NCBI RefSeq assembly: GCF_001646785.1
Contig: NZ_LRRH01000071.1
Span: 1 to 64,000 of the forward strand
Origin: Rhodococcus phenolicus
GTDB taxonomy: Bacteria; Actinomycetota; Actinomycetes; Mycobacteriales; Mycobacteriaceae
Direction: 5' to 3'
DNA length: 64,000 nucleotides
Shown: positions 1-64,000 of the stretch, in pieces
Position numbering within the stretch: position 1 is the first letter of the stretch
Layout of the letters: each line of letters starts with the position of its first letter
The notes under the pieces: model-generated
The model's input: only the letters and a program-made list of their open reading frames with translations
What the model was told of the DNA's origin: nothing
Databases searched by the model: none
Translations under genes and position numbers: made by a program

Positions 1-47
1 GTGGGAGGGTGGGGCGGCAGGAGCCGCGGGGTGCGGTCGCCGGGTGC

Positions 48-2369
48 TCAGCGGGGGCGCGCCGACCGGCGGCCACGCAGCCGCAGTCGGCTGTAGGTGA
101 ACAACGCCAGTACCACACCGATGAGCACCAGCATCCCCATGCTGAACAGCCACCACGAGGCGACGTGCTGCCAGAGGGGGTCGCTCTCGGCCGTCGGATC
201 CTTCGCTCGGAGGTCGACGGTCGAGGCGGCTGCGGCGTAGCCCCAGCGGGCCGCGAACAGCCAGGACAACTGTTCGAGCACCATCCGGCCGGTGATCGGG
301 ATCAGGCCTCCGCTCATCACGAGCTGCACCATCACCGCCACCACCAGCATCGGCATGACCTGCTCGCTCGACCGGGCCACGGCCGACAGGGCCAATCCCA
401 GCACGACGCACGCGCACGTGGTCATCGCGACGTCGACCACGAGCTCGATGCCACCGAACGGGATGAGTGCACCGGAACCCGGAATTCCCTTGCCCGCCAT
501 GACCACCAGCACCAGCACGATCGACTGGACGAGCGCAGCCGTGCAGAACACCAGGATCTTCGCCGCCAGATAGGCGGACGGCTGCAGACCAGCCGCGCGT
601 TCACGGAAGTAGATCTGCCGCTCGCCGACGAGGTCGCGCACCGTCAGCGACAGACCCATGAAGCACGCACCGAGGATCAGCAGAATGAGAATGAACGACA
701 GCTCGCCGGGTTCCACACCCGGCGCCGGGAAACCGAACCCCGCGTCGCCCGGCACCAGGATGGTCAGCCCGCCGAGGACGAACGGCAGCACCGACAGAAA
801 GATCAAATATCCGCGATCCGCCCTGACGAGACGGAACTGTCGTCGCGCCACCGTGCCGAGCTGACCCGTCCGGGACGTGGGTGCCGGTCGCCCCAGCGGA
901 CGTCGTTCCTTCGGGGGCGGTTCGTCGAGCGTGGAGCTGCGGGCAAGGTGATCGGCGTACACGGCGTCGGGTTCGGCCGCGACGCGGGCGAAGATCTCCG
1001 CCCAGTCGGTGCTGCCCAGCGCGGAACCGACGTCGGCGGGCGGTCCGACATACGCGGTCCGTCCCCCCGGCGCCAGGAGCAGCACCTGATCGCACATCTC
1101 CAGATACGACAGCGAATGCGTGATCACCAGGATCACCCGGCCCAGGTCCGCGAGGCGGCGCAGGGTGGACATGATCTGCCTGTCCAGGGCCGGATCGAGT
1201 CCGGAGGTGGGTTCGTCGAGGATCAGGAGCGACGGCCCGGTCAGCAGCTCCAGCGCCACCGACGCCCGCTTGCGTTGCCCGCCGGACAGCCGATCGACAC
1301 GGGTGTCGGCATGCTCGGTGAGCTGCAACTCGGCCAGCACCTTCGCGATCACCTCGTCGCGGTCGGCGCGTGTGGTGTCCGGCGGCAGCCGCAGTTCCGC
1401 GGCGTAGCCGAGCGCCTGCCGCACGGTGAGCTGCCGGTGCACCACGTCGTCCTGCGGGACGAGCCCGATCCGGGAACGCAACGCCTGATACTCCGAATGC
1501 AGGTCGTGGCCCTCGAATTCGACGATCCCGTCGGTCGGGCCGGTGGTCCCGGAGACGATCCTGGCGACCGTCGACTTGCCCGCCCCGGACGGGCCGATCA
1601 CGGCGGTGAGTGTGCCGAGAGGCGCGGAGAGGCTGACGTCGTCGAGCAGCCGCCGCCCGCCCGCGATCGTCAGGCCGACGCCCTGCACGCGCAACCCGAC
1701 CGTGGGTGAGGGCTCGTCCTGTCGCGGGACGAGGTTGTCACCGTGTACCACCAGATCGGTGTTGCCGATGGTCACGACGTCACCGTCGTGCAGCAGCGTG
1801 CGGGTCACCGGTTCACCACCGACGAACGTACCGTTGACGCTGCCCAGATCCTCGATCTCGAGACCGGAAGGGCCGGTGTACAGGGCAGCGTGCGTGCGGG
1901 AGGCGAGCACGTCGGAGACGACGATGTCGCAGGTCCGGTCGCGGCCGACGGTCCGGCCGCCGGTGTCGGGCGGACGCGGTCTGCGACGAGGCGCGGGCCG
2001 AAGGTCGTCGGCGCGGATCGTCCGAAGCTGCTCGACCAGGCCCTTCCGGGTCCGCGTCGCGGACGGATCGGCCACGACGAATCGCACCGACGGCGCGGTG
2101 TAGGGGCCACCGCAGTGCACGACGACGGAATCGGTCAGCGCGACGCGTTCCACGCGGTGACCGTCGACGAACGTGCCGTTCTTGCTGCCCGAGTCGGTGA
2201 GGTACCAGCCGTCGTCCCATTGCAGCCGGACGTGTTCGCGGGAGACCACCGGATCGGTGATCGTGATCTCCATCGTCTCGTCCCGGCCGATACGCACCTG
2301 GTCGGGCGCGTCCACGACGGTGCGGCCCCCGTCCCACTCGATGACAACCCGGCCGTTTCCCGTGCTCAT
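48..2369 (-). CDS. FHA-domain ABC exporter, Rv1747-like
   Basis: One polypeptide of 773 residues combining regulation, ATPase and membrane parts. Two forkhead-associated (phosphothreonine-binding) domains come first; both keep the GR, S-x-x-H and NGTFV signatures (for example GSKNGTFVDG and GSVNGTFVGG). An ABC ATPase follows with Walker A GPSGAGKST near residue 260, signature LSGGQRKR, Walker B LLILDEPTSGLD and the H-loop ITHS. The last 250 or so residues hold about six hydrophobic segments of the ABC-2 permease type. This architecture matches mycobacterial Rv1747, an exporter controlled through its FHA domains by Ser/Thr kinase phosphorylation. I chose the ATG at 2369 because MSTGNGRVVIEW starts just before the first FHA domain; a longer in-frame extension is possible. 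It lies 16 bp downstream of the oxidoreductase gene on the same strand, so they may be cotranscribed. Substrate unknown; lipid or glycolipid export is an inference. Confidence 0.9.
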   Translation of the reverse strand: MSTGNGRVVIEWDGGRTVVDAPDQVRIGRDETMEITITDPVVSREHVRLQWDDGWYLTDSGSKNGTFVDGHRVERVALTDSVVVHCGGPYTAPSVRFVVADPSATRTRKGLVEQLRTIRADDLRPAPRRRPRPPDTGGRTVGRDRTCDIVVSDVLASRTHAALYTGPSGLEIEDLGSVNGTFVGGEPVTRTLLHDGDVVTIGNTDLVVHGDNLVPRQDEPSPTVGLRVQGVGLTIAGGRRLLDDVSLSAPLGTLTAVIGPSGAGKSTVARIVSGTTGPTDGIVEFEGHDLHSEYQALRSRIGLVPQDDVVHRQLTVRQALGYAAELRLPPDTTRADRDEVIAKVLAELQLTEHADTRVDRLSGGQRKRASVALELLTGPSLLILDEPTSGLDPALDRQIMSTLRRLADLGRVILVITHSLSYLEMCDQVLLLAPGGRTAYVGPPADVGSALGSTDWAEIFARVAAEPDAVYADHLARSSTLDEPPPKERRPLGRPAPTSRTGQLGTVARRQFRLVRADRGYLIFLSVLPFVLGGLTILVPGDAGFGFPAPGVEPGELSFILILLILGACFMGLSLTVRDLVGERQIYFRERAAGLQPSAYLAAKILVFCTAALVQSIVLVLVVMAGKGIPGSGALIPFGGIELVVDVAMTTCACVVLGLALSAVARSSEQVMPMLVVAVMVQLVMSGGLIPITGRMVLEQLSWLFAARWGYAAAASTVDLRAKDPTAESDPLWQHVASWWLFSMGMLVLIGVVLALFTYSRLRLRGRRSARPR

Positions 2370-2385
2370 CGCCCAGGCCTCCCGT

Positions 2386-3366
2386 TCAGTGTTCGGGTCG
2401 CAGCACCAGACGGATGCCACGCGCGTCGCCGGCTTCGAGCCGGCGGTGGGCTTCACCGGCAGCGCTCAGCGGCAGCTCCTCGACGTTCCGGGGGCGCAGC
2501 ACCCCGTCGGCGAGCAACGTGGTGACGTGCTGTGCGGCCTCGGCCAGTTCATCGGAGGTGGCGTTGCTGATCGCGAAGCCGATCAGGCTGCGGTCGCGGG
2601 GATAGAGGTCGCCGGCCCGGCATTCGAGCTGCCGGTCCATCCCTGCCATCACCACGATCCGCCCGCGCGTCGCGAGCAGGTTCAACGTGGTGGCGAGGTC
2701 GAGCCGGCCGGAAGTGTCCACAAGCACGTCGATGCCGTCGGAGGCGGCGGAGCGCAGCCGACCGGCCAGATCGGGAGCTGTGTAGTCGAGTACCTCTGCC
2801 GCGCCGGACGATCGGCACCACTCGTCGTCGTCCGCGCGGGCCGAGACCAGGACGCGCGCGCCGGAGCGGGCGGCCATGACGGTCAGCGCCGACCCGACGT
2901 GTCCGGCGCCGCCGGCGACGAACACCGTCTCCACAGCGCGGAGACCGGCGTGGGTGTACAGCGCGAGGTGCGCGGTAGCCGCGGGGTGCGCGACCGCGAC
3001 CGCGACGACCGGATCGACCCCGGCCGGCAGCGAATACACCCGGTCCGCCGGTGCGGTGGTGTACTCGGAGGTCGGACCCTGGCGGCCGTCGTGTCCGAGG
3101 CTGTTGCACCACACACGGTCGCCGACGTTCGGCGTCGTCACCTCGGCGCCGCGGCCGACGACGGTCCCGACGACATCGCGGCCGATCACGAACGGGAACG
3201 TCAGCGCGGTGGGGAAACGGCCGGACCGGACGAACGTGTCGACGTTGTCCACCGCGACCGCTTCGACCTGCAGCAGCACGTCGCCGGGGCCGCACCGGGG
3301 GACGGGCAACATGCCGTAGCGGATCGCGTCGGTGCCCCCGAGCGATTCGACATACGCCGCGTGCAT
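2386..3366 (-). CDS. NADPH:quinone oxidoreductase family protein (zinc-independent MDR)
   Basis: Medium-chain dehydrogenase/reductase of 326 residues. The N-terminal GroES-like half contains FPFVIGRDVVGTVVGRG; the Rossmann half carries the nucleotide-binding segment VFVAGGAGHVGSALTVMA near residue 145. No Cys/His zinc ligands are evident where zinc alcohol dehydrogenases have them, so it fits the QOR/zeta-crystallin group that reduces quinones or enones with NADPH. The ATG at 3366 (MHAAYVESLGG) is preceded by GGAA about 8 bases upstream; an ATG at 3387 is an alternative. Same strand and 16 bp ahead of the FHA-ABC exporter, divergent from the ICMT-like methyltransferase. The physiological substrate cannot be read from sequence. 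Confidence 0.85.
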   Translation of the reverse strand: MHAAYVESLGGTDAIRYGMLPVPRCGPGDVLLQVEAVAVDNVDTFVRSGRFPTALTFPFVIGRDVVGTVVGRGAEVTTPNVGDRVWCNSLGHDGRQGPTSEYTTAPADRVYSLPAGVDPVVAVAVAHPAATAHLALYTHAGLRAVETVFVAGGAGHVGSALTVMAARSGARVLVSARADDDEWCRSSGAAEVLDYTAPDLAGRLRSAASDGIDVLVDTSGRLDLATTLNLLATRGRIVVMAGMDRQLECRAGDLYPRDRSLIGFAISNATSDELAEAAQHVTTLLADGVLRPRNVEELPLSAAGEAHRRLEAGDARGIRLVLRPEH

Positions 3367-3460
3367 CTGTTCCGGGCCGGACACCATTCGATGGTACCGA
3401 CCGGGCCGGTCGAGGCCGGGCGGTTCGACGAGCCTTCTCGGACACCCGGTCAGCGCAGCG

Positions 3461-3466
3461 GATACT
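3461..3466 (+). promoter_or_regulatory. -10-like box just before the ICMT-like gene
   Basis: GATACT lies six bases before the GTG start at 3473. This spacing suggests a leaderless transcript, and no Shine-Dalgarno sequence is visible upstream of that start. Confidence 0.3.
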
Positions 3467-3472
3467 GGTGCC

Positions 3473-4063
3473 GTGAGCACACCATTGTTCGCGGCCGAAC
3501 CCCTGGCCGGGCTCACACTGGCTGCCGCGCAGGCGGCGTGGTTGGTCTCGGAGGTCCGCATCGGGCGGCGGAACCGGATGCCTGCGCCGGATCGGATCGG
3601 ACGCGGGAGCGGTCTGGTCGTCGGGATCGGCCTCGTCGCGGTCTACGTCGGCGGGCCGATGCTGAGCCTGACCGTCACCGCGGCGACGATCACCACCGGT
3701 GCGGTGATCTGTTTCGTTGCGGGCCTGGCGATTGCGGCGGCCGGTCAGGCGCTGCGGCTGCGCGCGGTGCGAGAACTCGGCGCATCGTTCACCTTCGAAC
3801 TGCAGACGGTCGCGGGCCAGCGGGTGATCGACACCGGGCCGTACGCGCGGGTCCGTCATCCGTCGTACACCGGAGCGCTGATCTGCGCGCTGGGTTTCAC
3901 TGTGGCCTATACGAATTGGCTGGCTCCGCTCACGGTGCTGGTGCTTGCGGCGGCGTATATGGTGCGGATACCGGCGGAGGAACGCATGCTCGTCGCCGCG
4001 CTGGGGGACCCGTACCGGCGTTACATCGACCGCACATGGCGGCTGGTTCCGCACGTGCTCTGA
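3473..4063 (+). CDS. isoprenylcysteine carboxyl methyltransferase (ICMT)-like membrane methyltransferase
   Basis: Integral membrane protein of 196 residues with about four or five hydrophobic segments. The C-terminal half has the ICMT/phospholipid methyltransferase signature: GPYARVRHPSYTG followed by EERMLVAALGDPYRRY, which in this family form the S-adenosylmethionine pocket and catalytic loop. Family members methylate isoprenyl-cysteines, lipids or small molecules; in bacteria the substrate is usually unknown. The GTG at 3473 is preferred because a -10-like GATACT sits six bases upstream and the reading frame before it is low-quality. Divergent from the oxidoreductase (106 bp) and convergent with the AraC regulator (28 bp). 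Confidence 0.85.
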   Translation: MSTPLFAAEPLAGLTLAAAQAAWLVSEVRIGRRNRMPAPDRIGRGSGLVVGIGLVAVYVGGPMLSLTVTAATITTGAVICFVAGLAIAAAGQALRLRAVRELGASFTFELQTVAGQRVIDTGPYARVRHPSYTGALICALGFTVAYTNWLAPLTVLVLAAAYMVRIPAEERMLVAALGDPYRRYIDRTWRLVPHVL

Positions 4064-4091
4064 CCCGGCCGCCCCCGGTGGCCGGGGTCGC

Positions 4092-4889
4092 CTAACCGTC
4101 GTGCTCGGGGACGGTACGGTCGCGGTACGTGCTCGGGTTGAAGCCGAGAACCCGACGGAAGTCCGCGCACAGATGGGCCTGGTCCGCGTACCCGAGTTCG
4201 GCGGCGACCTGTCCGATCGGAACAGCCGGATCGTCGCGCAGACGCTGGGCGGCTTCCTGAAGCCGGTAGCGGCGGATCATCGCCAGCGGAGTCACACCGA
4301 CGTACCGCTGCGCGAGACGCTGCACGCTGCGCACCGAGATTCCCAGCGCGCGTGCCAGGTGTTCGACGCGGATGACCGTGAGGTCGGTGGCGATCGTCTC
4401 CTCCATCGTGTTGGCGAGCTCGCCGTCGGCGTCCGGCGGCCCGAGACGGTCGGTGATCCACCGGGCGTACGCCGCGGTCGCCCGAGCGCGCCGCGCGTCG
4501 TCGTCGGCCGTCATCGCCGCCGTCACCGCCCGGTGTAGTTCCGGTGCATCGTGCGGGATCTGCCGGTCGCGAACCGCGCACGGGTCGCCGACGAGCGACG
4601 GAATCGCGGCCGGCCGAAGCAGCGCACCGACGGCCCAGCCGGACCCGCTCAGGTCGCGGTGCGATCGTCGGGTCGTCGGTCCGGAGAGCGTCACCCAGCC
4701 GGGTTCGACGGTCAGATTCGACGCGGGGAACGCCAGGATCTCCTGCCGTGACGTCCGGCCCGGCGCGAGCCGCCACTGCGGAATCCAGAACCACCGCACC
4801 AGACCTGCGAGTTCGGGGGGTGGCGGTTCGCGATGGAACGTGGGCAGGCGCGCCGGATACAGGACACCGCGTCGGTCGCCGTTCGTCAC
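4092..4889 (-). CDS. AraC family transcriptional regulator
   Basis: Protein of 265 residues. The last 100 residues form an AraC/XylS double helix-turn-helix: helices around ALGISVRSVQRLAQRYVG and the second motif IGQVAAELGYADQAHLCADF followed by the family ending F.R.LGFNPSTYR. The N-terminal half resembles the DUF6597 sensory domain found in actinobacterial AraC proteins (PPPELAGLVRWFWIP). The start is the GTG at 4889 with AAAGGA upstream. Divergent from the VOC-family gene with 70 bp between starts, so it probably regulates that gene; no clear operator was found there. Confidence 0.9.
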   Translation of the reverse strand: MTNGDRRGVLYPARLPTFHREPPPPELAGLVRWFWIPQWRLAPGRTSRQEILAFPASNLTVEPGWVTLSGPTTRRSHRDLSGSGWAVGALLRPAAIPSLVGDPCAVRDRQIPHDAPELHRAVTAAMTADDDARRARATAAYARWITDRLGPPDADGELANTMEETIATDLTVIRVEHLARALGISVRSVQRLAQRYVGVTPLAMIRRYRLQEAAQRLRDDPAVPIGQVAAELGYADQAHLCADFRRVLGFNPSTYRDRTVPEHDG

Positions 4890-4947
4890 GCCTGTCCTTT
4901 CCCGAGTGCTGTCGCGAATCTACAAGCCACCCCCGACAGAGCGGTCC

Positions 4948-4953
4948 TACCGT
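4948..4953 (+). promoter_or_regulatory. -10 box for the VOC gene, leaderless arrangement
   Basis: TACCGT lies six bases before the ATG at 4960. TANNNT at this distance is the typical leaderless promoter of actinomycetes, and there is no ribosome binding site. Confidence 0.45.
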
Positions 4954-4959
4954 CGTGAC

Positions 4960-5481
4960 ATGAGCGAAAACACCATGATCAAGGCCGGGGTCACCGGCGA
5001 CCACACGACCGACGGCATCCCGCACGGATCCACCAGCCTGACGCCGTTCATCACTGTCCCGGCGGCCCGCGACGCAATCGAGTTCTACCGTTCGGTGTTC
5101 GGTGCCCGTGTCGTGGACGTCACCGAACTCGGTGGCGTCGTCGTGCATGCGGATCTGGATTTTGGCTGCGGCCGAATGCAACTCGGCGAGCCGAACCCCG
5201 AATACGGGCTCGTCGCCGCGCCGGCGGGGGACGCCGACTGCTATTCGATCGGTCTGTACTGCCCGAATGTCGACGAGGTGGTCGCGCACGCCGAACGAGC
5301 CGGCGCCACCGTCCGTGAACCGGTCGGCACGTTCGTCTCCGGGGACCGGTTCGCGTCGATCCGCGACCCCTTCGGGGTGCGATGGTCGATCATGACCCGG
5401 GTGGAGGACCTGTCCGAGGAGGAAAGTGCCCGACGGGTCGCCGAGTGGGCGGCCGAGCAGTCGGCCCCGGATGCCGGCTGA
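4960..5481 (+). CDS. VOC (glyoxalase/bleomycin resistance) family protein, PhnB-like
   Basis: Protein of 173 residues with the paired beta-alpha-beta-beta-beta modules of the vicinal oxygen chelate fold. Typical elements are LTPFITVPAARDAIEFYRSVFGA, where the strand-helix begins, and the C-terminal IRDPFGVRWSIMTRVED. It resembles PhnB/YglI-type members, most of which have no assigned reaction. A 30-residue acidic tail (VEDLSEEESARRVAEWAAEQ) extends beyond the fold. The start ATG at 4960 is supported by a TANNNT box six bases upstream. It is divergent from an AraC regulator, suggesting an inducible response, perhaps to an electrophile or drug; that role is inference. Confidence 0.85.
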   Translation: MSENTMIKAGVTGDHTTDGIPHGSTSLTPFITVPAARDAIEFYRSVFGARVVDVTELGGVVVHADLDFGCGRMQLGEPNPEYGLVAAPAGDADCYSIGLYCPNVDEVVAHAERAGATVREPVGTFVSGDRFASIRDPFGVRWSIMTRVEDLSEEESARRVAEWAAEQSAPDAG

Positions 5482-5508
5482 CCTGCCGTATCCGCCCGGT
5501 CCCGGGGA

Positions 5509-5795
5509 TCACCACAGGTCGAATGCGCTGTCCGACACGGTGAATCAGTGTAGTCGCGCGGCGCAGGTGACGCCCCGGTCCGGGTCCACGGCGCAGGTGA
5601 ATCCGGCGGTGGTGAGGCTGCGACCGTAGGCGAGCGGCCGCGCGGTCTCGCCGAACCTCAGGAACAGGGTGTCGCCGGCGCTCATGAAGGCGGCCTCGTC
5701 GCCTGCGGTGGGGGCCCGGGAACGACGACGGTGCATCCGGCGACAACCGCCACCGCGACGACCCGCGGCAGGACAGCCACACCCCCGTGTCTCAT
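5509..5795 (-). pseudogene. decayed small lipoprotein gene
   Basis: The ATG at 5795 opens a lipoprotein signal peptide (VVAVAVVAGCT, lipobox with Cys near residue 21) that stops after 37 codons. A second frame, beginning around 5715, continues with MSAGDTLFLRFGETARPL, then SLTTAGFTCAVDPDRGVTC, and meets TGA right after CAARLH. In the same frame after that TGA comes FTVSDSAFDLW and a final TGA at 5509. Actinobacterial lipoproteins of this type end G-V-T-C...H-G-F-T-V-S...Y.LF, so the internal TGA sits where a Gly codon (GGA) is expected. The frame change falls near a C run (GGGCCCCCACC); one extra C would restore it. Two lesions argue for real decay rather than one sequencing error. Confidence 0.6.
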
Positions 5796-5853
5796 GCCGA
5801 CATGGTGATCGAAGTGTCCGGCTCGGTGGCATGCGGGGATGGTGTCCCCGAGG

Positions 5854-6327
5854 TCACGCCGCCAGCAGGCGATCCAGCGCCGCGTAGCTCTCGCTCAACC
5901 CGTCGGCCATGCCGCTCTGCATCATGCCGTCGCGTTCCTCGGTGGTGTGGAACAGGCTCTCGGTGACGATCCTGGTGCGGCCGTCGCCGAGATCGGCGAA
6001 CGTCGCGGTGTCGATCGAGACGTAGCCGGGCATGCCGTCCCACTCGAAGGTCTGGACGATGCGTTCCTTCGGGGTGATCTCGCGGAATCGTCCTTCGAAT
6101 CCGTGGGTTTCGCCATCGGAGTGTTCGACGAACCGCCAGTGACCGCCGCGCTCGAATTCGAACTTCTCGACGTCGAGCCGGTTCCCGCGGCCCCACCAGC
6201 GGGCGAGCTGCCCGGGGTCGGAATGGGCCGCCCAGACCCGGTCGAGCGGGGCGTCGAAGACCCGCTCGACGCGGATTGCGCGGTCGCTGGGGGTGGTGAC
6301 GGTGACGGTGGTGTTCTGGGTGGTCAT
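5854..6327 (-). CDS. SRPBCC/AHSA1-family protein
   Basis: Protein of 157 residues with the START/Bet v1-like fold of the AHSA1 (activator of Hsp90 ATPase homologue) family. Visible signatures are IRVERVFDAPLDRVWAAHSDP at the start and WWGRG..LDVEKFEFERGGHWRF, then the closing helix GMADGLSESYAALDRLLA. Members bind hydrophobic ligands; bacterial roles are mostly unknown. The ATG at 6327 overlaps the stop codon of the upstream ArsR gene (TGATG), so translation is coupled. The ArsR-AHSA1 pairing is common in bacteria and usually means the regulator controls the pair. Confidence 0.9.
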   Translation of the reverse strand: MTTQNTTVTVTTPSDRAIRVERVFDAPLDRVWAAHSDPGQLARWWGRGNRLDVEKFEFERGGHWRFVEHSDGETHGFEGRFREITPKERIVQTFEWDGMPGYVSIDTATFADLGDGRTRIVTESLFHTTEERDGMMQSGMADGLSESYAALDRLLAA

Positions 6328-6656
6328 CACAGCTCCTTCGTGTCGTCGAGAAATGCGGCGAGGCGGTCCATGCGGTCTTCGATCGACTGCCGGTGGCCGC
6401 GGATCCAGTCCGCCTCGCGGTCGAGAGGGTTGGCTCCGAGCGTGCAGTACCGCACGCGGCCCTTCTTCTCCGTCAGTACCAGGCCGGCCTCCTCGAGGAG
6501 TCGGATGTGTTTGGTGATGCCGGGCAGGCTCATGTCGAATCGTGCGGCCAGGTCGCTGATCGAGGCGGGACCGTTCGTCAGATGTTCGAGGATTCCGCGG
6601 CGGGTGGGATCGGCCAGCGCCGCGAACGTCGAATCCAGATCCGAATACTGAACCAT
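6327..6656 (-). CDS. ArsR family winged-helix repressor
   Basis: Protein of 109 residues, fully a winged helix: LADPTRRGILEHLTNGPASI, recognition helix region MSLPGITKHIRLLEEAGLV and wing TEKKGRVRYCTLG. The Cys in the metal-binding ELCVC position of ArsR/SmtB is missing, so metal sensing is unlikely. This subgroup typically pairs with AHSA1 proteins, as here. The ATG at 6656 (MVQYSDLDSTF) is the natural start and sits inside an imperfect palindrome, a likely autoregulatory site. Divergent from the S4/HhH gene with 124 bp between starts. Confidence 0.9.
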   Translation of the reverse strand: MVQYSDLDSTFAALADPTRRGILEHLTNGPASISDLAARFDMSLPGITKHIRLLEEAGLVLTEKKGRVRYCTLGANPLDREADWIRGHRQSIEDRMDRLAAFLDDTKEL

Positions 6657-6660
6657 TTGG
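6647..6660. promoter_or_regulatory. possible ArsR operator over the start codon
   Basis: On the minus strand AACCAAATGGTT has arms AACCA and TGGTT around two bases and includes the ATG of the ArsR gene. A repressor bound here would block its own operon. It is short, so chance remains possible. Confidence 0.35.
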
Positions 6661-6780
6661 TTAAGTGTTGCATCACGGCTCTTCGGAGTCAACACTCCGC
6701 GCTCGCGTATTCGCGGACCGTTCACCCGCTCGTTCCGCACACGTGACCGCACCGACGGGTGAATCCGGCACGCTGACAGC

Positions 6781-7233
6781 ATGGCGACGCTCGTTCTCGA
6801 CTCCGTGTTCGGCTTTCTGCAGGACAGCGGCCTCGCCGGATCTCCGGGTGAAGCCGCGGCCCTGCTCATGGAGGGCCTGGTGCGGATCAATCACCTGCCC
6901 GTGCGCAACCCCCGGACCCACCTCGTCTCCGGGGACGTCGTCTCCGTCGCCGGAGACCACCGGCACGCGGTGTTCACGACCCCGGCCGAAGTGCGGTGCA
7001 CACAATCGCTGCGCACCCGGCGAGCGCGAGGCACACTGGTCCGCGTGACCGGTCATCCGCTGCCGAAGACCTCGGCTCCCGCCCAGCGCGCATTCGACGA
7101 CATCGGCGTCGCGACCCTCGAAGATCTCACCCGCTACACCGAACACGACCTGCTCGCGCTGCACGGCGTGGGGCCGAAGGCCGTGCGCATCCTGCGGGAG
7201 GACCTCGAACGCCACGGTCTGCACTTCGCGTGA
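6781..7233 (+). CDS. small protein with S4-like N-terminus and helix-hairpin-helix C-terminus
   Basis: Protein of 150 residues made of two nucleic-acid-binding parts. Residues about 1-60 resemble a short S4 RNA-binding domain (LLMEGLVRINHLPVRNPRTHLVSGDVVSV). Residues about 90-150 are a helix-hairpin-helix of the RNA polymerase alpha C-terminal/DUF4332 type: PLPKTSAPAQRAFDDIGVAT, then LHGVGPKAVRILREDLERHG. The HhH part alone is a common small actinobacterial DNA-binding protein; the S4-like extension is less usual. No enzymatic motif. Divergent from the ArsR operon and 54 bp upstream of the DUF2505 gene. Function unknown. Confidence 0.75.
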   Translation: MATLVLDSVFGFLQDSGLAGSPGEAAALLMEGLVRINHLPVRNPRTHLVSGDVVSVAGDHRHAVFTTPAEVRCTQSLRTRRARGTLVRVTGHPLPKTSAPAQRAFDDIGVATLEDLTRYTEHDLLALHGVGPKAVRILREDLERHGLHFA

Positions 7234-7273
7234 CGAGCGGTTCGATTCCCCGACCGTGGTCGTAGTGACGCAG

Positions 7274-7279
7274 TAGCGT
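7274..7279 (+). promoter_or_regulatory. -10 box for the DUF2505 gene, near-leaderless
   Basis: TAGCGT lies eight bases before the ATG at 7288; no Shine-Dalgarno sequence precedes the start. Confidence 0.4.
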
Positions 7280-7287
7280 TCCCATCC

Positions 7288-7782
7288 ATGCCGAAGAAAT
7301 TCGAGTTCACGGCAGTTCTCGACCATCCGGCGGGAGATGTGCACGCCGCGCTGATCGATGAGCGGTACTGGCGTGACCGGGTCGCCGCCAGTCCCACCGC
7401 GACCGTTCGGATCGAGAATCCCCGCGGTCCCGGCACGCTGCGTGTCGTCGTGACCGAGCGGACCGAACCGTCCGACATCCCCGCGCTCGTCCGCAGCGTC
7501 GTGCGCGGACCCATGGTGCTGGAGCGCACCGACGAGTGGGGCGCCCTGGGCGCCGACGGCGCGACCGGCCTCATCGCCGGTGCGGCCACCGGCATCCCCG
7601 TCGACTTCCGCGGCACCTCGCAACTGCGGCCCACCACCGACGGAACCGTCCTCGACCTGTACGGGGAGGTGACCGTGAAGATCCCGCTCCTCGGCGGGCA
7701 GATCGAAGGACTGGCCGCCAAGATGATCGGCCAGATCATCGAGAAGGACCGTGCCGCGCTCGCCTCCTGGCTCACCCGCTGA
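7288..7782 (+). CDS. DUF2505 domain-containing protein
   Basis: Protein of 164 residues matching the DUF2505 family, an actinobacterial group with a predicted START/SRPBCC-like ligand-binding fold. Characteristic parts are FTAVLDHPAGDVHAALIDERYW at the N-terminus and GEVTVKIPLLGGQIEGLAAKM near the C-terminus. No signal peptide or membrane segment, so cytoplasmic. The start is the ATG at 7288 with a TANNNT box eight bases upstream. It lies 105 bp ahead of recC on the same strand. No biochemical role is established for the family. Confidence 0.85.
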   Translation: MPKKFEFTAVLDHPAGDVHAALIDERYWRDRVAASPTATVRIENPRGPGTLRVVVTERTEPSDIPALVRSVVRGPMVLERTDEWGALGADGATGLIAGAATGIPVDFRGTSQLRPTTDGTVLDLYGEVTVKIPLLGGQIEGLAAKMIGQIIEKDRAALASWLTR

Positions 7783-7887
7783 CACCCGGCCACCGACCGC
7801 CTGCCCGGGGGTCACGCGATCGTGCTCGATGTCCGACCGGTGTGATAGACCGCAGAGGAACACCGGACGACTTCGAGGAGGACACGC

Positions 7888-10800
7888 GTGCTGACGCTGC
7901 ACCGCGCCGAGCGCGCCGACATCCTCGCCGACACCCTGGCCGGATTGCTCGCCACCCCACCGGCCGACCCGTTCGCCCGGGAGGTCGTCGCGGTCCCGGC
8001 CCGCGGAATGGAACGTTGGCTCACCCAGCGGTTGTCCACCGCGCTCGGCACGACCGGAGGCGACGGCGTCGCCGCGAACATCGACTTTCCCTCGCCGGCC
8101 CGACTGGTCGACGAAGCGCTGTCCGCGGCCTCCGGCACCACCGCCGACGACGACCCGTGGCACCCGTCGCGCGTGTTGTGGGCACTGCTCGCCGTGATCG
8201 ACGAGTGCGTCGGCGAGCCCTGGTGCGCGGTGCTGTCCCGGCACCTCGGGCACGGCAGCGACGACTTCCGTGCCGGTCGCCGCTACGCGACCGCCGCGCA
8301 CCTGGCCGAGCTGATGCGCAGCTACGGCGCCCAGCGGCCGCAGATGCTCGTGGACTGGGCGGCGGGCCGGGACACGGACGGCACAGGTGCACCGCTCGGT
8401 GAGCACCTGCTGTGGCAGGCCGAACTGTGGCGTCGCCTGCGCGACCGCATCGGCAGCGACAGCCCGGCCCAGCGGCTCGACGCCGCGTGCTCGCGGCTGC
8501 GCGCCGAACCCGGTGTCGTCGACCTGCCGGAACGGCTGTCCCTGTTCGGGCCGACCCGGCTGACTGCGGTGCAGCTCGCGGTGCTGTCCGCGCTCGGCGA
8601 GCGCCGCGACGTGCACCTGTGGCTGCCGCACCCGAGCCCGGCGATGTGGGAGGCGCTCACCGGAACGCCGCGTCGTTTGCGGCGCGCGGACGACGACAGC
8701 GCCCTCGCCGTGCGTCATCCGCTGCTCGCCGCCCTTGCCCGCGACGTCCGCGAATTCCAGGCCCGCCTGAGCGACCTCGACGGCGCCGACGTGCACCACC
8801 GCTCGGACGAGCCCGCCGGCACGCTGCTCGGCCGGTTGCAGGCCGACATCCGCGCGGACCGGCCGCCGGTCGCCGGTACCGCATCCGCCGACGGCACCGT
8901 GCAGATCCACGCGTGCCACGGCCCGACCCGCCAGGTCGAGGTGCTGCGCGAGTCGCTGCTGCACCTGTTCCGCGAAGATCCGACGCTCGAGCCTCGCGAC
9001 GTGATCGTCATGTGCCCCGACGTCGAGACCTATGCCCCGCTCGTCCACGCCGCGTTCGGGCAGGGCGTGGCCGGGCATCCGGGCCACGGCCTGCGGGTGC
9101 GCGTCGCCGACCGCGGCCTGCGCCGCACCAACCCCGTCCTCGCCGTCGTCGCGACCCTCCTCGACCTCGCCGATGCCCGCGTCACCGCGAGCCAGGTCCT
9201 CGACCTGGCCGCGGCGCCGCCGGTGCGGCGCCGGCTCGGATTCACCGACGACGACCTGGAACGCCTGCAGGAATGGACCGTCGAGACCGGCGCCCGGTGG
9301 GGCCTGGCCAAGGGCCAGCGCGCCGCGGTCGGCCTCGGAGACTTCCCGCAGAACACTTTCGGCACGGCACTCGACCGGCTCCTGCTGGGGGTCGCCGCCG
9401 ACGAGTCGCAGAGCGAATGGCTTTCGCTCGCACTGCCGTTCGATGATGTGGACAGCAACGACATCGACCGCGCGGGCCGATTCGCCGAGTACATCGACCG
9501 GCTGCACTCGGTGCTGCACAGTCTCCGAGGTCCCAAACCCGCCACCCGGTGGTCCGCCGACCTGACCCGCGCCGTCGACCTGCTCGCCGATGTCGCGCCG
9601 GGCGACAGCTGGCAACTCGTCCAGGCGCACCGCGAACTCGCCGCCGCCGTCGAACACAGCGGTGGCGCGCACCTCCGCCTCGCCGACGTGCGGTCCATGC
9701 TCGCGAGCCGGCTGGCGGGCCGGCCCACCCGGGCGAACTTCCGCACCGGTGAACTCACGGTCTGCACGATGGTGCCGATGCGATCGGTGCCGCACCGTGT
9801 GGTGGTGCTGCTCGGGCTCGACGACGAGCACTTCCCGCGCGGCACCCACATCGACGGCGACGACGTCACCTCCCTCGATCCCGTTGTGGGGGAGAGAGAC
9901 CCGCGCAGCGAGGACCGGCAGCTGCTGCTCGACGCGTTGATGTCCGCGCGCGACCGGGTGCTGTTGTTCCACACCGGTGCCGATCCGGTCACCGGAGCGC
10001 CGCGGCCACCCGCCGTCCCGCTCAGCGAACTGCGCGACGTCGTCGCCGCCATGACCGGCACCGAGACCGGGGGTGAGCGAAGTGACGGGGGCGAGCGAAG
10101 CGACGCGGGGCCCGGCGCCATCGTGACGCGGCATCCGTTGCAGCCGTTCGATGCCCGCAATTTCCGTGCGGACGCGCCGTTCAGCTTCGACACCGCCGCC
10201 CTCGCCGGGGCCCGGGCCGCGGCGCGGCCCGATCCCGAACCGCCGCGTCCGGTCGGCGCGGCGTGCACGGCCCTGGCGCCCCGGCCCGTGGACGGTGACA
10301 TCGACCTCGCCGAGCTCGTCGCCTTCCTCACCCACCCCACGCAGGGGTTCCTGCGGCAGCGGCTGGGCCTGCGCATTCCCGAACTCGACGAGAACATCGC
10401 CGACGCCCTCGACATCGAACTCGACGGACTCGCCCGCTGGAATCTCGGTGAGCGCATGCTCGAGGCACGTCTGGCCGGTGTCGATCCGGCCGATTTCCGC
10501 GCCGCCGAGTGGCGCCGCGGCACCCTGCCCCCGGCGGCGCTGGGCGAGCACGTGCTCGGCGACGTGACCCGCACCGTCGAAGAACTCGTCGCGACGTGCG
10601 GGCCGGTGCACGCAGGCCCCGCCGACACGGCCGATGTCGTCGTCGATCTCGGTGGGGGTCGCCGCCTCACCGGTACCGTCGGCGGTGTCCACGGCACGAC
10701 CATCGCGCGGAGCACCTTCTCACGGCTGGCGCCGAAACAGCGGATGACGGCGTGGGTCCACCTGCTCGCGGTCGCCGCGTCGGGTCGTCCCGGCACGTGG

Positions 10801-11220
10801 CAGGCGGTGACCACCGGCCGCGGCCGTTTCCGCACACCCGCCTGGCGTTCCACCCTCACCGCGCCGGCGGACGCACACGAGCAGCTCCTGCGGTTGGTGA
10901 GCCTGCGCGACCGCGGACTGCACAGGCCGCTGCCGATCACCACCGGTGCCTCCGCCGAATACGCGAACCGGCGCTACCGCGGCGACTCTGTCGAGATGGC
11001 CCTCGAATCCGCGGGCAAGGAGTTCGGCGGTGCGTTCGGCGACGGCAAGGACCGGCACCTGACGTACCTCTACGGAACGGGAGTGAGCCTGAGCACGCTG
11101 ACCGCTGCCGTGCCGCTCGACGACGAACGCGCCTGGCACGACGATCCGACCCGTTTCGGAGTCCTCGCGCGGCGCCTCTGGGAACCGCTGCTGGCCTCGG
11201 AAATCCAAGGGAGGCCGTGA
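7888..11220 (+). CDS. recC: exodeoxyribonuclease V subunit gamma (RecC)
   Basis: Subunit of 1110 residues, typical for RecC. It forms the chi-recognition and strand-splitting part of the RecBCD helicase-nuclease that processes double-strand breaks. N-terminal landmarks are LTLHRAERADILADTLAGLL and VVAVPARGMERWLTQRLS; the inactive helicase-like core includes IHACHGPTRQVEVLRESLLH and VVVLLGLDDEHFPR. The GTG at 7888 has GAGGAGG nine bases upstream. Its stop overlaps the recB start (TGATG), giving a coupled recC-recB-recD operon. An oddity is a tandem 18-bp in-frame repeat at 10070-10105 giving a doubled GGERSD hexapeptide near residues 728-740. Confidence 0.95.
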   Translation: MLTLHRAERADILADTLAGLLATPPADPFAREVVAVPARGMERWLTQRLSTALGTTGGDGVAANIDFPSPARLVDEALSAASGTTADDDPWHPSRVLWALLAVIDECVGEPWCAVLSRHLGHGSDDFRAGRRYATAAHLAELMRSYGAQRPQMLVDWAAGRDTDGTGAPLGEHLLWQAELWRRLRDRIGSDSPAQRLDAACSRLRAEPGVVDLPERLSLFGPTRLTAVQLAVLSALGERRDVHLWLPHPSPAMWEALTGTPRRLRRADDDSALAVRHPLLAALARDVREFQARLSDLDGADVHHRSDEPAGTLLGRLQADIRADRPPVAGTASADGTVQIHACHGPTRQVEVLRESLLHLFREDPTLEPRDVIVMCPDVETYAPLVHAAFGQGVAGHPGHGLRVRVADRGLRRTNPVLAVVATLLDLADARVTASQVLDLAAAPPVRRRLGFTDDDLERLQEWTVETGARWGLAKGQRAAVGLGDFPQNTFGTALDRLLLGVAADESQSEWLSLALPFDDVDSNDIDRAGRFAEYIDRLHSVLHSLRGPKPATRWSADLTRAVDLLADVAPGDSWQLVQAHRELAAAVEHSGGAHLRLADVRSMLASRLAGRPTRANFRTGELTVCTMVPMRSVPHRVVVLLGLDDEHFPRGTHIDGDDVTSLDPVVGERDPRSEDRQLLLDALMSARDRVLLFHTGADPVTGAPRPPAVPLSELRDVVAAMTGTETGGERSDGGERSDAGPGAIVTRHPLQPFDARNFRADAPFSFDTAALAGARAAARPDPEPPRPVGAACTALAPRPVDGDIDLAELVAFLTHPTQGFLRQRLGLRIPELDENIADALDIELDGLARWNLGERMLEARLAGVDPADFRAAEWRRGTLPPAALGEHVLGDVTRTVEELVATCGPVHAGPADTADVVVDLGGGRRLTGTVGGVHGTTIARSTFSRLAPKQRMTAWVHLLAVAASGRPGTWQAVTTGRGRFRTPAWRSTLTAPADAHEQLLRLVSLRDRGLHRPLPITTGASAEYANRRYRGDSVEMALESAGKEFGGAFGDGKDRHLTYLYGTGVSLSTLTAAVPLDDERAWHDDPTRFGVLARRLWEPLLASEIQGRP
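10070..10105 (+). repeat. tandem 18-bp in-frame repeat inside recC
   Basis: Two adjacent 18-bp units, GGGGTGAGCGAAGTGACG and GGGGCGAGCGAAGCGACG, differ at two positions and encode GGERSD twice. The insertion lies in a loop-like stretch between conserved RecC segments. Confidence 0.8.
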
Positions 11221-14200
11221 TGACGGCGCCGACGTCGCCGGCAACGGCGTTCGACCTGCTCGGCCCGCTGCCGCGCGGCACCACCGTGCTCGAGGCCAGC
11301 GCCGGCACCGGCAAGACCTACGCGATCGTCGGCCTGGCGACCCGGTTCGTCGCCGAAGGCCACGCCGACCTGTCGGAACTGCTGCTCGTGACGTTCAGCC
11401 GCGCCGCCACCCAGGAACTGCGCGAACGCACCCGGGAACGGTTCGCCACCGTCGCGGCGGCACTCGCCGACCCGGACGCCGCGCGGAGCAGCGGCGACGA
11501 ACTGATCCGATATCTGGCCGACGGCGACGTCGCCGCGCACCGCACCCGGCTCCGGCAGGCCCTGTCGAACTTCGACGCCACGACCATCGCCACCACCCAC
11601 GGGTTCTGCCAGCGCATGCTCGACGAACTCGGCATCGCGGGGGAACGGGAACCCGACGTGGTCCTCGTCGAGGACGTCGGCGACCTCACCACCGAAGTCG
11701 TCGCGGACCTCTACCTGCGTACCTACGGGCGGGTCGAGAGCGCCCCGATCGGTCTGTCCGAGGCGACCGCCGCCGCGCGCGCCGCGGTCTTCGACCCGCA
11801 GGCCGACCTCGTCCCGGAGGGCGCCGAGGGCACCCCGGCGGGGGAGCGGGTCGCGTTCGCCCGGGCCGTGCGCGCCGAGGTCGAACGTCGCAAGCGGGCG
11901 GTGGGTCTGCGTGACTTCGACGATCAGCTCGCGCTCCTGCACCGGGTGCTGGGCGATCCCGAACACGGCGACGCGGCGTGCCGGCGCATCCGCTCGCGGT
12001 TCGCGGTGGTGCTCGTCGACGAATTCCAGGACACCGACCCGAAACAGTGGGAGATCCTGCGTCGCGCCTTCCACGGGCACACCACCCTCGTGCTCGTCGG
12101 CGACCCCAAGCAGGCGATCTACGCCTTCCGCGGGGCAGAGGTCCTCAGCTACCTCGAGGCCGTCGCGGTCGCGGACAGTCACCTGGAACTGACCACCAAC
12201 TGGCGCAGCGACGGCAACCTGCTTGCGGCACTGCGCCGGTTGTACGGCGGTGCCGCACTGGGTGACTCGCGGATCGTGGTGCATCCGGTCGACGCAGCGC
12301 AACCGCCCTCGCGCCTGACGGGTGCACCGCCGATCCGGATGCGCTACCTGCCGCGCACCGGAGCCGGACCCTACGGCAGTTCCGGATTTCCCACCGTGGG
12401 GGCGCTGCGGTCGCGGGTCGCGCGTGATGTCGCCGCCGCCGTCGTGCGGCTGCTTGAGGACGGCGCCACCGTCGACCACGGGCGGGGACCGAGCCGAATC
12501 GAACCGGGCGACATCGCGGTGCTGGTGCGCACCCACACGCAGGTGTCGCTCGTGTACGACGCGCTGGTGCGTACCGGCGTGCCGTGCGTGCTGGCCGGCG
12601 GTACCAGCGTGTTCGCGACCCCCTCCGCGCAGGATTGGCTGTGGCTGCTGCAGGCGCTCGAGCAACCGCACCGGTCCGATCGGGTGCGGCTGGCCGCGCT
12701 GACCTCCCTGCTCGGCTACACCGTCGACGACGTCGACACCCGCGGTGACGAGTTGGTCGCCGAGGTCGGCGGCAGGCTGCGGGAACTGTCGACGGTGTTC
12801 GCGCGGTCCGGTTTCGCGGCGTTGTTCGAACGCCTCGCGGCGGTCGGCGGACTGGAGGCGCGGCTGCTCGCGTCCGCGTCCGGCGAACGCGCCCTGACCG
12901 ACGTGCGGCACATCGCGCAGTTGCTCGATCGTGTTGCCGCCGAAGAATTCCTGGGGCCGGCCGCGCTGACGCGCTGGCTCGAGGAGCGGATGCTCGATCC
13001 GGGTACCGGCAGCGCCGACCGCAGCCGCCGGCTCGACAGCGACGCCGCGGCCGTGCAGATCCTCACCGTGCACGGCAGCAAGGGTCTCGAATTCCCGGTG
13101 GTGTACGTGCCGTTCGGGTGGGATTCGGCGAAACACCCGAACCCCGATCCGTTGCTGCTGCACGAAGACGACCGGCGCATCCTCGACGTCGGCGGCGAGG
13201 GCAGCCCCGGATACGGGCAGCGCCGCGCCCGGCACGACGAGGAGGCTGCCGGGGAGGAGTTGCGGCTGCTGTACGTCGCGCTGACGCGGGCACGGTGTCA
13301 CCTCGCGCTGTGGTGGGCGCCGTCCTACGGCACCGGATCGTCGCCGCTGCACCGAATGCTCGCGGGCCGCGTCGACGGCACCGCCGACCTCGCGCCCGGC
13401 GTGAAGGTCCCCACCGACGCGGCCGTCGCCGACCAGTTCGCCGCATGGTCCGAGCGCGCCGACGGGCTCATCGTCACCGAGGCGGTCGGCCCGGGCCCGA
13501 TCCCGGTGCCGGCCTGGAGCCGCGACCGCGACCGCGACGAAACGCTTGCCGCGGCCCGGTTCGACCGGGTTCTCGACGAGCACTGGCGGCGCACGTCCTA
13601 CTCGGCGCTGACCGCCTCCGCGCACGACAATCCCGGTGTCGCAAGTGAAGTGGAGAATCCGGACAAGGACGACGAACCGGAGGAGCCGCCGCTGCCGGCC
13701 GGTGGCGAACGCGAAGGGGAGCCGGCGGTAGCCGTGATCGAGTCGCCGATGAACGAGCTGCCCGGCGGCACCGTGTTCGGCACCCTCGTGCACGCGGTCC
13801 TCGAGGTCGTCGACACCAGCGCCGCCGATCTCGGTACCGAACTGCTCGAGCGCTGCCGCGACGTGATCGCCGCGCAACTCTCGGAGGTCGACCCGGAGGC
13901 ACTGGCCGCGGCCCTGCTGCCCGTGCTGCACACCCCGCTCGGCGACCTCGGCACCACACTCGCCGGAATCGCGCCGTCGGACCGGCTGGCCGAGCTCGAC
14001 TTCGAACTGCCGCTCGCCGGCGGGGACACCCCGGTCGCGGCGACCGTGACACTCGACGCGGTCGGTGCCCTGCTGCGCCGGCACCTGCCCGCCGACGATC
14101 CGATGTTGCCCTACGCGGATCTGGTACGGACGCTCGATCCGATTCCGTTGCGCGGCTATCTCACCGGCAGCATCGACGCGGTGTTGCGGGTGCCCGGCGC

Positions 14201-14552
14201 AGAGCGGAGTGCCGCGGAATGCCGCTTCGTGATCGTCGACTACAAGACGAACCGGCTCGCGCCCGGCGAGCTGACCACCGAGCACTACACCCGCGATCGG
14301 ATGGCCGCGGAGATGCTGCGCGCCCACTATCCGATGCAGGCGCTGCTGTATTCTGTTGCGCTGCATCGATACCTGCGGTGGCGGCTGCCCGGCTACGACC
14401 CCGCCGCCCACCTGGGCGGTGCGCAGTACCTGTTCGTGCGCGGCATGGTCGGACCCGACACCCCGGCCGGGGTCGGGGTGTTCGACTGGACACCGCCGGC
14501 CGCCCTCGTCACCGAACTGTCCGACCTGCTCGCCGGAAAGGACCAGCCGTGA
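11220..14552 (+). CDS. recB: exodeoxyribonuclease V subunit beta (RecB)
   Basis: Protein of 1110 residues, the UvrD-type 3'-5' helicase plus nuclease of RecBCD. Helicase motif I is EASAGTGKTYAIVG near residue 25; motif II VVLVDEFQDTDPKQW; motif III VLVGDPKQAIYAFRGA; motif V ILTVHGSKGLEFPVVYVPF; motif VI LLYVALTRARCHL. The C-terminal RecB nuclease domain keeps the catalytic VIVDYKTNRL together with GTVFGTLVHAVLEV upstream. The ATG at 11220 overlaps the recC stop, and the recD start overlaps the recB stop. All key residues appear intact, so an active complex is expected. Confidence 0.95.
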   Translation: MTAPTSPATAFDLLGPLPRGTTVLEASAGTGKTYAIVGLATRFVAEGHADLSELLLVTFSRAATQELRERTRERFATVAAALADPDAARSSGDELIRYLADGDVAAHRTRLRQALSNFDATTIATTHGFCQRMLDELGIAGEREPDVVLVEDVGDLTTEVVADLYLRTYGRVESAPIGLSEATAAARAAVFDPQADLVPEGAEGTPAGERVAFARAVRAEVERRKRAVGLRDFDDQLALLHRVLGDPEHGDAACRRIRSRFAVVLVDEFQDTDPKQWEILRRAFHGHTTLVLVGDPKQAIYAFRGAEVLSYLEAVAVADSHLELTTNWRSDGNLLAALRRLYGGAALGDSRIVVHPVDAAQPPSRLTGAPPIRMRYLPRTGAGPYGSSGFPTVGALRSRVARDVAAAVVRLLEDGATVDHGRGPSRIEPGDIAVLVRTHTQVSLVYDALVRTGVPCVLAGGTSVFATPSAQDWLWLLQALEQPHRSDRVRLAALTSLLGYTVDDVDTRGDELVAEVGGRLRELSTVFARSGFAALFERLAAVGGLEARLLASASGERALTDVRHIAQLLDRVAAEEFLGPAALTRWLEERMLDPGTGSADRSRRLDSDAAAVQILTVHGSKGLEFPVVYVPFGWDSAKHPNPDPLLLHEDDRRILDVGGEGSPGYGQRRARHDEEAAGEELRLLYVALTRARCHLALWWAPSYGTGSSPLHRMLAGRVDGTADLAPGVKVPTDAAVADQFAAWSERADGLIVTEAVGPGPIPVPAWSRDRDRDETLAAARFDRVLDEHWRRTSYSALTASAHDNPGVASEVENPDKDDEPEEPPLPAGGEREGEPAVAVIESPMNELPGGTVFGTLVHAVLEVVDTSAADLGTELLERCRDVIAAQLSEVDPEALAAALLPVLHTPLGDLGTTLAGIAPSDRLAELDFELPLAGGDTPVAATVTLDAVGALLRRHLPADDPMLPYADLVRTLDPIPLRGYLTGSIDAVLRVPGAERSAAECRFVIVDYKTNRLAPGELTTEHYTRDRMAAEMLRAHYPMQALLYSVALHRYLRWRLPGYDPAAHLGGAQYLFVRGMVGPDTPAGVGVFDWTPPAALVTELSDLLAGKDQP

Positions 14553-16423
14553 TCGATGTCCTGGTGGCCCAGCGCGGCAAAGGCGCACTGCGCGCGTTCA
14601 ACGAGGCCGGTGTCCTCGCCGCGGCCGACGTGCACGTCGCCCTGCGACTGGCGGGTCTCGGCGCCGAACCCGACGAAGGTGTTCAGCTCGCCACCGCACT
14701 GGCGGTGCGGGCCGTGCGGTCGGGTTCGGTGTGCCTGGACCTGACCCGCCTGCGGGATGTCGGTGTCGACGAGAACGCCGAGGTGGATCCGGCCGCGCTC
14801 CCGTGGCCGGACGACGACGAGGTCGTCGCCGCGTTGCGTCGCAGCCCCCTGACCACGGGATCTCCGACCGGTCCGCTGCGCCCGCTGCGGCTCGTCGACA
14901 CCGACGCCGGGCCGCTGCTGTACCTGGAGCGCTACTTCCGGCAGGAACAGATCGTGCGGCGTGCCCTGGACGAGCGGGGCCGCGACTATCCGGACATCGA
15001 CGCGGGCCTGCTCGTGCAGCGGCTCGACGAGTTGTTCCGCGACCCGGCCGACCCGTCCCGCCCGTCGCCGGCGCCGGACCGGCAACGCGTGGCCGCCGCA
15101 CTTGCCGCGACCCACTGGACCACCGTCATCGCCGGTGGTCCCGGTACCGGAAAGACGCACACCGTCGCGCGGATCCTCGCGTTGCTCACGTCGCTGCACG
15201 GACCGGGCGTGCGGATCGGCCTGGCCGCGCCCACCGGCAAGGCGGCGGCGCGACTGCAGGAATCGGTGCGCGACCAGGCCGGGACGCTCGGGCTGGCACC
15301 CGACGTCACCGCCATGACCCTGCACCGGATGCTCGGCTGGCAGCGCGGCCGCACCCGGTTCCGCTACCACGCCGGCAACCACCTGCCGTTCGACGCGATC
15401 GTCGTCGACGAAACCTCCATGGTGTCGCTGACGATGATGAGCTGCCTGCTCGAGGCGGTGCGGCCGGACACCAGGCTCGTGCTCGTCGGCGACCCCGACC
15501 AGCTCACGTCCGTCGATGCCGGAGCGGTCCTCGCGGACCTCGTGGCGCGACCCGTTTCCGGCACCCCCAACCCGGTGTTCGTCGACATCGCCGCACGCGA
15601 CCTGGCCGCCGCCGACGACCCGGACGAAGCCGCGTTCGGTGCCGGGGAGCGGGAACGGCTGCGCGGCAGTGTGGTCCGCCTCAGCCGCGGCAGGAGGTTC
15701 GGTGGGGCCATCGCGCGACTCGCGGTCGCGGTGCGCGACGGCGACGACGACGAGACGATGCGGATCCTGCGCAGCGGTGTGCCCGAGGTGTCCTTCCATG
15801 CCCCCGGCGACCTGAACGCCCTGCACGACGATGTCGTCCGTTCGGCCGAGGAGGTCACCGCCGCCGCGGTCGCGGGCGACGCGCACACCGCGCTGGCCCG
15901 CTTCGAGACCCACCGGCTGCTGTGTGCGCACCGGGACGGCGAGTACGGGGTGCAGCGCTGGGCCCGGCAGGCCATGGAATGGATCGGTGCGGCGTCCGGT
16001 CGTCGCCTCGACCCGGAGCACTGGTATCCGGGACAGCCGCTCATGGTCACCGCCAACGACCACGACCTGCGCATCTACAACGGCGACACCGGGGTCGTGG
16101 TCCGCCGTGAGGACGACACGCCGGTCGCGGCGTTCGCACGCGGAAAGGAGCCGTTCCTGCTGCATCCGAGCCACCTGTCGGCGGTGCAGACGGTGTATGC
16201 GATGACGATCCACCGCAGCCAGGGCAGTCAGTACGACACCGTGTCGGTGGTGCTGCCCGACGCGACGTCGTCGCTGCTGACGCGGGAACTGCTGTACACC
16301 GCGATCACCCGCGCCCGGACCCACGTGCGGATCATCGGCACCGAGGACGCGGTGCGCGCCGGCGTGGGCCGGCAGGTGCTGCGCGCGAGCGGGCTGCGCC
16401 GCACCATTCTCGCCGAGAGCTGA
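14549..16423 (+). CDS. recD: exodeoxyribonuclease V subunit alpha (RecD)
   Basis: Protein of 624 residues, the 5'-3' superfamily 1B helicase subunit. Walker A is VIAGGPGTGKTHTVARIL near residue 190; Walker B is AIVVDETSMVSL; motif III LVLVGDPDQLTSVDAGAVL; the C-terminal motifs are YAMTIHRSQGSQYDTVSV and LLYTAITRARTHV. The N-terminal domain that contacts RecC is present (residues 1-110). The start is the GTG at 14549 overlapping the recB TGA by 3 bases, placing recC-recB-recD in one coupled operon. Nothing follows on the same strand; the next gene is convergent at 15 bp. Confidence 0.95.
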   Translation: MIDVLVAQRGKGALRAFNEAGVLAAADVHVALRLAGLGAEPDEGVQLATALAVRAVRSGSVCLDLTRLRDVGVDENAEVDPAALPWPDDDEVVAALRRSPLTTGSPTGPLRPLRLVDTDAGPLLYLERYFRQEQIVRRALDERGRDYPDIDAGLLVQRLDELFRDPADPSRPSPAPDRQRVAAALAATHWTTVIAGGPGTGKTHTVARILALLTSLHGPGVRIGLAAPTGKAAARLQESVRDQAGTLGLAPDVTAMTLHRMLGWQRGRTRFRYHAGNHLPFDAIVVDETSMVSLTMMSCLLEAVRPDTRLVLVGDPDQLTSVDAGAVLADLVARPVSGTPNPVFVDIAARDLAAADDPDEAAFGAGERERLRGSVVRLSRGRRFGGAIARLAVAVRDGDDDETMRILRSGVPEVSFHAPGDLNALHDDVVRSAEEVTAAAVAGDAHTALARFETHRLLCAHRDGEYGVQRWARQAMEWIGAASGRRLDPEHWYPGQPLMVTANDHDLRIYNGDTGVVVRREDDTPVAAFARGKEPFLLHPSHLSAVQTVYAMTIHRSQGSQYDTVSVVLPDATSSLLTRELLYTAITRARTHVRIIGTEDAVRAGVGRQVLRASGLRRTILAES

Positions 16424-16438
16424 CGCGCAGCGGCGCTC

Positions 16439-17746
16439 TCACGACGACGGGTTGGGCCGGACGAACCGCTCGTCGATGTCGGCGACCGACCGCGCACCCG
16501 TCAAGGCCATGGTGAGGTCGAACTCGGCGATCACGTTGCGGATCACCTCCTCGACCCCGCGCCGGCCCGCGACGGCCAGCCCGTACATGTAGGGCCGGCC
16601 GAGCAGCACCGCATCGGCGCCGAGGGCGAGCGCGACGAACACGTCGGCGCCGCTACGGATTCCACTGTCCAGCAGGACGGTCGGTTCCCGGCCGATCGCC
16701 GCCCGGATGTCGGGGAGCGCATCGAGCGAGGCGATCGACCCGTCGATCTGCCGTCCACCGTGATTCGACACCACGATCGCGTCGACGCCGAGGTCGACCG
16801 CGCGTCGCGCATCGTCGGGATGCAGAATCCCCTTGAGCACGATCGGCAACCGCGTGCGCTCGCGTAACGTCGCCAGGTGATCCCAGCTCAATCCCGGATT
16901 CGAGTAGATGTCGAGGAAGGTCTCCGCGGCGGCACGCGGCACAGGGGAGCGCAGATTGTCGAGGAACCGGCCCGGATGGTTGCGGGTCATCGCCAGCAGC
17001 GTGCGGATCGCGCCGAGCGTGACATCGGGCCGTTCCGTGACGGTTTCGCGGAGCGCGTCGATCCGCTGCCGGACGATGTCGCGGAAACGCCCGTCGGACG
17101 TGTACTGGGCGATGCCCTCCCCCCGCGCGAACGGCAGCGAACCCAGGTTCAGGTCCTGCGGGCGCCACCCCAGCATCGTCGTGTCGAGGGTGACGACGAC
17201 AGCCTCGGCGCCGATCGCCTCGGCTCGGTGCAGCAGGCTGTCGACGAGCCCTTCGTCCGAGCTCCAGTACAGCTGGAACCAGCGCGACGCGCCGCCCATC
17301 GCGGCGGCGCAGTCCTCCATCGGACTGCAACCCTGGTTGGAGAAGATGTACGGCACACCCGTCGCCGCGGCGGCCCGCGCGATCGCCAGGTCGCTGTCGG
17401 GTGCCATCAGCGCGCCCGCGCCGACCGGCGCGAGCAGCAGCGGCGACGGCAGCACGGTGTTCACCACCGTGGTGCGGAGATCACGTTCGGTGACGCCGTG
17501 CGCCATGCGTGGCACGATGGCCCACCGGTCGAACGCGCGCCGGTTGTTGCGCATCGTGCGGCCTTCCCCGGCCCCTCCCGCGACGTACGCCCAGGCTCGC
17601 TTCGAACTGGCCCGGCGCGCGGCGCGTTCGAGGTCGGTGAAGGCGGTCGGCACAGCGGGCCGGCGGCCGAGCGCACCGTCGCGATAGACGACGCCCTGAC
17701 GTTCCCGGCCGGGGCCGGTGGCGGGGGAAGCAGCGGTTTCGGTCAC
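16439..17746 (-). CDS. FMN-dependent alpha-hydroxy acid oxidase (lactate 2-monooxygenase-like)
   Basis: Protein of 435 residues with the TIM-barrel of the FMN-dependent L-2-hydroxy acid oxidizing family. The early motif YVAGGAGEGRTMRNNRRAFDRW matches the lactate 2-monooxygenase/L-lactate oxidase branch. The catalytic His and Arg region is VVSNHGGRQIDGSI, and the FMN phosphate site is DSGIRSGADVFVALALGAD then GRPYMYGLA. It probably oxidizes lactate or a similar hydroxy acid in the cytoplasm. The start at 17746 is in-frame with a long N-terminus (MTETAASPATGPGRERQG) typical of actinobacterial members. It is 54 bp downstream of the DNA ligase gene on the same strand, with a possible hairpin between. 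Confidence 0.85.
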   Translation of the reverse strand: MTETAASPATGPGRERQGVVYRDGALGRRPAVPTAFTDLERAARRASSKRAWAYVAGGAGEGRTMRNNRRAFDRWAIVPRMAHGVTERDLRTTVVNTVLPSPLLLAPVGAGALMAPDSDLAIARAAAATGVPYIFSNQGCSPMEDCAAAMGGASRWFQLYWSSDEGLVDSLLHRAEAIGAEAVVVTLDTTMLGWRPQDLNLGSLPFARGEGIAQYTSDGRFRDIVRQRIDALRETVTERPDVTLGAIRTLLAMTRNHPGRFLDNLRSPVPRAAAETFLDIYSNPGLSWDHLATLRERTRLPIVLKGILHPDDARRAVDLGVDAIVVSNHGGRQIDGSIASLDALPDIRAAIGREPTVLLDSGIRSGADVFVALALGADAVLLGRPYMYGLAVAGRRGVEEVIRNVIAEFDLTMALTGARSVADIDERFVRPNPSS

Positions 17747-17783
17747 GTGTTCTCCTGAATGGTGGGAACTGGTATTCGGTCTG

Positions 17784-17809
17784 TCCGGGTGGTGGAACCC
17801 TCACCCGGA
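17784..17809 (-). terminator. possible hairpin after the ligase gene
   Basis: Arms TCCGGGTG and CACCCGGA (8 bp) enclose about 10 bases and overlap the end of the ligase coding region. There is no clear T run, so a terminator role is uncertain. Confidence 0.3.
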
Positions 17810-19315
17810 GGGGAGGAGCGCCCGCACCGCGTCGATGGTGTCGGCGTCCGCGGCGTCCTTGTCGGGGCGGTACCGCAGCACGCGCGCGAACCGCAGGGCG
17901 ACCCCGCCGGGATAGCGCGGGCTCACCTGGACTCCATCGAGTTCGATCTCGACGACCAGTTCGGGACGCAGGTAGACGGTGTGCGCGTCGCGGGACCGTT
18001 CGTGCCGGGGGAATTCGTCGGTCTGCCAGCGCAGCAGCGCGTCGGTCAGGCCCTTGAAGGTCTTGCCCACCATGATCGGTTCACCGCCGCCGGGGTCGCG
18101 GGCACCCAGATGGAGATTCGACAGGAATCCCGTGCGCCGGCCGTATCCCCACTCCGCGCCGAGCACCACCAGGTCCAGAGTGTGTTCGGGTTTGACCTTG
18201 AGCCACGTGCGGCCCCGGCGGCCGGCCGCGTACGGATCGGCGAGTGACTTGACCATCACACCCTCGTGACCCGCCGCGAGCGCAGCATCGAAATGTGCTG
18301 CCGCCGAGTCGGAATCGGGTTCGATCAAGGACGGGATGCGATAGGGCGATGCGACCGATTCGAGCGCGGCGATCCTGTCGGTCAGCGGTGCGTCGAGCAG
18401 GTCGGCGCCGTCGAGGTGCAGGCAGTCGAAGAAGTACGGCCGCAACAGCAGATCGTGGGTGCTCCCGGTCCCGAAACGGCTCATCGTCTCCTGGAACGGG
18501 CGTGGCCGTCCGCTGTCGTCCAGCGCGAGGGTTTCGCCGTCGAGCACCACACTCGTGCACGGCAGGGATGCGACCAGTTCGACGAGTTCCGGTACACCGG
18601 AGGTGATCTCACGCAGAGTACGTGTGTACACGCGGACCTCGTCGCCGTGGCGGTGCACCTGGATGCGGGCGCCGTCGAGCTTGTACTCGACGCTCACCGC
18701 CGATCCGAGCGTGGCGAGCGCATCGGCGAGCGAGCCAGCGGGGGAGGCCAGCATCGGCCGGATCGGCCGCCCCACCTCGAGCCGGAATACACCCAGCGCC
18801 TCCACGCCACCGGTGAGAGCGGCCGATGCGGTCGCTGGGAGGCGGCCGGACAGCATGAACGCCCGCCGCACCGCCTCGACGGGAACCGACGAGGCCGCGG
18901 CGACCGCGTCGGTCATCACCCCTTCGAGCGCACCCTGCCGCAGGTCGCCGGTGAGCAACCGGACGAAGAAGCGCTGCTCGTCCGCGGTCGCGGCACCGAA
19001 CAGGGAGGTCAGCAGGGCCCGCCGTCGTTCCGTGGATCCGGCACCGGTGGTCGCGGCGAGAGTCGTGAGGGTCGCGTCGAGTTCACCGACGGACAGCGCC
19101 GGGCCGGGCGCCGGATCGATGTCCAGTCCGGTCAGGGTGCGCCATCCGACCCCGACCCGGCCCTGCCTCACCTCTCCCGACAGCCACGCGACGACCGGTT
19201 CGACCTCGTCCGGTTGCAGATCGGCCAGGACCTCGCGCAGCAGCGCGACCTTCTCCCGCCGTGAGCGGGTGGCACCCACGGCGTCCGACACGGCGACGAT
19301 CCGGGACACACGCAC
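17801..19315 (-). CDS. lig: ATP-dependent DNA ligase (LigB type)
   Basis: Protein of 504 residues, close to the 507 of mycobacterial LigB. The N-terminal DNA-binding domain (about residues 1-190) is followed by the nucleotidyltransferase domain; motif I is EYKLDGARIQ with the adenylated Lys at residue 212. Later motifs are VLDGETLALD (motif III region) and EGVMVKSLADPY (motif IV), then TWLKVKPEHTLDLVV (motif V). The OB-fold ends with FARVLRYRPDKDAADADT. Seals nicks in duplex DNA using ATP; actinomycetes keep it besides the essential NAD-dependent LigA. I chose the GTG at 19315 because TACCGT lies six bases upstream (leaderless pattern). Confidence 0.92.
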   Translation of the reverse strand: MRVSRIVAVSDAVGATRSRREKVALLREVLADLQPDEVEPVVAWLSGEVRQGRVGVGWRTLTGLDIDPAPGPALSVGELDATLTTLAATTGAGSTERRRALLTSLFGAATADEQRFFVRLLTGDLRQGALEGVMTDAVAAASSVPVEAVRRAFMLSGRLPATASAALTGGVEALGVFRLEVGRPIRPMLASPAGSLADALATLGSAVSVEYKLDGARIQVHRHGDEVRVYTRTLREITSGVPELVELVASLPCTSVVLDGETLALDDSGRPRPFQETMSRFGTGSTHDLLLRPYFFDCLHLDGADLLDAPLTDRIAALESVASPYRIPSLIEPDSDSAAAHFDAALAAGHEGVMVKSLADPYAAGRRGRTWLKVKPEHTLDLVVLGAEWGYGRRTGFLSNLHLGARDPGGGEPIMVGKTFKGLTDALLRWQTDEFPRHERSRDAHTVYLRPELVVEIELDGVQVSPRYPGGVALRFARVLRYRPDKDAADADTIDAVRALLPSG

Positions 19316-19321
19316 AGTCCG

Positions 19322-19327
19322 ACGGTA
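19322..19327 (-). promoter_or_regulatory. -10 box for the DNA ligase, leaderless arrangement
   Basis: On the minus strand TACCGT ends six bases before the GTG at 19315. This supports that start over others. Confidence 0.45.
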
Positions 19328-19447
19328 GCCGTACCCCGGGTGGAGGGTCCGGATATTCGGTGCGGCCGGGTGTCGGTTCTCCGCTCGCCGGGGGCGGCGG
19401 GTTCCCAAAGGGCCGCGGCGGTGGGATCCTCGGAATCGGAGACAGCG

Positions 19448-20893
19448 GTGGACTGGTTCGATGCGGACGGTTACACGTGGGGCCGGATGTTCTTCACACG
19501 GGGACTCGCGGCTCTCTACCTCGTCGCGTTCCTGGTGGCGTTCAACCAGTTCCGCGCGCTGCTCGGCAGCGAGGGGCTGTTGCCGATCCCGGACTTCGTG
19601 CGGGCGGTGCCGTTCCGGAGCGCACCGAGCATCTTCCACCGCCACTACACGGATCGCTTCTTCGCGGCCGTCGCGGTGACCGGAGCCGCGCTCGCCGCCG
19701 CCACCCTACTGGGTGTCACGGACCTGCTGCCGCTTCCGGCGACGATGCTCGTGTGGTTCGTGCTGTGGGCGCTGTACCTGTCGATCGTCAATGTGGGACA
19801 GACGTGGTACTCGTTCGGATGGGAATCCCTGATCCTCGAGGCCGGTGTGCTGGCGATGTTCCTGGGCAATGCCGCGACCGCACCGCCGTTCGTCGTGCTG
19901 ATCCTGCTGCGGTGGCTGCTGTTCCGCCTCGAATTCGGTGCCGGCCTGATCAAGATGCGCGGCGACCGCTGCTGGCGTGACCTGACGTGCCTCTACTACC
20001 ACCACGAAACCCAGCCCATGCCTGGGCCGCTGAGCTGGTACTTCCACCACCTGCCGCGACCGCTGCACAAGGTGGAGGTCGCCGGCAACCACGTCACGCA
20101 GCTGGTCGTGCCGTTCGGGTTGTTCCTGCCGCAACCGGTCGCCGGGATCGCCGCCGCGATCATGATCGTCACCCAGTTGTGGCTGGTGGCGAGCGGAAAC
20201 TTCTCGTGGCTGAACTGGATGGCGATCATCCTCGGGCTGTCCGTGCTGCCGGATTCGTTCTACGACGCGGTGCTCCCCGCCGGTGCGTCCCGCAGCTACG
20301 CGGACACACCGACGGCGTTCGTCGTGATGGTATCGGGCCTGGCCGCCGTGGTGGTGGTGCTCAGCTACCGGCCCGTGCAGAACATGATCTCCCGTGGGCA
20401 GAAGATGAACGCCAGTTTCAATCGCTGGCACTTCGTGAACACCTACGGGGCGTTCGGCAGCGTGACCCGGGTGCGGCGGGAGGTCGTCGTCGAGGGCACC
20501 GCGAGCGAGCACCCGGACTCGGACACGGTGTGGAGGGAATACGAATTCAAGGGCAAACCGGGCGACGTGCGGCGCCGGCCACGGCAGTTCGCGCCGTACC
20601 ACCTGCGCCTGGACTGGCTCATGTGGTTCGCCGGGATCTCCCCGGACTACGCGGCCCGCTGGTTCCCGCCGCTCATGGCGAAACTGCTGCAGAACGACGA
20701 ACACGTTCTGAAACTGCTGCGCCACAACCCGTTCCCCGAAGAACCACCGCGTTACGTGCGGGCCCGTTTGTTCCGCTACCGGTTCTCGACACGCGCGGAA
20801 CGGCGCGCCACGGGCGCGTGGTGGGTGCGGACCCCCATCCACGAGTTCTTCTATCCGGCGCGGCTCGCGGAGGTACCCGGGAATCGCGCCTGA
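19448..20893 (+). CDS. lipase maturation factor (LMF) family membrane protein
   Basis: Polytopic membrane protein of 481 residues. The LMF family signature is clear: W..FGWES.ILEAG (WYSFGWESLILEAGVLAMFL), RWLLFRLEFGAGLIKMRGD and CLYYHHETQPMPGPLSWYFH. After about eight transmembrane segments comes the soluble C-terminal region with NTYGAFGSVTRVRREVVVEG and FKGKPGDVRRRPRQFAPYH. In vertebrates LMF1 assists lipase folding in the ER; the bacterial role is unknown. The start is taken as the GTG at 19448 (MDWFDADGYTWGRM), since the preceding in-frame stretch does not look membrane-like. Divergent from the ligase. Confidence 0.88.
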   Translation: MDWFDADGYTWGRMFFTRGLAALYLVAFLVAFNQFRALLGSEGLLPIPDFVRAVPFRSAPSIFHRHYTDRFFAAVAVTGAALAAATLLGVTDLLPLPATMLVWFVLWALYLSIVNVGQTWYSFGWESLILEAGVLAMFLGNAATAPPFVVLILLRWLLFRLEFGAGLIKMRGDRCWRDLTCLYYHHETQPMPGPLSWYFHHLPRPLHKVEVAGNHVTQLVVPFGLFLPQPVAGIAAAIMIVTQLWLVASGNFSWLNWMAIILGLSVLPDSFYDAVLPAGASRSYADTPTAFVVMVSGLAAVVVVLSYRPVQNMISRGQKMNASFNRWHFVNTYGAFGSVTRVRREVVVEGTASEHPDSDTVWREYEFKGKPGDVRRRPRQFAPYHLRLDWLMWFAGISPDYAARWFPPLMAKLLQNDEHVLKLLRHNPFPEEPPRYVRARLFRYRFSTRAERRATGAWWVRTPIHEFFYPARLAEVPGNRA

Positions 20894-20976
20894 TCATCCC
20901 AGTCCCGATCGATGACTTTTCGTCCCCCGGCCGGTCTGTGTATTCGACGATGGAGACCCCAGGCAAGGAGACGACG

Positions 20977-21450
20977 ATGCCCAAGATCACCCCGTGGCTG
21001 TGGTTCGACATGAACGCACAGGAAGCGGCCGAGTACTACATCACGGTGTTCCCCAACTCCCGCATCCTGAACGTGACCCACTACCCCGAAGGGACGCCCG
21101 TGCCCGCGGGCACCGTCCTGACCGTCGACTTCGAACTCGACGGAACCCTGTTCGGCGGACTCAACGGCGGTCCCCAGTTCCGGTTCAGCGAGGCCGTGTC
21201 GTTCTCGATCGACTGCCGAGACCAGGACGAGGTGGACCACTACTGGAACGCCCTCACCGCCGACGGCGGCGAGGAATCCCAGTGTGGATGGCTGAAGGAC
21301 AGGTTCGGGGTGTCCTGGCAGGTGGTGCCGCGCCGGCTCACCGAACTGATGTCCGATCCGGATCCGGAGGTCGTGGGGCGGGTCAGCGACGCCCTGATGA
21401 AGATGCGCAGGATCGAGGTGCCGTTGCTCGAGGCGGCCGCCCGGGGCTGA
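20977..21450 (+). CDS. VOC family protein (PF06983/3-demethylubiquinone-like)
   Basis: Protein of 157 residues of the vicinal oxygen chelate superfamily. It starts MPKITPWLWFDMNAQEAAEYY, contains VFPNSRILNVTHYPEG and ends with FGVSWQVVPRRLTELM, the usual pattern of the small 'PhnB/3-dmu-9_3-mt' group. No catalytic assignment is possible. AAGGAG seven bases before the ATG at 20977 fixes the start; an upstream in-frame ATG at 20950 lacks a binding site. It sits between the LMF gene (83 bp) and the MFS transporter (69 bp) on the same strand. Confidence 0.85.
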   Translation: MPKITPWLWFDMNAQEAAEYYITVFPNSRILNVTHYPEGTPVPAGTVLTVDFELDGTLFGGLNGGPQFRFSEAVSFSIDCRDQDEVDHYWNALTADGGEESQCGWLKDRFGVSWQVVPRRLTELMSDPDPEVVGRVSDALMKMRRIEVPLLEAAARG

Positions 21451-21506
21451 CGACCGCGCGGGACCGTCCGCGCGCACGCGCTGCGACGGGTGCTGCCCGC
21501 GGGCGG

Positions 21507-21512
21507 TACGTT
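21507..21512 (+). promoter_or_regulatory. -10 box for the MFS gene, leaderless arrangement
   Basis: TACGTT lies seven bases before the ATG at 21520. No Shine-Dalgarno sequence is seen. Confidence 0.4.
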
Positions 21513-21519
21513 GCGGTTC

Positions 21520-22830
21520 ATGACCACGCGCGCCCAGCGGCTCGACGAACTGCCGTTCACCCGTAGACACGCCAAGCTGGTGCTCGGCTCCGGCGTCGGC
21601 TGGGCGCTCGACGCCATGGACGTCGGACTCATCTCGTTCGTGATGGCCGCGCTCGCCGTGCAATGGAACCTGAGCAGCACCCAGCTGTCGTGGATCGGCT
21701 CGATCGGCTTCGTCGGCATGGCCGTCGGGGCCGCGCTCGGCGGCCTGCTCGCGGACCGCATCGGACGCAGGCAGGTGTTCGCGACGACGCTGCTCGTGTA
21801 CGGACTGGCGACCGGGGCGTCCGCGCTGGCCGGATCGGTCGCGGTGCTGCTGGTGCTGCGGTTCGTCGTCGGCCTCGGGCTGGGCGCGGAACTGCCGGTC
21901 GCATCGACGCTGGTCAGTGAATACGCGCCGCGCAAGGTCCGCGGTCGCGTGGTGGTGGCGCTCGAGGCGTTCTGGGCGGTCGGCTGGATCCTGGCCGCCC
22001 TCATCGGCTACTTCGTCGTACCGATCGGCGACGACGGCTGGCGGTGGGCGCTGCTCGCCGGAGTCATCCCGACGTTGTACGCCGTGGTCGTGCGGCTCGG
22101 CCTGCCCGAGTCGGTGCGGTTCCTCGAACGCAAGGGCCGCTACGTCGAGGCCGAAGCGGCCGTACGCGCGTTCGAGAAGTCGGCGGGCGTGGCCGTTCCC
22201 ACCCCCGCACCCGAGACTGCGGTCGCCGAGCCGGAGCCCGTCGTCCCGGAATCGATCTGGTCCCCGAGACTGCGGTCGCGCACCGCCGCACTGTGGACCG
22301 TGTGGTTCGGCATCAACCTGTCGTACTACGGCGCATTCATCTGGTTGCCCAGCCTGCTGGTCAACCAGGGTTTCGACCTCGTCAAGTCGTTCGAGTACAC
22401 GCTCATCATCACGCTGGCGCAGCTGCCCGGCTACGCGGTCGCGGCATGGCTGATCGAAGTGTGGGGCCGCCGCCCGACCCTCGCCACGTTCCTCGTCGGA
22501 TCGGCGGTCGCAGCCGCACTGTTCGGCCTCGCCGGAAGCCCCGCCACGATCGTCGCAGCCGGAATGATGCTGTCGTTCTTCAACCTCGGGGCGTGGGGCG
22601 CCCTGTACGCGATCGGGCCCGAGCTGTATCCGACCTCGGTGCGTGGAGCCGGCACGGGCGCCGCTGCCGCGTTCGGCCGGATCGCGTCGATCCTCGCGCC
22701 GCTGATGGTGCCGTGGCTGTTGCACGGCGGCAACGGCCTGGTGTTCGGGGTGTTCGCCGCCGCGTTCGCCGTCGCCGCGGTCGCGGCGTACACCCTTCCG
22801 GAGCGGGCCGGGGCGGTCCTCGACGCCTGA
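21520..22830 (+). CDS. MFS transporter, NiaP/aromatic-acid type
   Basis: Protein of 436 residues with 12 predicted transmembrane helices. The major-facilitator loop motif GGLLADRIGRRQVFATTLLV lies between helices 2 and 3, and a related LIEVWGRRPTLATFL between helices 8 and 9. The opening GWALDAMDVGLISFVMAAL carries the D-x-x-D pattern of the NiaP (niacin) and aromatic-acid:H+ symporter subfamily. A soluble loop between the two halves is Pro/Glu-rich (VPTPAPETAVAEPEPVVP). Likely imports a small organic acid by proton symport; the substrate cannot be fixed. The ATG at 21520 is preceded by a TANNNT box seven bases upstream. Confidence 0.88.
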   Translation: MTTRAQRLDELPFTRRHAKLVLGSGVGWALDAMDVGLISFVMAALAVQWNLSSTQLSWIGSIGFVGMAVGAALGGLLADRIGRRQVFATTLLVYGLATGASALAGSVAVLLVLRFVVGLGLGAELPVASTLVSEYAPRKVRGRVVVALEAFWAVGWILAALIGYFVVPIGDDGWRWALLAGVIPTLYAVVVRLGLPESVRFLERKGRYVEAEAAVRAFEKSAGVAVPTPAPETAVAEPEPVVPESIWSPRLRSRTAALWTVWFGINLSYYGAFIWLPSLLVNQGFDLVKSFEYTLIITLAQLPGYAVAAWLIEVWGRRPTLATFLVGSAVAAALFGLAGSPATIVAAGMMLSFFNLGAWGALYAIGPELYPTSVRGAGTGAAAAFGRIASILAPLMVPWLLHGGNGLVFGVFAAAFAVAAVAAYTLPERAGAVLDA

Positions 22831-22871
22831 TCCGAAGGCCCGTCGCCGTGGGGGTGGCGTGCGCGCGTGCG

Positions 22872-22928
22872 TCCGAGCGAATGTATCCCTCGTCTCCGTC
22901 ACTCGATCGAGTGTGCCTTTCGCTCGGA
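22872..22928. promoter_or_regulatory. inverted-repeat control region upstream of the clpP pair
   Basis: TCCGAGCGAA (22872-22881) and its exact complement TTCGCTCGGA (22919-22928) flank a perfect 12-bp palindrome ACTCGATCGAGT (22901-22912). TTCGCTCGG and the 10-mer CGAATGTATC both recur upstream of the XRE gene near 24665-24684, suggesting a shared operator. Confidence 0.5.
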
Positions 22929-22995
22929 ATCGAGGCGGGTCTGCCGTGAGCGGACGAACGGCGCCGTCCGCGTCGGGGGCGCTGAAACTGATCCC

Positions 22996-23598
22996 ATGAT
23001 CGAATCAACCCAGACGTATCGGGACCAACTGGCCGACAGACTGTTCCGGCACAGGACGCTGCTGCTCACCGGCGAGGTGAACGACGAGATGGCCGAGCGG
23101 GTGTGCGCCGAACTCGTGCTGCTCGCCGCGGCGGACGACGAACGGGACATCGTTCTCCACATCAACTCGCCCGGCGGATCGGTGCTCGCCGGCCTGGCCA
23201 TCCACGACACGATGGCACTCGTCCCGAACGACGTGGTGACCGTCGCCGTCGGCTTCGCCGCCAGCATGGGACAGGTGCTGCTCGCCGCGGGGACCAAGGG
23301 CAAGCGGATCGGCCTGCCGCACAGCCGGATCATGATGCACCAGCCGTCGGCCGGATTCGCCGGCACCGCCGTCGACATCGCGATCCAGGCAGAGAACCTC
23401 GAGTACATGAAGCGGCAGTCCCAGCAGATCCTCGCCGACGCCACCGGCCGGTCCGTCGAGGAGATCGAACGTGACAGCGACCGCGACCGCTGGTTCACCC
23501 CGGAACAGGCCCGTGACTACGGGATCATCGACTCGGTTGCGGGGTCGCTCGCCGAGCTGGCGCCGTTCGCCGCGGCACCTCGGATGGGGTTGTCGTGA
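22996..23598 (+). CDS. clpP: ATP-dependent Clp protease proteolytic subunit (accessory pair, first)
   Basis: ClpP peptidase subunit of 200 residues. The catalytic triad is visible: Ser90 in [10 protein letters not shown], His115 in [10 protein letters not shown] and Asp164 in [12 protein letters not shown]. The [18 protein letters not shown] strand and the handle helix region are normal. ClpP forms a barrel that degrades proteins delivered by ClpX or ClpC. The ATG at 22996 is used. It overlaps the next clpP by 4 bases, so two non-identical subunits are made together. No clpX or tig gene is nearby, so this is likely an accessory pair like Streptomyces clpP3-clpP4 rather than the housekeeping clpP1-clpP2. 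Confidence 0.9.
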
Positions 23599-24209
23599 GC
23601 ACATCACCGAGAATGCAGACCCAGTACGCGATTCCGTACGTCGTCGAGCGCACCCCCGCCGGCGAGCGGTCCTATGATGTCTTCAGCCGGTTGCTGAACG
23701 AACGAATCGTCTTCCTCGGCACGGAGATCGACGACGGGGTCGCCAATGTGATCATGGCGCAGCTGCTGCACCTCGAGGCCGAATCACCGGATCGTGAGAT
23801 CGGCCTGTACATCAACTCGCCGGGAGGGTCGACGACGGCGATGCTCGCGGTCTACGACACGATGCAGTTCCTGCGGCCGAAGGTCGCCACGTACTGCATG
23901 GGGCAGGCCGCCTCCGCCGCTGCGGTGCTGCTCGCCGCGGGAGCGCCCGGTCGCCGGCACGTACTCGCGCATTCGCGGGTGCTGTTGCATCAACCGTCGG
24001 CGCAGGGGCAGGGCACCATCTCCGACCTCGCGTTGCAGGCCGCGGAGGTGATGCGGGTGCGGGCGCAGACGGAGGAGATCCTCGCCCGGCACACGGGACG
24101 CGGCACCGCCGAACTGCGCCGCGACACCGACCGCGACCGCATCTTCGGCCCGGAGGAGGCGGTCGGGTACGGGCTCGCCGACCACGTGATCGTCAGCCGC
24201 GACGGGTGA
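23595..24209 (+). CDS. clpP: ATP-dependent Clp protease proteolytic subunit (accessory pair, second)
   Basis: Second ClpP of 204 residues. The triad is Ser107 ([13 protein letters not shown]), His132 ([13 protein letters not shown]) and Asp181 ([13 protein letters not shown]). The N-terminus [20 protein letters not shown] and the [13 protein letters not shown] strand resemble the housekeeping ClpP2 class more than its partner does. The GTG at 23595 overlaps the previous stop (GTGA), so translation is coupled and the two likely form a mixed barrel. The gene converges with the XRE regulator, only 3 bp apart, and shares upstream motifs with it. Confidence 0.9.
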
Positions 24210-24212
24210 CGG

Positions 24213-24569
24213 TCATGCCGCGCACAGTTCGACGCCTGCGCCGGGGACGCTCCGGAGCGCGCGGTGCGCGGTCATCCTGCGGATACCTCGGGCAAGCAGC
24301 TGTTCCATGGGCAGACCGAGCGCGTCGCACACCGACTGCAGCATCTCCGACGACGGTTCCTTCCGGCCGCGCTCGACCTCGGACAGGTACTGCTTGGACA
24401 TGCCGACGGACCGGGCTACGTCGTCGAGGCTGCGGTCCTGGTCGCGGCGTTCGTCCCGCAGGACCTCGCCGTAGACCTGCCGGAGCAGACGACGACCCGG
24501 GGCGGACGTGGCCGGGGAAGAGGCGCGCCGGCCGGCGAGATCGACGACGTTCGGGTCCATGCGGTTCAT
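24213..24569 (-). CDS. XRE-family regulator, ClgR/PopR-like
   Basis: Small helix-turn-helix protein of 118 residues. The core reads YGEVLRDERRDQDRSLDDVA, then VGMSKQYLSEVERGRKEPSSEM, LQSVCDALGLPMEQLLARG. That 'YLSEVERG.KE.SSE' pattern is diagnostic of the ClgR/PopR group that activates clp protease genes in actinomycetes and is itself degraded by Clp. The C-terminus ends in hydrophobic VPGAGVELCAA, and an Ala-Ala ending is the kind of tail ClpP-dependent degradation uses in Streptomyces ClgR and PopR (family knowledge). Start ATG 24569; an ATG at 24560 is an alternative. Convergent with the clpP pair. Confidence 0.85.
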   Translation of the reverse strand: MNRMDPNVVDLAGRRASSPATSAPGRRLLRQVYGEVLRDERRDQDRSLDDVARSVGMSKQYLSEVERGRKEPSSEMLQSVCDALGLPMEQLLARGIRRMTAHRALRSVPGAGVELCAA

Positions 24570-24664
24570 TGTTCCCGGTGTTCGGTTGTCCCGGAACGAG
24601 TTCAGCTCTCGACGAACACGATGTCGGTGGTGATCCTGCGTGGTCGGCTCCGCCTGCGCCCGAC

Positions 24665-24684
24665 CGAATGTATCGTTCGCTCGG
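24665..24684 (-). promoter_or_regulatory. candidate operator upstream of the XRE regulator
   Basis: Contains CGAATGTATC and TTCGCTCGG, both also present upstream of the clpP pair (22872-22928). It lies about 100 bp upstream of the regulator start. Confidence 0.45.
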
Positions 24685-24703
24685 TTGAACCGCGCGGTGG
24701 ACG

Positions 24704-25609
24704 TCAGTTCCCGTTGATGAGCACGACGTCCAGAGCCGCGACCCGATCGGGCTCGACGACCACCTCGATCGAGGCCACCCGCCCGTCCTCGACGGCGAAG
24801 ACGAACACCGACCGGACGACGCCGCCGGGCGCCCACGCGGCGCCGGGCATGCCGTCGACAAGTGCGGCCTGGGCGGCCCGGGCGCGGCCGGAGAAGGCGG
24901 TCGCGACCGCGCGGGCGCCGTGCAGTTCGCGCTGCAGGCCCGGTGCCCCCGCCGCGGCACCCAGCCGTGCCGACGCGACGGCGGCGTCGTCGGCGAGCAG
25001 GCTCACCTCCGGATCGAGCAGAGCCAGCAGGTCGTCGAACCGCCCTTCGCGGGACGCGGCGAGAAACGCGTCGACGACCCGCCGACGGCGCGACAGATCC
25101 GCCGGGGCGACCGTGGCACCCTGCACCCGCCGCCGCGCGCGGCTCGCGAGTTGCCGGGTCGCGGCCGGTGCCCGGTCGACGATCGGGGCGATCTCGTCGA
25201 ACGGCACCCCGAACATGTCGTGCAGTACGAACGCGAGGCGCTCGGCCGGCGCGAGTGTGTCCAGGACGACGAGCATCGCGACGCCGACGGAATCGGCCAG
25301 CACCGCTTCGTGTTCGGGTCCGGCCGCGGGTTGGGGGAGGACCGGCTCCGGACGCTCGGGATCGTCGAGCGACACCTCGGGCCGGGCTCCGCGGGCCCGC
25401 AGCTGATCGAGGCACACCCGGCTCACCACGGTCGTCAGCCAGCCGGCGAGGTTGGCGACCTCACTCGTGTCGGAACGGCTCAGCCGCAACCATGTCTCCT
25501 GGAGTGCGTCGTCGGCGTCCGGCCCCGAACCCAGCATCCGCAGCGCCACGGCCCGCAGGTGCGCGCGGTGGGTTTCGAACTGCCGCGCCAGAAACTCTTC
25601 GTCGCTCAC
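24704..25609 (-). CDS. sigJ: ECF41-type RNA polymerase sigma factor (SigJ-like)
   Basis: Protein of 301 residues. Region 2 is at the N-terminus (FETHRAHLRAVALRMLGSGP, DADDALQETWLRL); region 4 follows (LAFVLHDMFGVPFDEIAPIV, RAPAATRQLASRARRRV). Residues about 180-301 are a fused SnoaL/NTF2-like domain that in ECF41 factors replaces a separate anti-sigma factor. The usual DGGGK linker motif is not evident (ADDAAVASARLG there), and the C-terminal NPDKL is replaced by EPDRVAAL, so regulation may differ. Start GTG 25609. It is divergent from a carboxymuconolactone decarboxylase-like gene, the classic ECF41 partner, and both genes have ECF41-type promoters. Confidence 0.9.
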   Translation of the reverse strand: MSDEEFLARQFETHRAHLRAVALRMLGSGPDADDALQETWLRLSRSDTSEVANLAGWLTTVVSRVCLDQLRARGARPEVSLDDPERPEPVLPQPAAGPEHEAVLADSVGVAMLVVLDTLAPAERLAFVLHDMFGVPFDEIAPIVDRAPAATRQLASRARRRVQGATVAPADLSRRRRVVDAFLAASREGRFDDLLALLDPEVSLLADDAAVASARLGAAAGAPGLQRELHGARAVATAFSGRARAAQAALVDGMPGAAWAPGGVVRSVFVFAVEDGRVASIEVVVEPDRVAALDVVLINGN

Positions 25610-25610
25610 C

Positions 25611-25637
25611 TGTCACATCCTTCCGCCCGGTTTCGTC
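25611..25637 (+). promoter_or_regulatory. ECF41-type promoter of the AhpD-like gene
   Basis: TGTCACA (25611-25617), 16-base spacer, CGTC (25634-25637) is exactly the published ECF41 promoter pattern. Transcription would start near 25644, about 40 bases before the ATG at 25684. Confidence 0.75.
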
Positions 25638-25645
25638 GATGAAGT

Positions 25646-25672
25646 GACGAACGGCCACAACCGAATGTGACA
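25646..25672 (-). promoter_or_regulatory. ECF41-type promoter of the sigma factor gene itself
   Basis: On the minus strand TGTCACA (25672-25666), 16-base spacer, CGTC (25649-25646), facing the sigma factor start at 25609. Together with the plus-strand copy it shows divergent, probably autoregulated promoters. Confidence 0.75.
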
Positions 25673-25683
25673 AGGAGCGAACG

Positions 25684-26142
25684 ATGCAGTCTCGAATGAA
25701 GAATCCGGTCATGGTCCTGCCCGCGGCGATGCAGGCGATCCTCGCGCTCGGACAGTCCACCGACAGCGTCGATGTTCCCACGCGGACACTGCATCTGATG
25801 CACCTGCGGGCCAGCCAGATCAACGGCTGCAGCGTGTGCGTGGATCTGCACCCACGGCTCGCGCTGAAGGACGGCGAGACGACCGAGCGGCTGTTCGCGG
25901 TCGCCGCGTGGCGCGAATCCCCGTACTTCACCGACGAGGAACGTGCCGCGCTCGCCCTGACCGAAGCGATCACGCGGCTCGCGGACAGGCCGGATCCGGT
26001 TCCGGACGACGTGTGGGACGCGGCCGCCGACCTCTACACCGAGGAACAGCTCGCGGCGCTGATCGTGCAGATCGCGACGATCAACGTGTGGAACCGCGTC
26101 AACGCCTCGGTCAGGCAGGTGGCCGGCGATGTTCCGGCCTGA
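25684..26142 (+). CDS. carboxymuconolactone decarboxylase/AhpD-like protein
   Basis: Protein of 152 residues of the AhpD-like fold. The redox motif is C-x-x-C with a following His: INGCSVCVDLHPRLALKDGE. Family members are alkylhydroperoxidase-type thiol reductases or decarboxylases; with the CxxC and His the peroxidase-like role is more likely. ECF41 sigma factors typically sit next to this family, and this gene has its own TGTCACA-N16-CGTC promoter. The ATG at 25684 has AAGGAG nine bases upstream. Convergent with the LacI gene (14 bp). Confidence 0.9.
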   Translation: MQSRMKNPVMVLPAAMQAILALGQSTDSVDVPTRTLHLMHLRASQINGCSVCVDLHPRLALKDGETTERLFAVAAWRESPYFTDEERAALALTEAITRLADRPDPVPDDVWDAAADLYTEEQLAALIVQIATINVWNRVNASVRQVAGDVPA

Positions 26143-26156
26143 CGGGGGTCGTCGGC

Positions 26157-27125
26157 TCAGGTCGTCTCCCGGACGATGATCTCGGACGGGGGCTGGGTCC
26201 ACGGTCCGGCGTCGAGGCCCAACGAGATGCGCGCGGCGCGGCGACCGTAGGCCGTGGCGTTGATGCGGACCGTCGTCAGGGCCGGCTCCAGCAGGGCCGC
26301 GTGGCGTCCCTCGTCGAAACCTATGACGGCGAGGTCGCCCGGAACGCGGTGGCCGGTCCTGCGCATCGCCGCGAGCACCGCCAGCGCCACGTTGTCGTCG
26401 AAGGCGGCGACCGCGGTGACGTCGGTGTCCTCGACGAGGCGGCGGACGACCTCGGGGTCTCCTCGCCCGTCGGGAGTCGTGTGAAGACGGATCACCTCGA
26501 GCGTGAGCCCGAGTGTCTCCGCGGTTCGCTCCGCGTGCGAGATGCGGGCGTGGCCGATCGCGCCCGCTCCCTCGGCCGGGAGCACGAACGCGACGTGGCG
26601 GTGACCCCGCTCGCCGAGGTGGCGCAGCTGCGTGATCGTGTGGAACGCCAGCCCCACGTGATAGCCGTTCGTCACACCCGAGACGGGGTCGTCCTCCTCG
26701 GTGCCCGTCGCCACTTTCGTGAGGTCGAGGACGGCCCGAGGTGACACCGTCGCGAGCACGGAGTCGTCGATTCCGCCGGCATCGGTGGTGACCAGCAGGA
26801 CGTGATCGTGTCTCCGGAGTTCCTCGGACATGCCGGCGACGACACTGTCGAGACTGTTGCCCGCCACGAGGGAACCGATGTGGAGCAGCACGATCCGTGA
26901 ACGGCCCGATCGCAGGGTGCGGGCCACACCGTGCGGGGTGTAGCCGAGCTCGGCGACCGCCCGCCGGACACGCAGTCGCGTGGCCTCGGTGATCGTCTGG
27001 CCGGGGGTGTCGTTCAGGACGTAGCTCACGGTCGCGGTGGAGACGCCGGCGGCAGCGGCGACGTCGCGCATTCGGATCCGCCCGGCCCGGTCGCCCGACG
27101 ATGCGCTGCGTGCTCCTCTCACCAT
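26157..27125 (-). CDS. LacI family transcriptional regulator
   Basis: Protein of 322 residues. The N-terminal LacI helix-turn-helix is MRDVAAAAGVSTATVSYVLN followed by the hinge helix; the rest is a periplasmic-binding-protein-like effector domain (LLHIGSLVAGNSLDSVVAGM, VAAFDDNVALAVLAAMRRTG, LAVIGFDEG). It is divergent from an alcohol dehydrogenase with 91 bp between starts; the palindrome at 27141-27154 lies directly upstream of its own -10 box. Expected to repress both genes and respond to a sugar or related small molecule. Start ATG 27125, leaderless arrangement. Confidence 0.9.
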   Translation of the reverse strand: MVRGARSASSGDRAGRIRMRDVAAAAGVSTATVSYVLNDTPGQTITEATRLRVRRAVAELGYTPHGVARTLRSGRSRIVLLHIGSLVAGNSLDSVVAGMSEELRRHDHVLLVTTDAGGIDDSVLATVSPRAVLDLTKVATGTEEDDPVSGVTNGYHVGLAFHTITQLRHLGERGHRHVAFVLPAEGAGAIGHARISHAERTAETLGLTLEVIRLHTTPDGRGDPEVVRRLVEDTDVTAVAAFDDNVALAVLAAMRRTGHRVPGDLAVIGFDEGRHAALLEPALTTVRINATAYGRRAARISLGLDAGPWTQPPSEIIVRETT

Positions 27126-27131
27126 GGTCGG

Positions 27132-27154
27132 ATACTAACGCTTAACCGATTAAG
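27132..27154. promoter_or_regulatory. LacI-type operator with leaderless -10 box
   Basis: CTTAACCGATTAAG (27141-27154) has arms CTTAA and TTAAG around a central CG, the usual LacI-family operator form. TAGTAT on the minus strand (27137-27132) ends six bases before the lacI-type ATG, so a bound repressor would block its own promoter. Confidence 0.65.
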
Positions 27155-27216
27155 TACCTACCGTTGGCGAGGGTGGGCCGGAGAGGACGGCCCGATCGTC
27201 ACGAAGGAGTCGAACC

Positions 27217-28152
27217 ATGAGGGCATGGCAGTTCGAAGGGGCCGGCAAGCCGATCGCGCTGAACGAGATACCGGAGCCGGAGCCGGGTCCCGGCGAGGTC
27301 GTCATCGATGTCAAGGCCGCAGGGCTGTGCCACAGCGATCTCATGTACATGGAGGTCGGTGCGGCGACCATGCCGTTCCTGCCGATGACCCAGGGGCACG
27401 AGAACGCCGGTGTGGTCAGCGCACTCGGTGAGGGGGTCGAGGGCTGGGCCGTCGGAGACCTCGTCGGCGTCTGTACGTCCGGCGTGCGTCCGCCTGCCGG
27501 CATGTTCACTCACGGTGGGTTCGCCGACAAACTCGTGGCCGACGCCCGCGACCTCGCGCGCGTACCCGAGGGACTCGACCCGGCACTGGCCGCGCTCGCG
27601 ACCGATGCGGGCATGACCTCCTATCACGCGATCATCAAGGTCGGCGGCGCCGCGGCCGGAATGAAGGTCGGTGTCATCGGCTACGGTGGTCTCGGCCAGA
27701 TCGGAACCCGCGCAGCGGTTCTCGCGGGCGCCGAGGTGCACGTGGCCGAAACCAAGAAGTCCGTGTGGGACCTGGCACGGGCGGCCGGCGTCGCCGGTGT
27801 CGTCGAGGACGCCGCGGAATGGGCCGGTCAGGGATTCGACCTCGTCGTCGACTACGCCGGTTTCGACACGACGCAGCGCGCCATCGACGCGATCGAGCGG
27901 GGCGGCACGGTCGTCCAGGTGGGACTCGGCCTCCCGACGTTCACCGTCACCTCGCCGACGATCCTCGGCAAGACCCTCGTCGGTTCCCTCGGCGGAACGG
28001 TTCAGGACATCGAGGAGGTTTTCGACCTGCTGCTGGCCCGCGAAATCGAACCGGCATACACCGAGATCGCCTTCGACGAGATCGGTGCCGGGCTCGAACG
28101 TCTGGCCCGGGGCGAGGTCACCGGTCGTCTGGTCGCGCGGTTCGGCGACTGA
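27217..28152 (+). CDS. zinc-dependent alcohol dehydrogenase family protein
   Basis: MDR alcohol dehydrogenase of 311 residues, shorter than the usual 340-350. Catalytic zinc ligands appear in AAGLCHSDLMYM (Cys) and TQGHENAGVV (His-Glu). The structural zinc loop with four Cys, normally around residues 90-110, is missing (replaced by CTSGVRPPAGMFTHGG). The nucleotide site is VGVIGYGGLGQIGTRAAVL with the G-x-G-x-x-G pattern. Likely oxidizes an alcohol or reduces an aldehyde with NAD(P). GAAGGAG precedes the ATG at 27217. Divergent from a LacI regulator whose operator lies between; a strong hairpin follows. Confidence 0.88.
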   Translation: MRAWQFEGAGKPIALNEIPEPEPGPGEVVIDVKAAGLCHSDLMYMEVGAATMPFLPMTQGHENAGVVSALGEGVEGWAVGDLVGVCTSGVRPPAGMFTHGGFADKLVADARDLARVPEGLDPALAALATDAGMTSYHAIIKVGGAAAGMKVGVIGYGGLGQIGTRAAVLAGAEVHVAETKKSVWDLARAAGVAGVVEDAAEWAGQGFDLVVDYAGFDTTQRAIDAIERGGTVVQVGLGLPTFTVTSPTILGKTLVGSLGGTVQDIEEVFDLLLAREIEPAYTEIAFDEIGAGLERLARGEVTGRLVARFGD

Positions 28153-28179
28153 ACGGACCTCGCTCGGAGACCCCGGAAA

Positions 28180-28218
28180 CAACGCATCCGCGAACCGATA
28201 CGGTTCGCGGATGCGTTG
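28180..28218. terminator. bidirectional hairpin terminator between adh and fumarase
   Basis: An 18-bp perfect stem (CAACGCATCCGCGAACCG with its complement) closes a 3-base loop between the convergent dehydrogenase and fumarase genes. Confidence 0.8.
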
Positions 28219-28230
28219 AGATGTAACGGA

Positions 28231-29928
28231 TTACAGGCCGGGACGCTTGCCGACCGTGAGGGTGACCTCGCCGGTACCGGCGAAGAAGTCGTTGCCCTTG
28301 TCATCGACGACGATGAACGCCGGGAAGTCCTCGACCTCGATCTTCCAGACGGCTTCCATGCCGAGTTCCTGGTATTCGACGACCTCGACCTTCTTGATGC
28401 AGTCGAGGGCGAGGCGTGCCGCGGGGCCGCCGATGGAACCGAGGTAGAAGCCGCCGTGAGTGTTGCACGCGTCGGTGACCTGCTTGGAGCGGTTGCCCTT
28501 CGCGAGCATCACCATGGACCCGCCGGCCGCCTGGAACTGCTCGACGTACGAGTCCATACGACCCGCGGTCGTCGGCCCGAACGAGCCGGACGCCAGGCCG
28601 TCGGGGGTCTTTGCCGGGCCCGCGTAGTACACGGGGTGATCCCGCAGGTACTGCGGCATCTCCTCGCCGGCGTCGAGGCGCTCCTTGATCTTCGCGTGCG
28701 CGATGTCGCGGGCCACGACCAGCGGGCCGGTCAGCGACAGGCGGGTCTTGACCGGATGCTTGGAAAGCTCGGCCAGGATCTCCGGCATCGGCCGCGTCAG
28801 GTCGATCTTGACGGCGGCACCCTTGCCGGTGCCCGACACGCCGTCGGTCTCGGCGTCGAGCTGCGAATCGGTGACCTCGGGCAGGAACCGGCCCGGGTTG
28901 AATTCGAGCTGCTCGAGGAACACGCCCTCGGGGGTGATCTTCGCCTTCGCCTGACGGTCCGCCGAGCAGGACACGGCGATCGCGACGGGCAGCGACGCAC
29001 CGTGGCGGGGGAGACGGATCACGCGGACGTCGTGGCAGAAGTACTTGCCGCCGAACTGCGCGCCGATACCGATCTTCTGGGTGAGTTCGAAGACCTTCTT
29101 CTCGAGTTCGTGGTCGCGGAAACCGCGGCCGGTGATCGCACCCTCGGTGGGCAACTCGTCCAGGTAGTGGGCCGAGGCGTACTTCGCGGTCTTGAGCGCG
29201 AACTCCGCGGACGTGCCGCCGACGACGATCGCCAGGTGGTACGGCGGGCACGCTGCGGTGCCCAGGGAACGGATCTTGGCCTCGAGGAACTGCATCATCG
29301 AGTCCGGATTCAGGATGGCCTTCGTCTCCTGGTACAGGTACGACTTGTTGGCCGATCCGCCGCCCTTGGCCATGAACAGGAACTTGTAGGAGTTCTCGTG
29401 GCCCTTGGCGGTGTCCGCGTACAGCTCGATCTGCGCAGGCAGGTTGTTGCCCGTGTTCTTCTCCTCCCACATCGTGATGGGAGCGTTCTGCGAGTAGCGC
29501 AGGTTCAGCTTGGTGTACGCGTCGTAGACACCGCGCGCGATCGACTCCTCGTCGTCCCCGGGGGTGAGCACCTGCTGGCCGCGCTTGCCCATGACGATCG
29601 CGGTGCCGGTGTCCTGGCACATCGGCAGAACGCCGGCCGCGGCGATGTTCGCGTTCTTCAGGAGATCCAGGGCCACGAACTTGTCGTTGTTCGACGCTTC
29701 CGGATCGTCGAGGATGCTCGCGAGCTGCTTCAGGTGATCCGTGCGCAGGTAATGCGAAATGTCGTGCAGCGCGGTCTCGGTGAGCAGGCGGAGAGCCTCG
29801 GGTTCGACCTTCAGGAAGGTGCGGCCGTCGGGTCCTTCGACGGTGGACACCCCCTCGCTGGTCAGCAGCCGATACTCGGTGGGGTCTTCCCCGATCGGCA
29901 GCAGGTCCTCGTAGAGGAAGTCGGCCAT
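28231..29928 (-). CDS. fum: class I fumarate hydratase (iron-sulfur)
   Basis: Protein of 565 residues combining both class I fumarase halves: the N-terminal hydro-lyase domain ([39 protein letters not shown]) and the C-terminal swivel domain ([40 protein letters not shown]). Cys in QDTGTA and TAACPP contexts would hold the [4Fe-4S] cluster. Interconverts fumarate and malate in the TCA cycle. Start ATG 29928 with CAGGAGACACA upstream. Many actinomycetes use the class I enzyme besides or instead of class II FumC. Convergent with the dehydrogenase and closed by the hairpin at 28180. Confidence 0.93.
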
Positions 29929-29961
29929 TGTGTCTCCTGGAGAGGGGCTGGGTTCGGTGAC

Positions 29962-29967
29962 AGGCTA
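29962..29967 (-). promoter_or_regulatory. probable -10 box of the fumarase gene
   Basis: TAGCCT on the minus strand lies about 33 bases before the start codon, leaving a short leader with a good ribosome binding site. Confidence 0.35.
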
Positions 29968-30108
29968 GTCGCGCCGACGCAAGGCCTTGACAACGGGGCG
30001 TGTGGCGGACCCGGAATCCGCAACGGTTGTGACGCGCGTCTCCACCGGCGCGAGGCTGGGTTTATCTTCCGTCGAAATCGGCAAATCCGCAGATGACAAG
30101 GGTGACGT

Positions 30109-30127
30109 GACCGGCATCATGCCGGTC
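30109..30127. promoter_or_regulatory. 19-bp perfect palindrome upstream of the CPBP protease gene
   Basis: GACCGGCAT-C-ATGCCGGTC is perfect around one central base. TACAGT at 30143-30148 is a likely -10 box, so the palindrome covers the -35 region of the CPBP gene: a good position for a repressor site. Confidence 0.5.
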
Positions 30128-30183
30128 CGGCAGCCGAATCCGTACAGTTGCATGGATGGCCGTCGGAACCGGGAGGATCGCAC

Positions 30184-30954
30184 ATGACCGTAGATGGTGA
30201 GCTGGCACCCGCGCCGGCGATCCGACGATTGCCGTCCCTGGCCTGGCTTCCCCGATTCCACGCCTGGATCGACGTCGGCGTCGTCGTCGCAGTGCTCGTC
30301 ACCACCAACATGGTCGCGCATTTCACCACCGTGTGGGCCTCGGTCGCGACCGTGCCCATCGCCGCGGTCGTGCTCGTCGCGATGATGCGGCACCGGGGCA
30401 TGCGCTGGTCGGAACTCGGATTGTCGCCACGACAGTGGAAGCGCGGAACCCTCTACTCGGTCGCCGCGGTCGGACTCGTGGTCGCGGTCGTCGGAGTCGG
30501 TATCGCGCTGCCGTTCACCAGGCAGTTCTTCCTGTCCGAGCGGTACGCGACGATCTCCGGTGCGCTCGTCGCGTCGATGATCGTCATTCCGCTGCAGACG
30601 GTGATCCCGGAGGAACTCGCGTTCCGCGGTGTCCTGCACGGCGCGCTCGAACGCGCGTGGGGAGCTCGCGGTGTGTTCGCCGCCGGGTCGCTGCTGTTCG
30701 GGTTGTGGCACATCGCGTCGTCGCTCGGCCTGACCTCCGGCAACGCCGGGCTGACGGCGGTGCTCGGCGGTGGTGTGTGGGGGCAGGTCCTCGGCATCGC
30801 GGGCGCGGTGGTCGCCACCGCGGCCGCCGGGTTCGTGTTCACGTGGTTGCGCAGCCGGAGCGGCAGCATCCTCGCGCCGATCGCCCTGCACTGGTCGCTC
30901 AACGGTGTCGGCGCGCTGGCCGCAGCCCTGGTGTGGCACGTGACAGTGGCCTGA
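30184..30954 (+). CDS. CPBP family intramembrane metalloprotease
   Basis: Membrane protein of 256 residues with about seven hydrophobic segments. The CAAX-protease/bacteriocin-processing (CPBP) motifs are intact: EELAFRGVLHGALER (Glu143, Glu144, Arg148), FGLWHIASS and HWSLNGVG. These residues coordinate the catalytic site within the membrane. Family members process prenylated proteins or bacteriocins or give immunity; here no substrate is known. GGGAGG lies nine bases before the ATG at 30184. The 2'-5' RNA ligase-like gene follows 33 bp later, so they may be cotranscribed. Confidence 0.9.
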   Translation: MTVDGELAPAPAIRRLPSLAWLPRFHAWIDVGVVVAVLVTTNMVAHFTTVWASVATVPIAAVVLVAMMRHRGMRWSELGLSPRQWKRGTLYSVAAVGLVVAVVGVGIALPFTRQFFLSERYATISGALVASMIVIPLQTVIPEELAFRGVLHGALERAWGARGVFAAGSLLFGLWHIASSLGLTSGNAGLTAVLGGGVWGQVLGIAGAVVATAAAGFVFTWLRSRSGSILAPIALHWSLNGVGALAAALVWHVTVA

Positions 30955-30987
30955 CCTCGCCGCGGCGCCGACGAAGGGAGGCCACCG

Positions 30988-31512
30988 GTGGCCCTCGCCG
31001 TCTGCCTGCTCTTCGATCCCGACACCGAACACGCACTGCGCCGCCTGTGGGACCGGCTCGAGGACCTCGGCATCCCGACGCTGCGCACCCACACGCACCG
31101 CCGTCACGTCCCCCACCTCTCCTACACGGTGCTGCGGACCTTCGTCGTCGGTGAGGTCGCCGCCGCGGTCGAGCGGCTACCGGACGGCGGTCCGATGGTG
31201 CTGCACCTCGACGCGCTCGGTTCGTTCCGGCGAGGCCGGATCTGGCTGGCACCCGCGCCCACCGAGGACCTGCTCCACCGGCAACGCCGGGTCGTGGACG
31301 CGGTCGTCGGCACCGGCGCCGACCTGCACCGGAACTACCGTCCGGGCAGCTGGACACCACACTGCACGCTGAGCCCGCGCACCCGCCTGACCGACCTGCC
31401 GCGACTGGCCGCGGCGATCTACGACGTGCTGCCCGTCGATGCGGTCGTCGACGCGGCGGCCCTCGTGGACAGCACGACGGGAGAGCGTTACGCGCTCCGG
31501 ATCATTCCCTGA
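30988..31512 (+). CDS. 2'-5' RNA ligase/cyclic phosphodiesterase-like protein
   Basis: Protein of 174 residues of the 2H phosphoesterase superfamily. The two defining tetrapeptides are H-x-S/T-x: HLSY (PHLSYTVL) and HCTL (PHCTLSPR), placed about 80 residues apart on two sheets. Members hydrolyse 2',3'-cyclic phosphates or join RNA 2'-5'; the cellular role in actinomycetes is unknown. The GTG at 30988 has AGGGAGG eight bases upstream. It follows the CPBP gene by 33 bp. Confidence 0.85.
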   Translation: MALAVCLLFDPDTEHALRRLWDRLEDLGIPTLRTHTHRRHVPHLSYTVLRTFVVGEVAAAVERLPDGGPMVLHLDALGSFRRGRIWLAPAPTEDLLHRQRRVVDAVVGTGADLHRNYRPGSWTPHCTLSPRTRLTDLPRLAAAIYDVLPVDAVVDAAALVDSTTGERYALRIIP

Positions 31513-31530
31513 GTGGTCGGTCCCCGGCCG

Positions 31531-31746
31531 TCAGTCCTCGGGGTTCTCCACCCAGTGCCCGTACGGCGGCGGCCCCTCGCTCTGGATCTGCACACCGAAC
31601 ACGGGTGAGTGTTTCCACACGTACCCGTGCAGGACGTGTTCTTCGGAGGTGGTCTTGTCGACGACGACGAGATCGCCGCTCGGTCGTTCCTCGAGGACGA
31701 AGCCGTTCTTGCGTCCGTCCAGAACCCACCACTTCGCAGTGCTCAT
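31531..31746 (-). CDS. conserved small protein, 71 residues
   Basis: Small cytoplasmic protein with no recognised family. Sequence features: MSTAKWWVLDGRKNGFVLEE at the start, rich in Trp and aromatic residues, and KHSPVFGVQI near the end. GGAGGG stands upstream of the ATG at 31746. It is likely real: codon use matches its neighbours and it fills the gap between convergent genes. Function unknown. Confidence 0.6.
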   Translation of the reverse strand: MSTAKWWVLDGRKNGFVLEERPSGDLVVVDKTTSEEHVLHGYVWKHSPVFGVQIQSEGPPPYGHWVENPED

Positions 31747-31840
31747 GATCGGTGCCCTCCGGATCCGGTTCACGATGGGTGCTTCGACGCTACCGCGTCG
31801 CGGCGTGGCGCGGCACGGGTTCGGCGGGCGGGAGCTCGGG

Positions 31841-32623
31841 TCACCTGCCGAGCAGTACGCGGGCGGTCGCGTCGTCGGCGGGGTAGAACGCCTCGATCGC
31901 CAGCTCCGACACCGTGACGTCGAGGGGCGTGCCGAACAGTGTGGTCGTACTCAGCAACGACAGCTCGCCGTCGTCGGACCGCAGCCGCAGCGGGACCACG
32001 AGCGCGGCGCCGTCGCCGTGGTCGGCGCCGTCGCCGCCGGGATAACCCTCGAGTTCGGCGTGCAGCCGCATCAGCTCGGGGTCGCCGCTCGCCGCGATCT
32101 GATGCCGGAGCCGGGCCAGCAGATGCGCCCGCCACTGGCCGAGGTTCGCGATCCGCGGGGCCAGGCCGTCGGGATGCAGGGTCAGCCGCAGCACGTTCAC
32201 CGGCGGCTCGATCAACGACGGTGCGCAGTCGGCGACGAGCGCGACGACGGCGTCGTTCGCGTCGATCATCGTCCAGTGCCGGTCCACGACCAGCGCGGGG
32301 AACGGCATGTGTGACGTCAGGATCCGGCCGATCGCGTCGGACACGGCGGCCATCGGCACATCGCCGAGCCGATGCTCGGGATATGCCGGCGCGAGGCCCG
32401 CCGCGAGCAGCAGCGCGTTGCGCTCGCGCAGCGGAAGGTCCAGGTGGTCGCTGAGCTCGAGCAGCATCCGGCGGGACGGCTTCGACCGGCCCGTCTCGAC
32501 GAAACTGACGTGCCGCGCCGACACCCCCGCCAGGTTCGCGAGAGCCAACTGGCTCAGTCCGCGACGTTCCCGCCAGTGCCGCAGCAACGCACCGGCCGAT
32601 TCCCGCTGCACAGAGGAGGTCAT
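31841..32623 (-). CDS. XRE family regulator with MmyB-like ligand-binding domain
   Basis: Protein of 260 residues. Residues about 10-75 are an XRE helix-turn-helix (WRERRGLSQLALANLAGVSA, RHVSFVETGRSKPSRRMLLE). The remainder is the PAS-like MmyB regulator domain (LVVDRHWTMIDANDAVVALV). Such regulators in actinomycetes usually sit divergent to a small oxidoreductase or DUF1330 gene and repress it. The ATG at 32623 is preceded seven bases upstream by TACGGT (leaderless). The palindrome ATTACCT-CTC-AGGTAAT lies in the divergent region. Confidence 0.92.
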   Translation of the reverse strand: MTSSVQRESAGALLRHWRERRGLSQLALANLAGVSARHVSFVETGRSKPSRRMLLELSDHLDLPLRERNALLLAAGLAPAYPEHRLGDVPMAAVSDAIGRILTSHMPFPALVVDRHWTMIDANDAVVALVADCAPSLIEPPVNVLRLTLHPDGLAPRIANLGQWRAHLLARLRHQIAASGDPELMRLHAELEGYPGGDGADHGDGAALVVPLRLRSDDGELSLLSTTTLFGTPLDVTVSELAIEAFYPADDATARVLLGR

Positions 32624-32630
32624 GGGCTCG

Positions 32631-32636
32631 ACCGTA
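32631..32636 (-). promoter_or_regulatory. -10 box for the MmyB-type regulator, leaderless arrangement
   Basis: TACGGT on the minus strand lies seven bases before the ATG at 32623. No ribosome binding site precedes the start. Confidence 0.4.
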
Positions 32637-32658
32637 GAGGGCCGGGGGAGCCGTTGCC

Positions 32659-32675
32659 ATTACCTCTCAGGTAAT
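32659..32675. promoter_or_regulatory. operator palindrome between MmyB-type regulator and DUF1330 gene
   Basis: ATTACCT and AGGTAAT form perfect 7-base arms around CTC. It sits about 23 bp upstream of the regulator's -10 box and 83 bp before the DUF1330 start, consistent with control of both. Confidence 0.7.
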
Positions 32676-32757
32676 CGATTCGGGTCACCGGACGCGGCAG
32701 GCTCGTCCGTGCACCCACCGACTCGGTGTACCCACCGACAACACCACGGGAGAAACC

Positions 32758-33087
32758 ATGACCGCCTACGCCGCTGCCCATCTGCGTTCCGTCGACTTCG
32801 GCCCCGACATCGTGCGTTACCTGCAAGAGATCGACGCGACCCTCGACGAGTTCGGCGGCCGGTTCCTCGTACACGGCGTCGACCCGGAGGTCGTGGAAGG
32901 ACCGTTCCCCGGGAACCTGATCCTGGTCGAGTTCCCCGACATCGAACACGCCCGCGCGTGGTACGCCTCGCCGGGCTACCAGGCGATCCTGCCGTTGCGG
33001 ACCGAGAACTCCGACGGCGTCGCGATCCTCGTCGAGGGCGTCGCACCCGGCTACCGCGCGACGAACTTCCTCGCGAAGGTGGACTAA
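32758..33087 (+). CDS. DUF1330 domain-containing protein
   Basis: Protein of 109 residues with the ferredoxin-like dimeric alpha/beta barrel of DUF1330. Typical sequence is YLQEIDATLDEFGGRFLVHG and ILVEFPDIEHARAWYASPGY followed by Q.ILPLR. Function of the family is unknown; heme-degrading and stress roles are suggested for relatives. GGGAGAAACC lies just before the ATG at 32758. It probably belongs to the divergent MmyB-type XRE regulon. Its stop overlaps the convergent mismatch glycosylase gene by 4 bp. Confidence 0.88.
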   Translation: MTAYAAAHLRSVDFGPDIVRYLQEIDATLDEFGGRFLVHGVDPEVVEGPFPGNLILVEFPDIEHARAWYASPGYQAILPLRTENSDGVAILVEGVAPGYRATNFLAKVD

Positions 33088-33686
33088 TGGGTGGTGTGCC
33101 TATGTGGCGCCTCCAGTGGCCACAAAGGCACACCGGCGAGCATCGCCGGCTCCGCGTAGGCGGCGGCGAGCGAGTCGACGGTGTCGTGGGCGTTGAGTCC
33201 GCTCGGGTTCGGCACGACCCACAGCGGCACACCACCGATCGTCTCCTCCTGCCGGCCCGCCACCGCCTTGCGGCGGCCGAAAGCGGTGCGGTACGCGGTG
33301 ATTCCCGCGACCGCGACGACCCGAGGGTCGAACTCCGCAACGACCGCGGCGAGTCGCCCGGCGCCGGCGCGCAGTTCGTCGGCGGTCAGTTCGTCGGCGC
33401 GAGCGGTCGCACGCGGGGCCAGGTTGGTGATGCCGACGCCGCGGTCGAGCAGGTGCTGCCGGTCTTCCGGGCTCATTCCCGAGCCGGGATCGATCGGGCG
33501 GGTGATGATCCCGGCCCGCAGCAGCGCGGGATAGAACCGGTTGCCGGGGCGCGCGAAATGCGCGCCGGTCGCCGCGGTCCACAGACCCGGATTGATCCCG
33601 ACGAACAGCAACCGGCACCCCGGCCCGATCAGGTCGGGGACGACGGTGTCGCGAAACGACTCGAGCTCTGCGCGTGTGAAACCCAC
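33084..33686 (-). CDS. mug: G/U mismatch-specific DNA glycosylase
   Basis: Protein of 200 residues of the uracil-DNA glycosylase superfamily, family 2 (Mug/TDG). The active-site motif is GINPGLWTAATGAHFARPGN (GINPG with Asn) and the second motif is VVPNPSGLNAH, together forming the flipped-base pocket. It removes uracil or thymine opposite G and other damaged bases. TACGGT six bases before the GTG at 33686 supports a leaderless start. The gene ends 4 bp inside the convergent DUF1330 gene and starts 19 bp after the carotenoid oxygenase stop on the same strand. Confidence 0.92.
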   Translation of the reverse strand: MGFTRAELESFRDTVVPDLIGPGCRLLFVGINPGLWTAATGAHFARPGNRFYPALLRAGIITRPIDPGSGMSPEDRQHLLDRGVGITNLAPRATARADELTADELRAGAGRLAAVVAEFDPRVVAVAGITAYRTAFGRRKAVAGRQEETIGGVPLWVVPNPSGLNAHDTVDSLAAAYAEPAMLAGVPLWPLEAPHRHTTH

Positions 33687-33692
33687 GGCTCC

Positions 33693-33698
33693 ACCGTA
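33693..33698 (-). promoter_or_regulatory. -10 box for the mismatch glycosylase, leaderless arrangement
   Basis: TACGGT on the minus strand ends six bases before the GTG at 33686. Confidence 0.4.
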
Positions 33699-33705
33699 GG
33701 CGGTG

Positions 33706-35097
33706 TCAACCGGCGGGCAGCCAGGCCCCGTGCAGTCCGGCGGGCACCCGGATCGGCAGCCGCACCCGCGCGAGCGGACCCGAGGCCGGATCCTCGGCGG
33801 GGAAGACGAGGAACCAGCTCGTCAGGTCCGCACGATCGGTCGCGACGGCTCCCCAGTATCCGGGACCACCGGCCGAGCTCGGCAGGTAGGAGGGTTCGCC
33901 CACCCCGAAGCCCGGGGCCCGCCACTCCGTTTCGGAGCCGGCGGTGACGTCGAACCAGAACAGCGCGTCGGCGTCACCCGCGGGCAGTGCCTGCGTGCCG
34001 GTGCTGCCGACGGTCGCGACGACCCGGTGTTCCCCGGTGACCAGCCTATCGTCGACTCGGGGGAACTCGATAGCGCGTTCGTGCAGGGTGGTGCGGGTGA
34101 CGCCGCCGTCGCCGATCACCGCGCGCCGCAACGCACTCGCGTTGGGTTCCCGCGATTCCGCGAAGCCGCCCGGATAACGCCATTCGACGTAGTCGAGTGC
34201 GACCGAACCGTCGGGAAGATCGAAGGCGTTGGCGGTGTGCCACATCCAGAACGCGTCGGTGGTGTGCCATCGGACGGCGCTGCCGTCGCGGGGAATCAGC
34301 GCGATGCGCACACCCAGATCGGGCTGCCATCGCAGCGGCGACCCGCCGCTGAAGATCTCCCCGAGGTCGAACACGAGCGGCGCGAGCACCAGCACGATAC
34401 AACGCTGCGTGAGCGCCATGTCGTGGATCATCAGTGCCCGATCGGTGCCCTCGACGGGGGTGGGGCCGCGGGTCACCGTGCCGTCGGCGCCGATCACCGA
34501 CCAGGTCAGATAGGGGGACTCGAAGGAATAGCAGAACGACACCATCTCGCCGGTGTGCGGATCGATCTTCGGGTGTGCAGTGAGCGCGACGGGAGCTGCG
34601 CCGCCGAAACTTTCACGTCCGAGTGTTCCGAGGTCAGGCCCGAGCGCATAGGCGGGCGCGGCCTCCGCGAGGGCGAGCAGCCGGCCGCGGTGCCGGACCA
34701 CGTTGATGTCGGGGAGGTCGCGGAACGTGTTTGCGAGATCGGGGCCGACCTCCTCGGCGGGCGGGAAGTACGGATCGGTCAGGCCCGACCACAGCGCGCG
34801 CCCGGCCTCCTCCTCTGCGACGACCTGCGGCGTGCGAACGAACCTGTTGGTGTAACACGCTGTACCGCCGTCCAATTCGATGCGATGCACCATGGCGTCA
34901 CCGTCGAGCGGATAGACGTACGAGCCGATCGGGTCGAACCGGGGATTCGGTCCGTTGCGCAGATAACTCCCGTGCAGGTCGGTGGGGAGTTCGCCTGCGA
35001 CCTCGAGGCCGCGGACGTCGACCTCCTCGCGCTGCGGTGCGAACAGACCGCTCAGGTGCGGGTGGTGTGCCATGTCGATCGGTGCCGGACGGGCCAC
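33706..35097 (-). CDS. carotenoid oxygenase family protein (retinal pigment epithelial RPE65-like)
   Basis: Protein of about 463 residues, seven-bladed beta-propeller dioxygenase. Landmarks are GSYLRNGPNPRFDP near the N-terminus and the four iron-binding His in TAHPKIDPHTGE, MIHDMALTQ, FWMWHTANAF and the C-terminal AGLHGAWLPAG. These cleave a double bond in carotenoids, stilbenes or lignin-derived compounds using O2. The start is uncertain: GTG at 35097 or ATG at 35073 (MAHHPHLSGLF); neither has a good ribosome binding site. It is 152 bp after the SnoaL-like gene on the same strand. Confidence 0.9.
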   Translation of the reverse strand: MARPAPIDMAHHPHLSGLFAPQREEVDVRGLEVAGELPTDLHGSYLRNGPNPRFDPIGSYVYPLDGDAMVHRIELDGGTACYTNRFVRTPQVVAEEEAGRALWSGLTDPYFPPAEEVGPDLANTFRDLPDINVVRHRGRLLALAEAAPAYALGPDLGTLGRESFGGAAPVALTAHPKIDPHTGEMVSFCYSFESPYLTWSVIGADGTVTRGPTPVEGTDRALMIHDMALTQRCIVLVLAPLVFDLGEIFSGGSPLRWQPDLGVRIALIPRDGSAVRWHTTDAFWMWHTANAFDLPDGSVALDYVEWRYPGGFAESREPNASALRRAVIGDGGVTRTTLHERAIEFPRVDDRLVTGEHRVVATVGSTGTQALPAGDADALFWFDVTAGSETEWRAPGFGVGEPSYLPSSAGGPGYWGAVATDRADLTSWFLVFPAEDPASGPLARVRLPIRVPAGLHGAWLPAG

Positions 35098-35249
35098 GGA
35101 TGTGATCGTAACGGTCGCGGCGGTGTGGTGGTCGGAATCGGATTCGTTCCGGGCCGCCCACACCGATCCGGGTGCGCCGGGCATGCAGGCTCCCAGCGCG
35201 ATAGAGCAAGCAGCACGAACTCGTCGCCGACGTACGCCTGTAGGCCGGC

Positions 35250-35753
35250 TCAGCGCCCGTACCTGTCCCACCAGATCCGGGCGTCCTCGGGCAGGGTGCC
35301 TGCGTCCTGCGCGGCGCGGCACCAGCCCTGCGCCATCCGCAGGAAGTTCATCGGGTTGTAGGCGTCCTCCTCGTAGCTCCACAACCCGTCGCCCCCGTAG
35401 TGCAGGATCGTGATGTTCGCCGCCGCGTGGTGCGAACCGTCGCCCGGATCCTCCATCGGGTTGTCGATCTCGGCGATCACCCAGCCGCGGTCGGTATCGA
35501 CCACCGACCAGTTCGCGGGAAACGCGGTCATCCGGTTCCCGGGGAATGCGCCCATCGTTCGGATCACCCACTCGCGGATCGCGGCGCGGCCCTCGAACCG
35601 GCCGTAGGCGTGTTCGTAGTAGCGGGCGTCCTCGGTGAAGCGGTCCGCGAACAGACCCCAGTCGCCGGTCCGCCGCGCGTCCGCGGACGCCTGCTGGTAC
35701 AGCGCGAACGCATCTTCGAGTTCGCTGTGACTCCACCCCATGTCGAGACTCAC
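35250..35753 (-). CDS. SnoaL/NTF2-like protein
   Basis: Protein of about 167 residues with a single NTF2/SnoaL-like cone: WSHSELEDAFALYQQASADA, the cavity region FTEDARYYEHAYGRFEG, WVIRTMGAFPGNRMTAFPAN and the end AYNPMNFLRMAQGWCRAAQD. Such proteins include isomerases, hydratases and dehydratases as well as non-enzymes; Asp, Tyr and His near the cavity are compatible with catalysis. Start: GTG 35753 is chosen; GTG 35765 and ATG 35741 are also possible. Same strand as and upstream of the carotenoid oxygenase, so a joint catabolic role is possible. Confidence 0.8.
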   Translation of the reverse strand: MSLDMGWSHSELEDAFALYQQASADARRTGDWGLFADRFTEDARYYEHAYGRFEGRAAIREWVIRTMGAFPGNRMTAFPANWSVVDTDRGWVIAEIDNPMEDPGDGSHHAAANITILHYGGDGLWSYEEDAYNPMNFLRMAQGWCRAAQDAGTLPEDARIWWDRYGR

Positions 35754-35905
35754 CCCGTTCCGCACCCACCCGGGTGCCCCTCCCGCTGCCGGTACGCCGT
35801 GCCCGGCGTGGTCTGCGTCACTATCGCACGACCATGGCCCTCCGCGCCGACCGGTCCCGGGCGATGGGAGCGTGTGTGTGCACCGCCGTCCCCCGGCCGA
35901 TCCGC

Positions 35906-35911
35906 TAGGGT
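35906..35911 (+). promoter_or_regulatory. -10 box for the Mrr-like gene
   Basis: TAGGGT ends nine bases before the GTG at 35921, a near-leaderless arrangement that supports that start. Confidence 0.35.
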
Positions 35912-35920
35912 GAATCCGAC

Positions 35921-36919
35921 GTGCAGGATCGAGAGCGGTGCGGAGTCATTCCGCACGCGATTGGGGAAGGTGTGCAGCGCCGGAACGTGGTCGGAGCCTC
36001 CGCCGAAAGCTCGGTCGACGACGAAGTCGCGCTGCCGCCGTACACGGATCTGTTGTGGCCCACCCTGCAAGCGGTCATCGCGCTCGGCGGGTCCGGCGTC
36101 ATCGAGGAGATCGACGCCGAAGTGATCGACCGTGCCGGGCTGCCCGACGCGGTGCGGACCGTGCTCCACGGCGACGGCCCCGGCACCGAGATCGAATACC
36201 GGGTCGCGTGGGCCCGGACCTATCTCAAGGGCATGGGCCTGCTGTCGAACACCCGCCGCGGCGTGTGGAGCGTGACGGACCGGGGCCGCGCGGTGCGCGA
36301 ATCCGAGATCAAGCCCATGCAGGTCGCGTACACCGCGGAGAAGCGCCGCAAGCGGCTGGTCCGCAATGCGTCGTCGGGCGCTCAGGTCGTGCCGCTCGTG
36401 GCGGCACCCGAGGATCCCGAACTCTGGCGCGAACCGGTCCTGGCCGCGGTCGCGGAGCTGCCCGCCGACGGCTTCGCCCGGATGGTCAGCTCGGTGTTGC
36501 GCGCCGCCGGGTTCACGACCCTGACGATCCCCGCGCCCGGTTCCGTGCCGGACACCGAACCCGACGACGCGGACGCCGCGGTCGAGGGCACGGGCGTGCT
36601 GAGGATCTCGCTGCTCAGCTTCTCGGTGTTCTTCCGTTTCGTACGCGGACCCGAGCGGGCCGGCGCCGACGTCGTCCGTGAGTTCCGTGCCGCCATGGTC
36701 GGTCGCGGCGACAAGGGCCTGCTCGTCTCCACCGGCTCGTTCACCGACGACGCCCGCGCCGAGGCGCACCGCCACGGCGCGCCCCCGATCGACCTGATCG
36801 ACGGCGACGGTCTGTGCGACCTGCTCAAGGAACACGGTCTCGGGGTGCGCACCACGGTGCGGACGGTCGAGGACGTCGCGCTGATTCCGGCGTACTTCGC
36901 CGATCTCTCGGGCCGCTAG
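35921..36919 (+). CDS. Mrr-like protein with degenerate nuclease core
   Basis: Protein of 332 residues. An Mrr N-terminal winged helix is clear (LPPYTDLLWPTLQAVIALGG, then RGVWSVTDRGRAV). The C-terminal region keeps the Mrr scaffold (FARMVSSVLRAAGF, GLLVSTGSFTDDARAEAHRH, IDLIDGDGLCDLL) but the catalytic core does not: the usual GGxD and Q-x-K strands are replaced by ADAAVEGTGVLRIS and FSVFFRFVRG. So it is probably not an active restriction nuclease. No methylase or partner is nearby. The start is GTG 35921 with a -10-like TAGGGT nine bases upstream; GTG 35972 is an alternative. It may act as a DNA-binding or modified-DNA sensor; that is inference. Confidence 0.75.
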   Translation: MQDRERCGVIPHAIGEGVQRRNVVGASAESSVDDEVALPPYTDLLWPTLQAVIALGGSGVIEEIDAEVIDRAGLPDAVRTVLHGDGPGTEIEYRVAWARTYLKGMGLLSNTRRGVWSVTDRGRAVRESEIKPMQVAYTAEKRRKRLVRNASSGAQVVPLVAAPEDPELWREPVLAAVAELPADGFARMVSSVLRAAGFTTLTIPAPGSVPDTEPDDADAAVEGTGVLRISLLSFSVFFRFVRGPERAGADVVREFRAAMVGRGDKGLLVSTGSFTDDARAEAHRHGAPPIDLIDGDGLCDLLKEHGLGVRTTVRTVEDVALIPAYFADLSGR

Positions 36920-37029
36920 GCGGGCAGGTACCCGAGGTCCCGGGTTTCGCGTGTTGCCCCTGTGACGGCTGGGGATGTGGTCCAATACCGGATGGTGCTC
37001 ACCGACCGAACCGGCCGAATCGAGGTGTG

Positions 37030-37758
37030 ATGAGTCTTTCTCGTCGGGAACTGTTGCGGTATGCGGCGATCGGCTCGGGAGCGGTGTGGCTGTCCGTCGT
37101 CGCGGCCCCCGGTGTCGCGCAGGGCAGGGAGGTCCTGGGCACGATCGTCGACTATTCGGCGGATGTGCCGTCGCCGCAGTCGATCCGCGCGGCCGGGCAC
37201 ATCGGTGCGATCCGCTATGTGTCGGATCGCCGTCCGGGTGCCGAGTGGATGCTCGCCAAGCCGCTGACCGAGTCGGAGGCCACGGACCTGACCGACAGCG
37301 GGCTCGAGGTGGTCTCCTGCTACCAGTTCGGCAAGGCCGAGACCGCGGACTGGCGTGGCGGTTTCGACGCCGGGGTGAAGCACGCGACCCGCGGTCTGGA
37401 ACTGCACCGCGCGGCGGGCGGCCCCGACGACCGCCCGATCTACGCGTCGATCGACGACAATCCGTCGCCGCTGGACTTCGCGACGATGATCGCGCCGTAC
37501 CTGCTCGGATGGCAGTCGGTGATCGGCCGGGAGAACACCGGCGTGTACGCGAACTCGCCGACCATCGACCTCGCCGCCGCGGCGCAGCTGGGCTCGTTCT
37601 ACTGGCAGCACGATTGGGGCACCCCGAAGGGCTATGTGCATCCGCTGGCGAATCTGCACCAGCTGCCCGGGCAGAAGGATGCGATCGACGGGATCGGCAT
37701 CGACGTCAATCACGTGCTCACCGCCGACTACGGGCAGTGGTCTCTCTCGGCCGTGTAG
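37030..37758 (+). CDS. Tat-exported DUF1906 glycoside hydrolase-like protein, Rv2525c-like
   Basis: Protein of 242 residues with a twin-arginine signal: SRRELLRYAAIGSG followed by hydrophobic AVWLSVVAAPGVAQG. The mature part is a DUF1906/GH25-like TIM barrel (GTIVDYSADVPSPQSIRAAG, IGAIRYVSDRRPG, YASIDDNPSPLDFATMIAPY, FYWQHDWGTPKGYVHPLANL, IDVNHVLTADYGQW). Length and layout match mycobacterial Rv2525c, a Tat substrate linked to cell-wall processes and beta-lactam response. The ATG at 37030 follows a GTG codon directly; either could start. It lies 110 bp after the Mrr-like gene. Confidence 0.9.
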   Translation: MSLSRRELLRYAAIGSGAVWLSVVAAPGVAQGREVLGTIVDYSADVPSPQSIRAAGHIGAIRYVSDRRPGAEWMLAKPLTESEATDLTDSGLEVVSCYQFGKAETADWRGGFDAGVKHATRGLELHRAAGGPDDRPIYASIDDNPSPLDFATMIAPYLLGWQSVIGRENTGVYANSPTIDLAAAAQLGSFYWQHDWGTPKGYVHPLANLHQLPGQKDAIDGIGIDVNHVLTADYGQWSLSAV

Positions 37759-37770
37759 ACGCCCCGGTCC

Positions 37771-38136
37771 TCAGCTCTGGCAGTGTTGCGCCGGATCACT
37801 CTCCGTGGCGGTGACCACGAGCGCGGGATGTTCGGATTCCGGGGCGCTGTGGTTGCCCCGCCACGACAGCAGCGACCACCGGGACAGCCCGGACAAGGCG
37901 GACCCGAGACTGCCGAACGACCACGACGACAGGGCCGATCCTGCGGAGCCGATCGAGCCGACGGACAGGATCGAGCCGACGCTGCCGATCGACAGGATCG
38001 AGTAGGCGGATCCGATGGACAGGATCGAGCCCTCCGAGCGGATCGACAGGATCGACCGGCGTGAGCCGATCGAGCGGATCGAACGGGTCCGGTCGGTGCT
38101 GCAGCGATGTCGTGCACCGCAAGTGGTGTGGGCCAT
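37771..38136 (-). CDS. Ser-x-x tripeptide repeat protein
   Basis: Protein of 121 residues dominated by 25 consecutive tripeptides ending in Ser (Ser at 19, 22 and so on to 91), such as S-I-L, S-I-G, S-V-G, S-A-G. Such strict periodicity predicts a regular beta-solenoid with a flat Ser ladder, comparable to ice-binding or DNA-mimic solenoids, although that is inference. Flanks are short: MAHTTCGARHRC before and WRGNHSAPESEHPAL...CQS after; three Cys lie outside the repeat (residues 6, 12, 119). GGAG just before the ATG supports the start; GTG at 38151 is an alternative. It lies downstream of the terminator of the exported-protein gene, so has its own promoter. I recall similar uncharacterised actinobacterial sequences. 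Confidence 0.65.
   Translation of the reverse strand: MAHTTCGARHRCSTDRTRSIRSIGSRRSILSIRSEGSILSIGSAYSILSIGSVGSILSVGSIGSAGSALSSWSFGSLGSALSGLSRWSLLSWRGNHSAPESEHPALVVTATESDPAQHCQS
37864..38088 (-). repeat. 225-bp Ser-x-x coding repeat
   Basis: Twenty-five 9-bp units coding S-x-x, with higher-order 18- and 27-bp periodicity (for example TCGATCCTGTCGATCGG recurring). The DNA is more repetitive than the protein alone needs, suggesting growth by local duplication. Confidence 0.75.
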
Positions 38137-38186
38137 GCTCCGGTCTACCACGTCGTGGCGGCCGATCGAAAGGGCCCGGAAACGAC

Positions 38187-38218
38187 GGGACCGCCGGGGC
38201 GTGTGCCCCGGCGGTCCC
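38187..38218 (-). terminator. hairpin terminator of the exported-protein gene
   Basis: A 14-bp perfect stem GGGACCGCCGGGGC with its complement around GTGT lies 21 bp after the stop of the minus-strand gene that ends at 38239. Confidence 0.75.
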
Positions 38219-38238
38219 GATCGAAGAAGGGTTTCGTG

Positions 38239-39102
38239 TCAGCGCACCGTGACCAGTCCGATGGTCGGCAGGAAGGTGCACGAGCGCGGCTCGGCGTCCG
38301 GCTTCTGGGTGGTGATACCGCCCGAGATCACGGCGACGACGTTGCCGGATCCCGTGTCGGCGATCGCGCTGAGCGTGGCCGGGCCGTCCGGATTGATCTT
38401 CGCCTCACCGGTGAGCGGCTGCGAGCCGGTCCGGCCGTTGGAGACGTTGAGCCAGCTCACGGTGAGCGGGCTCTCCTGCGTCGGGGCGAGCGGTGCAGTG
38501 CCCAGGGCCGTGAACACGAACCCGGTCTGGCCGGCGGCCGGTCCCGGAGGAGGCAGGTGCGACGGCCCGCCCACGGCGAGCGCGGTGCCGACCGAGTCGG
38601 CGCCGTCGCCCACGCAGTCCTGGCCGAGGGTCGGGTACAGGAACTGCGAGATGACCACGGTGTTCGGATCCGGGATTTCAGGGCCGCCCCCGCCACTGCC
38701 GTCCAGGAACGTGATGACCCGATTGAGCGTCGCCTTGACCGAGTCGGGGAGCTGCGAGTTCGCGAGCAGCTCCTTGGCCTGCGCGAGAAGGTCGTTCTTA
38801 CCGTCGTCAGCGACGTCGGAGGGTCCCGCAGCGGCGCCGACGATCGCGGGGGCGAGGGACGCGAGGGCCTCGATCTCGTCGGGATTCGCGACCTGGTTGG
38901 CGAGAAGGTTCGTCAGCGTCTCGATGGACAGGTCCGCAGGCACCACGACGCCAGGCAGACCGTTCGCGATCTGGGCCAGATCGGGAATGGCCGGGGCCGG
39001 TGGAAGCGGTTGCGCGACCGCGTGCGTCGGCACGATCAGTCCCGCGGTGGCGGCGAGTGCGCACGTGATGAGCGCCCGTCGCATTCCTCGAGTACGAAGC
39101 AC
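38239..39102 (-). CDS. exported Ala/Pro-rich protein (Rv1157c/Rv1158c-like)
   Basis: Protein of 287 residues with a signal peptide (RRALITCALAATAGLIVPTHAVAQ, cleavage after AVA). The mature N-terminal half is Ala/Pro/Leu-rich; the C-terminal half contains paired Cys (YPTLGQDCVGDGADSVGTAL and EPRSCTFLPTIGLVTVR) and FVFTALGTAPL. It lies immediately upstream of and divergent from pimE, as the Rv1157c/Rv1158c genes do in M. tuberculosis (recalled). No enzymatic motif. GGGGA is well spaced from the GTG at 39102; a promoter lies at 39174-39202. Confidence 0.8.
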   Translation of the reverse strand: MLRTRGMRRALITCALAATAGLIVPTHAVAQPLPPAPAIPDLAQIANGLPGVVVPADLSIETLTNLLANQVANPDEIEALASLAPAIVGAAAGPSDVADDGKNDLLAQAKELLANSQLPDSVKATLNRVITFLDGSGGGGPEIPDPNTVVISQFLYPTLGQDCVGDGADSVGTALAVGGPSHLPPPGPAAGQTGFVFTALGTAPLAPTQESPLTVSWLNVSNGRTGSQPLTGEAKINPDGPATLSAIADTGSGNVVAVISGGITTQKPDAEPRSCTFLPTIGLVTVR

Positions 39103-39473
39103 TGTTCCCCATCCTTGTCGTTGACGCCCCCGACGGCCCTGCGGGCCACCGCGAGCTGACGGCTCGAGGAGACACTCTATGTAGGCCCCCCGTTCGGTAC
39201 AAGCCATAGCGCTTGATTTACGCCGGCGGCATGACCTGCGGGAAGTGTAGTCACAGTGTCTTCCGAATGGTGGTATCCGGTAGACCGTAACCCCTTGCAT
39301 GCGTTACAGCTGGTGTTGGAGATAAAACTGTTACTCCTGGGACCAGCGTTTTCGGAGCGTCCGTGCCGAGCCGATAGTCTGTATCCCCGGTCCTCGGGTG
39401 AGCCGGGGCCCCTCGGATGCTCCGGGCCCTCCCGGATGTGCCCGGGCCGACGACGACGGGAGGCTGCGCCGCA
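39103..39473. other. 371-bp intergenic region between exported protein and pimE
   Basis: Non-coding, divergent. It contains the minus-strand promoter at 39174-39202 and, at roughly 39290-39345, an unusually AT-rich patch (GGAGATAAAACTGTTACTCC) that may hold the pimE promoter. No convincing RNA or additional gene was seen. Confidence 0.5.
39174..39202 (-). promoter_or_regulatory. promoter of the exported-protein gene
   Basis: Minus-strand TTGTAC (39202-39197), 17-base spacer, TAGAGT (39179-39174). Transcription would begin near 39167, giving a leader of about 65 bases. Confidence 0.5.
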
Positions 39474-40757
39474 GTGCCACACCCTGTCCGCCCCCCGCGC
39501 AGTCCGAATACGCAGAGGCCGGGTTCGCAGCGCCTGTGGTGGTGCGCGGCACTGCTCGTCGTGTCCGTCACCGCCCGGCTGCTGTGGGCATTTCTCACTC
39601 CCAACGGCTTCAACCTCGTCGACCTGCACGTCTACGTCGACGGCGCGGCGAGTCTGCAACAGGGCAACCTCTACGACTTCACATACTCCCGGGACACCCC
39701 CGACTTCCCGCTGCCGTTCACCTACCCGCCCTTCGCGGCGATGGTGTTCTTCCCGCTGCACTACCTGCCGTTCTCCTTCGTCGGCCTCGCATGGCAACTG
39801 CTCACCGTCGCCGCGCTGTTCGGCATCGTCCGGATCGCACTCGAGCTGGTCGTCGGTCCCGACGCGCGCAACGCGCGGTGGACCTCGGTCGCGCTGGCGT
39901 GGACCGCGATCGGCCTGTGGACCGAACCGGTCCGGATGACTCTCGACTACGGGCAGGTCAACGTCTTCCTGGTGCTCGGCATCATGTTCGCCGCGCGCAG
40001 CAGCCGCTGGTGGGTCTCGGGCGGTCTCGTCGGGATCCTCGCGGGAATCAAGCTGACCCCCGCGATCGCCGGCCTGTACTTCCTCGCGCGCCGCCGCTGG
40101 TCCGCCGCGGTGTTCTCCGCCGTCGTGTTCTTCGCGACCGTCGCGCTGAGCGTGCTCGTCCTCGGCGAACAGGCCCGCCTCTACTTCACGACCTTCTTCG
40201 GCGACGCCGACCGGGTCGGCCCCGTCGGATCGGTGTGGAACCAGTCGCTGCGCGGCGCACTCAGCCGCATCGTCGGCTACGACGTCGGGACCGGCCTGCT
40301 GTGGCTGGTCGCGGTCGCCCTCTCCGCGGCGCTCGCCTACGCCGCGTGGCGGGCACTCGGCCCCGACGACCGGCTCGGCACGCTCGTCGTCGTCCAGCTG
40401 TTCGGGCTGCTCGTGTCCCCGATCTCATGGGCGCACCACTGGGTGTGGGTCGTGCCGATGCTGGTATGGCTCGTGTACGGACCACTCGCGCAGCGACGCG
40501 GAACCCGCCTGATCGCGGCAGCCTGGGCGGTCGCCACGCTCATCGGAGTGCCGTGGCTTCTCGGCTGGGCCCAGGACTCCATCTGGGACATCTCACGACC
40601 CGCCGTCCTGTCGTGGCTCGGCGCGGCGAACGTCATCGGCGCACTCGTGGTCTACGCCTGGATCATCCACACCGGGCGGACACAGCCGCCCCGCGAACCG
40701 GTCACTGCCCGGCCAGCGAATCGATCCGACGGGCGAGAGCCGGATCCGACGCCGTGA
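39474..40757 (+). CDS. pimE: GT87 mannosyltransferase, PimE-like
   Basis: Integral membrane glycosyltransferase of 427 residues with about ten hydrophobic segments. GT87 signatures are the aspartate of the first periplasmic loop (NGFNLVDLHVYVDGAASL), TYPPFAAMVFFPLHYL, GQVNVFLVLGIMF and the later LVSPISWAHHWVWVVPMLVW. In mycobacteria PimE adds the fifth mannose of polar phosphatidylinositol mannosides from polyprenol-phosphate-mannose on the outer face. Start GTG 39474 with GGGAGG eleven bases upstream. Gene order to dehydratase and mutT2 supports the assignment. Its 3' end overlaps the convergent dehydratase by 56 bp. Confidence 0.85.
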   Translation: MPHPVRPPRSPNTQRPGSQRLWWCAALLVVSVTARLLWAFLTPNGFNLVDLHVYVDGAASLQQGNLYDFTYSRDTPDFPLPFTYPPFAAMVFFPLHYLPFSFVGLAWQLLTVAALFGIVRIALELVVGPDARNARWTSVALAWTAIGLWTEPVRMTLDYGQVNVFLVLGIMFAARSSRWWVSGGLVGILAGIKLTPAIAGLYFLARRRWSAAVFSAVVFFATVALSVLVLGEQARLYFTTFFGDADRVGPVGSVWNQSLRGALSRIVGYDVGTGLLWLVAVALSAALAYAAWRALGPDDRLGTLVVVQLFGLLVSPISWAHHWVWVVPMLVWLVYGPLAQRRGTRLIAAAWAVATLIGVPWLLGWAQDSIWDISRPAVLSWLGAANVIGALVVYAWIIHTGRTQPPREPVTARPANRSDGREPDPTP

Positions 40758-40989
40758 TCCCGCCCGCGGAATGCGTGGACAACGTGTACGTCACCTTCCG
40801 CCAGCGAATGTCGATGTCGGGATGATGATTCGCCTCCTCGGCGACCTCGGCCACCCGGGAGACCAACGCGACGGCGTCCGGAAAAGTTGCCGATTCGATG
40901 GTCCTCACCAGAGAATTCCCCACCCGGGACCAACCCGGCAGTGCGGCGAGGGCAGCATCGATCTCGGTGTCGGAGAGAAGCTCGGCCAT
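40702..40989 (-). CDS. pterin-4-alpha-carbinolamine dehydratase
   Basis: Protein of 95 residues. The diagnostic motif is EANHHPDIDIRWRKV with catalytic His-His; the N-terminal part (LLSDTEIDAALAALPGWSRV) and FPDAVALVSRVAEVAE complete the fold. It dehydrates pterin carbinolamine in aromatic amino acid hydroxylation, and a lone copy occurs beside pimE in M. tuberculosis (Rv1159A). Start ATG 40989. The 3' end lies 56 bp inside the pimE gene on the other strand. Confidence 0.9.
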   Translation of the reverse strand: MAELLSDTEIDAALAALPGWSRVGNSLVRTIESATFPDAVALVSRVAEVAEEANHHPDIDIRWRKVTYTLSTHSAGGITASDPALARRIDSLAGQ

Positions 40990-41040
40990 GACCCATTCTG
41001 GGACGATCCAGCCCGTGACCGCAACGACGAGGAGCAGCCG

Positions 41041-41442
41041 ATGACCGAGCGCCCGGGAGAAGTGGTGGCCGCCGCGCTGTTCCGCGACGGACTGCTGCTC
41101 CTCGCGCAACGCACCCGGCCCGCCGAACTCGCCGGCCTGTGGGAACTACCCGGCGGCAAGGTGGAACCCGGCGAAACCGTCGAGGATGCGCTGCGCCGTG
41201 AGCTGCGCGAGGAACTCGGCGTCGACGTCTCCGGCGGCGAACGCATCGGAGCGGCGGTGCCCCTGCCGGACGGCCGGATGCTGTGCGCCTACCGCGTCGA
41301 ACTGGTCGCCGGTGTGCCCGCCCCGCTGGAACACTCCGCCCTGCGGTGGGTGGACGCGGCGGAACTGGCGACGGTACCGCTGGTACCCAACGACCGGGAA
41401 TGGCTACCGGACCTGCAGGAACACCTGCTGCGCAGAAGCTGA
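41041..41442 (+). CDS. mutT2: NUDIX hydrolase, MutT2-like
   Basis: Protein of 133 residues with a complete Nudix box GGKVEPGETVEDALRRELRE-ELG. It fits the small MutT2 class that hydrolyses 5-methyl-dCTP and related oxidised or modified nucleotides. FRDGLLLLAQRTRPAELAGL and LWELPG precede the box. GAGGAGCAGCCG upstream gives a good start at the ATG 41041. Neighbours pimE and the dehydratase match the mycobacterial order. Convergent with the Cys-rich small gene. Confidence 0.88.
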   Translation: MTERPGEVVAAALFRDGLLLLAQRTRPAELAGLWELPGGKVEPGETVEDALRRELREELGVDVSGGERIGAAVPLPDGRMLCAYRVELVAGVPAPLEHSALRWVDAAELATVPLVPNDREWLPDLQEHLLRRS

Positions 41443-41450
41443 CGATGCGC

Positions 41451-41627
41451 TCAGGCCGCGCGGGCCTTCTCGAGTCGCTTCTTGAGTTCCTTCTTGCTGA
41501 GATCCTCGTGCTCGATCTTCTTCATCCGCATGATCACCACCGGGCACTTGATGCACCGGGTCTTCTTGCGGCAGCACTTCTTCTTCGGGGTGAGGCTCGC
41601 GATCTTGCTCACCTTGACCTTGCCCAT
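41451..41627 (-). CDS. basic Cys-rich small protein, 58 residues
   Basis: Tiny protein MGKVKVSKIASLTPKKKCC... containing four Cys (C-C-x4-C-x2-C pattern) followed by lysine-rich KKIEHEDLSKKELKKRLEKA. It resembles a zinc ribbon plus charged coil, typical of small DNA- or RNA-binding proteins conserved in Rhodococcus and Nocardia-type genomes. Start ATG 41627. No function is established. Confidence 0.6.
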   Translation of the reverse strand: MGKVKVSKIASLTPKKKCCRKKTRCIKCPVVIMRMKKIEHEDLSKKELKKRLEKARAA

Positions 41628-41719
41628 CGCGTGCCCACCTGTGCCTTCCACGGACGTGTTCGCGGTCACCCGACCGTGGAAGGCAGGTTAGCATTCCCTT
41701 ACCGAATTTCGGGGGAGCC

Positions 41720-41961
41720 GTGCACCGGGAAATTTCCGCGTACCACACAGCGAGGAGCAGCCGACTCCTTGACATCGCGCGACGCCTGCACCTGTCTTCC
41801 CACACCGTCCAGGACCATCTGAAGGCGGTGCCCACGAAGAGGGGGTCACGAGCCGACGCGAACTGATGTCGACGGTCTTCTTCGATCGCTACACCGGCCG
41901 GAAGAACAGCGCGGTCGGGTGGGACGGCTGGTTCGACGACGCGGTCCCGCGCACCGAGTAG
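41720..41961 (+). pseudogene. LuxR-family regulator remnant
   Basis: The first frame from GTG 41720 (with GGGGGAG two bases upstream) reads HREISAYHTARSSRLLDIARR and then LHLSSHTVQDHLKAV, the C-terminal LuxR helix-turn-helix. It then runs out of frame and stops at 41866. In the next frame the typical LuxR ending continues: GVTSRRELMSTVFFDRYTGR to WDGWFDDAVPRTE, ending at TAG 41961. A frameshift near 41842 breaks it. The N-terminal sensory part of the gene is missing, so this is an orphan fragment. Confidence 0.6.
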
Positions 41962-42039
41962 ACGTGTCGAACATCACCCCTGGCGGCTCGAGCTGGGGCG
42001 ATCGCGACTCGTCGGCGTGGGCACGCTCCGGCGGCCTGT

Positions 42040-42045
42040 AAGATA
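42040..42045 (+). promoter_or_regulatory. possible -10 box of the typA operon
   Basis: TAAGAT preceded by TG (extended -10 form) in the 233-bp gap before typA. No clear -35 hexamer; a leader of about 145 bases would follow. Confidence 0.25.
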
Positions 42046-42194
42046 TACGAGGCCGCAGTGCCTGCGCGGGCCGGTTCCGGTCGCGTCGGGTGTCTCGCAT
42101 TCGCGTCGCGGCCACCGAGACGAAACGCCGTACGGGCGAGGTGCCGACCGGGTCCAGTGCCGTGTGGCCGGACTACAGCCAGGAGAGCCATCGC

Positions 42195-44081
42195 GTGAGC
42201 ACCGCTGATTTTCGGAACGTCGCCATCGTCGCGCACGTCGACCACGGAAAGACCACCCTCGTCGACGCCATGCTGCGCCAGTCGGGCGCCTTCGCCGAAC
42301 GTGCGGAACTCGTCGACCGGGTCATGGACTCCGGCGACCTCGAGCGCGAGAAGGGCATCACCATCCTCGCGAAGAACACCGCCGTGCACCGCCACCACCA
42401 GGACGGTTCGGTGACGGTCATCAACGTCATCGACACCCCCGGCCACGCCGACTTCGGTGGCGAGGTCGAGCGCGGCCTGTCCATGGTCGACGGCGTCGTG
42501 CTGCTCGTCGACTCCTCCGAGGGGCCGCTGCCGCAGACCCGCTTCGTGCTGCGCAAGGCGCTCGCCGCGTCGCTGCCGGTGATCCTGGTCGTCAACAAGA
42601 CCGACCGGCCCGACGCCCGGATCGCCGAGGTCGTCGAGGAGAGCCAGACGCTGCTGCTCGACCTCGCCTCCGACCTCGACGACGAGGCCGCCGAAGCCGC
42701 CGAGCTCGCCCTCGAGCTGCCCGTCCTCTACGCCTCGGGTCGTGAGGGCAAGGCCAGCCGGAAGCAGCCGGAGAACGGCCAGGTTCCCGACGCGGAGAAC
42801 CTCGACGAGCTGTTCGAGGTGCTGCTCGAGTGCATCCCCGCACCGAAGGGCGACCCCGAGGCCCCGTTCCAGGCGCACGTCACCAACCTCGACGCCTCCG
42901 AGTTCCTCGGCCGCCTCGCGCTGCTGCGCGTCCACAACGGCAAGCTCCGCAAGGGCGACACCGTCGCGTGGATGCACGCCGAGGGCGTCAAGAACGTCAA
43001 GATCACCGAGCTCCTCAAGACGGTCGGCGTCGACCGTCAGCCCGGCGACGTGGCCGTGGCCGGCGACATCGTCGCCGTCGCCGGTATCCCCGACATCATG
43101 ATCGGCGACACCCTCGCCGACGTCGAGAACCCGGTCGCGCTTCCGACCATCACCGTCGACGAGCCGGCCATCTCGATGGTCATCGGCACCAACACGTCGC
43201 CGCTCGTCGGCCGCGTGAAGGGTCACAAGCTCACCGCCCGCATGGTGAAGACGCGCCTCGACACCGAGCTCGTCGGCAACGTGTCGCTGCGCGTGCTCGA
43301 CATCGGACGCCCGGACGCATGGGAGGTGCAGGGCCGCGGTGAGCTCGCCCTGGCTATCCTCGTCGAGCAGATGCGCCGCGAAGGCTTCGAGCTGACCGTC
43401 GGCAAGCCGCAGGTGGTCACCCGCACCGTCGACGGCAAGCTGCACGAGCCCTACGAGGAACTGACCATCGACAGCCCCGAGGAGCACCTCGGCGCGATCA
43501 CCCAGCTCCTCGCGAACCGCAAGGGCAAGATGGTCCAGATGACCAACCAGGGCACCGGCTGGGTCCGGATGGAGTTCATCATCCCGTCGCGCGGTCTGAT
43601 CGGTTTCCGGACCGACTTCCTCACCGAGACCCGCGGCACCGGTATCTCCAACGCGATCTTCCACGGCTACGCACCGTGGGCCGGCGAGATCCGTGCCCGC
43701 CACACCGGTTCGCTCGTCTCCGACCGTGCCGGTTCGGTCACCCCGTTCGCGATGATCCAGCTCGCCGACCGCGGCACCTTCTTCGTCGATCCGGGCGCCG
43801 ACACCTACGAAGGTCATGTCGTCGGCATCAACCCGCGCGCCGAGGACCTCGACATCAACGTCACCCGCGAGAAGAAGCTCACGAACATGCGCTCGTCGAC
43901 GGCCGACGTCATGGAGACGCTCGCCAAGCCGATCGAGCTCACCCTCGAGGCTGCGCTCGAATTCTGTGCCGTCGACGAGTGCGTCGAGGTCACGCCGGAA
44001 GCGGTGCGCGTCCGTAAGGTGCATCTGTCGGCCACCGACCGCGCCCGCGCCCGCTCGCGCGAGAAGGCCCGGAACAAGTAG
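42195..44081 (+). CDS. typA: translational GTPase TypA/BipA
   Basis: Protein of 628 residues. The GTPase motifs are [19 protein letters not shown], the switch regions [17 protein letters not shown] and [15 protein letters not shown], and [10 protein letters not shown]. Elongation-factor-like domains II to V follow and the BipA-specific C-terminal domain ends with lysine-rich [14 protein letters not shown]. It binds the 70S ribosome and assists assembly and stress translation. AGGAG is upstream of the GTG at 42195. A perfect hairpin closes the gene before the lpqW-like gene. Confidence 0.97.
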
Positions 44082-44086
44082 AAGTC

Positions 44087-44127
44087 CGGACGGTGGTGCC
44101 CCGGACGAACCGGGGCACCACCGTCCG
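44087..44127 (+). terminator. strong hairpin terminator after typA
   Basis: An 18-bp perfect stem CGGACGGTGGTGCCCCGG with its complement and a 5-base loop ACGAA, six bases after the typA stop. The lpqW-like gene starts 28 bp beyond. Confidence 0.8.
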
Positions 44128-44155
44128 AGGCCGTTTCCGACGGAGGGAGGCTCGG

Positions 44156-46099
44156 TTGTTGCGTTCGCGCGTCCGGAGACGGCGGTGGCCACTGATCATC
44201 GCCGGTATCACTGCTCTGGCCACGGGGTTGTCCGGCTGCACCGCCGATCCGCCCCCGCCGATCGAACAGACCGAGCCGACCCCGACCCCGGCACCCGTGC
44301 CCAAGCGCAACACGGTCGTCGTCGCGATCGACGACATCGGCGCCGGGTTCAACCCGCACCTGCTCGCGGATCAGTCGCCGGTCGGCAACGCCGTCGCCGA
44401 ACTGGTGCTGCCGAGCGCGTTCCGGCCCGTGCCGAATCCCGAGAACCCGGCGCTGGTGGACCGGGTTCCGGACGAGTCGGTGCTCGTATCGGCCGAGGTC
44501 ACCTCCGAGAACCCGTTCACGGTCACCTACCAGCTGCGCACCGACGCCCAGTGGTCGGACAGCGCGCCCATCGCCGCCGAGGACTTCCGCTACCTGTGGC
44601 AGCAGATGATCACCCAGCCCGGGGTCGTCGACCCGGCCGGCTACCGGCTGATCGACGATGTCGCGTCGTCCGGCGGCGGCAAGACCGTCACCGTGACCCT
44701 GCGCGAGCCCTATCCGGCGTGGCGTGAACTGTTCACCGATCTGCTGCCCGCACACCTGGTCAAGGACACACCCGGCGGATTCGCCACCGGACTGGCCGAG
44801 TCCATCCCGGTGTCGGGCGGCCGGTTCTCCGTCGAATCGGTGGACCGCGGCCGCGGCGAGATCCTCCTCGAACGCAACGACCGCTTCTGGGGACTCCCGG
44901 CGCGACCCGACGAGATCCTGCTGCGCCGCGGTGGCACCGATTCGCAGCTCACCGATTCGATGCGCACCGGCGACGTGCAGGTCGCGCAGATGCACGGCGG
45001 CTCGGCTCTGCTCGCCCAGCTCGGTGCGGTTCCCGGCGTCCGGGCCGGCACGCAACTGCAACCGCGCACCCTCGACCTGGCCCTCAACGCGCGCACCCCC
45101 GAATTCGCCGATCCGCGTGTGCGCCGCGGCGTGCTGGGCCTGCTCGACCCGGACCTGCTCGCCACCGTCGCGGCGGGAACCGAATCCGCGGTCGTTCCCG
45201 CCCGCGCCCAGGTGCTTGCGCCTTCGGACCCGGGTTACGCACCGTCCATGCCGCCGCGACCGACCCGCGAACAGGCGCTCGGACTGCTCGCCGAGGCCGG
45301 GTACCTTCCCGCGGCGCCGTCGGCGCCGGCCGAGGATCCGGGAGATACACCGGCCGGCGCCGTGACGACCACGTCCGGGCCCGCGACCACCTCGGCGGAA
45401 CCGGCGCCGGCACCCGAGACCGAAACCCAAGGGCTGCTCGTCCGCGACGGCGCACCCCTGAACCTCGTGATCGGTGTCGCCGAGGACGCCGGCGTTCCTC
45501 TCGCGGTCGCGCGCACCGCCGCCGACGTCCTGCGCGGCGCCGGCATCCGCGCGACGGTGACCGCGCTGCCCGCCGACGAACTGTACGGTGAGGCTCTCGT
45601 CGAAGGCCGCGTGCACGCCGTCGTCGGCTGGATGCGCGCCGGGAACGATCCGGCGACGGCCGCGCTCTCGCGGTTCGGGTGCGTCCCGCTCCCGGCCGCC
45701 GAGGCCGGGGAAGCGCCGTCGCCCGCCGGTGGGTCGGCACCCGACCCCGCCGTGCCGACCGCAGCCGAACCGACCACGGCCGAACCGACCACCTCCGCCG
45801 CGGAACAGGCCCGGAGCGACCTCGTGAAGGCGCTGGTCGAGGCCCCGAGCAATCTGAGCTCGGTGTGCGACCCGACTCTGACCGCCGGCCTGGACGCCGC
45901 GATCCGCGGTACCGGCGACGTGCACGAGATCCTGACGGACGCCCAGCCGAAGCTGTGGGATCTCGCCGTGAACCTGCCGATCGTGCAGGACCGTACGGTC
46001 GTCGCGGCCGGCCCCGGAATCGACGGCGTATCACTGGCCGGCGCGGTACCCGCGGGTGTCGTCGCCGACGCCGACAACTGGTGGAGGACCACACCGTGA
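44156..46099 (+). CDS. lpqW: ABC-transporter-type lipoprotein, LpqW-like
   Basis: Lipoprotein of 647 residues: arginine-rich start (RSRVRRRR), hydrophobic segment and lipobox LSGC, then a Pro/Thr linker. The body is a two-lobed solute-binding protein like peptide-binding OppA, but in mycobacteria LpqW acts in control of phosphatidylinositol mannoside versus lipoarabinomannan synthesis, linked to PimE, and not in peptide uptake. Two low-complexity insertions rich in Thr, Pro, Ala and Glu occur near residues 400-425 and 525-550. The TTG at 44156 with GGAGGGAGG six bases upstream is the likely start. Order typA - lpqW - mshB matches Rv1165, Rv1166, Rv1170. Confidence 0.85.
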
Positions 46100-46977
46100 C
46101 CGACGCTGCCCGCCGGCTGCTGCTCGTGCATGCCCATCCCGACGACGAAACCCTCACCACCGGCGGTGTCATCGCCCGGTACGCGGCCGAGGGCGCCGAG
46201 GTCACCGTCGTGACCTGCACCCTGGGCGAAGAGGGTGAGGTCATCGGCGACGACTGGGCGCAACTCGTCGCGGACCGTGCCGATCAGCTCGGCGGCTACC
46301 GGATCCTCGAACTGACCCGCGCGCTGGCCGCGCTCGGTGTCGCCGCGCCGCGCTTCCTCGGCGGCGCGGGGCGCTGGCGGGACTCCGGCATGGCGGGCAC
46401 CCCGTCGGCGGAGAATCCGCGAGCCTGGGTCAACGCGAACCCGGACGAGGCGGTGTCCGCGCTCGTCGCCGTCGTCCGGGAACTGCGCCCGCACGTCGTC
46501 GTCACCTACGACCCGGTGGGCGGCTACGGACATCCCGATCACATCGCGGTGCACGAGAGGGTGACCGCCGCGGTCGAGGCCGCCGCCACCGACGCGTATC
46601 CGGAGGCGGGGGAGCCGTGGGCGACACCGAAGCTGTACTGGACGGTGACCGAGGACAGCGCCCTGCGGGACGGGCTCACCGCACTCGGTGACGTCCCCGC
46701 GGGGTGGGCCGTACCGAGGGCCGGCGAACTGCCGAGCGTGCCGGACGAGCGGGTCACCACGGTCGTGGACGTGAGCGCGGTGCTCGACGCCAAGCGGACC
46801 GCCATGGCCGAGCACGCGACCCAGGTGATCGTCGCGCCCGGCGGCGCCGCGTTCGCGTTGTCGAACCTGATCGCGCAACCGGTGTTCGCGGAGGAGCACT
46901 TCGTGCTGGTGCGGGGCACGCTCGGGGCCGTGGACGGGTCCGGCCGGGAACGTGACCTCTTCGCCGGCCTGACGTAG
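46096..46977 (+). CDS. mshB: mycothiol synthesis deacetylase MshB
   Basis: Protein of 293 residues of the LmbE-like deacetylase family. Zinc and catalytic residues lie in [16 protein letters not shown] (His14, Asp17) and later [15 protein letters not shown]. It removes acetate from GlcNAc-inositol in mycothiol (the main actinobacterial low-molecular-mass thiol) synthesis. Its GTG start at 46096 overlaps the lpqW stop by 4 bases. MshB-specific sequence [15 protein letters not shown] and WVNANPDE is intact. The first of three CRP-like sites begins two bases after its stop. Confidence 0.93.
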
Positions 46978-46978
46978 G

Positions 46979-47040
46979 GTGACCGCAGTCACCGGGAAGG
47001 TGACGACGATCACACCCGGTCGCAAGGTGACTCTGATCAC
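46979..47040. promoter_or_regulatory. three tandem GTGA-N6-TCAC sites (CRP/GlxR-like)
   Basis: GTGACCGCAGTCAC (46979-46992), GTGACGACGATCAC (47000-47013) and GTGACTCTGATCAC (47027-47040), each a perfect GTGA-N6-TCAC half-site pair. Spacing start to start is 21 and 27 bp. They lie upstream of the 52-residue gene at 47079. Confidence 0.6.
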
Positions 47041-47078
47041 AGTCGCCGGACGGCCGGACTGCGCACAGGGAGGTGCGG

Positions 47079-47237
47079 ATGTACAACTGGTCCGTCCAGA
47101 ACCAGATCGTCGCGTTCGTGGATTCGTTGCGGCCGTACGCCGATCAGATCCACGCCGACTACTACCATGCGCTGTACAGCTTCGCGGATCAGCAGAGTCA
47201 CCTGCTGACGATGCTCGGCTACCCGCCGGTTCCCTGA
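47079..47237 (+). CDS. 52-residue Tyr-rich protein behind CRP-like sites
   Basis: Small ORF with a near-ideal ribosome site: GGGAGG five bases before the ATG at 47079. The protein MYNWSVQNQIVAFVDSLRPY-ADQIHADYYHALYSF...LGYPPVP is amphipathic and Tyr/His-rich, with no known family or signal. The three GTGA-N6-TCAC sites directly upstream and position in the conserved mshB neighbourhood support that it is real and regulated. Too short for most automatic annotation. Function unknown. Confidence 0.6.
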   Translation: MYNWSVQNQIVAFVDSLRPYADQIHADYYHALYSFADQQSHLLTMLGYPPVP

Positions 47238-47303
47238 TCGGGACCCTCGCGATATGCGCCCCCGATGTGCGCGGGAGCGGTCCGTAGGCGCACTATCGAC
47301 ACC

Positions 47304-47744
47304 ATGACGGTCGATCCCGCCACCGCAGCACCCGACGCGCCCATCCCGGCCGGCGACGCCCCACCCCGGACGGGGGTCGTGGCGTTGCTCGTCGTCGACG
47401 GCCTGATCTGCGCGGTGCTGTCCGTGCTGTTCCTCGGCATGTACATCGGGTCGGTGCCGTTCCCGATCTCGATCCTGGTGGCCGCGATCGTGAATCTGCT
47501 GCTGGTGATGGCGGTACGAACCGAGACCGGATCTCTGGGGAAGTCGACGTGGCCGCTCGTGGCGTGGACCGTCGGGTTCGTGTTGTGCCTCGCCGGTGGG
47601 CCCGGCGCCGATCAGCTCGCGGTCGCGGACTGGCGGATCCTGCTGCTGCCGATCGCGGCGCTCGGCCCGGCCGGCATGTACCTGTTCAGCGCGCGGATCA
47701 ACGCCATCACGAACGCAGTCCGGCAGTCTCGGCCGCAGAAATGA
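47304..47744 (+). CDS. four-helix membrane protein, Rv1171-like
   Basis: Protein of 146 residues with about four transmembrane segments (VVALLVVDGLICAVLSVLFL, ISILVAAIVNLLLVMAV, WPLVAWTVGFVLCL, ILLLPIAALGPAGMYLF). It occupies the position of Rv1171 downstream of mshB in M. tuberculosis and is probably its counterpart. The ATG at 47304 is used. Its 3' end overlaps the convergent uracil-DNA glycosylase by 38 bp. No function is established. Confidence 0.7.
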   Translation: MTVDPATAAPDAPIPAGDAPPRTGVVALLVVDGLICAVLSVLFLGMYIGSVPFPISILVAAIVNLLLVMAVRTETGSLGKSTWPLVAWTVGFVLCLAGGPGADQLAVADWRILLLPIAALGPAGMYLFSARINAITNAVRQSRPQK

Positions 47745-48441
47745 GTACGTCGGTCAGCATCGCCGGGGTCAGCCGCCCGGTGAACGTGTTCTGCTGACTG
47801 ACGTGATAGCACCCGTGCAGGTGCAGGGGAGCACGGTCCGCCGATGCTCCCGCCAACTCGACGTGCGCGCCGTGCCCGAATCGCGGGCGAGGACGCGGGA
47901 TCACCCAGCCGGCGTCGGCGAGAACCGGCAGCAGTGCCTGCCATCCGAAACCACCGAGCACGATCACCGAGCGCAGGGTCGGGGTCAGCAATGTCAGTTC
48001 CCGATCCAGCCAGTGGCGGCACGTGTCGCGCTCGACGGTCGTCGGCCGGTTCGCGGGCGGTGCACAGTGCACCGGTGACGTGATCCGGGTGCCGCGCAGC
48101 ACGAGACCGTCGCCGGGGCGCGTCGCCGTCGGCTGTGATGCGAGTCCCGCCTCGTACATCGCGGCGTACAGGAAATCGCCAGCGCGGTCGCCGGTGAACA
48201 TCCGGCCGGTGCGGTTGCCGCCGTGCGCGGCCGGGGCCAGACCCACGATGAGCAGCGCCGCGTCGGCCGGGCCGAAGCCCGGCACCGGACGACCCCAGTA
48301 CTCCTTGTCGCGGAATGCGGCGCGTTTGTCGCGGGCCACCTGCTCGCGCCACGCCACCAGCCGTGGGCAGGCCCGGCAGTGCACGAGCCGGTCGTCCATC
48401 TCGGCGAGCGTGCGCAGATTCTCGTCGGGTGGCCACGTCAT
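47707..48441 (-). CDS. type-5 uracil-DNA glycosylase (UdgB-like)
   Basis: Protein of 244 residues with an iron-sulfur motif: CRACPRLVAWREQVARDKRA plus two further Cys (SPVHCAPP and WLDRE...CRHW). The catalytic loop GLAPAAHGGNRTGRMFTGDR is that of Udg family 5, which removes uracil, hypoxanthine and ethenocytosine from DNA. Start ATG 48441 overlaps the upstream PH-domain gene (ATGA). Its 3' end overlaps the Rv1171-like gene by 38 bp. It lacks the catalytic Asp of family 1. Confidence 0.9.
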   Translation of the reverse strand: MTWPPDENLRTLAEMDDRLVHCRACPRLVAWREQVARDKRAAFRDKEYWGRPVPGFGPADAALLIVGLAPAAHGGNRTGRMFTGDRAGDFLYAAMYEAGLASQPTATRPGDGLVLRGTRITSPVHCAPPANRPTTVERDTCRHWLDRELTLLTPTLRSVIVLGGFGWQALLPVLADAGWVIPRPRPRFGHGAHVELAGASADRAPLHLHGCYHVSQQNTFTGRLTPAMLTDVLISAAETAGLRS

Positions 48442-49979
48442 CGCTGCCTCCCCACCCACACGTCGCCGGCACCGGGGGTGACGGCCTCGACCAGCGCCCA
48501 CGCCCGGTCCACCGGGAGATCCAGGACCTCGTAGTGCCCGACACCTGCGGGGGTCGCGGCGACGACGGTCGCGACCCCGGCACGACGCTGGAAGAACGTC
48601 TGCCGCACGGTCCACCCGATGATCCCGTCGGCTTCGAGGCACACCCGCTGCCGGTCCAGCGATCCGCTGCGGGTGATCAGCCAGCCGGGCCGGACGGCGT
48701 GTCCGAGGCTGCGGTACCGGTCCCATGCCAGCACCACCGCGACCGGGACGAGCAGGCCGGCACCGATCCACACGGCCGCGGGCACCGTCCGGCCGGTGAC
48801 CGCCGCCGCGACGGCCGCGGCCGCGAGTACGGCGAGCACCGGCCCCGCCGCCCGGGTGTAGCGGCGTCGCCGCGCGGCCGGGCCGTGCGGCTCCAGCGGC
48901 GTCTCCGGCAGTGCCGGGTCGCGCACCACGGCCGTCGCGACGCGATGCGCCTCCGCTGCCGGAGCCGCGGGTAGCAGCAGTGACGATTCGCCGCGCTCTG
49001 CCGCGACCCCCGTCATGATCGCGTCGAGACGGGCGCCGCCGGCGATCCGCAGCGCGAGCGGTTCGCGCAGCACCGCGCCGCGCAGCCGCGCCCGATCCAG
49101 GGTGGAGTGCCGGACCCGCAGCAACCCGTGGCCGATCCGCAGCGCGTGGCCGTCGTCGGTGACCAGCAGATTCCCATAGAGCAGCAGGTACCGCACGCAG
49201 GCCGCGGCACTCGCGATCGCGAGCAGCACCACGACCGCGACCGCGACCGCGACGACGGGCCCGGCCGTGGTGGCCCACGAGATGCCGCGTTGCACGGTGC
49301 CGGACTCGGCGAGGGTTTCCCCGATCCCGTACTGGAACGCCAGGCCGACGACCGCGGCCACGGCGACGAGACCGGTTGTGGAGAACGGCGCGTAGCGGAC
49401 CCAGGACGGTTGCAGGCGAGCCACTTCGATTTCGGTGCGGGCAGCCGGTGTGGTCGTGCCGACGGGGTCCTCGGGGGCGGGGTGAGCGGACAGCAGCGCT
49501 TCCCGCAGTGCCGGCACGGCGCCGATCGCGAGGCCGTCGAGTTCGAACCGGTTCCGGTCGTGGCCGCCCCCGGTGGCCTGGCCGGTGCCGATCCGCACCG
49601 ACGCGAGCCCGAGCAGCCGGTGCATGACGCGACGATCGACGTCGACCGACCGGATCCGGCTGCGCGGAATCGACAGCACCTGCCGTTGCAGCAGCCCGCG
49701 ACGCAACTCGACGTGCGCCGGGCCGATCCGGTAGGTGGTCGTGAACCAGCGCAGCACACCGATGACGACGAGCACCGCGGCGACCGCCAGCCCCCACCCG
49801 TGATTGCCGCTGCTGCTGCCGACGATCACCGACACGGCGAGCACCGGCAGCAGCCGCAGGATCTCCTGGACGGGGTGGATCAACAGCATCCGGCGGTCCA
49901 GGCGCAGCCACGGCTGGTCGGCTTCGGCGGCGAGCGCGGCCGGGCTCTCCGATTCGGGGGGTACGGATTCGATGCTCAC
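48438..49979 (-). CDS. bacterial PH-domain membrane protein (YdbT-like)
   Basis: Protein of 513 residues with several hydrophobic segments and repeated bPH_2 domains: WLRLDRRMLLIHPVQEILRL, TTYRIGPAHVELRRGLLQRQ, VLSIPRSRIRSVDVDRR, and later GWLITRSGSLDRQRVCLEAD. Same topology as Bacillus YdbT, a membrane protein of unknown function. It forms a coupled pair with the smaller PH-domain gene upstream (4-bp overlap) and overlaps the glycosylase start by 4 bp, so all three may be cotranscribed. Start GTG 49979. Confidence 0.85.
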   Translation of the reverse strand: MSIESVPPESESPAALAAEADQPWLRLDRRMLLIHPVQEILRLLPVLAVSVIVGSSSGNHGWGLAVAAVLVVIGVLRWFTTTYRIGPAHVELRRGLLQRQVLSIPRSRIRSVDVDRRVMHRLLGLASVRIGTGQATGGGHDRNRFELDGLAIGAVPALREALLSAHPAPEDPVGTTTPAARTEIEVARLQPSWVRYAPFSTTGLVAVAAVVGLAFQYGIGETLAESGTVQRGISWATTAGPVVAVAVAVVVLLAIASAAACVRYLLLYGNLLVTDDGHALRIGHGLLRVRHSTLDRARLRGAVLREPLALRIAGGARLDAIMTGVAAERGESSLLLPAAPAAEAHRVATAVVRDPALPETPLEPHGPAARRRRYTRAAGPVLAVLAAAAVAAAVTGRTVPAAVWIGAGLLVPVAVVLAWDRYRSLGHAVRPGWLITRSGSLDRQRVCLEADGIIGWTVRQTFFQRRAGVATVVAATPAGVGHYEVLDLPVDRAWALVEAVTPGAGDVWVGRQR

Positions 49980-50515
49980 GTCGCGTCGACCCCGTTGCGG
50001 CCGGCGATCTCGGTGAGCCGCGCCGCGGTGGCGTCGGCGACCGCGACGTCCAGTGCGGTGATCTCCACGGCGCCGGCCGACGATGCGGTGGTGACGGTGA
50101 CCGTGGCCAGACCCAGCCACCGGTCGATGGGCCCGCGCTCGGTGTCGACGGTTTGGATCCGGGAGATCGGGGCGATGCGGCGTTCCTGCGTGAACCATCC
50201 GGATCGGGTGTAGACGGCGCTGTCGCTGATCTCCCAGCGGTGCACCCGGTATCGCCAGACCGGGACGATGCCGATGTGGGTGGCGGCCAGCGCGACCGTT
50301 GCGACCGCGGCCGCGAGGTGCCACGGGCCGTGACCAGCGTCGACGATCGCCCACACGATCTGTGCGGCGACGATCGGTATCCACAGCAGCGCGGCGTTCA
50401 CGGCCCACAGCACCCGGGCCTTCGGGCTCGGCCGCCAGGCCGGATCGTCCATCCGCGCCGGGACCGGTGGAACGGTCCGGGCGCCGGGGCTGCCCGTGTC
50501 GGAATCCCGTCTCAA
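49976..50515 (-). CDS. PH-domain membrane protein (YdbS-like)
   Basis: Protein of 179 residues with two transmembrane segments (VLWAVNAALLWIPIVAAQIV and WHLAAAVATVALAATHIGIV) and one bacterial PH domain (WEISDSAVYTRSGWFTQERR, IAPISRIQTVDTERGPIDRW). In Bacillus this partners YdbT. The TTG at 50515 has GAGGAG seven bases upstream, so a TTG start is likely. It overlaps the YdbT-like gene by 4 bases. Confidence 0.85.
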   Translation of the reverse strand: MRRDSDTGSPGARTVPPVPARMDDPAWRPSPKARVLWAVNAALLWIPIVAAQIVWAIVDAGHGPWHLAAAVATVALAATHIGIVPVWRYRVHRWEISDSAVYTRSGWFTQERRIAPISRIQTVDTERGPIDRWLGLATVTVTTASSAGAVEITALDVAVADATAARLTEIAGRNGVDAT

Positions 50516-50575
50516 TTCGTGCTCCTCGTCGCTGCGGCGGTAGCCCCGAGTATCGCGCAGTGCCGAGGCCGGGGC

Positions 50576-52024
50576 TCACACCTTCGATTCGGCGGGTGAT
50601 TCCGCTCCTGCGTCCGCGGACTCCGGCGACCCTGCCCGGCGTCCGGGAATCGTCAGCGTGATCGCTGCTGCAACGAGAGCGGACACGAGGCCGATCGCCA
50701 GGATGGCGAGGAAGCCGGTCTCGGAGGGGACCGGGTGACCGGCGAACTCGACGGTCAGGTGCGCGAGCACCACCCCGGTCACCGCGGCGGACACGGTGTT
50801 CCCGATCGAGCGGATCAGCGTGTTGACGCTCGTGGCGGACGAGATCTCCGATGCCGGCACCGCGCCCATGATCAGCGCGGGCAGCGCGGCGTAGGCCAGT
50901 CCGACCCCCGCGGCGATGCTGCACGTGACGACCAGCAGACCCCAGGACGAGTTCATCGCGATCAGGGACAACCCGTATCCCGCCGCGATGACCAGGCAAC
51001 CCGCGAACAGCGTGACCCGGGGGCCTCGGAAGGACATCAGGCGCGCGGCCAGGGGAGCGGCCGCCATCATCACGATCCCGGCGGGCGCGCACCACACGCC
51101 CATCGCCACCATCGACTGGCCGAGTCCGTGGCCCGTCTCCGCGGGCAGCTGCCGGATCTGTGGTACGACGAGCGACTGGATGAACAGTGAGAAGCCGATC
51201 ACGGCGGTCACCGTGTTGGTCAGGAGCACCTGTCGTCCCGATGCGACGGCGAGGTCGACGAGCGGATCGCGGGTCCGCCGTTCCCACAGCGCCCACGCCG
51301 GCAGGACGACGATCGCACCCGCCGCGAACGCGAGGGTCACCCCGCTCGTCCACCCCCAGTCCCCGCCCTTGGACAATGCGAGCAGCAGGAAGACCAGGCC
51401 CGCACCCAGACCCACCGCCCCGAACCGGTCGAAGCGACGACCGGTGGCGTGCGCGGGCGTGTGGGGCACGAACCAGCGGATGAGCACGGCGATCAGCACG
51501 CTGAGCGCGCCGACGCCCCAGAACAGGGCGCGCCAGTCGGCGTGCTCGGCGACCACCGCGGCGAGCGGCAGACCGAGCGCGCCGCCGATTCCCATAGACG
51601 CGCTCATCATGGCGATCGCGGAGGGCAGCCGATCGGGCGGCACCAGTGACCGCAGTGCACTGATCCCCAGCGGGATCATTCCGAATCCCATTCCCTGGAG
51701 CGCCCGGCCGACCAGCATGGGCGTCAGGGATGTCGCGACGGCACACACGAACGAGCCCAGGACCAGGGGAATCGTGCAGAGCAGCATCACCCGGCGGGCG
51801 CCGAGGAGATCGCCGAGTCGGCCGGTCACCGGAGTGATCACCGCGCCGGCCAGCACGGTCACGGTGACGACCCAGGACGCGTTCGCGGCGCTCGTGTCGA
51901 GGAGGAGCGGGAGCTGACCGAGCAGCGGTACCACCAATGTCGACATGAGGGTGGTGACGACGCCGGCGAATGCGAGTCCGCCGACGACGAGGCCGGGGCG
52001 GGTCGAGGGCACGGGACTGTCCAC
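50576..52024 (-). CDS. MFS transporter, DHA2 (EmrB/QacA) family
   Basis: Protein of 482 residues with about 14 hydrophobic segments. The N-terminal half contains GGLAFAGVVTTLMSTLVVPL and the family motif GRLGDLLGARRVMLLCTIPL; the motif C-like GVGLAYAALPALIMGAVPAS is in the second half. DHA2 pumps export drugs, dyes or metabolites by proton antiport. AAGGAA precedes the GTG at 52024 by six bases. It is divergent from a LysR gene, with the palindrome TGACGCGCGTCA (52087-52098) next to a possible -10 box, so it is probably regulated by that protein. Confidence 0.88.
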   Translation of the reverse strand: MDSPVPSTRPGLVVGGLAFAGVVTTLMSTLVVPLLGQLPLLLDTSAANASWVVTVTVLAGAVITPVTGRLGDLLGARRVMLLCTIPLVLGSFVCAVATSLTPMLVGRALQGMGFGMIPLGISALRSLVPPDRLPSAIAMMSASMGIGGALGLPLAAVVAEHADWRALFWGVGALSVLIAVLIRWFVPHTPAHATGRRFDRFGAVGLGAGLVFLLLALSKGGDWGWTSGVTLAFAAGAIVVLPAWALWERRTRDPLVDLAVASGRQVLLTNTVTAVIGFSLFIQSLVVPQIRQLPAETGHGLGQSMVAMGVWCAPAGIVMMAAAPLAARLMSFRGPRVTLFAGCLVIAAGYGLSLIAMNSSWGLLVVTCSIAAGVGLAYAALPALIMGAVPASEISSATSVNTLIRSIGNTVSAAVTGVVLAHLTVEFAGHPVPSETGFLAILAIGLVSALVAAAITLTIPGRRAGSPESADAGAESPAESKV

Positions 52025-52086
52025 GCGGATTCCTTGCCTGTGAGGGAATTTCGGCGCGTCGGTGGAACCCCGACCCTCCGAGGCTA

Positions 52087-52098
52087 TGACGCGCGTCA
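52087..52098. promoter_or_regulatory. perfect palindrome near the MFS promoter
   Basis: TGACGCGCGTCA, adjacent to the minus-strand TAGCCT (52086-52081) that may be the -10 box of the exporter. Candidate operator for the divergent LysR regulator or another repressor. Confidence 0.35.
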
Positions 52099-52146
52099 CG
52101 TACTCGGCCAATATCGTTCTCGGCGTTCGGTCATGCCGAATCGCTA

Positions 52147-52226
52147 TGGCCGACAGAACTCCGGGCCGATAGAACGCCGGGCCGATAGAACGCCGGGCTG
52201 ACAGAACGCCGGGCTGATAGAACGCT
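52147..52226 (+). repeat. five tandem 16-bp repeats upstream of the LysR gene
   Basis: Five units of 16 bp (consensus GGGCCGATAGAACGCC) run from 52147 to three bases before the LysR ATG. Units 2 and 3 are identical; others differ at one to four positions. Each contains TAGAAC, resembling a -10 box. The unit length is not a multiple of three, so this is regulatory rather than coding DNA. Confidence 0.8.
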
Positions 52227-52229
52227 GCC

Positions 52230-53171
52230 ATGGACACTCACCGGCTCAGGTACTTCCTGAGCATCGCCGAGCACGGATCGATGTCGCGGGCGGCGAACGT
52301 GCTCGGAATCGCGCAGCCGGCTCTGAGTCGTCAGGTACGCCGGCTCGAGGACGACCTCGGTGTCACGTTGTTCGTCCGGACCTCCCGCGGAATGGAGCTG
52401 ACCGAGGACGGCGAACGACTGCGCGCGAGCACCGCCACACCGCTGCGCCAACTGGAACTCGCCCTGCAATACGCGGGGTCCCCGTTGGCGCGCATCGAGA
52501 GAGGACTGCGGATCGGCCTGACGGAGACGGCCGCCGGCATTCTCGCGGCTCCGCTGCTCGGTGGTCTGGCCGCGGCGTTTCCCCGGGTGAACTTCTCCGT
52601 CACGGTCGCGAACACGGGACGACTCGTCGACGAGTTGATCCAGGAGACCCTGGACACCGCGATCATCCATTCGGTCCCCGACGACCGCTTGTTCTACAGC
52701 GATCTGCTGGTCGAGGAGCTCGTCGTCGTCGGGGGGCCCGCATCGGTGCTCGACCCCGCGTGTCCGATCGAGTTCTCCGAACTTTCCGAACTGCCGCTCG
52801 TCCTCCCGGCCTCCTCGACCGGGATCGGCAGTGCTCTGGTGAACACCGCGCTGCGCCGGAACGTCACGCTCACTTCCCGGTTCGTGACCGATTCGGTGCA
52901 GGCGACGAAGGATTTCGTCGAGGCGGGACTGGCCTATTGCGTCCTGCCCGTGTCCGCGTGCGGAGTCGAGCTCGAGGCGGGCCGGCTGCGCTACGCGCCG
53001 CTTCGTGACCCGGCGCCGACGCAGCGCCTCGGTATGGCGGCCACCGGCAGGCACAAGCTTCCCAGGGGGTTCTCGATCAAGGTCGGACTGATCATCAGGG
53101 ACGAGATCGCCCGACTGGTCGGGTCCGGCCGGTGGCCCGCTCGGATCCTGCCCCCGGCTCCCCGGCCGTGA
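52230..53171 (+). CDS. LysR family transcriptional regulator
   Basis: Protein of 313 residues. The N-terminal winged helix-turn-helix is RYFLSIAEHGSMSRAANVLG with IAQPALSRQVRRLEDDLGVT; the rest is the type 2 periplasmic-binding-like effector domain (LRIGLTETAAGILAAPLLGG, GLAYCVLPVSACGVELEAGR). It is divergent from the DHA2 exporter, the usual regulator-target pairing. The ATG at 52230 stands immediately after the 16-bp tandem repeats. It probably responds to an aromatic or drug-like ligand exported by the pump; that is inference. Confidence 0.92.
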   Translation: MDTHRLRYFLSIAEHGSMSRAANVLGIAQPALSRQVRRLEDDLGVTLFVRTSRGMELTEDGERLRASTATPLRQLELALQYAGSPLARIERGLRIGLTETAAGILAAPLLGGLAAAFPRVNFSVTVANTGRLVDELIQETLDTAIIHSVPDDRLFYSDLLVEELVVVGGPASVLDPACPIEFSELSELPLVLPASSTGIGSALVNTALRRNVTLTSRFVTDSVQATKDFVEAGLAYCVLPVSACGVELEAGRLRYAPLRDPAPTQRLGMAATGRHKLPRGFSIKVGLIIRDEIARLVGSGRWPARILPPAPRP

Positions 53172-53199
53172 TCGCCGGGCCGGGATGGCGCACAGCCGT

Positions 53200-53205
53200 T
53201 AGGCT
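53200..53205 (+). promoter_or_regulatory. possible -10 box upstream of the acidic small protein/fbiC
   Basis: TAGGCT about 58 bases before the start of the acidic small protein gene; no clear -35 hexamer. Confidence 0.3.
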
Positions 53206-53263
53206 CGGTCGTACCCGGCCGGTCCGGTACGCGGGCCGTCCGGTCGAGACGAGGAGGACTGTG

Positions 53264-53458
53264 ATGCCCGGATCAGAGCGCCCCGACGAGTTCGCCGGAC
53301 TGCCCGAGGCCGACCGCATCGAGCAGGCCACCGACGTCTACGACGACGACGCCGACGACGAGGTGGTGCCGGAAGAGGTTCCGCTCGAGGTCGACCCGGG
53401 GGACGCCGTCGAGCAGGCACTGACGGTGCCCGAGGACGAGGACTATCCCAGGGAGTGA
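53264..53458 (+). CDS. small acidic protein, 64 residues
   Basis: Highly acidic protein with Asp/Glu runs ([20 protein letters not shown]) and no known domain. AGGAGG six bases before the ATG at 53264 makes expression likely. It lies 46 bp ahead of fbiC on the same strand and may be cotranscribed. Function unknown; other fbiC neighbourhoods in related genera often carry a similar small acidic gene, as I recall. Confidence 0.65.
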
Positions 53459-53504
53459 GCACCCGGAGGTGGCACACGTCGCACCCGTGGCGCATGATCG
53501 GCCA

Positions 53505-56105
<2,601 letters not shown>

Positions 56106-56285
56106 TCTTCCGGCGTTCGACGAGCGGCGTGCGTTGCCAGGTCAGGGCACCCTAACGCGCAGGCCTGCCCGGTCGCCGGAGGATACTGGACTGCGGTGGT
56201 GTCCGAGCACGCCACGATCGAAGAACCGCGCAGGCCGCCGGGGATGCCGGGCCGGAGGGCCGACAGAGAGGCAGGGAGAGCAGCA

Positions 56286-56609
56286 GTGACGTACACGATT
56301 GCGGAACCGTGTGTGGATGTGTTGGACAAGGCATGCATCGAGGAATGCCCCGTCGACTGCATCTACGAGGGTGGACGCATGCTGTACATCCACCCCGACG
56401 AGTGCGTCGACTGCGGTGCGTGCGAGCCGGTGTGCCCGGTCGAGGCGATCTTCTACGAGGACGACGTGCCGGACGAATGGTCCGGGTACGTGAAGGCGAA
56501 CGTCGACTTCTTCGACGACCTTGGTTCGCCCGGCGGTGCGGCCAAGCTCGGCAAGGTCGACTACGATCCGCCGTTCGTCAAGGCGCTGCCTCCCATGGGC
56601 GAGGAATGA
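56286..56609 (+). CDS. fdxC: 7Fe ferredoxin FdxC
   Basis: Ferredoxin of 107 residues. Cluster motifs are [17 protein letters not shown] ([3Fe-4S] side) and [15 protein letters not shown] ([4Fe-4S] side), the 7Fe arrangement of actinobacterial FdxC. It transfers electrons to cytochrome P450s and other oxidoreductases. The GTG at 56286 is chosen. It lies 2 bases ahead of dapC and downstream of fbiC, as in Rv1177-Rv1178. Confidence 0.95.
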
Positions 56610-56610
56610 G

Positions 56611-57732
56611 TTGACCTCCACCGTGACTCCACGCGCACGCCGATCGGTGGCGAGGACCCTGCCGGACTTCCCCTGGGATTCGCTCACCGGCGCCAAGGAG
56701 AAGGCGGCGGCGCATCCCGACGGGATCGTCAACCTCTCGGTCGGCACGCCGGTCGACCCGATTGCGCCGTCGATCCGCGAGGCGCTCGCCGCGGTGTCGG
56801 AAGAGCCCGGCTACCCGACGACCCACGGCACCGCCGAACTGCGGGCCGCCGCCGTCGACGCGCTGGCCCGCCGCTACGGCATCACCGGGCTCGACGAGGC
56901 GGCGATCCTGCCGGCGATCGGCACCAAGGAGATGATCGCGTGGCTGCCGACCCTGCTCGGACTCGGCGCCGATGATCTCGTCGTCATCCCGGAGCTCGCC
57001 TACCCGACCTACGAGGTCGGCGGTCTGCTCGCCGGGGCGCGGCTGATCCGCGCGGACGGACTCAACCGGCTCGGCCCCGAGGGCGCGGCGCTGGTGTTCG
57101 TGAACTCCCCCTCGAATCCGACCGGCAAGGTGCTCGGCCTCGACCACCTCCGGAAGGTCGTCGACTGGGCCCGCAGCCGCGGCGCGATCGTCGTGTCCGA
57201 CGAGTGCTACCTGGGTCTGACCTGGGAAGGCGAGGCGCTGTCGATCCTGCACCCGAGCGTGTGCGACGGCGACCACACCGGTCTGCTGGCCGTGCACTCG
57301 CTGTCGAAGACCTCCAACCTGGCCAGCTACCGCGCCGGGTTCGTCACCGGCGATGCCGAACTGGTCACCGACCTGCTCGAGGTGCGCAAGCACTCGGGCA
57401 TGATGCTGCCGCTGCCGATCCAGTCCGCGATGACCGCGGCGCTGCTCGACGACGAGCAGGAGAACATCCAGCGCGAGAAGTACCGGGCACGACGTGAGGT
57501 GCTGCTCGCCGCGGTGCGCGGCGCCGGTTTAACGGTCGATCATTCCGAGGCGGGGCTCTACCTCTGGGCGACCCGCGGCGAGGAGTGCCGCGCGACCGTC
57601 GACTGGTTCGCCGAACGCGGAATCCTGGTGGCGCCGGGCGAGTTCTACGGCCCCGGCGGTGTCCGGCACGTGCGGATCGCCCTGACCGCCACGGACGAGA
57701 GGATCGCCGCCGCCGCGTCCCGGCTCGGCTGA
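56611..57732 (+). CDS. dapC: succinyldiaminopimelate transaminase DapC
   Basis: Class I/II PLP aminotransferase of 373 residues. Pyridoxal phosphate binds to Lys in HSLSKTSNLASYRAGF; NSPSNPTGKVLG and DECYLGLTWEGEA complete the site. With FdxC directly upstream (1 base apart) and a lysine-pathway counterpart in Rv1178, DapC (N-succinyl-LL-diaminopimelate aminotransferase) is the best assignment. TTG 56611 with GAGGAA upstream is the likely start; GTG 56623 is an alternative. Confidence 0.85.
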   Translation: MTSTVTPRARRSVARTLPDFPWDSLTGAKEKAAAHPDGIVNLSVGTPVDPIAPSIREALAAVSEEPGYPTTHGTAELRAAAVDALARRYGITGLDEAAILPAIGTKEMIAWLPTLLGLGADDLVVIPELAYPTYEVGGLLAGARLIRADGLNRLGPEGAALVFVNSPSNPTGKVLGLDHLRKVVDWARSRGAIVVSDECYLGLTWEGEALSILHPSVCDGDHTGLLAVHSLSKTSNLASYRAGFVTGDAELVTDLLEVRKHSGMMLPLPIQSAMTAALLDDEQENIQREKYRARREVLLAAVRGAGLTVDHSEAGLYLWATRGEECRATVDWFAERGILVAPGEFYGPGGVRHVRIALTATDERIAAAASRLG

Positions 57733-57769
57733 ACGCGTTCGGTAACCGGAGCAACCGGTCACACGCAGG

Positions 57770-57775
57770 TAGATT
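57770..57775 (+). promoter_or_regulatory. -10 box for the rhomboid-like gene, leaderless arrangement
   Basis: TAGATT lies seven bases before the GTG at 57783. No Shine-Dalgarno sequence precedes that start. Confidence 0.45.
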
Positions 57776-57782
57776 GACGCTC

Positions 57783-58457
57783 GTGAGCACCTCAGTCGAC
57801 GACCCGCGTTCGGTGGTGCTCTACGTCGTGTTCGCGGTGCTCGCGACCCTGCTGGCGATGCGGTGGGCCCGCGTCCGCGACCTCGGCTCGTTCCTGTGGC
57901 CCCCGCCGCTCGCCGCGACCGTGCTGTGGCTCGTCGTCGCGGTGCCCTCACTGCTGCAACTCGCCGTCCCCACGCTGAACGAGATGTTCCGCCGCAACCC
58001 GGTGCAGATCCGCAACGACGGCGAATGGTGGCGGGTGATGACCTCGGTGCTCGTCCAGGACGGGGGAGTGGTCGCGACCTTCGCGAATCTGCTGCTGCTC
58101 GCCGTGCTGGCCGTCGCGGGGGTCCGCGTGTGGGGAGCCGGCCGGGCCGTCGCGCTGTTCGCCGCCGGACAGTTGCTGTGGGGATTGTTCGCGTCGTTCG
58201 TGTCGCCGTCCGCCGGTGCCGGCTGCTCCGCGGCGGCCTTCGCGCTGGCCGCCGCGACCGCGGGACTCCGGCTCGCGGTCGGGGCACGCCGGATCGAGCT
58301 GGTGGGGTCGCTGGCGATCCTCGCGATCGGCGCGTTGCTGCTGTTGATCGACGACGCACACGGCGTTGCGGTGCTGGGCGGCACACTGCTCGGGGCGGTG
58401 CTCGGCACCGTCATGCCGCCGACCCGCCCGGTTCCGATGGCGGCGGTCGGTCGCTGA
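57783..58457 (+). CDS. rhomboid-like intramembrane protein
   Basis: Membrane protein of 224 residues with about six hydrophobic helices. It resembles rhomboid serine proteases: the helix pair with NDGEWWRVMTSVLVQ and the possible catalytic dyad Ser149 (SPSAGAGCSAAAF, standing where GxSG is usual, so G replaced by A at the fourth position) and His193 (DDAHGVAVLGGTLLG). It may cleave membrane proteins or be an inactive family member. GTG 57783 is supported by the TANNNT box. Confidence 0.65.
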   Translation: MSTSVDDPRSVVLYVVFAVLATLLAMRWARVRDLGSFLWPPPLAATVLWLVVAVPSLLQLAVPTLNEMFRRNPVQIRNDGEWWRVMTSVLVQDGGVVATFANLLLLAVLAVAGVRVWGAGRAVALFAAGQLLWGLFASFVSPSAGAGCSAAAFALAAATAGLRLAVGARRIELVGSLAILAIGALLLLIDDAHGVAVLGGTLLGAVLGTVMPPTRPVPMAAVGR

Positions 58458-58484
58458 GCCCGCGGGTTGTGGGAAGGTGATGCC

Positions 58485-59915
58485 GTGTCTGCACTCCTGT
58501 CCTCGCTGAATCCCCTCGCCGTCGCTCGCGGCGACGACGTGCCCGACGCCCTCCGCATCGACGGGCACACGTTGTCGCGCAGCGACATCCTCGGCGCTGC
58601 GACGGCCGTGGCCGCGCGGGTCGCGCGGGCCGAGCGGGTCGCCGTGCTCGCGACCCCGACCGCGGCGACGGTCGTCGCGATCGTCGGCGCGCTGCTCGCT
58701 GGGGTGACGGTCGTGCCGGTGCCGCCGGATTCCGGCCCGGCCGAGCGGGCGCACATCCTGAACGATTCCGGCGCGCAGGCGTGGCTGGGGGCCGCACCGG
58801 AACCGGACGAGGAGGGCCCCCGGTTGCCGGTGATCGCCGTGCGGCTGCACGCGCGGGACTGGCACGCGCTGCCCGAGCCGGACCCGGCCCGTATCGCGTT
58901 CGTGCTCTACACCTCGGGCACCACCGGATCGCCGAAGGGCGTGCTGCTGAGCCGCCGCGCGATCGCCGCGGGTATCGATGCGCTCGCCGAGGCGTGGGAA
59001 TGGACGAGCCGGGACACGCTGGTGCACGGGCTTCCGCTGTTCCACGTACACGGCCTGATCCTCGGGGTTCTCGGGCCGCTGCGGGTGGGCAGCCGGCTGA
59101 TCCACACGGGGAAGCCGACACCGCAGGCGTACGCCGAGGCCCGGGGAACCCTGTATTTCGGGGTACCGACGGTGTGGGCGAGGGTGGTCGAGGACGAGGA
59201 GTCGGCGCGGGCGCTGAGCGGGGCGCGGCTGCTGGTGTCGGGGAGTGCCCCGTTGCCGGTGCCGGTGTTCGAGAAGCTGCGCGAGCTGACCGGGCTGACC
59301 CCCATCGAGCGATACGGCATGAGCGAGACGATGCTGACGTTGAGCACCCGCGTCGACGGGGAACGCCGGCCCGGGTGGGTGGGTACGCCGGTGCGTGGCG
59401 TGGAGACCCGCTTGCGGGACGAGGACGGCGCCGCGGTCCCGCACGACGGCGAGAGCATCGGGGTGCTGCAGGTTCGCGGGCCGATGTTGTTCGACGGCTA
59501 CCTGAACCGCCCGGACGCGACCGCGGAATCCCGGACGGACGACGGCTGGTTCGTGACCGGTGACGTCGCTGTGATCGATCCCGAGGGGTTCCACCGGATC
59601 GTCGGGCGCGAATCGACCGATCTGATCAAATCGGGCGGATTCCGGATCGGTGCCGGAGAAATCGAGACCGTTCTGCTCGGACACCCGGCGGTGCGCGAGG
59701 TCGCGGTCGTCGGAGTGCCCGACGACGATCTCGGGCAGCGCATCGTCGCATTCGTCGTGCCGCGCCCAGGTGCCGCGGAGGTCGACGGAGAAGAACTCAT
59801 CGATCTTGTGGCGCAACAACTTTCGAAACACAAGCGGCCACGGGAAGTGCGTCTGGTGGAGGATCTGCCGCGCAATGCGATGGGGAAGGTGCAGAAGAAG
59901 CTGCTGCAGGGGTAG
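58485..59915 (+). CDS. acyl-CoA synthetase, FadD36-like
   Basis: AMP-forming enzyme of 476 residues. The adenylation motifs are VLYTSGTTGSPKGVLLS (phosphate loop), ERYGMSETMLTLSTRVDGER, GWFVTGDVAVIDPEGFHRIV (hinge), STDLIKSGGFRIG and the C-terminal Lys in LPRNAMGKVQKKLLQG. It probably activates a short or medium carboxylic acid to its CoA ester. Length and following PucR-type gene match Rv1193-Rv1194c (FadD36), as I recall. GGGAAGG precedes the GTG at 58485. Confidence 0.88.
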   Translation: MSALLSSLNPLAVARGDDVPDALRIDGHTLSRSDILGAATAVAARVARAERVAVLATPTAATVVAIVGALLAGVTVVPVPPDSGPAERAHILNDSGAQAWLGAAPEPDEEGPRLPVIAVRLHARDWHALPEPDPARIAFVLYTSGTTGSPKGVLLSRRAIAAGIDALAEAWEWTSRDTLVHGLPLFHVHGLILGVLGPLRVGSRLIHTGKPTPQAYAEARGTLYFGVPTVWARVVEDEESARALSGARLLVSGSAPLPVPVFEKLRELTGLTPIERYGMSETMLTLSTRVDGERRPGWVGTPVRGVETRLRDEDGAAVPHDGESIGVLQVRGPMLFDGYLNRPDATAESRTDDGWFVTGDVAVIDPEGFHRIVGRESTDLIKSGGFRIGAGEIETVLLGHPAVREVAVVGVPDDDLGQRIVAFVVPRPGAAEVDGEELIDLVAQQLSKHKRPREVRLVEDLPRNAMGKVQKKLLQG

Positions 59916-59991
59916 GGTCCGCTGCCGGGGTGGATGGGCCTCGTCGGCAGCAGAGTCCCGGGCGGGAAATCTGTGACTCGGGGTTGCGCAT

Positions 59992-60009
59992 TCCGCCCCC
60001 GAAGGCGGA
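59992..60009 (+). terminator. possible terminator after the acyl-CoA synthetase gene
   Basis: TCCGCC and GGCGGA flank CCCGAA, followed by TTGTTTCTG, a short hairpin with a T-rich tail about 80 bases after the stop. Confidence 0.4.
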
Positions 60010-60053
60010 TTGTTTCTGCACAGTAGGTACGTCTACTCATTGGGGGGTTGAAC

Positions 60054-61334
60054 ATGTCTGTGACCGATCACGTGCGTCCGACGGTTCCGGGGGGAGGCGA
60101 GCCCGCCTTCGTCGTCGACGGAAAGCCGGCGTCGGTACCGCTTCGTGATCTGCCGGCGGTCGCCCGCAAGCTCGTGGCGCACTTCGCCGATCATGTCGCG
60201 CCGTGTTCGTTGCGGCCCGGTGACTCGCTGCGCGGCGATGTCACCGAGGTCACCGTCCGGTGCCTGCGCATCGCGATCCACCTGCTCGACGCCGGCGAGC
60301 TGCCGTCGGATGCCGACCTCGCCGAACTGCGCAGCAGCGCCGCGCAGTGGGCGCGGGCCGGTTTCCGGCTCGAATACATGCTGCGCATCTACCACGAGGG
60401 CATCCGGCTCGGCTGGGAACTGGTGACCGACCGGGCCGGGGAGGGAGACATCGAGTCCGTCGCCGCGGCGTCGCGGTTGTGGATGGCGTTGCTCGAGCGG
60501 GTCACCGTCGCAGCGACCACCGGTTTCGTCGCCGAGCTCGACGCGATCAAGCGGGAACGGGACGTCGCCGCGCAGGAACTCGTCACCGCCCTGCTCAGCG
60601 GCCAGGACGCCGCCGCGGTCGCGCGACGATCGGGCCTCGAGCTGGCCGACGGGTACACGGTGCTGGGCCTCGCGCTCGCCCGCCACCCGGACTCCCGCAA
60701 CCCGCACGTGCGGCAGGACGTCGTCGCGCGGCGCACCCTGCGCCGCGTCGAGGTGGAGCTCGAGGCGGCCTGTGAGGGTCGTCAGCTGTCGCTGCTCGGC
60801 CCGGAGGGCGGCACGGTGCTGCTCGCGGGTGCGCGCAGCGACGACTCCGTCGCGATGCTGCGCGAACGCATCGAGTCGGTTTCGGGAGTGCCGGTGACGA
60901 TCGCGCTGGTCCACGCGACGGTCTCCGAGGTCCCGGCGGGGGCGCAGCAGGCCCACGAACTGCTCGATCTCGTCCGCCAGCTGGGCCGCACGGCCGGGGT
61001 GTACCGCATGCAGGACCTGGCGCTCGAATACCAGCTCACCCGCCCCGGACCGGCGCGCGAATACCTCGCGCGGGTGCTCGAACCGCTCGACGACACCCCC
61101 GAACTCGTGGAGACGCTCGAGACGCACATCGCTCACGATCTCAGCCGCCAGCTCACCGCCCGCACCCTCCACGTGCATGCCAACACCGTCGACTACCGGC
61201 TCAAGCGGATCGCGCAGCTCACCGGTTTCGATCCCACGCGGCCGTCCGGACTGCGGCAGCTGCAGGCAGCGATCGTGGCCCGCAGGCTGGAGGCCATCGT
61301 CCCCGACCGCGTCGAGAGCCTTACGATGCTGTAA
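60054..61334 (+). CDS. PucR family transcriptional regulator
   Basis: Protein of 426 residues. The C-terminal PucR-type helix-turn-helix is typical: LTARTLHVHANTVDYRLKRI then AQLTGFDPTRPSGLRQLQAA. The N-terminal half (about 1-290) is a sensory GGDEF-like or RsbR-type region without known motifs (PSDADLAELRSSAAQWARAG, FRLEYMLRIYHEGIRL). GGGGGG lies just before the start, ATG 60054. It follows the acyl-CoA synthetase and may regulate the neighbouring genes; the ligand is unknown. Confidence 0.85.
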   Translation: MSVTDHVRPTVPGGGEPAFVVDGKPASVPLRDLPAVARKLVAHFADHVAPCSLRPGDSLRGDVTEVTVRCLRIAIHLLDAGELPSDADLAELRSSAAQWARAGFRLEYMLRIYHEGIRLGWELVTDRAGEGDIESVAAASRLWMALLERVTVAATTGFVAELDAIKRERDVAAQELVTALLSGQDAAAVARRSGLELADGYTVLGLALARHPDSRNPHVRQDVVARRTLRRVEVELEAACEGRQLSLLGPEGGTVLLAGARSDDSVAMLRERIESVSGVPVTIALVHATVSEVPAGAQQAHELLDLVRQLGRTAGVYRMQDLALEYQLTRPGPAREYLARVLEPLDDTPELVETLETHIAHDLSRQLTARTLHVHANTVDYRLKRIAQLTGFDPTRPSGLRQLQAAIVARRLEAIVPDRVESLTML

Positions 61335-61354
61335 CGATTACGTCTCCTGACCGA

Positions 61355-61360
61355 TAGCAT
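61355..61360 (+). promoter_or_regulatory. -10 box of the VWA-protein gene
   Basis: TAGCAT gives transcription near 61367, leaving a leader of about 57 bases with the strong ribosome binding site GGGGGAGGAG. Confidence 0.45.
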
Positions 61361-61423
61361 GTGACCAGGCTCATATCGGGGTGTCGCTCCGAGGTCTGCA
61401 TGGGCGGTCGGGGGAGGAGTCGT

Positions 61424-63052
61424 ATGGCGGTGCCCGGCGCACACAAGCGTCGCCCCGCACGGCGGGTCGCGGCCTATCTCGTGGTCGTCGCGGTCCTGCT
61501 CGGGCTCGGCGCCGGGGTGGCCGGCGCGGTTCGTGCCTGGCAGGACCGGTGCGATGTCGTCGACGGGTACACCCTCGCCGTGGCACCGGACATCGAGGAT
61601 GCCGTCACCGATGTGCTTGCCCGCGCCGACACCGGATGCACGCGGTTCGTGGTCTCGGTTGCCGAACCCGGCGACGTCGTGGGCCTGCTCGGAACCGGTG
61701 AGGGTGCCCCCGACCTGTGGATTCCCGATTCGGCTTCGTGGGCGGCGCGGGCGTCGGCGATCGCATCGGGCCCGGTACAGACGATCCTCACCCCGATTGC
61801 GACGACCCCGGCCGTCCTGGTCGGCCGCGCCGGGGAGATGCCCGAGGTCGCCACGTGGCGTGCCGCGCTCGTCCTGCCCGGCCTGCGCCCGGGAAATCCG
61901 CTGCGCACCGGGGTCGCGGCGGCCGCGATCCGGGCGGCGCTGGCGGAAACCGAGAACGACGCGGTCGCGATCGGAACCGTCCGCACCGCGATGGCGCCGC
62001 TCGCGCAGCGCGAGAGCGCCCGCACCGACGAGCCCCCGGCCGGTTCGGTCCTGTTCGGCCTGATCGAGTCGGACGGCGGTGTCGGGGTCGGTACCGAGCA
62101 GCAACTGCACGAGTACGCCTCGGCCGCCGACGATGCGGCCGGCGCCGCGGCACTCGAGGCCGGGGTGCCGGACAACGGCAGCATCCTGCTCGACTACACG
62201 CTGGTGGTGACGTCCCCCGAACCGGATCGGCACCGCGAGGCCACCGCCGCGGCGCAGACGCTCGCGGAGGTGCTCGCGACGCAATGGGCTCGCGACGTCT
62301 TCGCGGAGCACGGGTTCCGTGATCCGGCCGGACGTCCCCTGCCCGACGATGCCGGACTCGGGGACATCACGATCATGACCCTGACGGACGAGAGCATCGC
62401 GCAGGAGACGCTGCGGGCCTGGGCGGTGCTGGCGCTCCCGATCCGCACACTCGTCGCGGTGGACGTCTCGGCGTCGATGAGCACGGCGGTCGGCGGTTCC
62501 ACCCGACTGCACCTCACCGAGCAGGCTGCGCGTTCCGGGACCGCGATGTTCCCGGGCAGCGTGCAGGCGGGCCTGTGGGTGTTCGCCGACGACCTCGGCG
62601 AGAACGGGCAGGACCACCGCGAGATACTGCCCATCCGGCGCCTCGATGCCACGGTGGACGGGCAGGCGCAACGGGATCTGATGAACTCGCTCAGTACCAT
62701 CGTGACCTCGGAGGTGAGCGATCGCAGCGCTCTCTACGACACGACGCTCGCCGCGTTCCGGCAGATGCAGGCCACCTACGATCCGCGTGCGATCAACAGT
62801 GTGATCGTCCTGACCGACGGCGCCGATGACGAACCCGACGGAATCACCCAGGAAGAGCTGATCGCGACCCTCGAACGCGAGCAGAACCCGGCTCGGCCGG
62901 TCGTGATCGTCACGGTCGGGCTCACGGCCGATGCCGACGCGGGTGCGCTCGCGGCGATCTCGCACGCCACCGGCGGAACGAGTTACATCGCGCAGGAACC
63001 CGGCGACATCTCCGCGATCTTCGTCAGTGCGCTCGCGGACCGCGCCGGGTAG
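61424..63052 (+). CDS. membrane-anchored protein with solute-binding-like and VWA domains
   Basis: Protein of 542 residues. After a basic start a single transmembrane segment (ARRVAAYLVVVAVLLGLGAG) anchors it with the rest outside. Residues about 60-320 resemble a type 2 periplasmic-binding domain (CTRFVVSVAEPGDVVGLLG, APDLWIPDSASW). From residue 340 a von Willebrand A domain follows with MIDAS residues DVSASMS, then ALYDTTLAAFRQMQ and IVLTDGADD. Such 'substrate-binding and VWA domain-containing' proteins are widespread in actinomycetes and may bind metal-dependent ligands on the cell surface. The ATG at 61424 has GGGAGGAG five bases upstream. Confidence 0.85.
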   Translation: MAVPGAHKRRPARRVAAYLVVVAVLLGLGAGVAGAVRAWQDRCDVVDGYTLAVAPDIEDAVTDVLARADTGCTRFVVSVAEPGDVVGLLGTGEGAPDLWIPDSASWAARASAIASGPVQTILTPIATTPAVLVGRAGEMPEVATWRAALVLPGLRPGNPLRTGVAAAAIRAALAETENDAVAIGTVRTAMAPLAQRESARTDEPPAGSVLFGLIESDGGVGVGTEQQLHEYASAADDAAGAAALEAGVPDNGSILLDYTLVVTSPEPDRHREATAAAQTLAEVLATQWARDVFAEHGFRDPAGRPLPDDAGLGDITIMTLTDESIAQETLRAWAVLALPIRTLVAVDVSASMSTAVGGSTRLHLTEQAARSGTAMFPGSVQAGLWVFADDLGENGQDHREILPIRRLDATVDGQAQRDLMNSLSTIVTSEVSDRSALYDTTLAAFRQMQATYDPRAINSVIVLTDGADDEPDGITQEELIATLEREQNPARPVVIVTVGLTADADAGALAAISHATGGTSYIAQEPGDISAIFVSALADRAG

Positions 63053-63084
63053 GCACCGCTCGGTCCGGAGATCGCCGGGTCCGG

Positions 63085-64000
63085 CTACCGCGACCGGAGG
63101 ACGCGGTTCGGCCGGGTACGCCGCTGCCACAGCCATCCGAGTGCGGCGATCGCCAGGAACAGCACGAACGTCGACAGCAGTTGGATGCGGGCGTCGTCGT
63201 CGAACAGCATCAGGGTGATGAATGCGCCGAGCAGTGCGAGCGTGAACCAGCTCAGGTAGGGGAACGCCCACATACGAACCGTGAGGGTGCCTTCGCGTTC
63301 GAACCGGGGCCGCAGACGCAACTGCGCCACCACGATGAAGATCCAGATCGCGAGCAGGGCCGAGCCGACCGCATTGAGCAGGATCTCGAGCAGGGTGTCC
63401 GGCAGCAGCCAGTTCAGCAGCACGCTGACGAATCCGAAGAACACCGACAGCAGCACGGCGTTCCGCGGCACTCCGGTGCGGGAGAGCTTGCCCAGGCCGG
63501 CGGGGCCGTCGCCACCGCGGGAGAGCGCGAACGCCATCCGGGACGTTCCGTAGACGTTCGCATTGAACGCAGACAGCAGCGCCACCACGACGACCAGCTC
63601 CATGAAGCCGGACACGTACGGGATGCCGGCGACGTCGAGCACGGAGACGAACGGCGAATCCTCGCTGTCGCCGGCGACCGTCCATGGCAGCACCAGCACC
63701 ATGATCGCGATGGAACCCAGGTAGAACAGGCTGATCCGCCACACGACGGTGCGGACCGCGGTCGCGATGGACTTCTCGGGGTCGCGGGATTCGGCGGCGG
63801 CGATGGTGACGATCTCGATGCCGCCGAACGCGAACGCGACCGCGAGCAGACCGGCGGCGATCCCGGCGATTCCGTTGGGCGCGAATCCGTCGCCGTCACC
63901 GAGCAGATGGGTCGACCCGACCGGTTCGGTCCCGGGCAGCAGGCCGAACACCAGCAGTACCCCGATGACGAGGAACCCCACGATCACCGCGACCTTCAGT
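63085..64000 (-). CDS. amino acid permease, APC superfamily (partial)
   Basis: Truncated by the window edge; about 305 C-terminal residues are visible with seven to eight hydrophobic helices. Typical features are AFAFGGIEIVTIAAAESRDP (helix 6, consensus G-x-E), ATAVRTVVWRISLFYLGSI, SAFNANVYGTSRMAFALSRG (helix 8) and MWAFPYLSWFTLALLGAF. The family imports amino acids by proton symport; the pattern is close to GabP/AroP-type (amino acid/GABA) carriers. The gene converges with the VWA-protein gene, and its 5' part lies outside the window. Confidence 0.9.
   Translation of the reverse strand, partial: LKVAVIVGFLVIGVLLVFGLLPGTEPVGSTHLLGDGDGFAPNGIAGIAAGLLAVAFAFGGIEIVTIAAAESRDPEKSIATAVRTVVWRISLFYLGSIAIMVLVLPWTVAGDSEDSPFVSVLDVAGIPYVSGFMELVVVVALLSAFNANVYGTSRMAFALSRGGDGPAGLGKLSRTGVPRNAVLLSVFFGFVSVLLNWLLPDTLLEILLNAVGSALLAIWIFIVVAQLRLRPRFEREGTLTVRMWAFPYLSWFTLALLGAFITLMLFDDDARIQLLSTFVLFLAIAALGWLWQRRTRPNRVLRSR

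Follow-up and report, generated by a model that had tools for sequence, protein, structure and literature searches.

A conserved Rhodococcus gene for a strict serine-ladder protein belongs to an unnamed actinobacterial family

The stretch of Rhodococcus phenolicus DNA that was analysed as a whole (64,000 nucleotides, the window) carries on its minus strand a short open reading frame for a protein with serine at every third residue over most of its length. It lies downstream of a gene of the Rv1157c family and converges with a gene for an Rv2525c-like protein with a glycoside-hydrolase-like domain (Table 1). In the Rv2525c-like protein, SRRELLRY precedes a hydrophobic stretch, which we take to be a likely Tat signal, and translation probably begins at a site within the listed ORF. 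The RNA fold of 38150-38240 on the minus strand (minimum free energy -50.9 kcal/mol, z -4.6) contains the GC hairpin that separates the Rv1157c-family gene from the ladder gene. It is a probable terminator of the former; it has no T-run and was not listed by the terminator scan. The Streptomyces RNA Scr6925 of Rfam gave a full-length, sub-threshold match to 38096-38221 of the plus strand (E 0.19; 23.4 bits, gathering score 50). This match covers the hairpin and runs antisense to the beginning of the ladder gene; the GC hairpin is its probable cause. Elsewhere in the window, at 52148-52225, about five 16-bp tandem copies (GGCCGATAGAACGCCG) separate a divergent transporter-like ORF from the start of a LysR-type regulator (52230-53171, plus strand; PF00126/PF03466); they form a candidate operator array.

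Table 1. Features at and around the serine-ladder gene, in window coordinates
Feature	Position	Strand	Basis
Ser-x-x ladder protein gene, 121 aa, ATG 38136 to stop 37771	37771..38136	-	ORF, conserved family, ladder under purifying selection
Strict ladder, residues 19-91, 25 Ser at period three	37864..38082	-	25/25 against a shuffle maximum of 8
Conserved core of the ladder, residues 28-91, predicted nine-residue units S-[IV]-L-S-[IV]-G-S-x-G	37864..38055	-	Alignments, period 9, anchored lengths
C-terminal tail, residues 92-121, conserved E112, H118, Q120	37774..37863	-	85 aligned proteins
GTGGTAGACC, -10-like element, predicted leaderless promoter	38142..38151	-	5 nt upstream of the ATG; pattern in 94/96 loci
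Rv1157c family protein, upstream neighbour	38239..39300	-	NCBIfam NF050168, 187 bits, cut-off 70
Rv2525c-like glycoside-hydrolase-like domain protein, convergent neighbour	36814..37758	+	PF08924, 148.8 bits, cut-off 27.2
15-bp GC hairpin separating the ladder gene from the Rv1157c-family gene	38186..38219	-	RNA fold

Inspection of the ORF confirmed what an earlier note on this DNA had claimed, namely serine at each third position of the ladder without exception. When this protein was shuffled 20,000 times, the longest Ser triplet run averaged 3.2. The DNA periods of 18 and 27 bp reported there were recovered by Tandem Repeats Finder, which gave 18, 27 and 54 bp within 37946-38082. The ORF is also open from a GTG at 38151; the start assumed earlier, the ATG at 38136, is favoured because of a conserved upstream DNA element and its spacing of 5, 6 or 7 nt. 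The N-terminal part is rich in Arg and Ser (RSIRSIGSRRS), and the Arg-rich, non-hydrophobic character of residues 1-27 agrees, on composition only, with the earlier statement that a signal peptide is lacking. Between E35 and R86 the protein is uncharged, and the nine-residue units of the core become looser toward the C-terminal Trp cap (SRWSLLSW).

The ladder ORF is a real gene and a member of an actinobacterial protein family for which no name was found. Relatives occurred in 16 of the 18 genomes of the genus, its own included. In one of the two genomes with no match (G012) the ladder gene is missing at an intact locus, where an MFS-transporter ORF (PF07690) stands in its place, and the gene is therefore dispensable there; in the other (G016) the contig stops just past the upstream neighbour. 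A short GTGCTAGACAC and, further on, ATGGCGCACTAA in the former genome (L265, G012:C33) are a possible remnant of the start of a ladder gene. A scan of the species-genome collection returned 151 relatives, and the 80 that were kept belong to Rhodococcus, Prescottella, Nocardia, Aldersonia and Antrihabitans, the nearest being that of R. zopfii with 86% identity, which suggests that the window comes from a Rhodococcus close to this species. Profile matches at a limit of 1e-3 were obtained in the family (132 of 401 genomes; 121 matches with E < 1e-20 and 11 weak) and in the order (51 of 298), and at a limit of 1e-5 in the class (93 of 394) and in the phylum (23 of 296), the order, class and phylum samples including some nearer genomes. 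The similarity to sequences of other actinomycetes that the earlier note stated thus holds from genus to phylum. Across order, class and phylum the relatives were weaker, yet in register, and the better distant members retained the register, the Trp/Arg-flanked ends and the unit S-[VI]-L-S-I-G-S-x-G. Four loci (L184, L189, L191 and L201) consist of plain S-V-G repeats and probably do not belong to the family.

Uninterrupted Ser runs of 14 to 28 were present in all 96 loci examined of the Nocardiaceae group (hereafter the main group), a set in which some loci of the same genome were fetched twice. The earlier note had named a lack of the repeat in homologues as grounds for refutation; no such case occurred in these 96, which were, however, selected by ladder similarity, so that the presence of the ladder in them is no independent test. 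Two weak matches in the own genome (L002, L003) have no ladder. All 80 named Rhodococcus/Nocardia-group loci had the Rv1157c-family gene upstream. The Rv2525c-like gene followed downstream in 77 of these, the short loci L029, L031 and L085 included, and gave no match in L042, L065 and L086. Of 60 distant loci, four (L258-L261) belong to the own family as divergent members, and only L258 and L261 had these neighbours. The neighbours are missing from distant loci outside the own family; a functional link by neighbourhood was therefore rejected, and the shared gene order looks like common inheritance more than a sign of function. Antisense readings of the ladder itself aside, a crude gene finder detected no other recurrent cluster in more than 7 of 63 sequences. 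The neighbours provided no evidence for a role of the ladder protein.

The ladder, of about 18-28 Ser-x-x triplets, is held in exact register by selection at the protein level. Codon columns were aligned for 88 of 94 starts, six same-genome duplicates having been left out, which gave 85 distinct proteins. For the ladder columns the median pN/pS was 0.22 over the 3507 of 3570 pairs, not independent of one another, with pS between 0.2 and 0.7, which indicates purifying selection. In the comparison with eight relatives the ratio was 0.09-0.33 in the ladder and 0.36-0.76 in the remainder of the protein. Serine codons of the TCN and AGY types were mixed at positions where Ser was retained, for instance in columns 22, 43, 61 and 70, and two ladder positions were AGY nearly throughout (84 and 85 of 85); both observations speak against recent slippage of the DNA.

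The start of the gene is marked by a second conserved feature. In 94 of the 96 loci, duplicates included, the pattern GTGnTAnn[CT]C precedes the start codon by 5-7 nt, and in 64 it reads exactly GTGGTAGACC; of the two misses, L042 is one base off and L070 has a visible element that was not counted. Since spacings of 5, 6 and 7 nt shift the frame, this is conservation of DNA and not of coding sequence. Leaderless genes of actinobacteria are recognised by a conserved -10-like element some 6 nt ahead of the start codon, and the position of the element found here suggests a leaderless mRNA, transcribed from the ATG. The textbook -10 hexamer ends in T. That of the ladder gene ends in C, which counts against a leaderless promoter, and a sigma-70 consensus scan gave no promoter at the ladder gene. 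For 55 of the 60 distant loci, the sequence ahead of an in-frame ATG was compared with seven control distances. The strict form TANNNT stood at 5-7 nt in 9 loci and at every control distance in 0 of 55; the form [CT]ANNNT, which was picked after inspection of these loci, stood at 5-7 nt in 33 and at the control distances in 0-3 of 55. The exact element with ATG had two copies in the own genome, at the ladder gene and at an AMP-binding ORF, and none in the backward control. The second copy lies 6 nt before the in-frame ATG of this acyl-CoA-synthetase-like ORF (PF00501; L099 1501-1519, own genome C3:66529). No promoter regulon is claimed, as the relaxed pattern returned the same two sites against four in the backward control.

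To describe what is retained in the ladder, replacements and composition were counted in 78 distinct ladders from the 96 main-group loci and in 59 of the 60 loci outside. Only 31 of 2489 interior ladder positions were not Ser: Cys occurred 17 times, Ala 7, Gly 5, Leu and Pro once each, and Thr never. Many of the Cys replacements share one place and common descent and represent fewer events than cells. The limits of each ladder were set by Ser content, so that frayed ends fall outside the counts, and the columns before residue 28 vary (Pro in 6 of 85 at column 19, for example). Within the core, Pro made up 2 of 7467 residues, even though TCG to CCG is a single transition. The ladder therefore seems to select a small residue in a regular, hydrogen-bonded backbone and not a hydroxyl group at a surface.

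Beyond period 3, the self-similarity of the profile was highest at 9 (0.685) and 18 (0.607), with 0.50-0.52 at 6, 12, 15 and 21 and 0.46 at 27. Lengths between the caps could be anchored for 77 of 78 main-group ladders and 22 of 59 outside, and the statement on length rests on the main group. There, 17 triplets were counted in 53, 14 in 11 and nominally 20 in 11; one ladder had 16 and another 19. The class of 20 is, in its printed examples, really 17 with an anchor off by one unit. Outside the main group, 20 triplets read as a real extra unit in L208, L214 and L215. Ladder length thus mostly changes in steps of nine residues. The 14-triplet class (the Nocardia loci L067, L068, L069 and L075 and seven more) has one nine-residue core unit fewer than the 17-triplet class, and several of its ladders have additional Arg-rich Ser triplets at the N-terminal side, as if total length were compensated.

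The flanks are distinct from the ladder. Trp was concentrated near the ladder ends: the five final triplets held 143 of 149 in the main group, and the five triplets at either end held 111 of 140 in the others. Of the 85 aligned proteins, 85 retained E112, 82 H118 and 85 Q120. The tail of the main group is acidic, with a mean net charge of -3.9 over 78 distinct members, compared with +0.7 for the ladder core. A hydrophobic helix after the ladder (KD19 >= 1.6) was seen in 17 of the 59 outside the main group and in none of the 78 inside it; these helices are mostly followed by Arg, and several further members lie just under 1.6.

The ladder protein probably packs tightly into a compact structural unit and probably neither binds ice nor acts at the cell surface. 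Our preferred reading combines a leaderless mRNA, a solenoid of nine-residue units with small residues facing inward and a function as an intracellular scaffold or assembly module; as a whole, and on sequence evidence, we give it a probability of about 0.4. The ladder would fold as a compact hydrogen-bonded solenoid in which each unit comprises a strand S-phi-L-S-phi and a turn G-S-x-G. The ladder Ser (or Cys, Ala, Gly) would point inward, where their small size would allow tight stacking and where they would satisfy backbone hydrogen bonds, while Ile, Val and Leu would form the rest of the stack and Arg/Trp triplets would cap both ends. Replacement by small residues only, the near absence of Pro and the nine-residue unit argue for a regular, tightly packed fold, likely a short beta-solenoid. 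Inside the cell the protein would act as a small scaffold or assembly module; in some lineages it may sit by the membrane through the C-terminal hydrophobic helix directly after the ladder, which is proposed because of the 17 outside ladders that have one. The acidic tail of the main group, ending in H-x-Q-[ST], probably binds a putative partner.

Of the interpretation in the earlier note, a conserved repeat protein that is probably intracellular and structural stands, whereas its exposed flat face of serines is not favoured, the evidence pointing to buried serines selected for smallness. Ice-binding, DNA-mimic and adhesin roles had been proposed for such a face. A DNA mimic would be expected to be acidic, and this role was rejected on the charge of the core. 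A role as adhesin was rejected as well, no export signal or surface anchor supporting it. Thr is typical of ice-binding faces. The Thr (TxT) ladder of ice-binding solenoids was not found here, Thr occupying 0 of 2489 interior positions, hence 0 of the 31 replacements, and 71 of 4978 x positions. Ice binding is disfavoured less firmly than the others, since the S-x-L triplets recall a second proposed ice motif, SxL[T/I], in the part of PMC9247515 used here.

Several observations count against the solenoid. The amino acid sequence on its own does not distinguish a beta-solenoid from a pair of membrane helices or from another backbone with a period of three residues. The mean beta propensity exceeds that for helix only slightly (1.02 versus 0.93), and the similarity at period 27 is low. 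The main-group ladders of 16 and 19 triplets disfavour a rigid nine-residue unit, and the 37 of 59 outside ladders that could not be anchored count against the argument from length. Among solved structures no related chain was found; the best E was 0.06 and the printed matches were low-complexity stretches.

The alternative that survives best, although we regard it as unlikely, is an integral membrane protein in which residues 36-85 form a tightly packed two-helix hairpin with Arg/Trp at both membrane borders. A small residue at each third place would serve close helix packing, which fits the replacement by small residues only, and the uncharged segment and the Trp near the ladder ends suit it too. 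The hydropathy maximum (KD, window 19) was 1.55 for the window protein and 1.42-1.91 across 19 aligned members, around the usual limit of 1.6. On a membrane-insertion scale, however, the best 19-residue window costs +3.6 for the window protein, with a range of +1.6 to +4.4 among the members, an alpha helix is not expected to hold a strict three-residue register over 64 residues, and the separate C-terminal hydrophobic helix of the 17 outside members would be redundant.

More doubtful than the hairpin is a bolder extension of the solenoid reading, in which the small-residue register of period three would define a new, actinobacteria-wide type of solenoid with a nine-residue half-coil and several internal serine rows. 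Made from a conserved leaderless mRNA, such solenoids would join by their ends and assemble at the cytoplasmic membrane as filaments or patches, a small element like a cytoskeleton.

A disordered Ser/Arg-rich regulatory protein, such as a multi-site kinase target or an RNA-binding SR-like tail, is improbable. The Arg/Ser-rich N-terminal part and the Ser-rich low complexity, shared with the weak printed matches to solved chains, would suit it, but the hydrophobic x positions are strongly conserved, Pro is nearly absent and Thr never substitutes for Ser in the ladder, though kinases accept Thr. A ladder for phosphorylation or glycosylation was rejected for the same lack of Thr. Very improbable is a peptide precursor modified on its repeats in the manner of the His-Xaa-Ser (Hxs) radical-SAM system. 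The two share a period of three residues that includes Ser, and all 19 aligned members resemble NCBIfam HxsA4 (NF038313) below threshold, with a best E of 2.2e-4. Set against this, the window protein scores 15.6 bits with a cut-off of 55, His occurs at 27 of 4978 x positions in place of a His ladder, the own genome lacks HxsB (the top score was 37.5 bits for a cut-off of 370, and all 14 control genomes gave similar signals), and no maturase was found among the window ORFs scanned; this system was rejected. The weakest alternative, a DNA repeat with no gene that is open in one frame by chance, could point to the 18/27/54-bp tandem repeat and to several overlapping open frames, but it was rejected on the pN/pS of the ladder frame, the mixing of Ser codons and the relatives in distant families, with the conserved start element and synteny also against it, and we give it almost no weight.

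The preferred solenoid has precedents among known repeat proteins. Published models of the ice-nucleation solenoids PbINP and INpro, and the antifreeze protein TmAFP cited with them, have inward Ser rows at turns (parts of PMC9247515 and PMC3196904 used here), a precedent for small inward serines in tight Gly turns; by analogy and not by membership, small inward Ser rows beside Gly turns in a short-coil solenoid are proposed for the ladder protein. Its S-x-L triplets recall the SxL[T/I] strand of INpro, which, according to the same passages, differs in its 16-residue repeats, each with two rows of internal Ser and a face of Thr-x-Thr, whereas the ladder protein has Ser at each third residue, a nine-residue unit, no Thr ladder and no apparent signal peptide. 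Searches of open-licence full texts for sequence strings and the ladder phrase returned one unrelated physics paper and papers on prions and ice nucleation, none of which dealt with the family, a result that is weak evidence of absence, and the parts of PMC9062424 and PMC4255298 used here contain nothing on it.

Other families share single traits with the ladder. The RTX beta-roll is built of nine-residue repeats with the motif GGxGxDxUx. The ladder has a unit of the same length, two of which would give one 18-residue coil, but it is without this motif and has Asp at 13 of 4978 x positions, hence no calcium sites. Snow-flea antifreeze and collagen-type proteins are Gly-X-X repeats; they share the exact three-residue period with a small residue, whereas the ladder has Ser for Gly, beta-branched x residues and essentially no Pro. 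For the window protein and 19 members, Pfam models of RTX, hexapeptide (LbH), pentapeptide, collagen and known solenoid repeats gave no match at E 10, and for 48 aligned members the repeat models gave none at E 1, HMMER filters dropping most weak matches. In NCBIfam, what recurred was the resemblance to HxsA4 below threshold. The best E with PHROGs was 2.7, PADLOC returned none, 0 of 41 viral stretches from virus contigs were confirmed, and plasmids and phages gave no match, a result weakened by the low-complexity filter.

In summary, a standalone, regular protein outside the Pfam and NCBIfam families, whose register is kept in distant actinobacteria, probably has a structural function. Its conserved start element would offer a clean model for leaderless mRNAs. 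According to the part of PMC11795689 used here, AF2 over-predicts solenoids for repeats; a solenoid predicted by it would call for caution, and the ladder protein would be a hard natural test case for predictors with this tendency. The strictness of the ladder, with small residues only, no Thr, almost no Pro and a nine-residue unit, yields clear predictions for its fold that can be tested.
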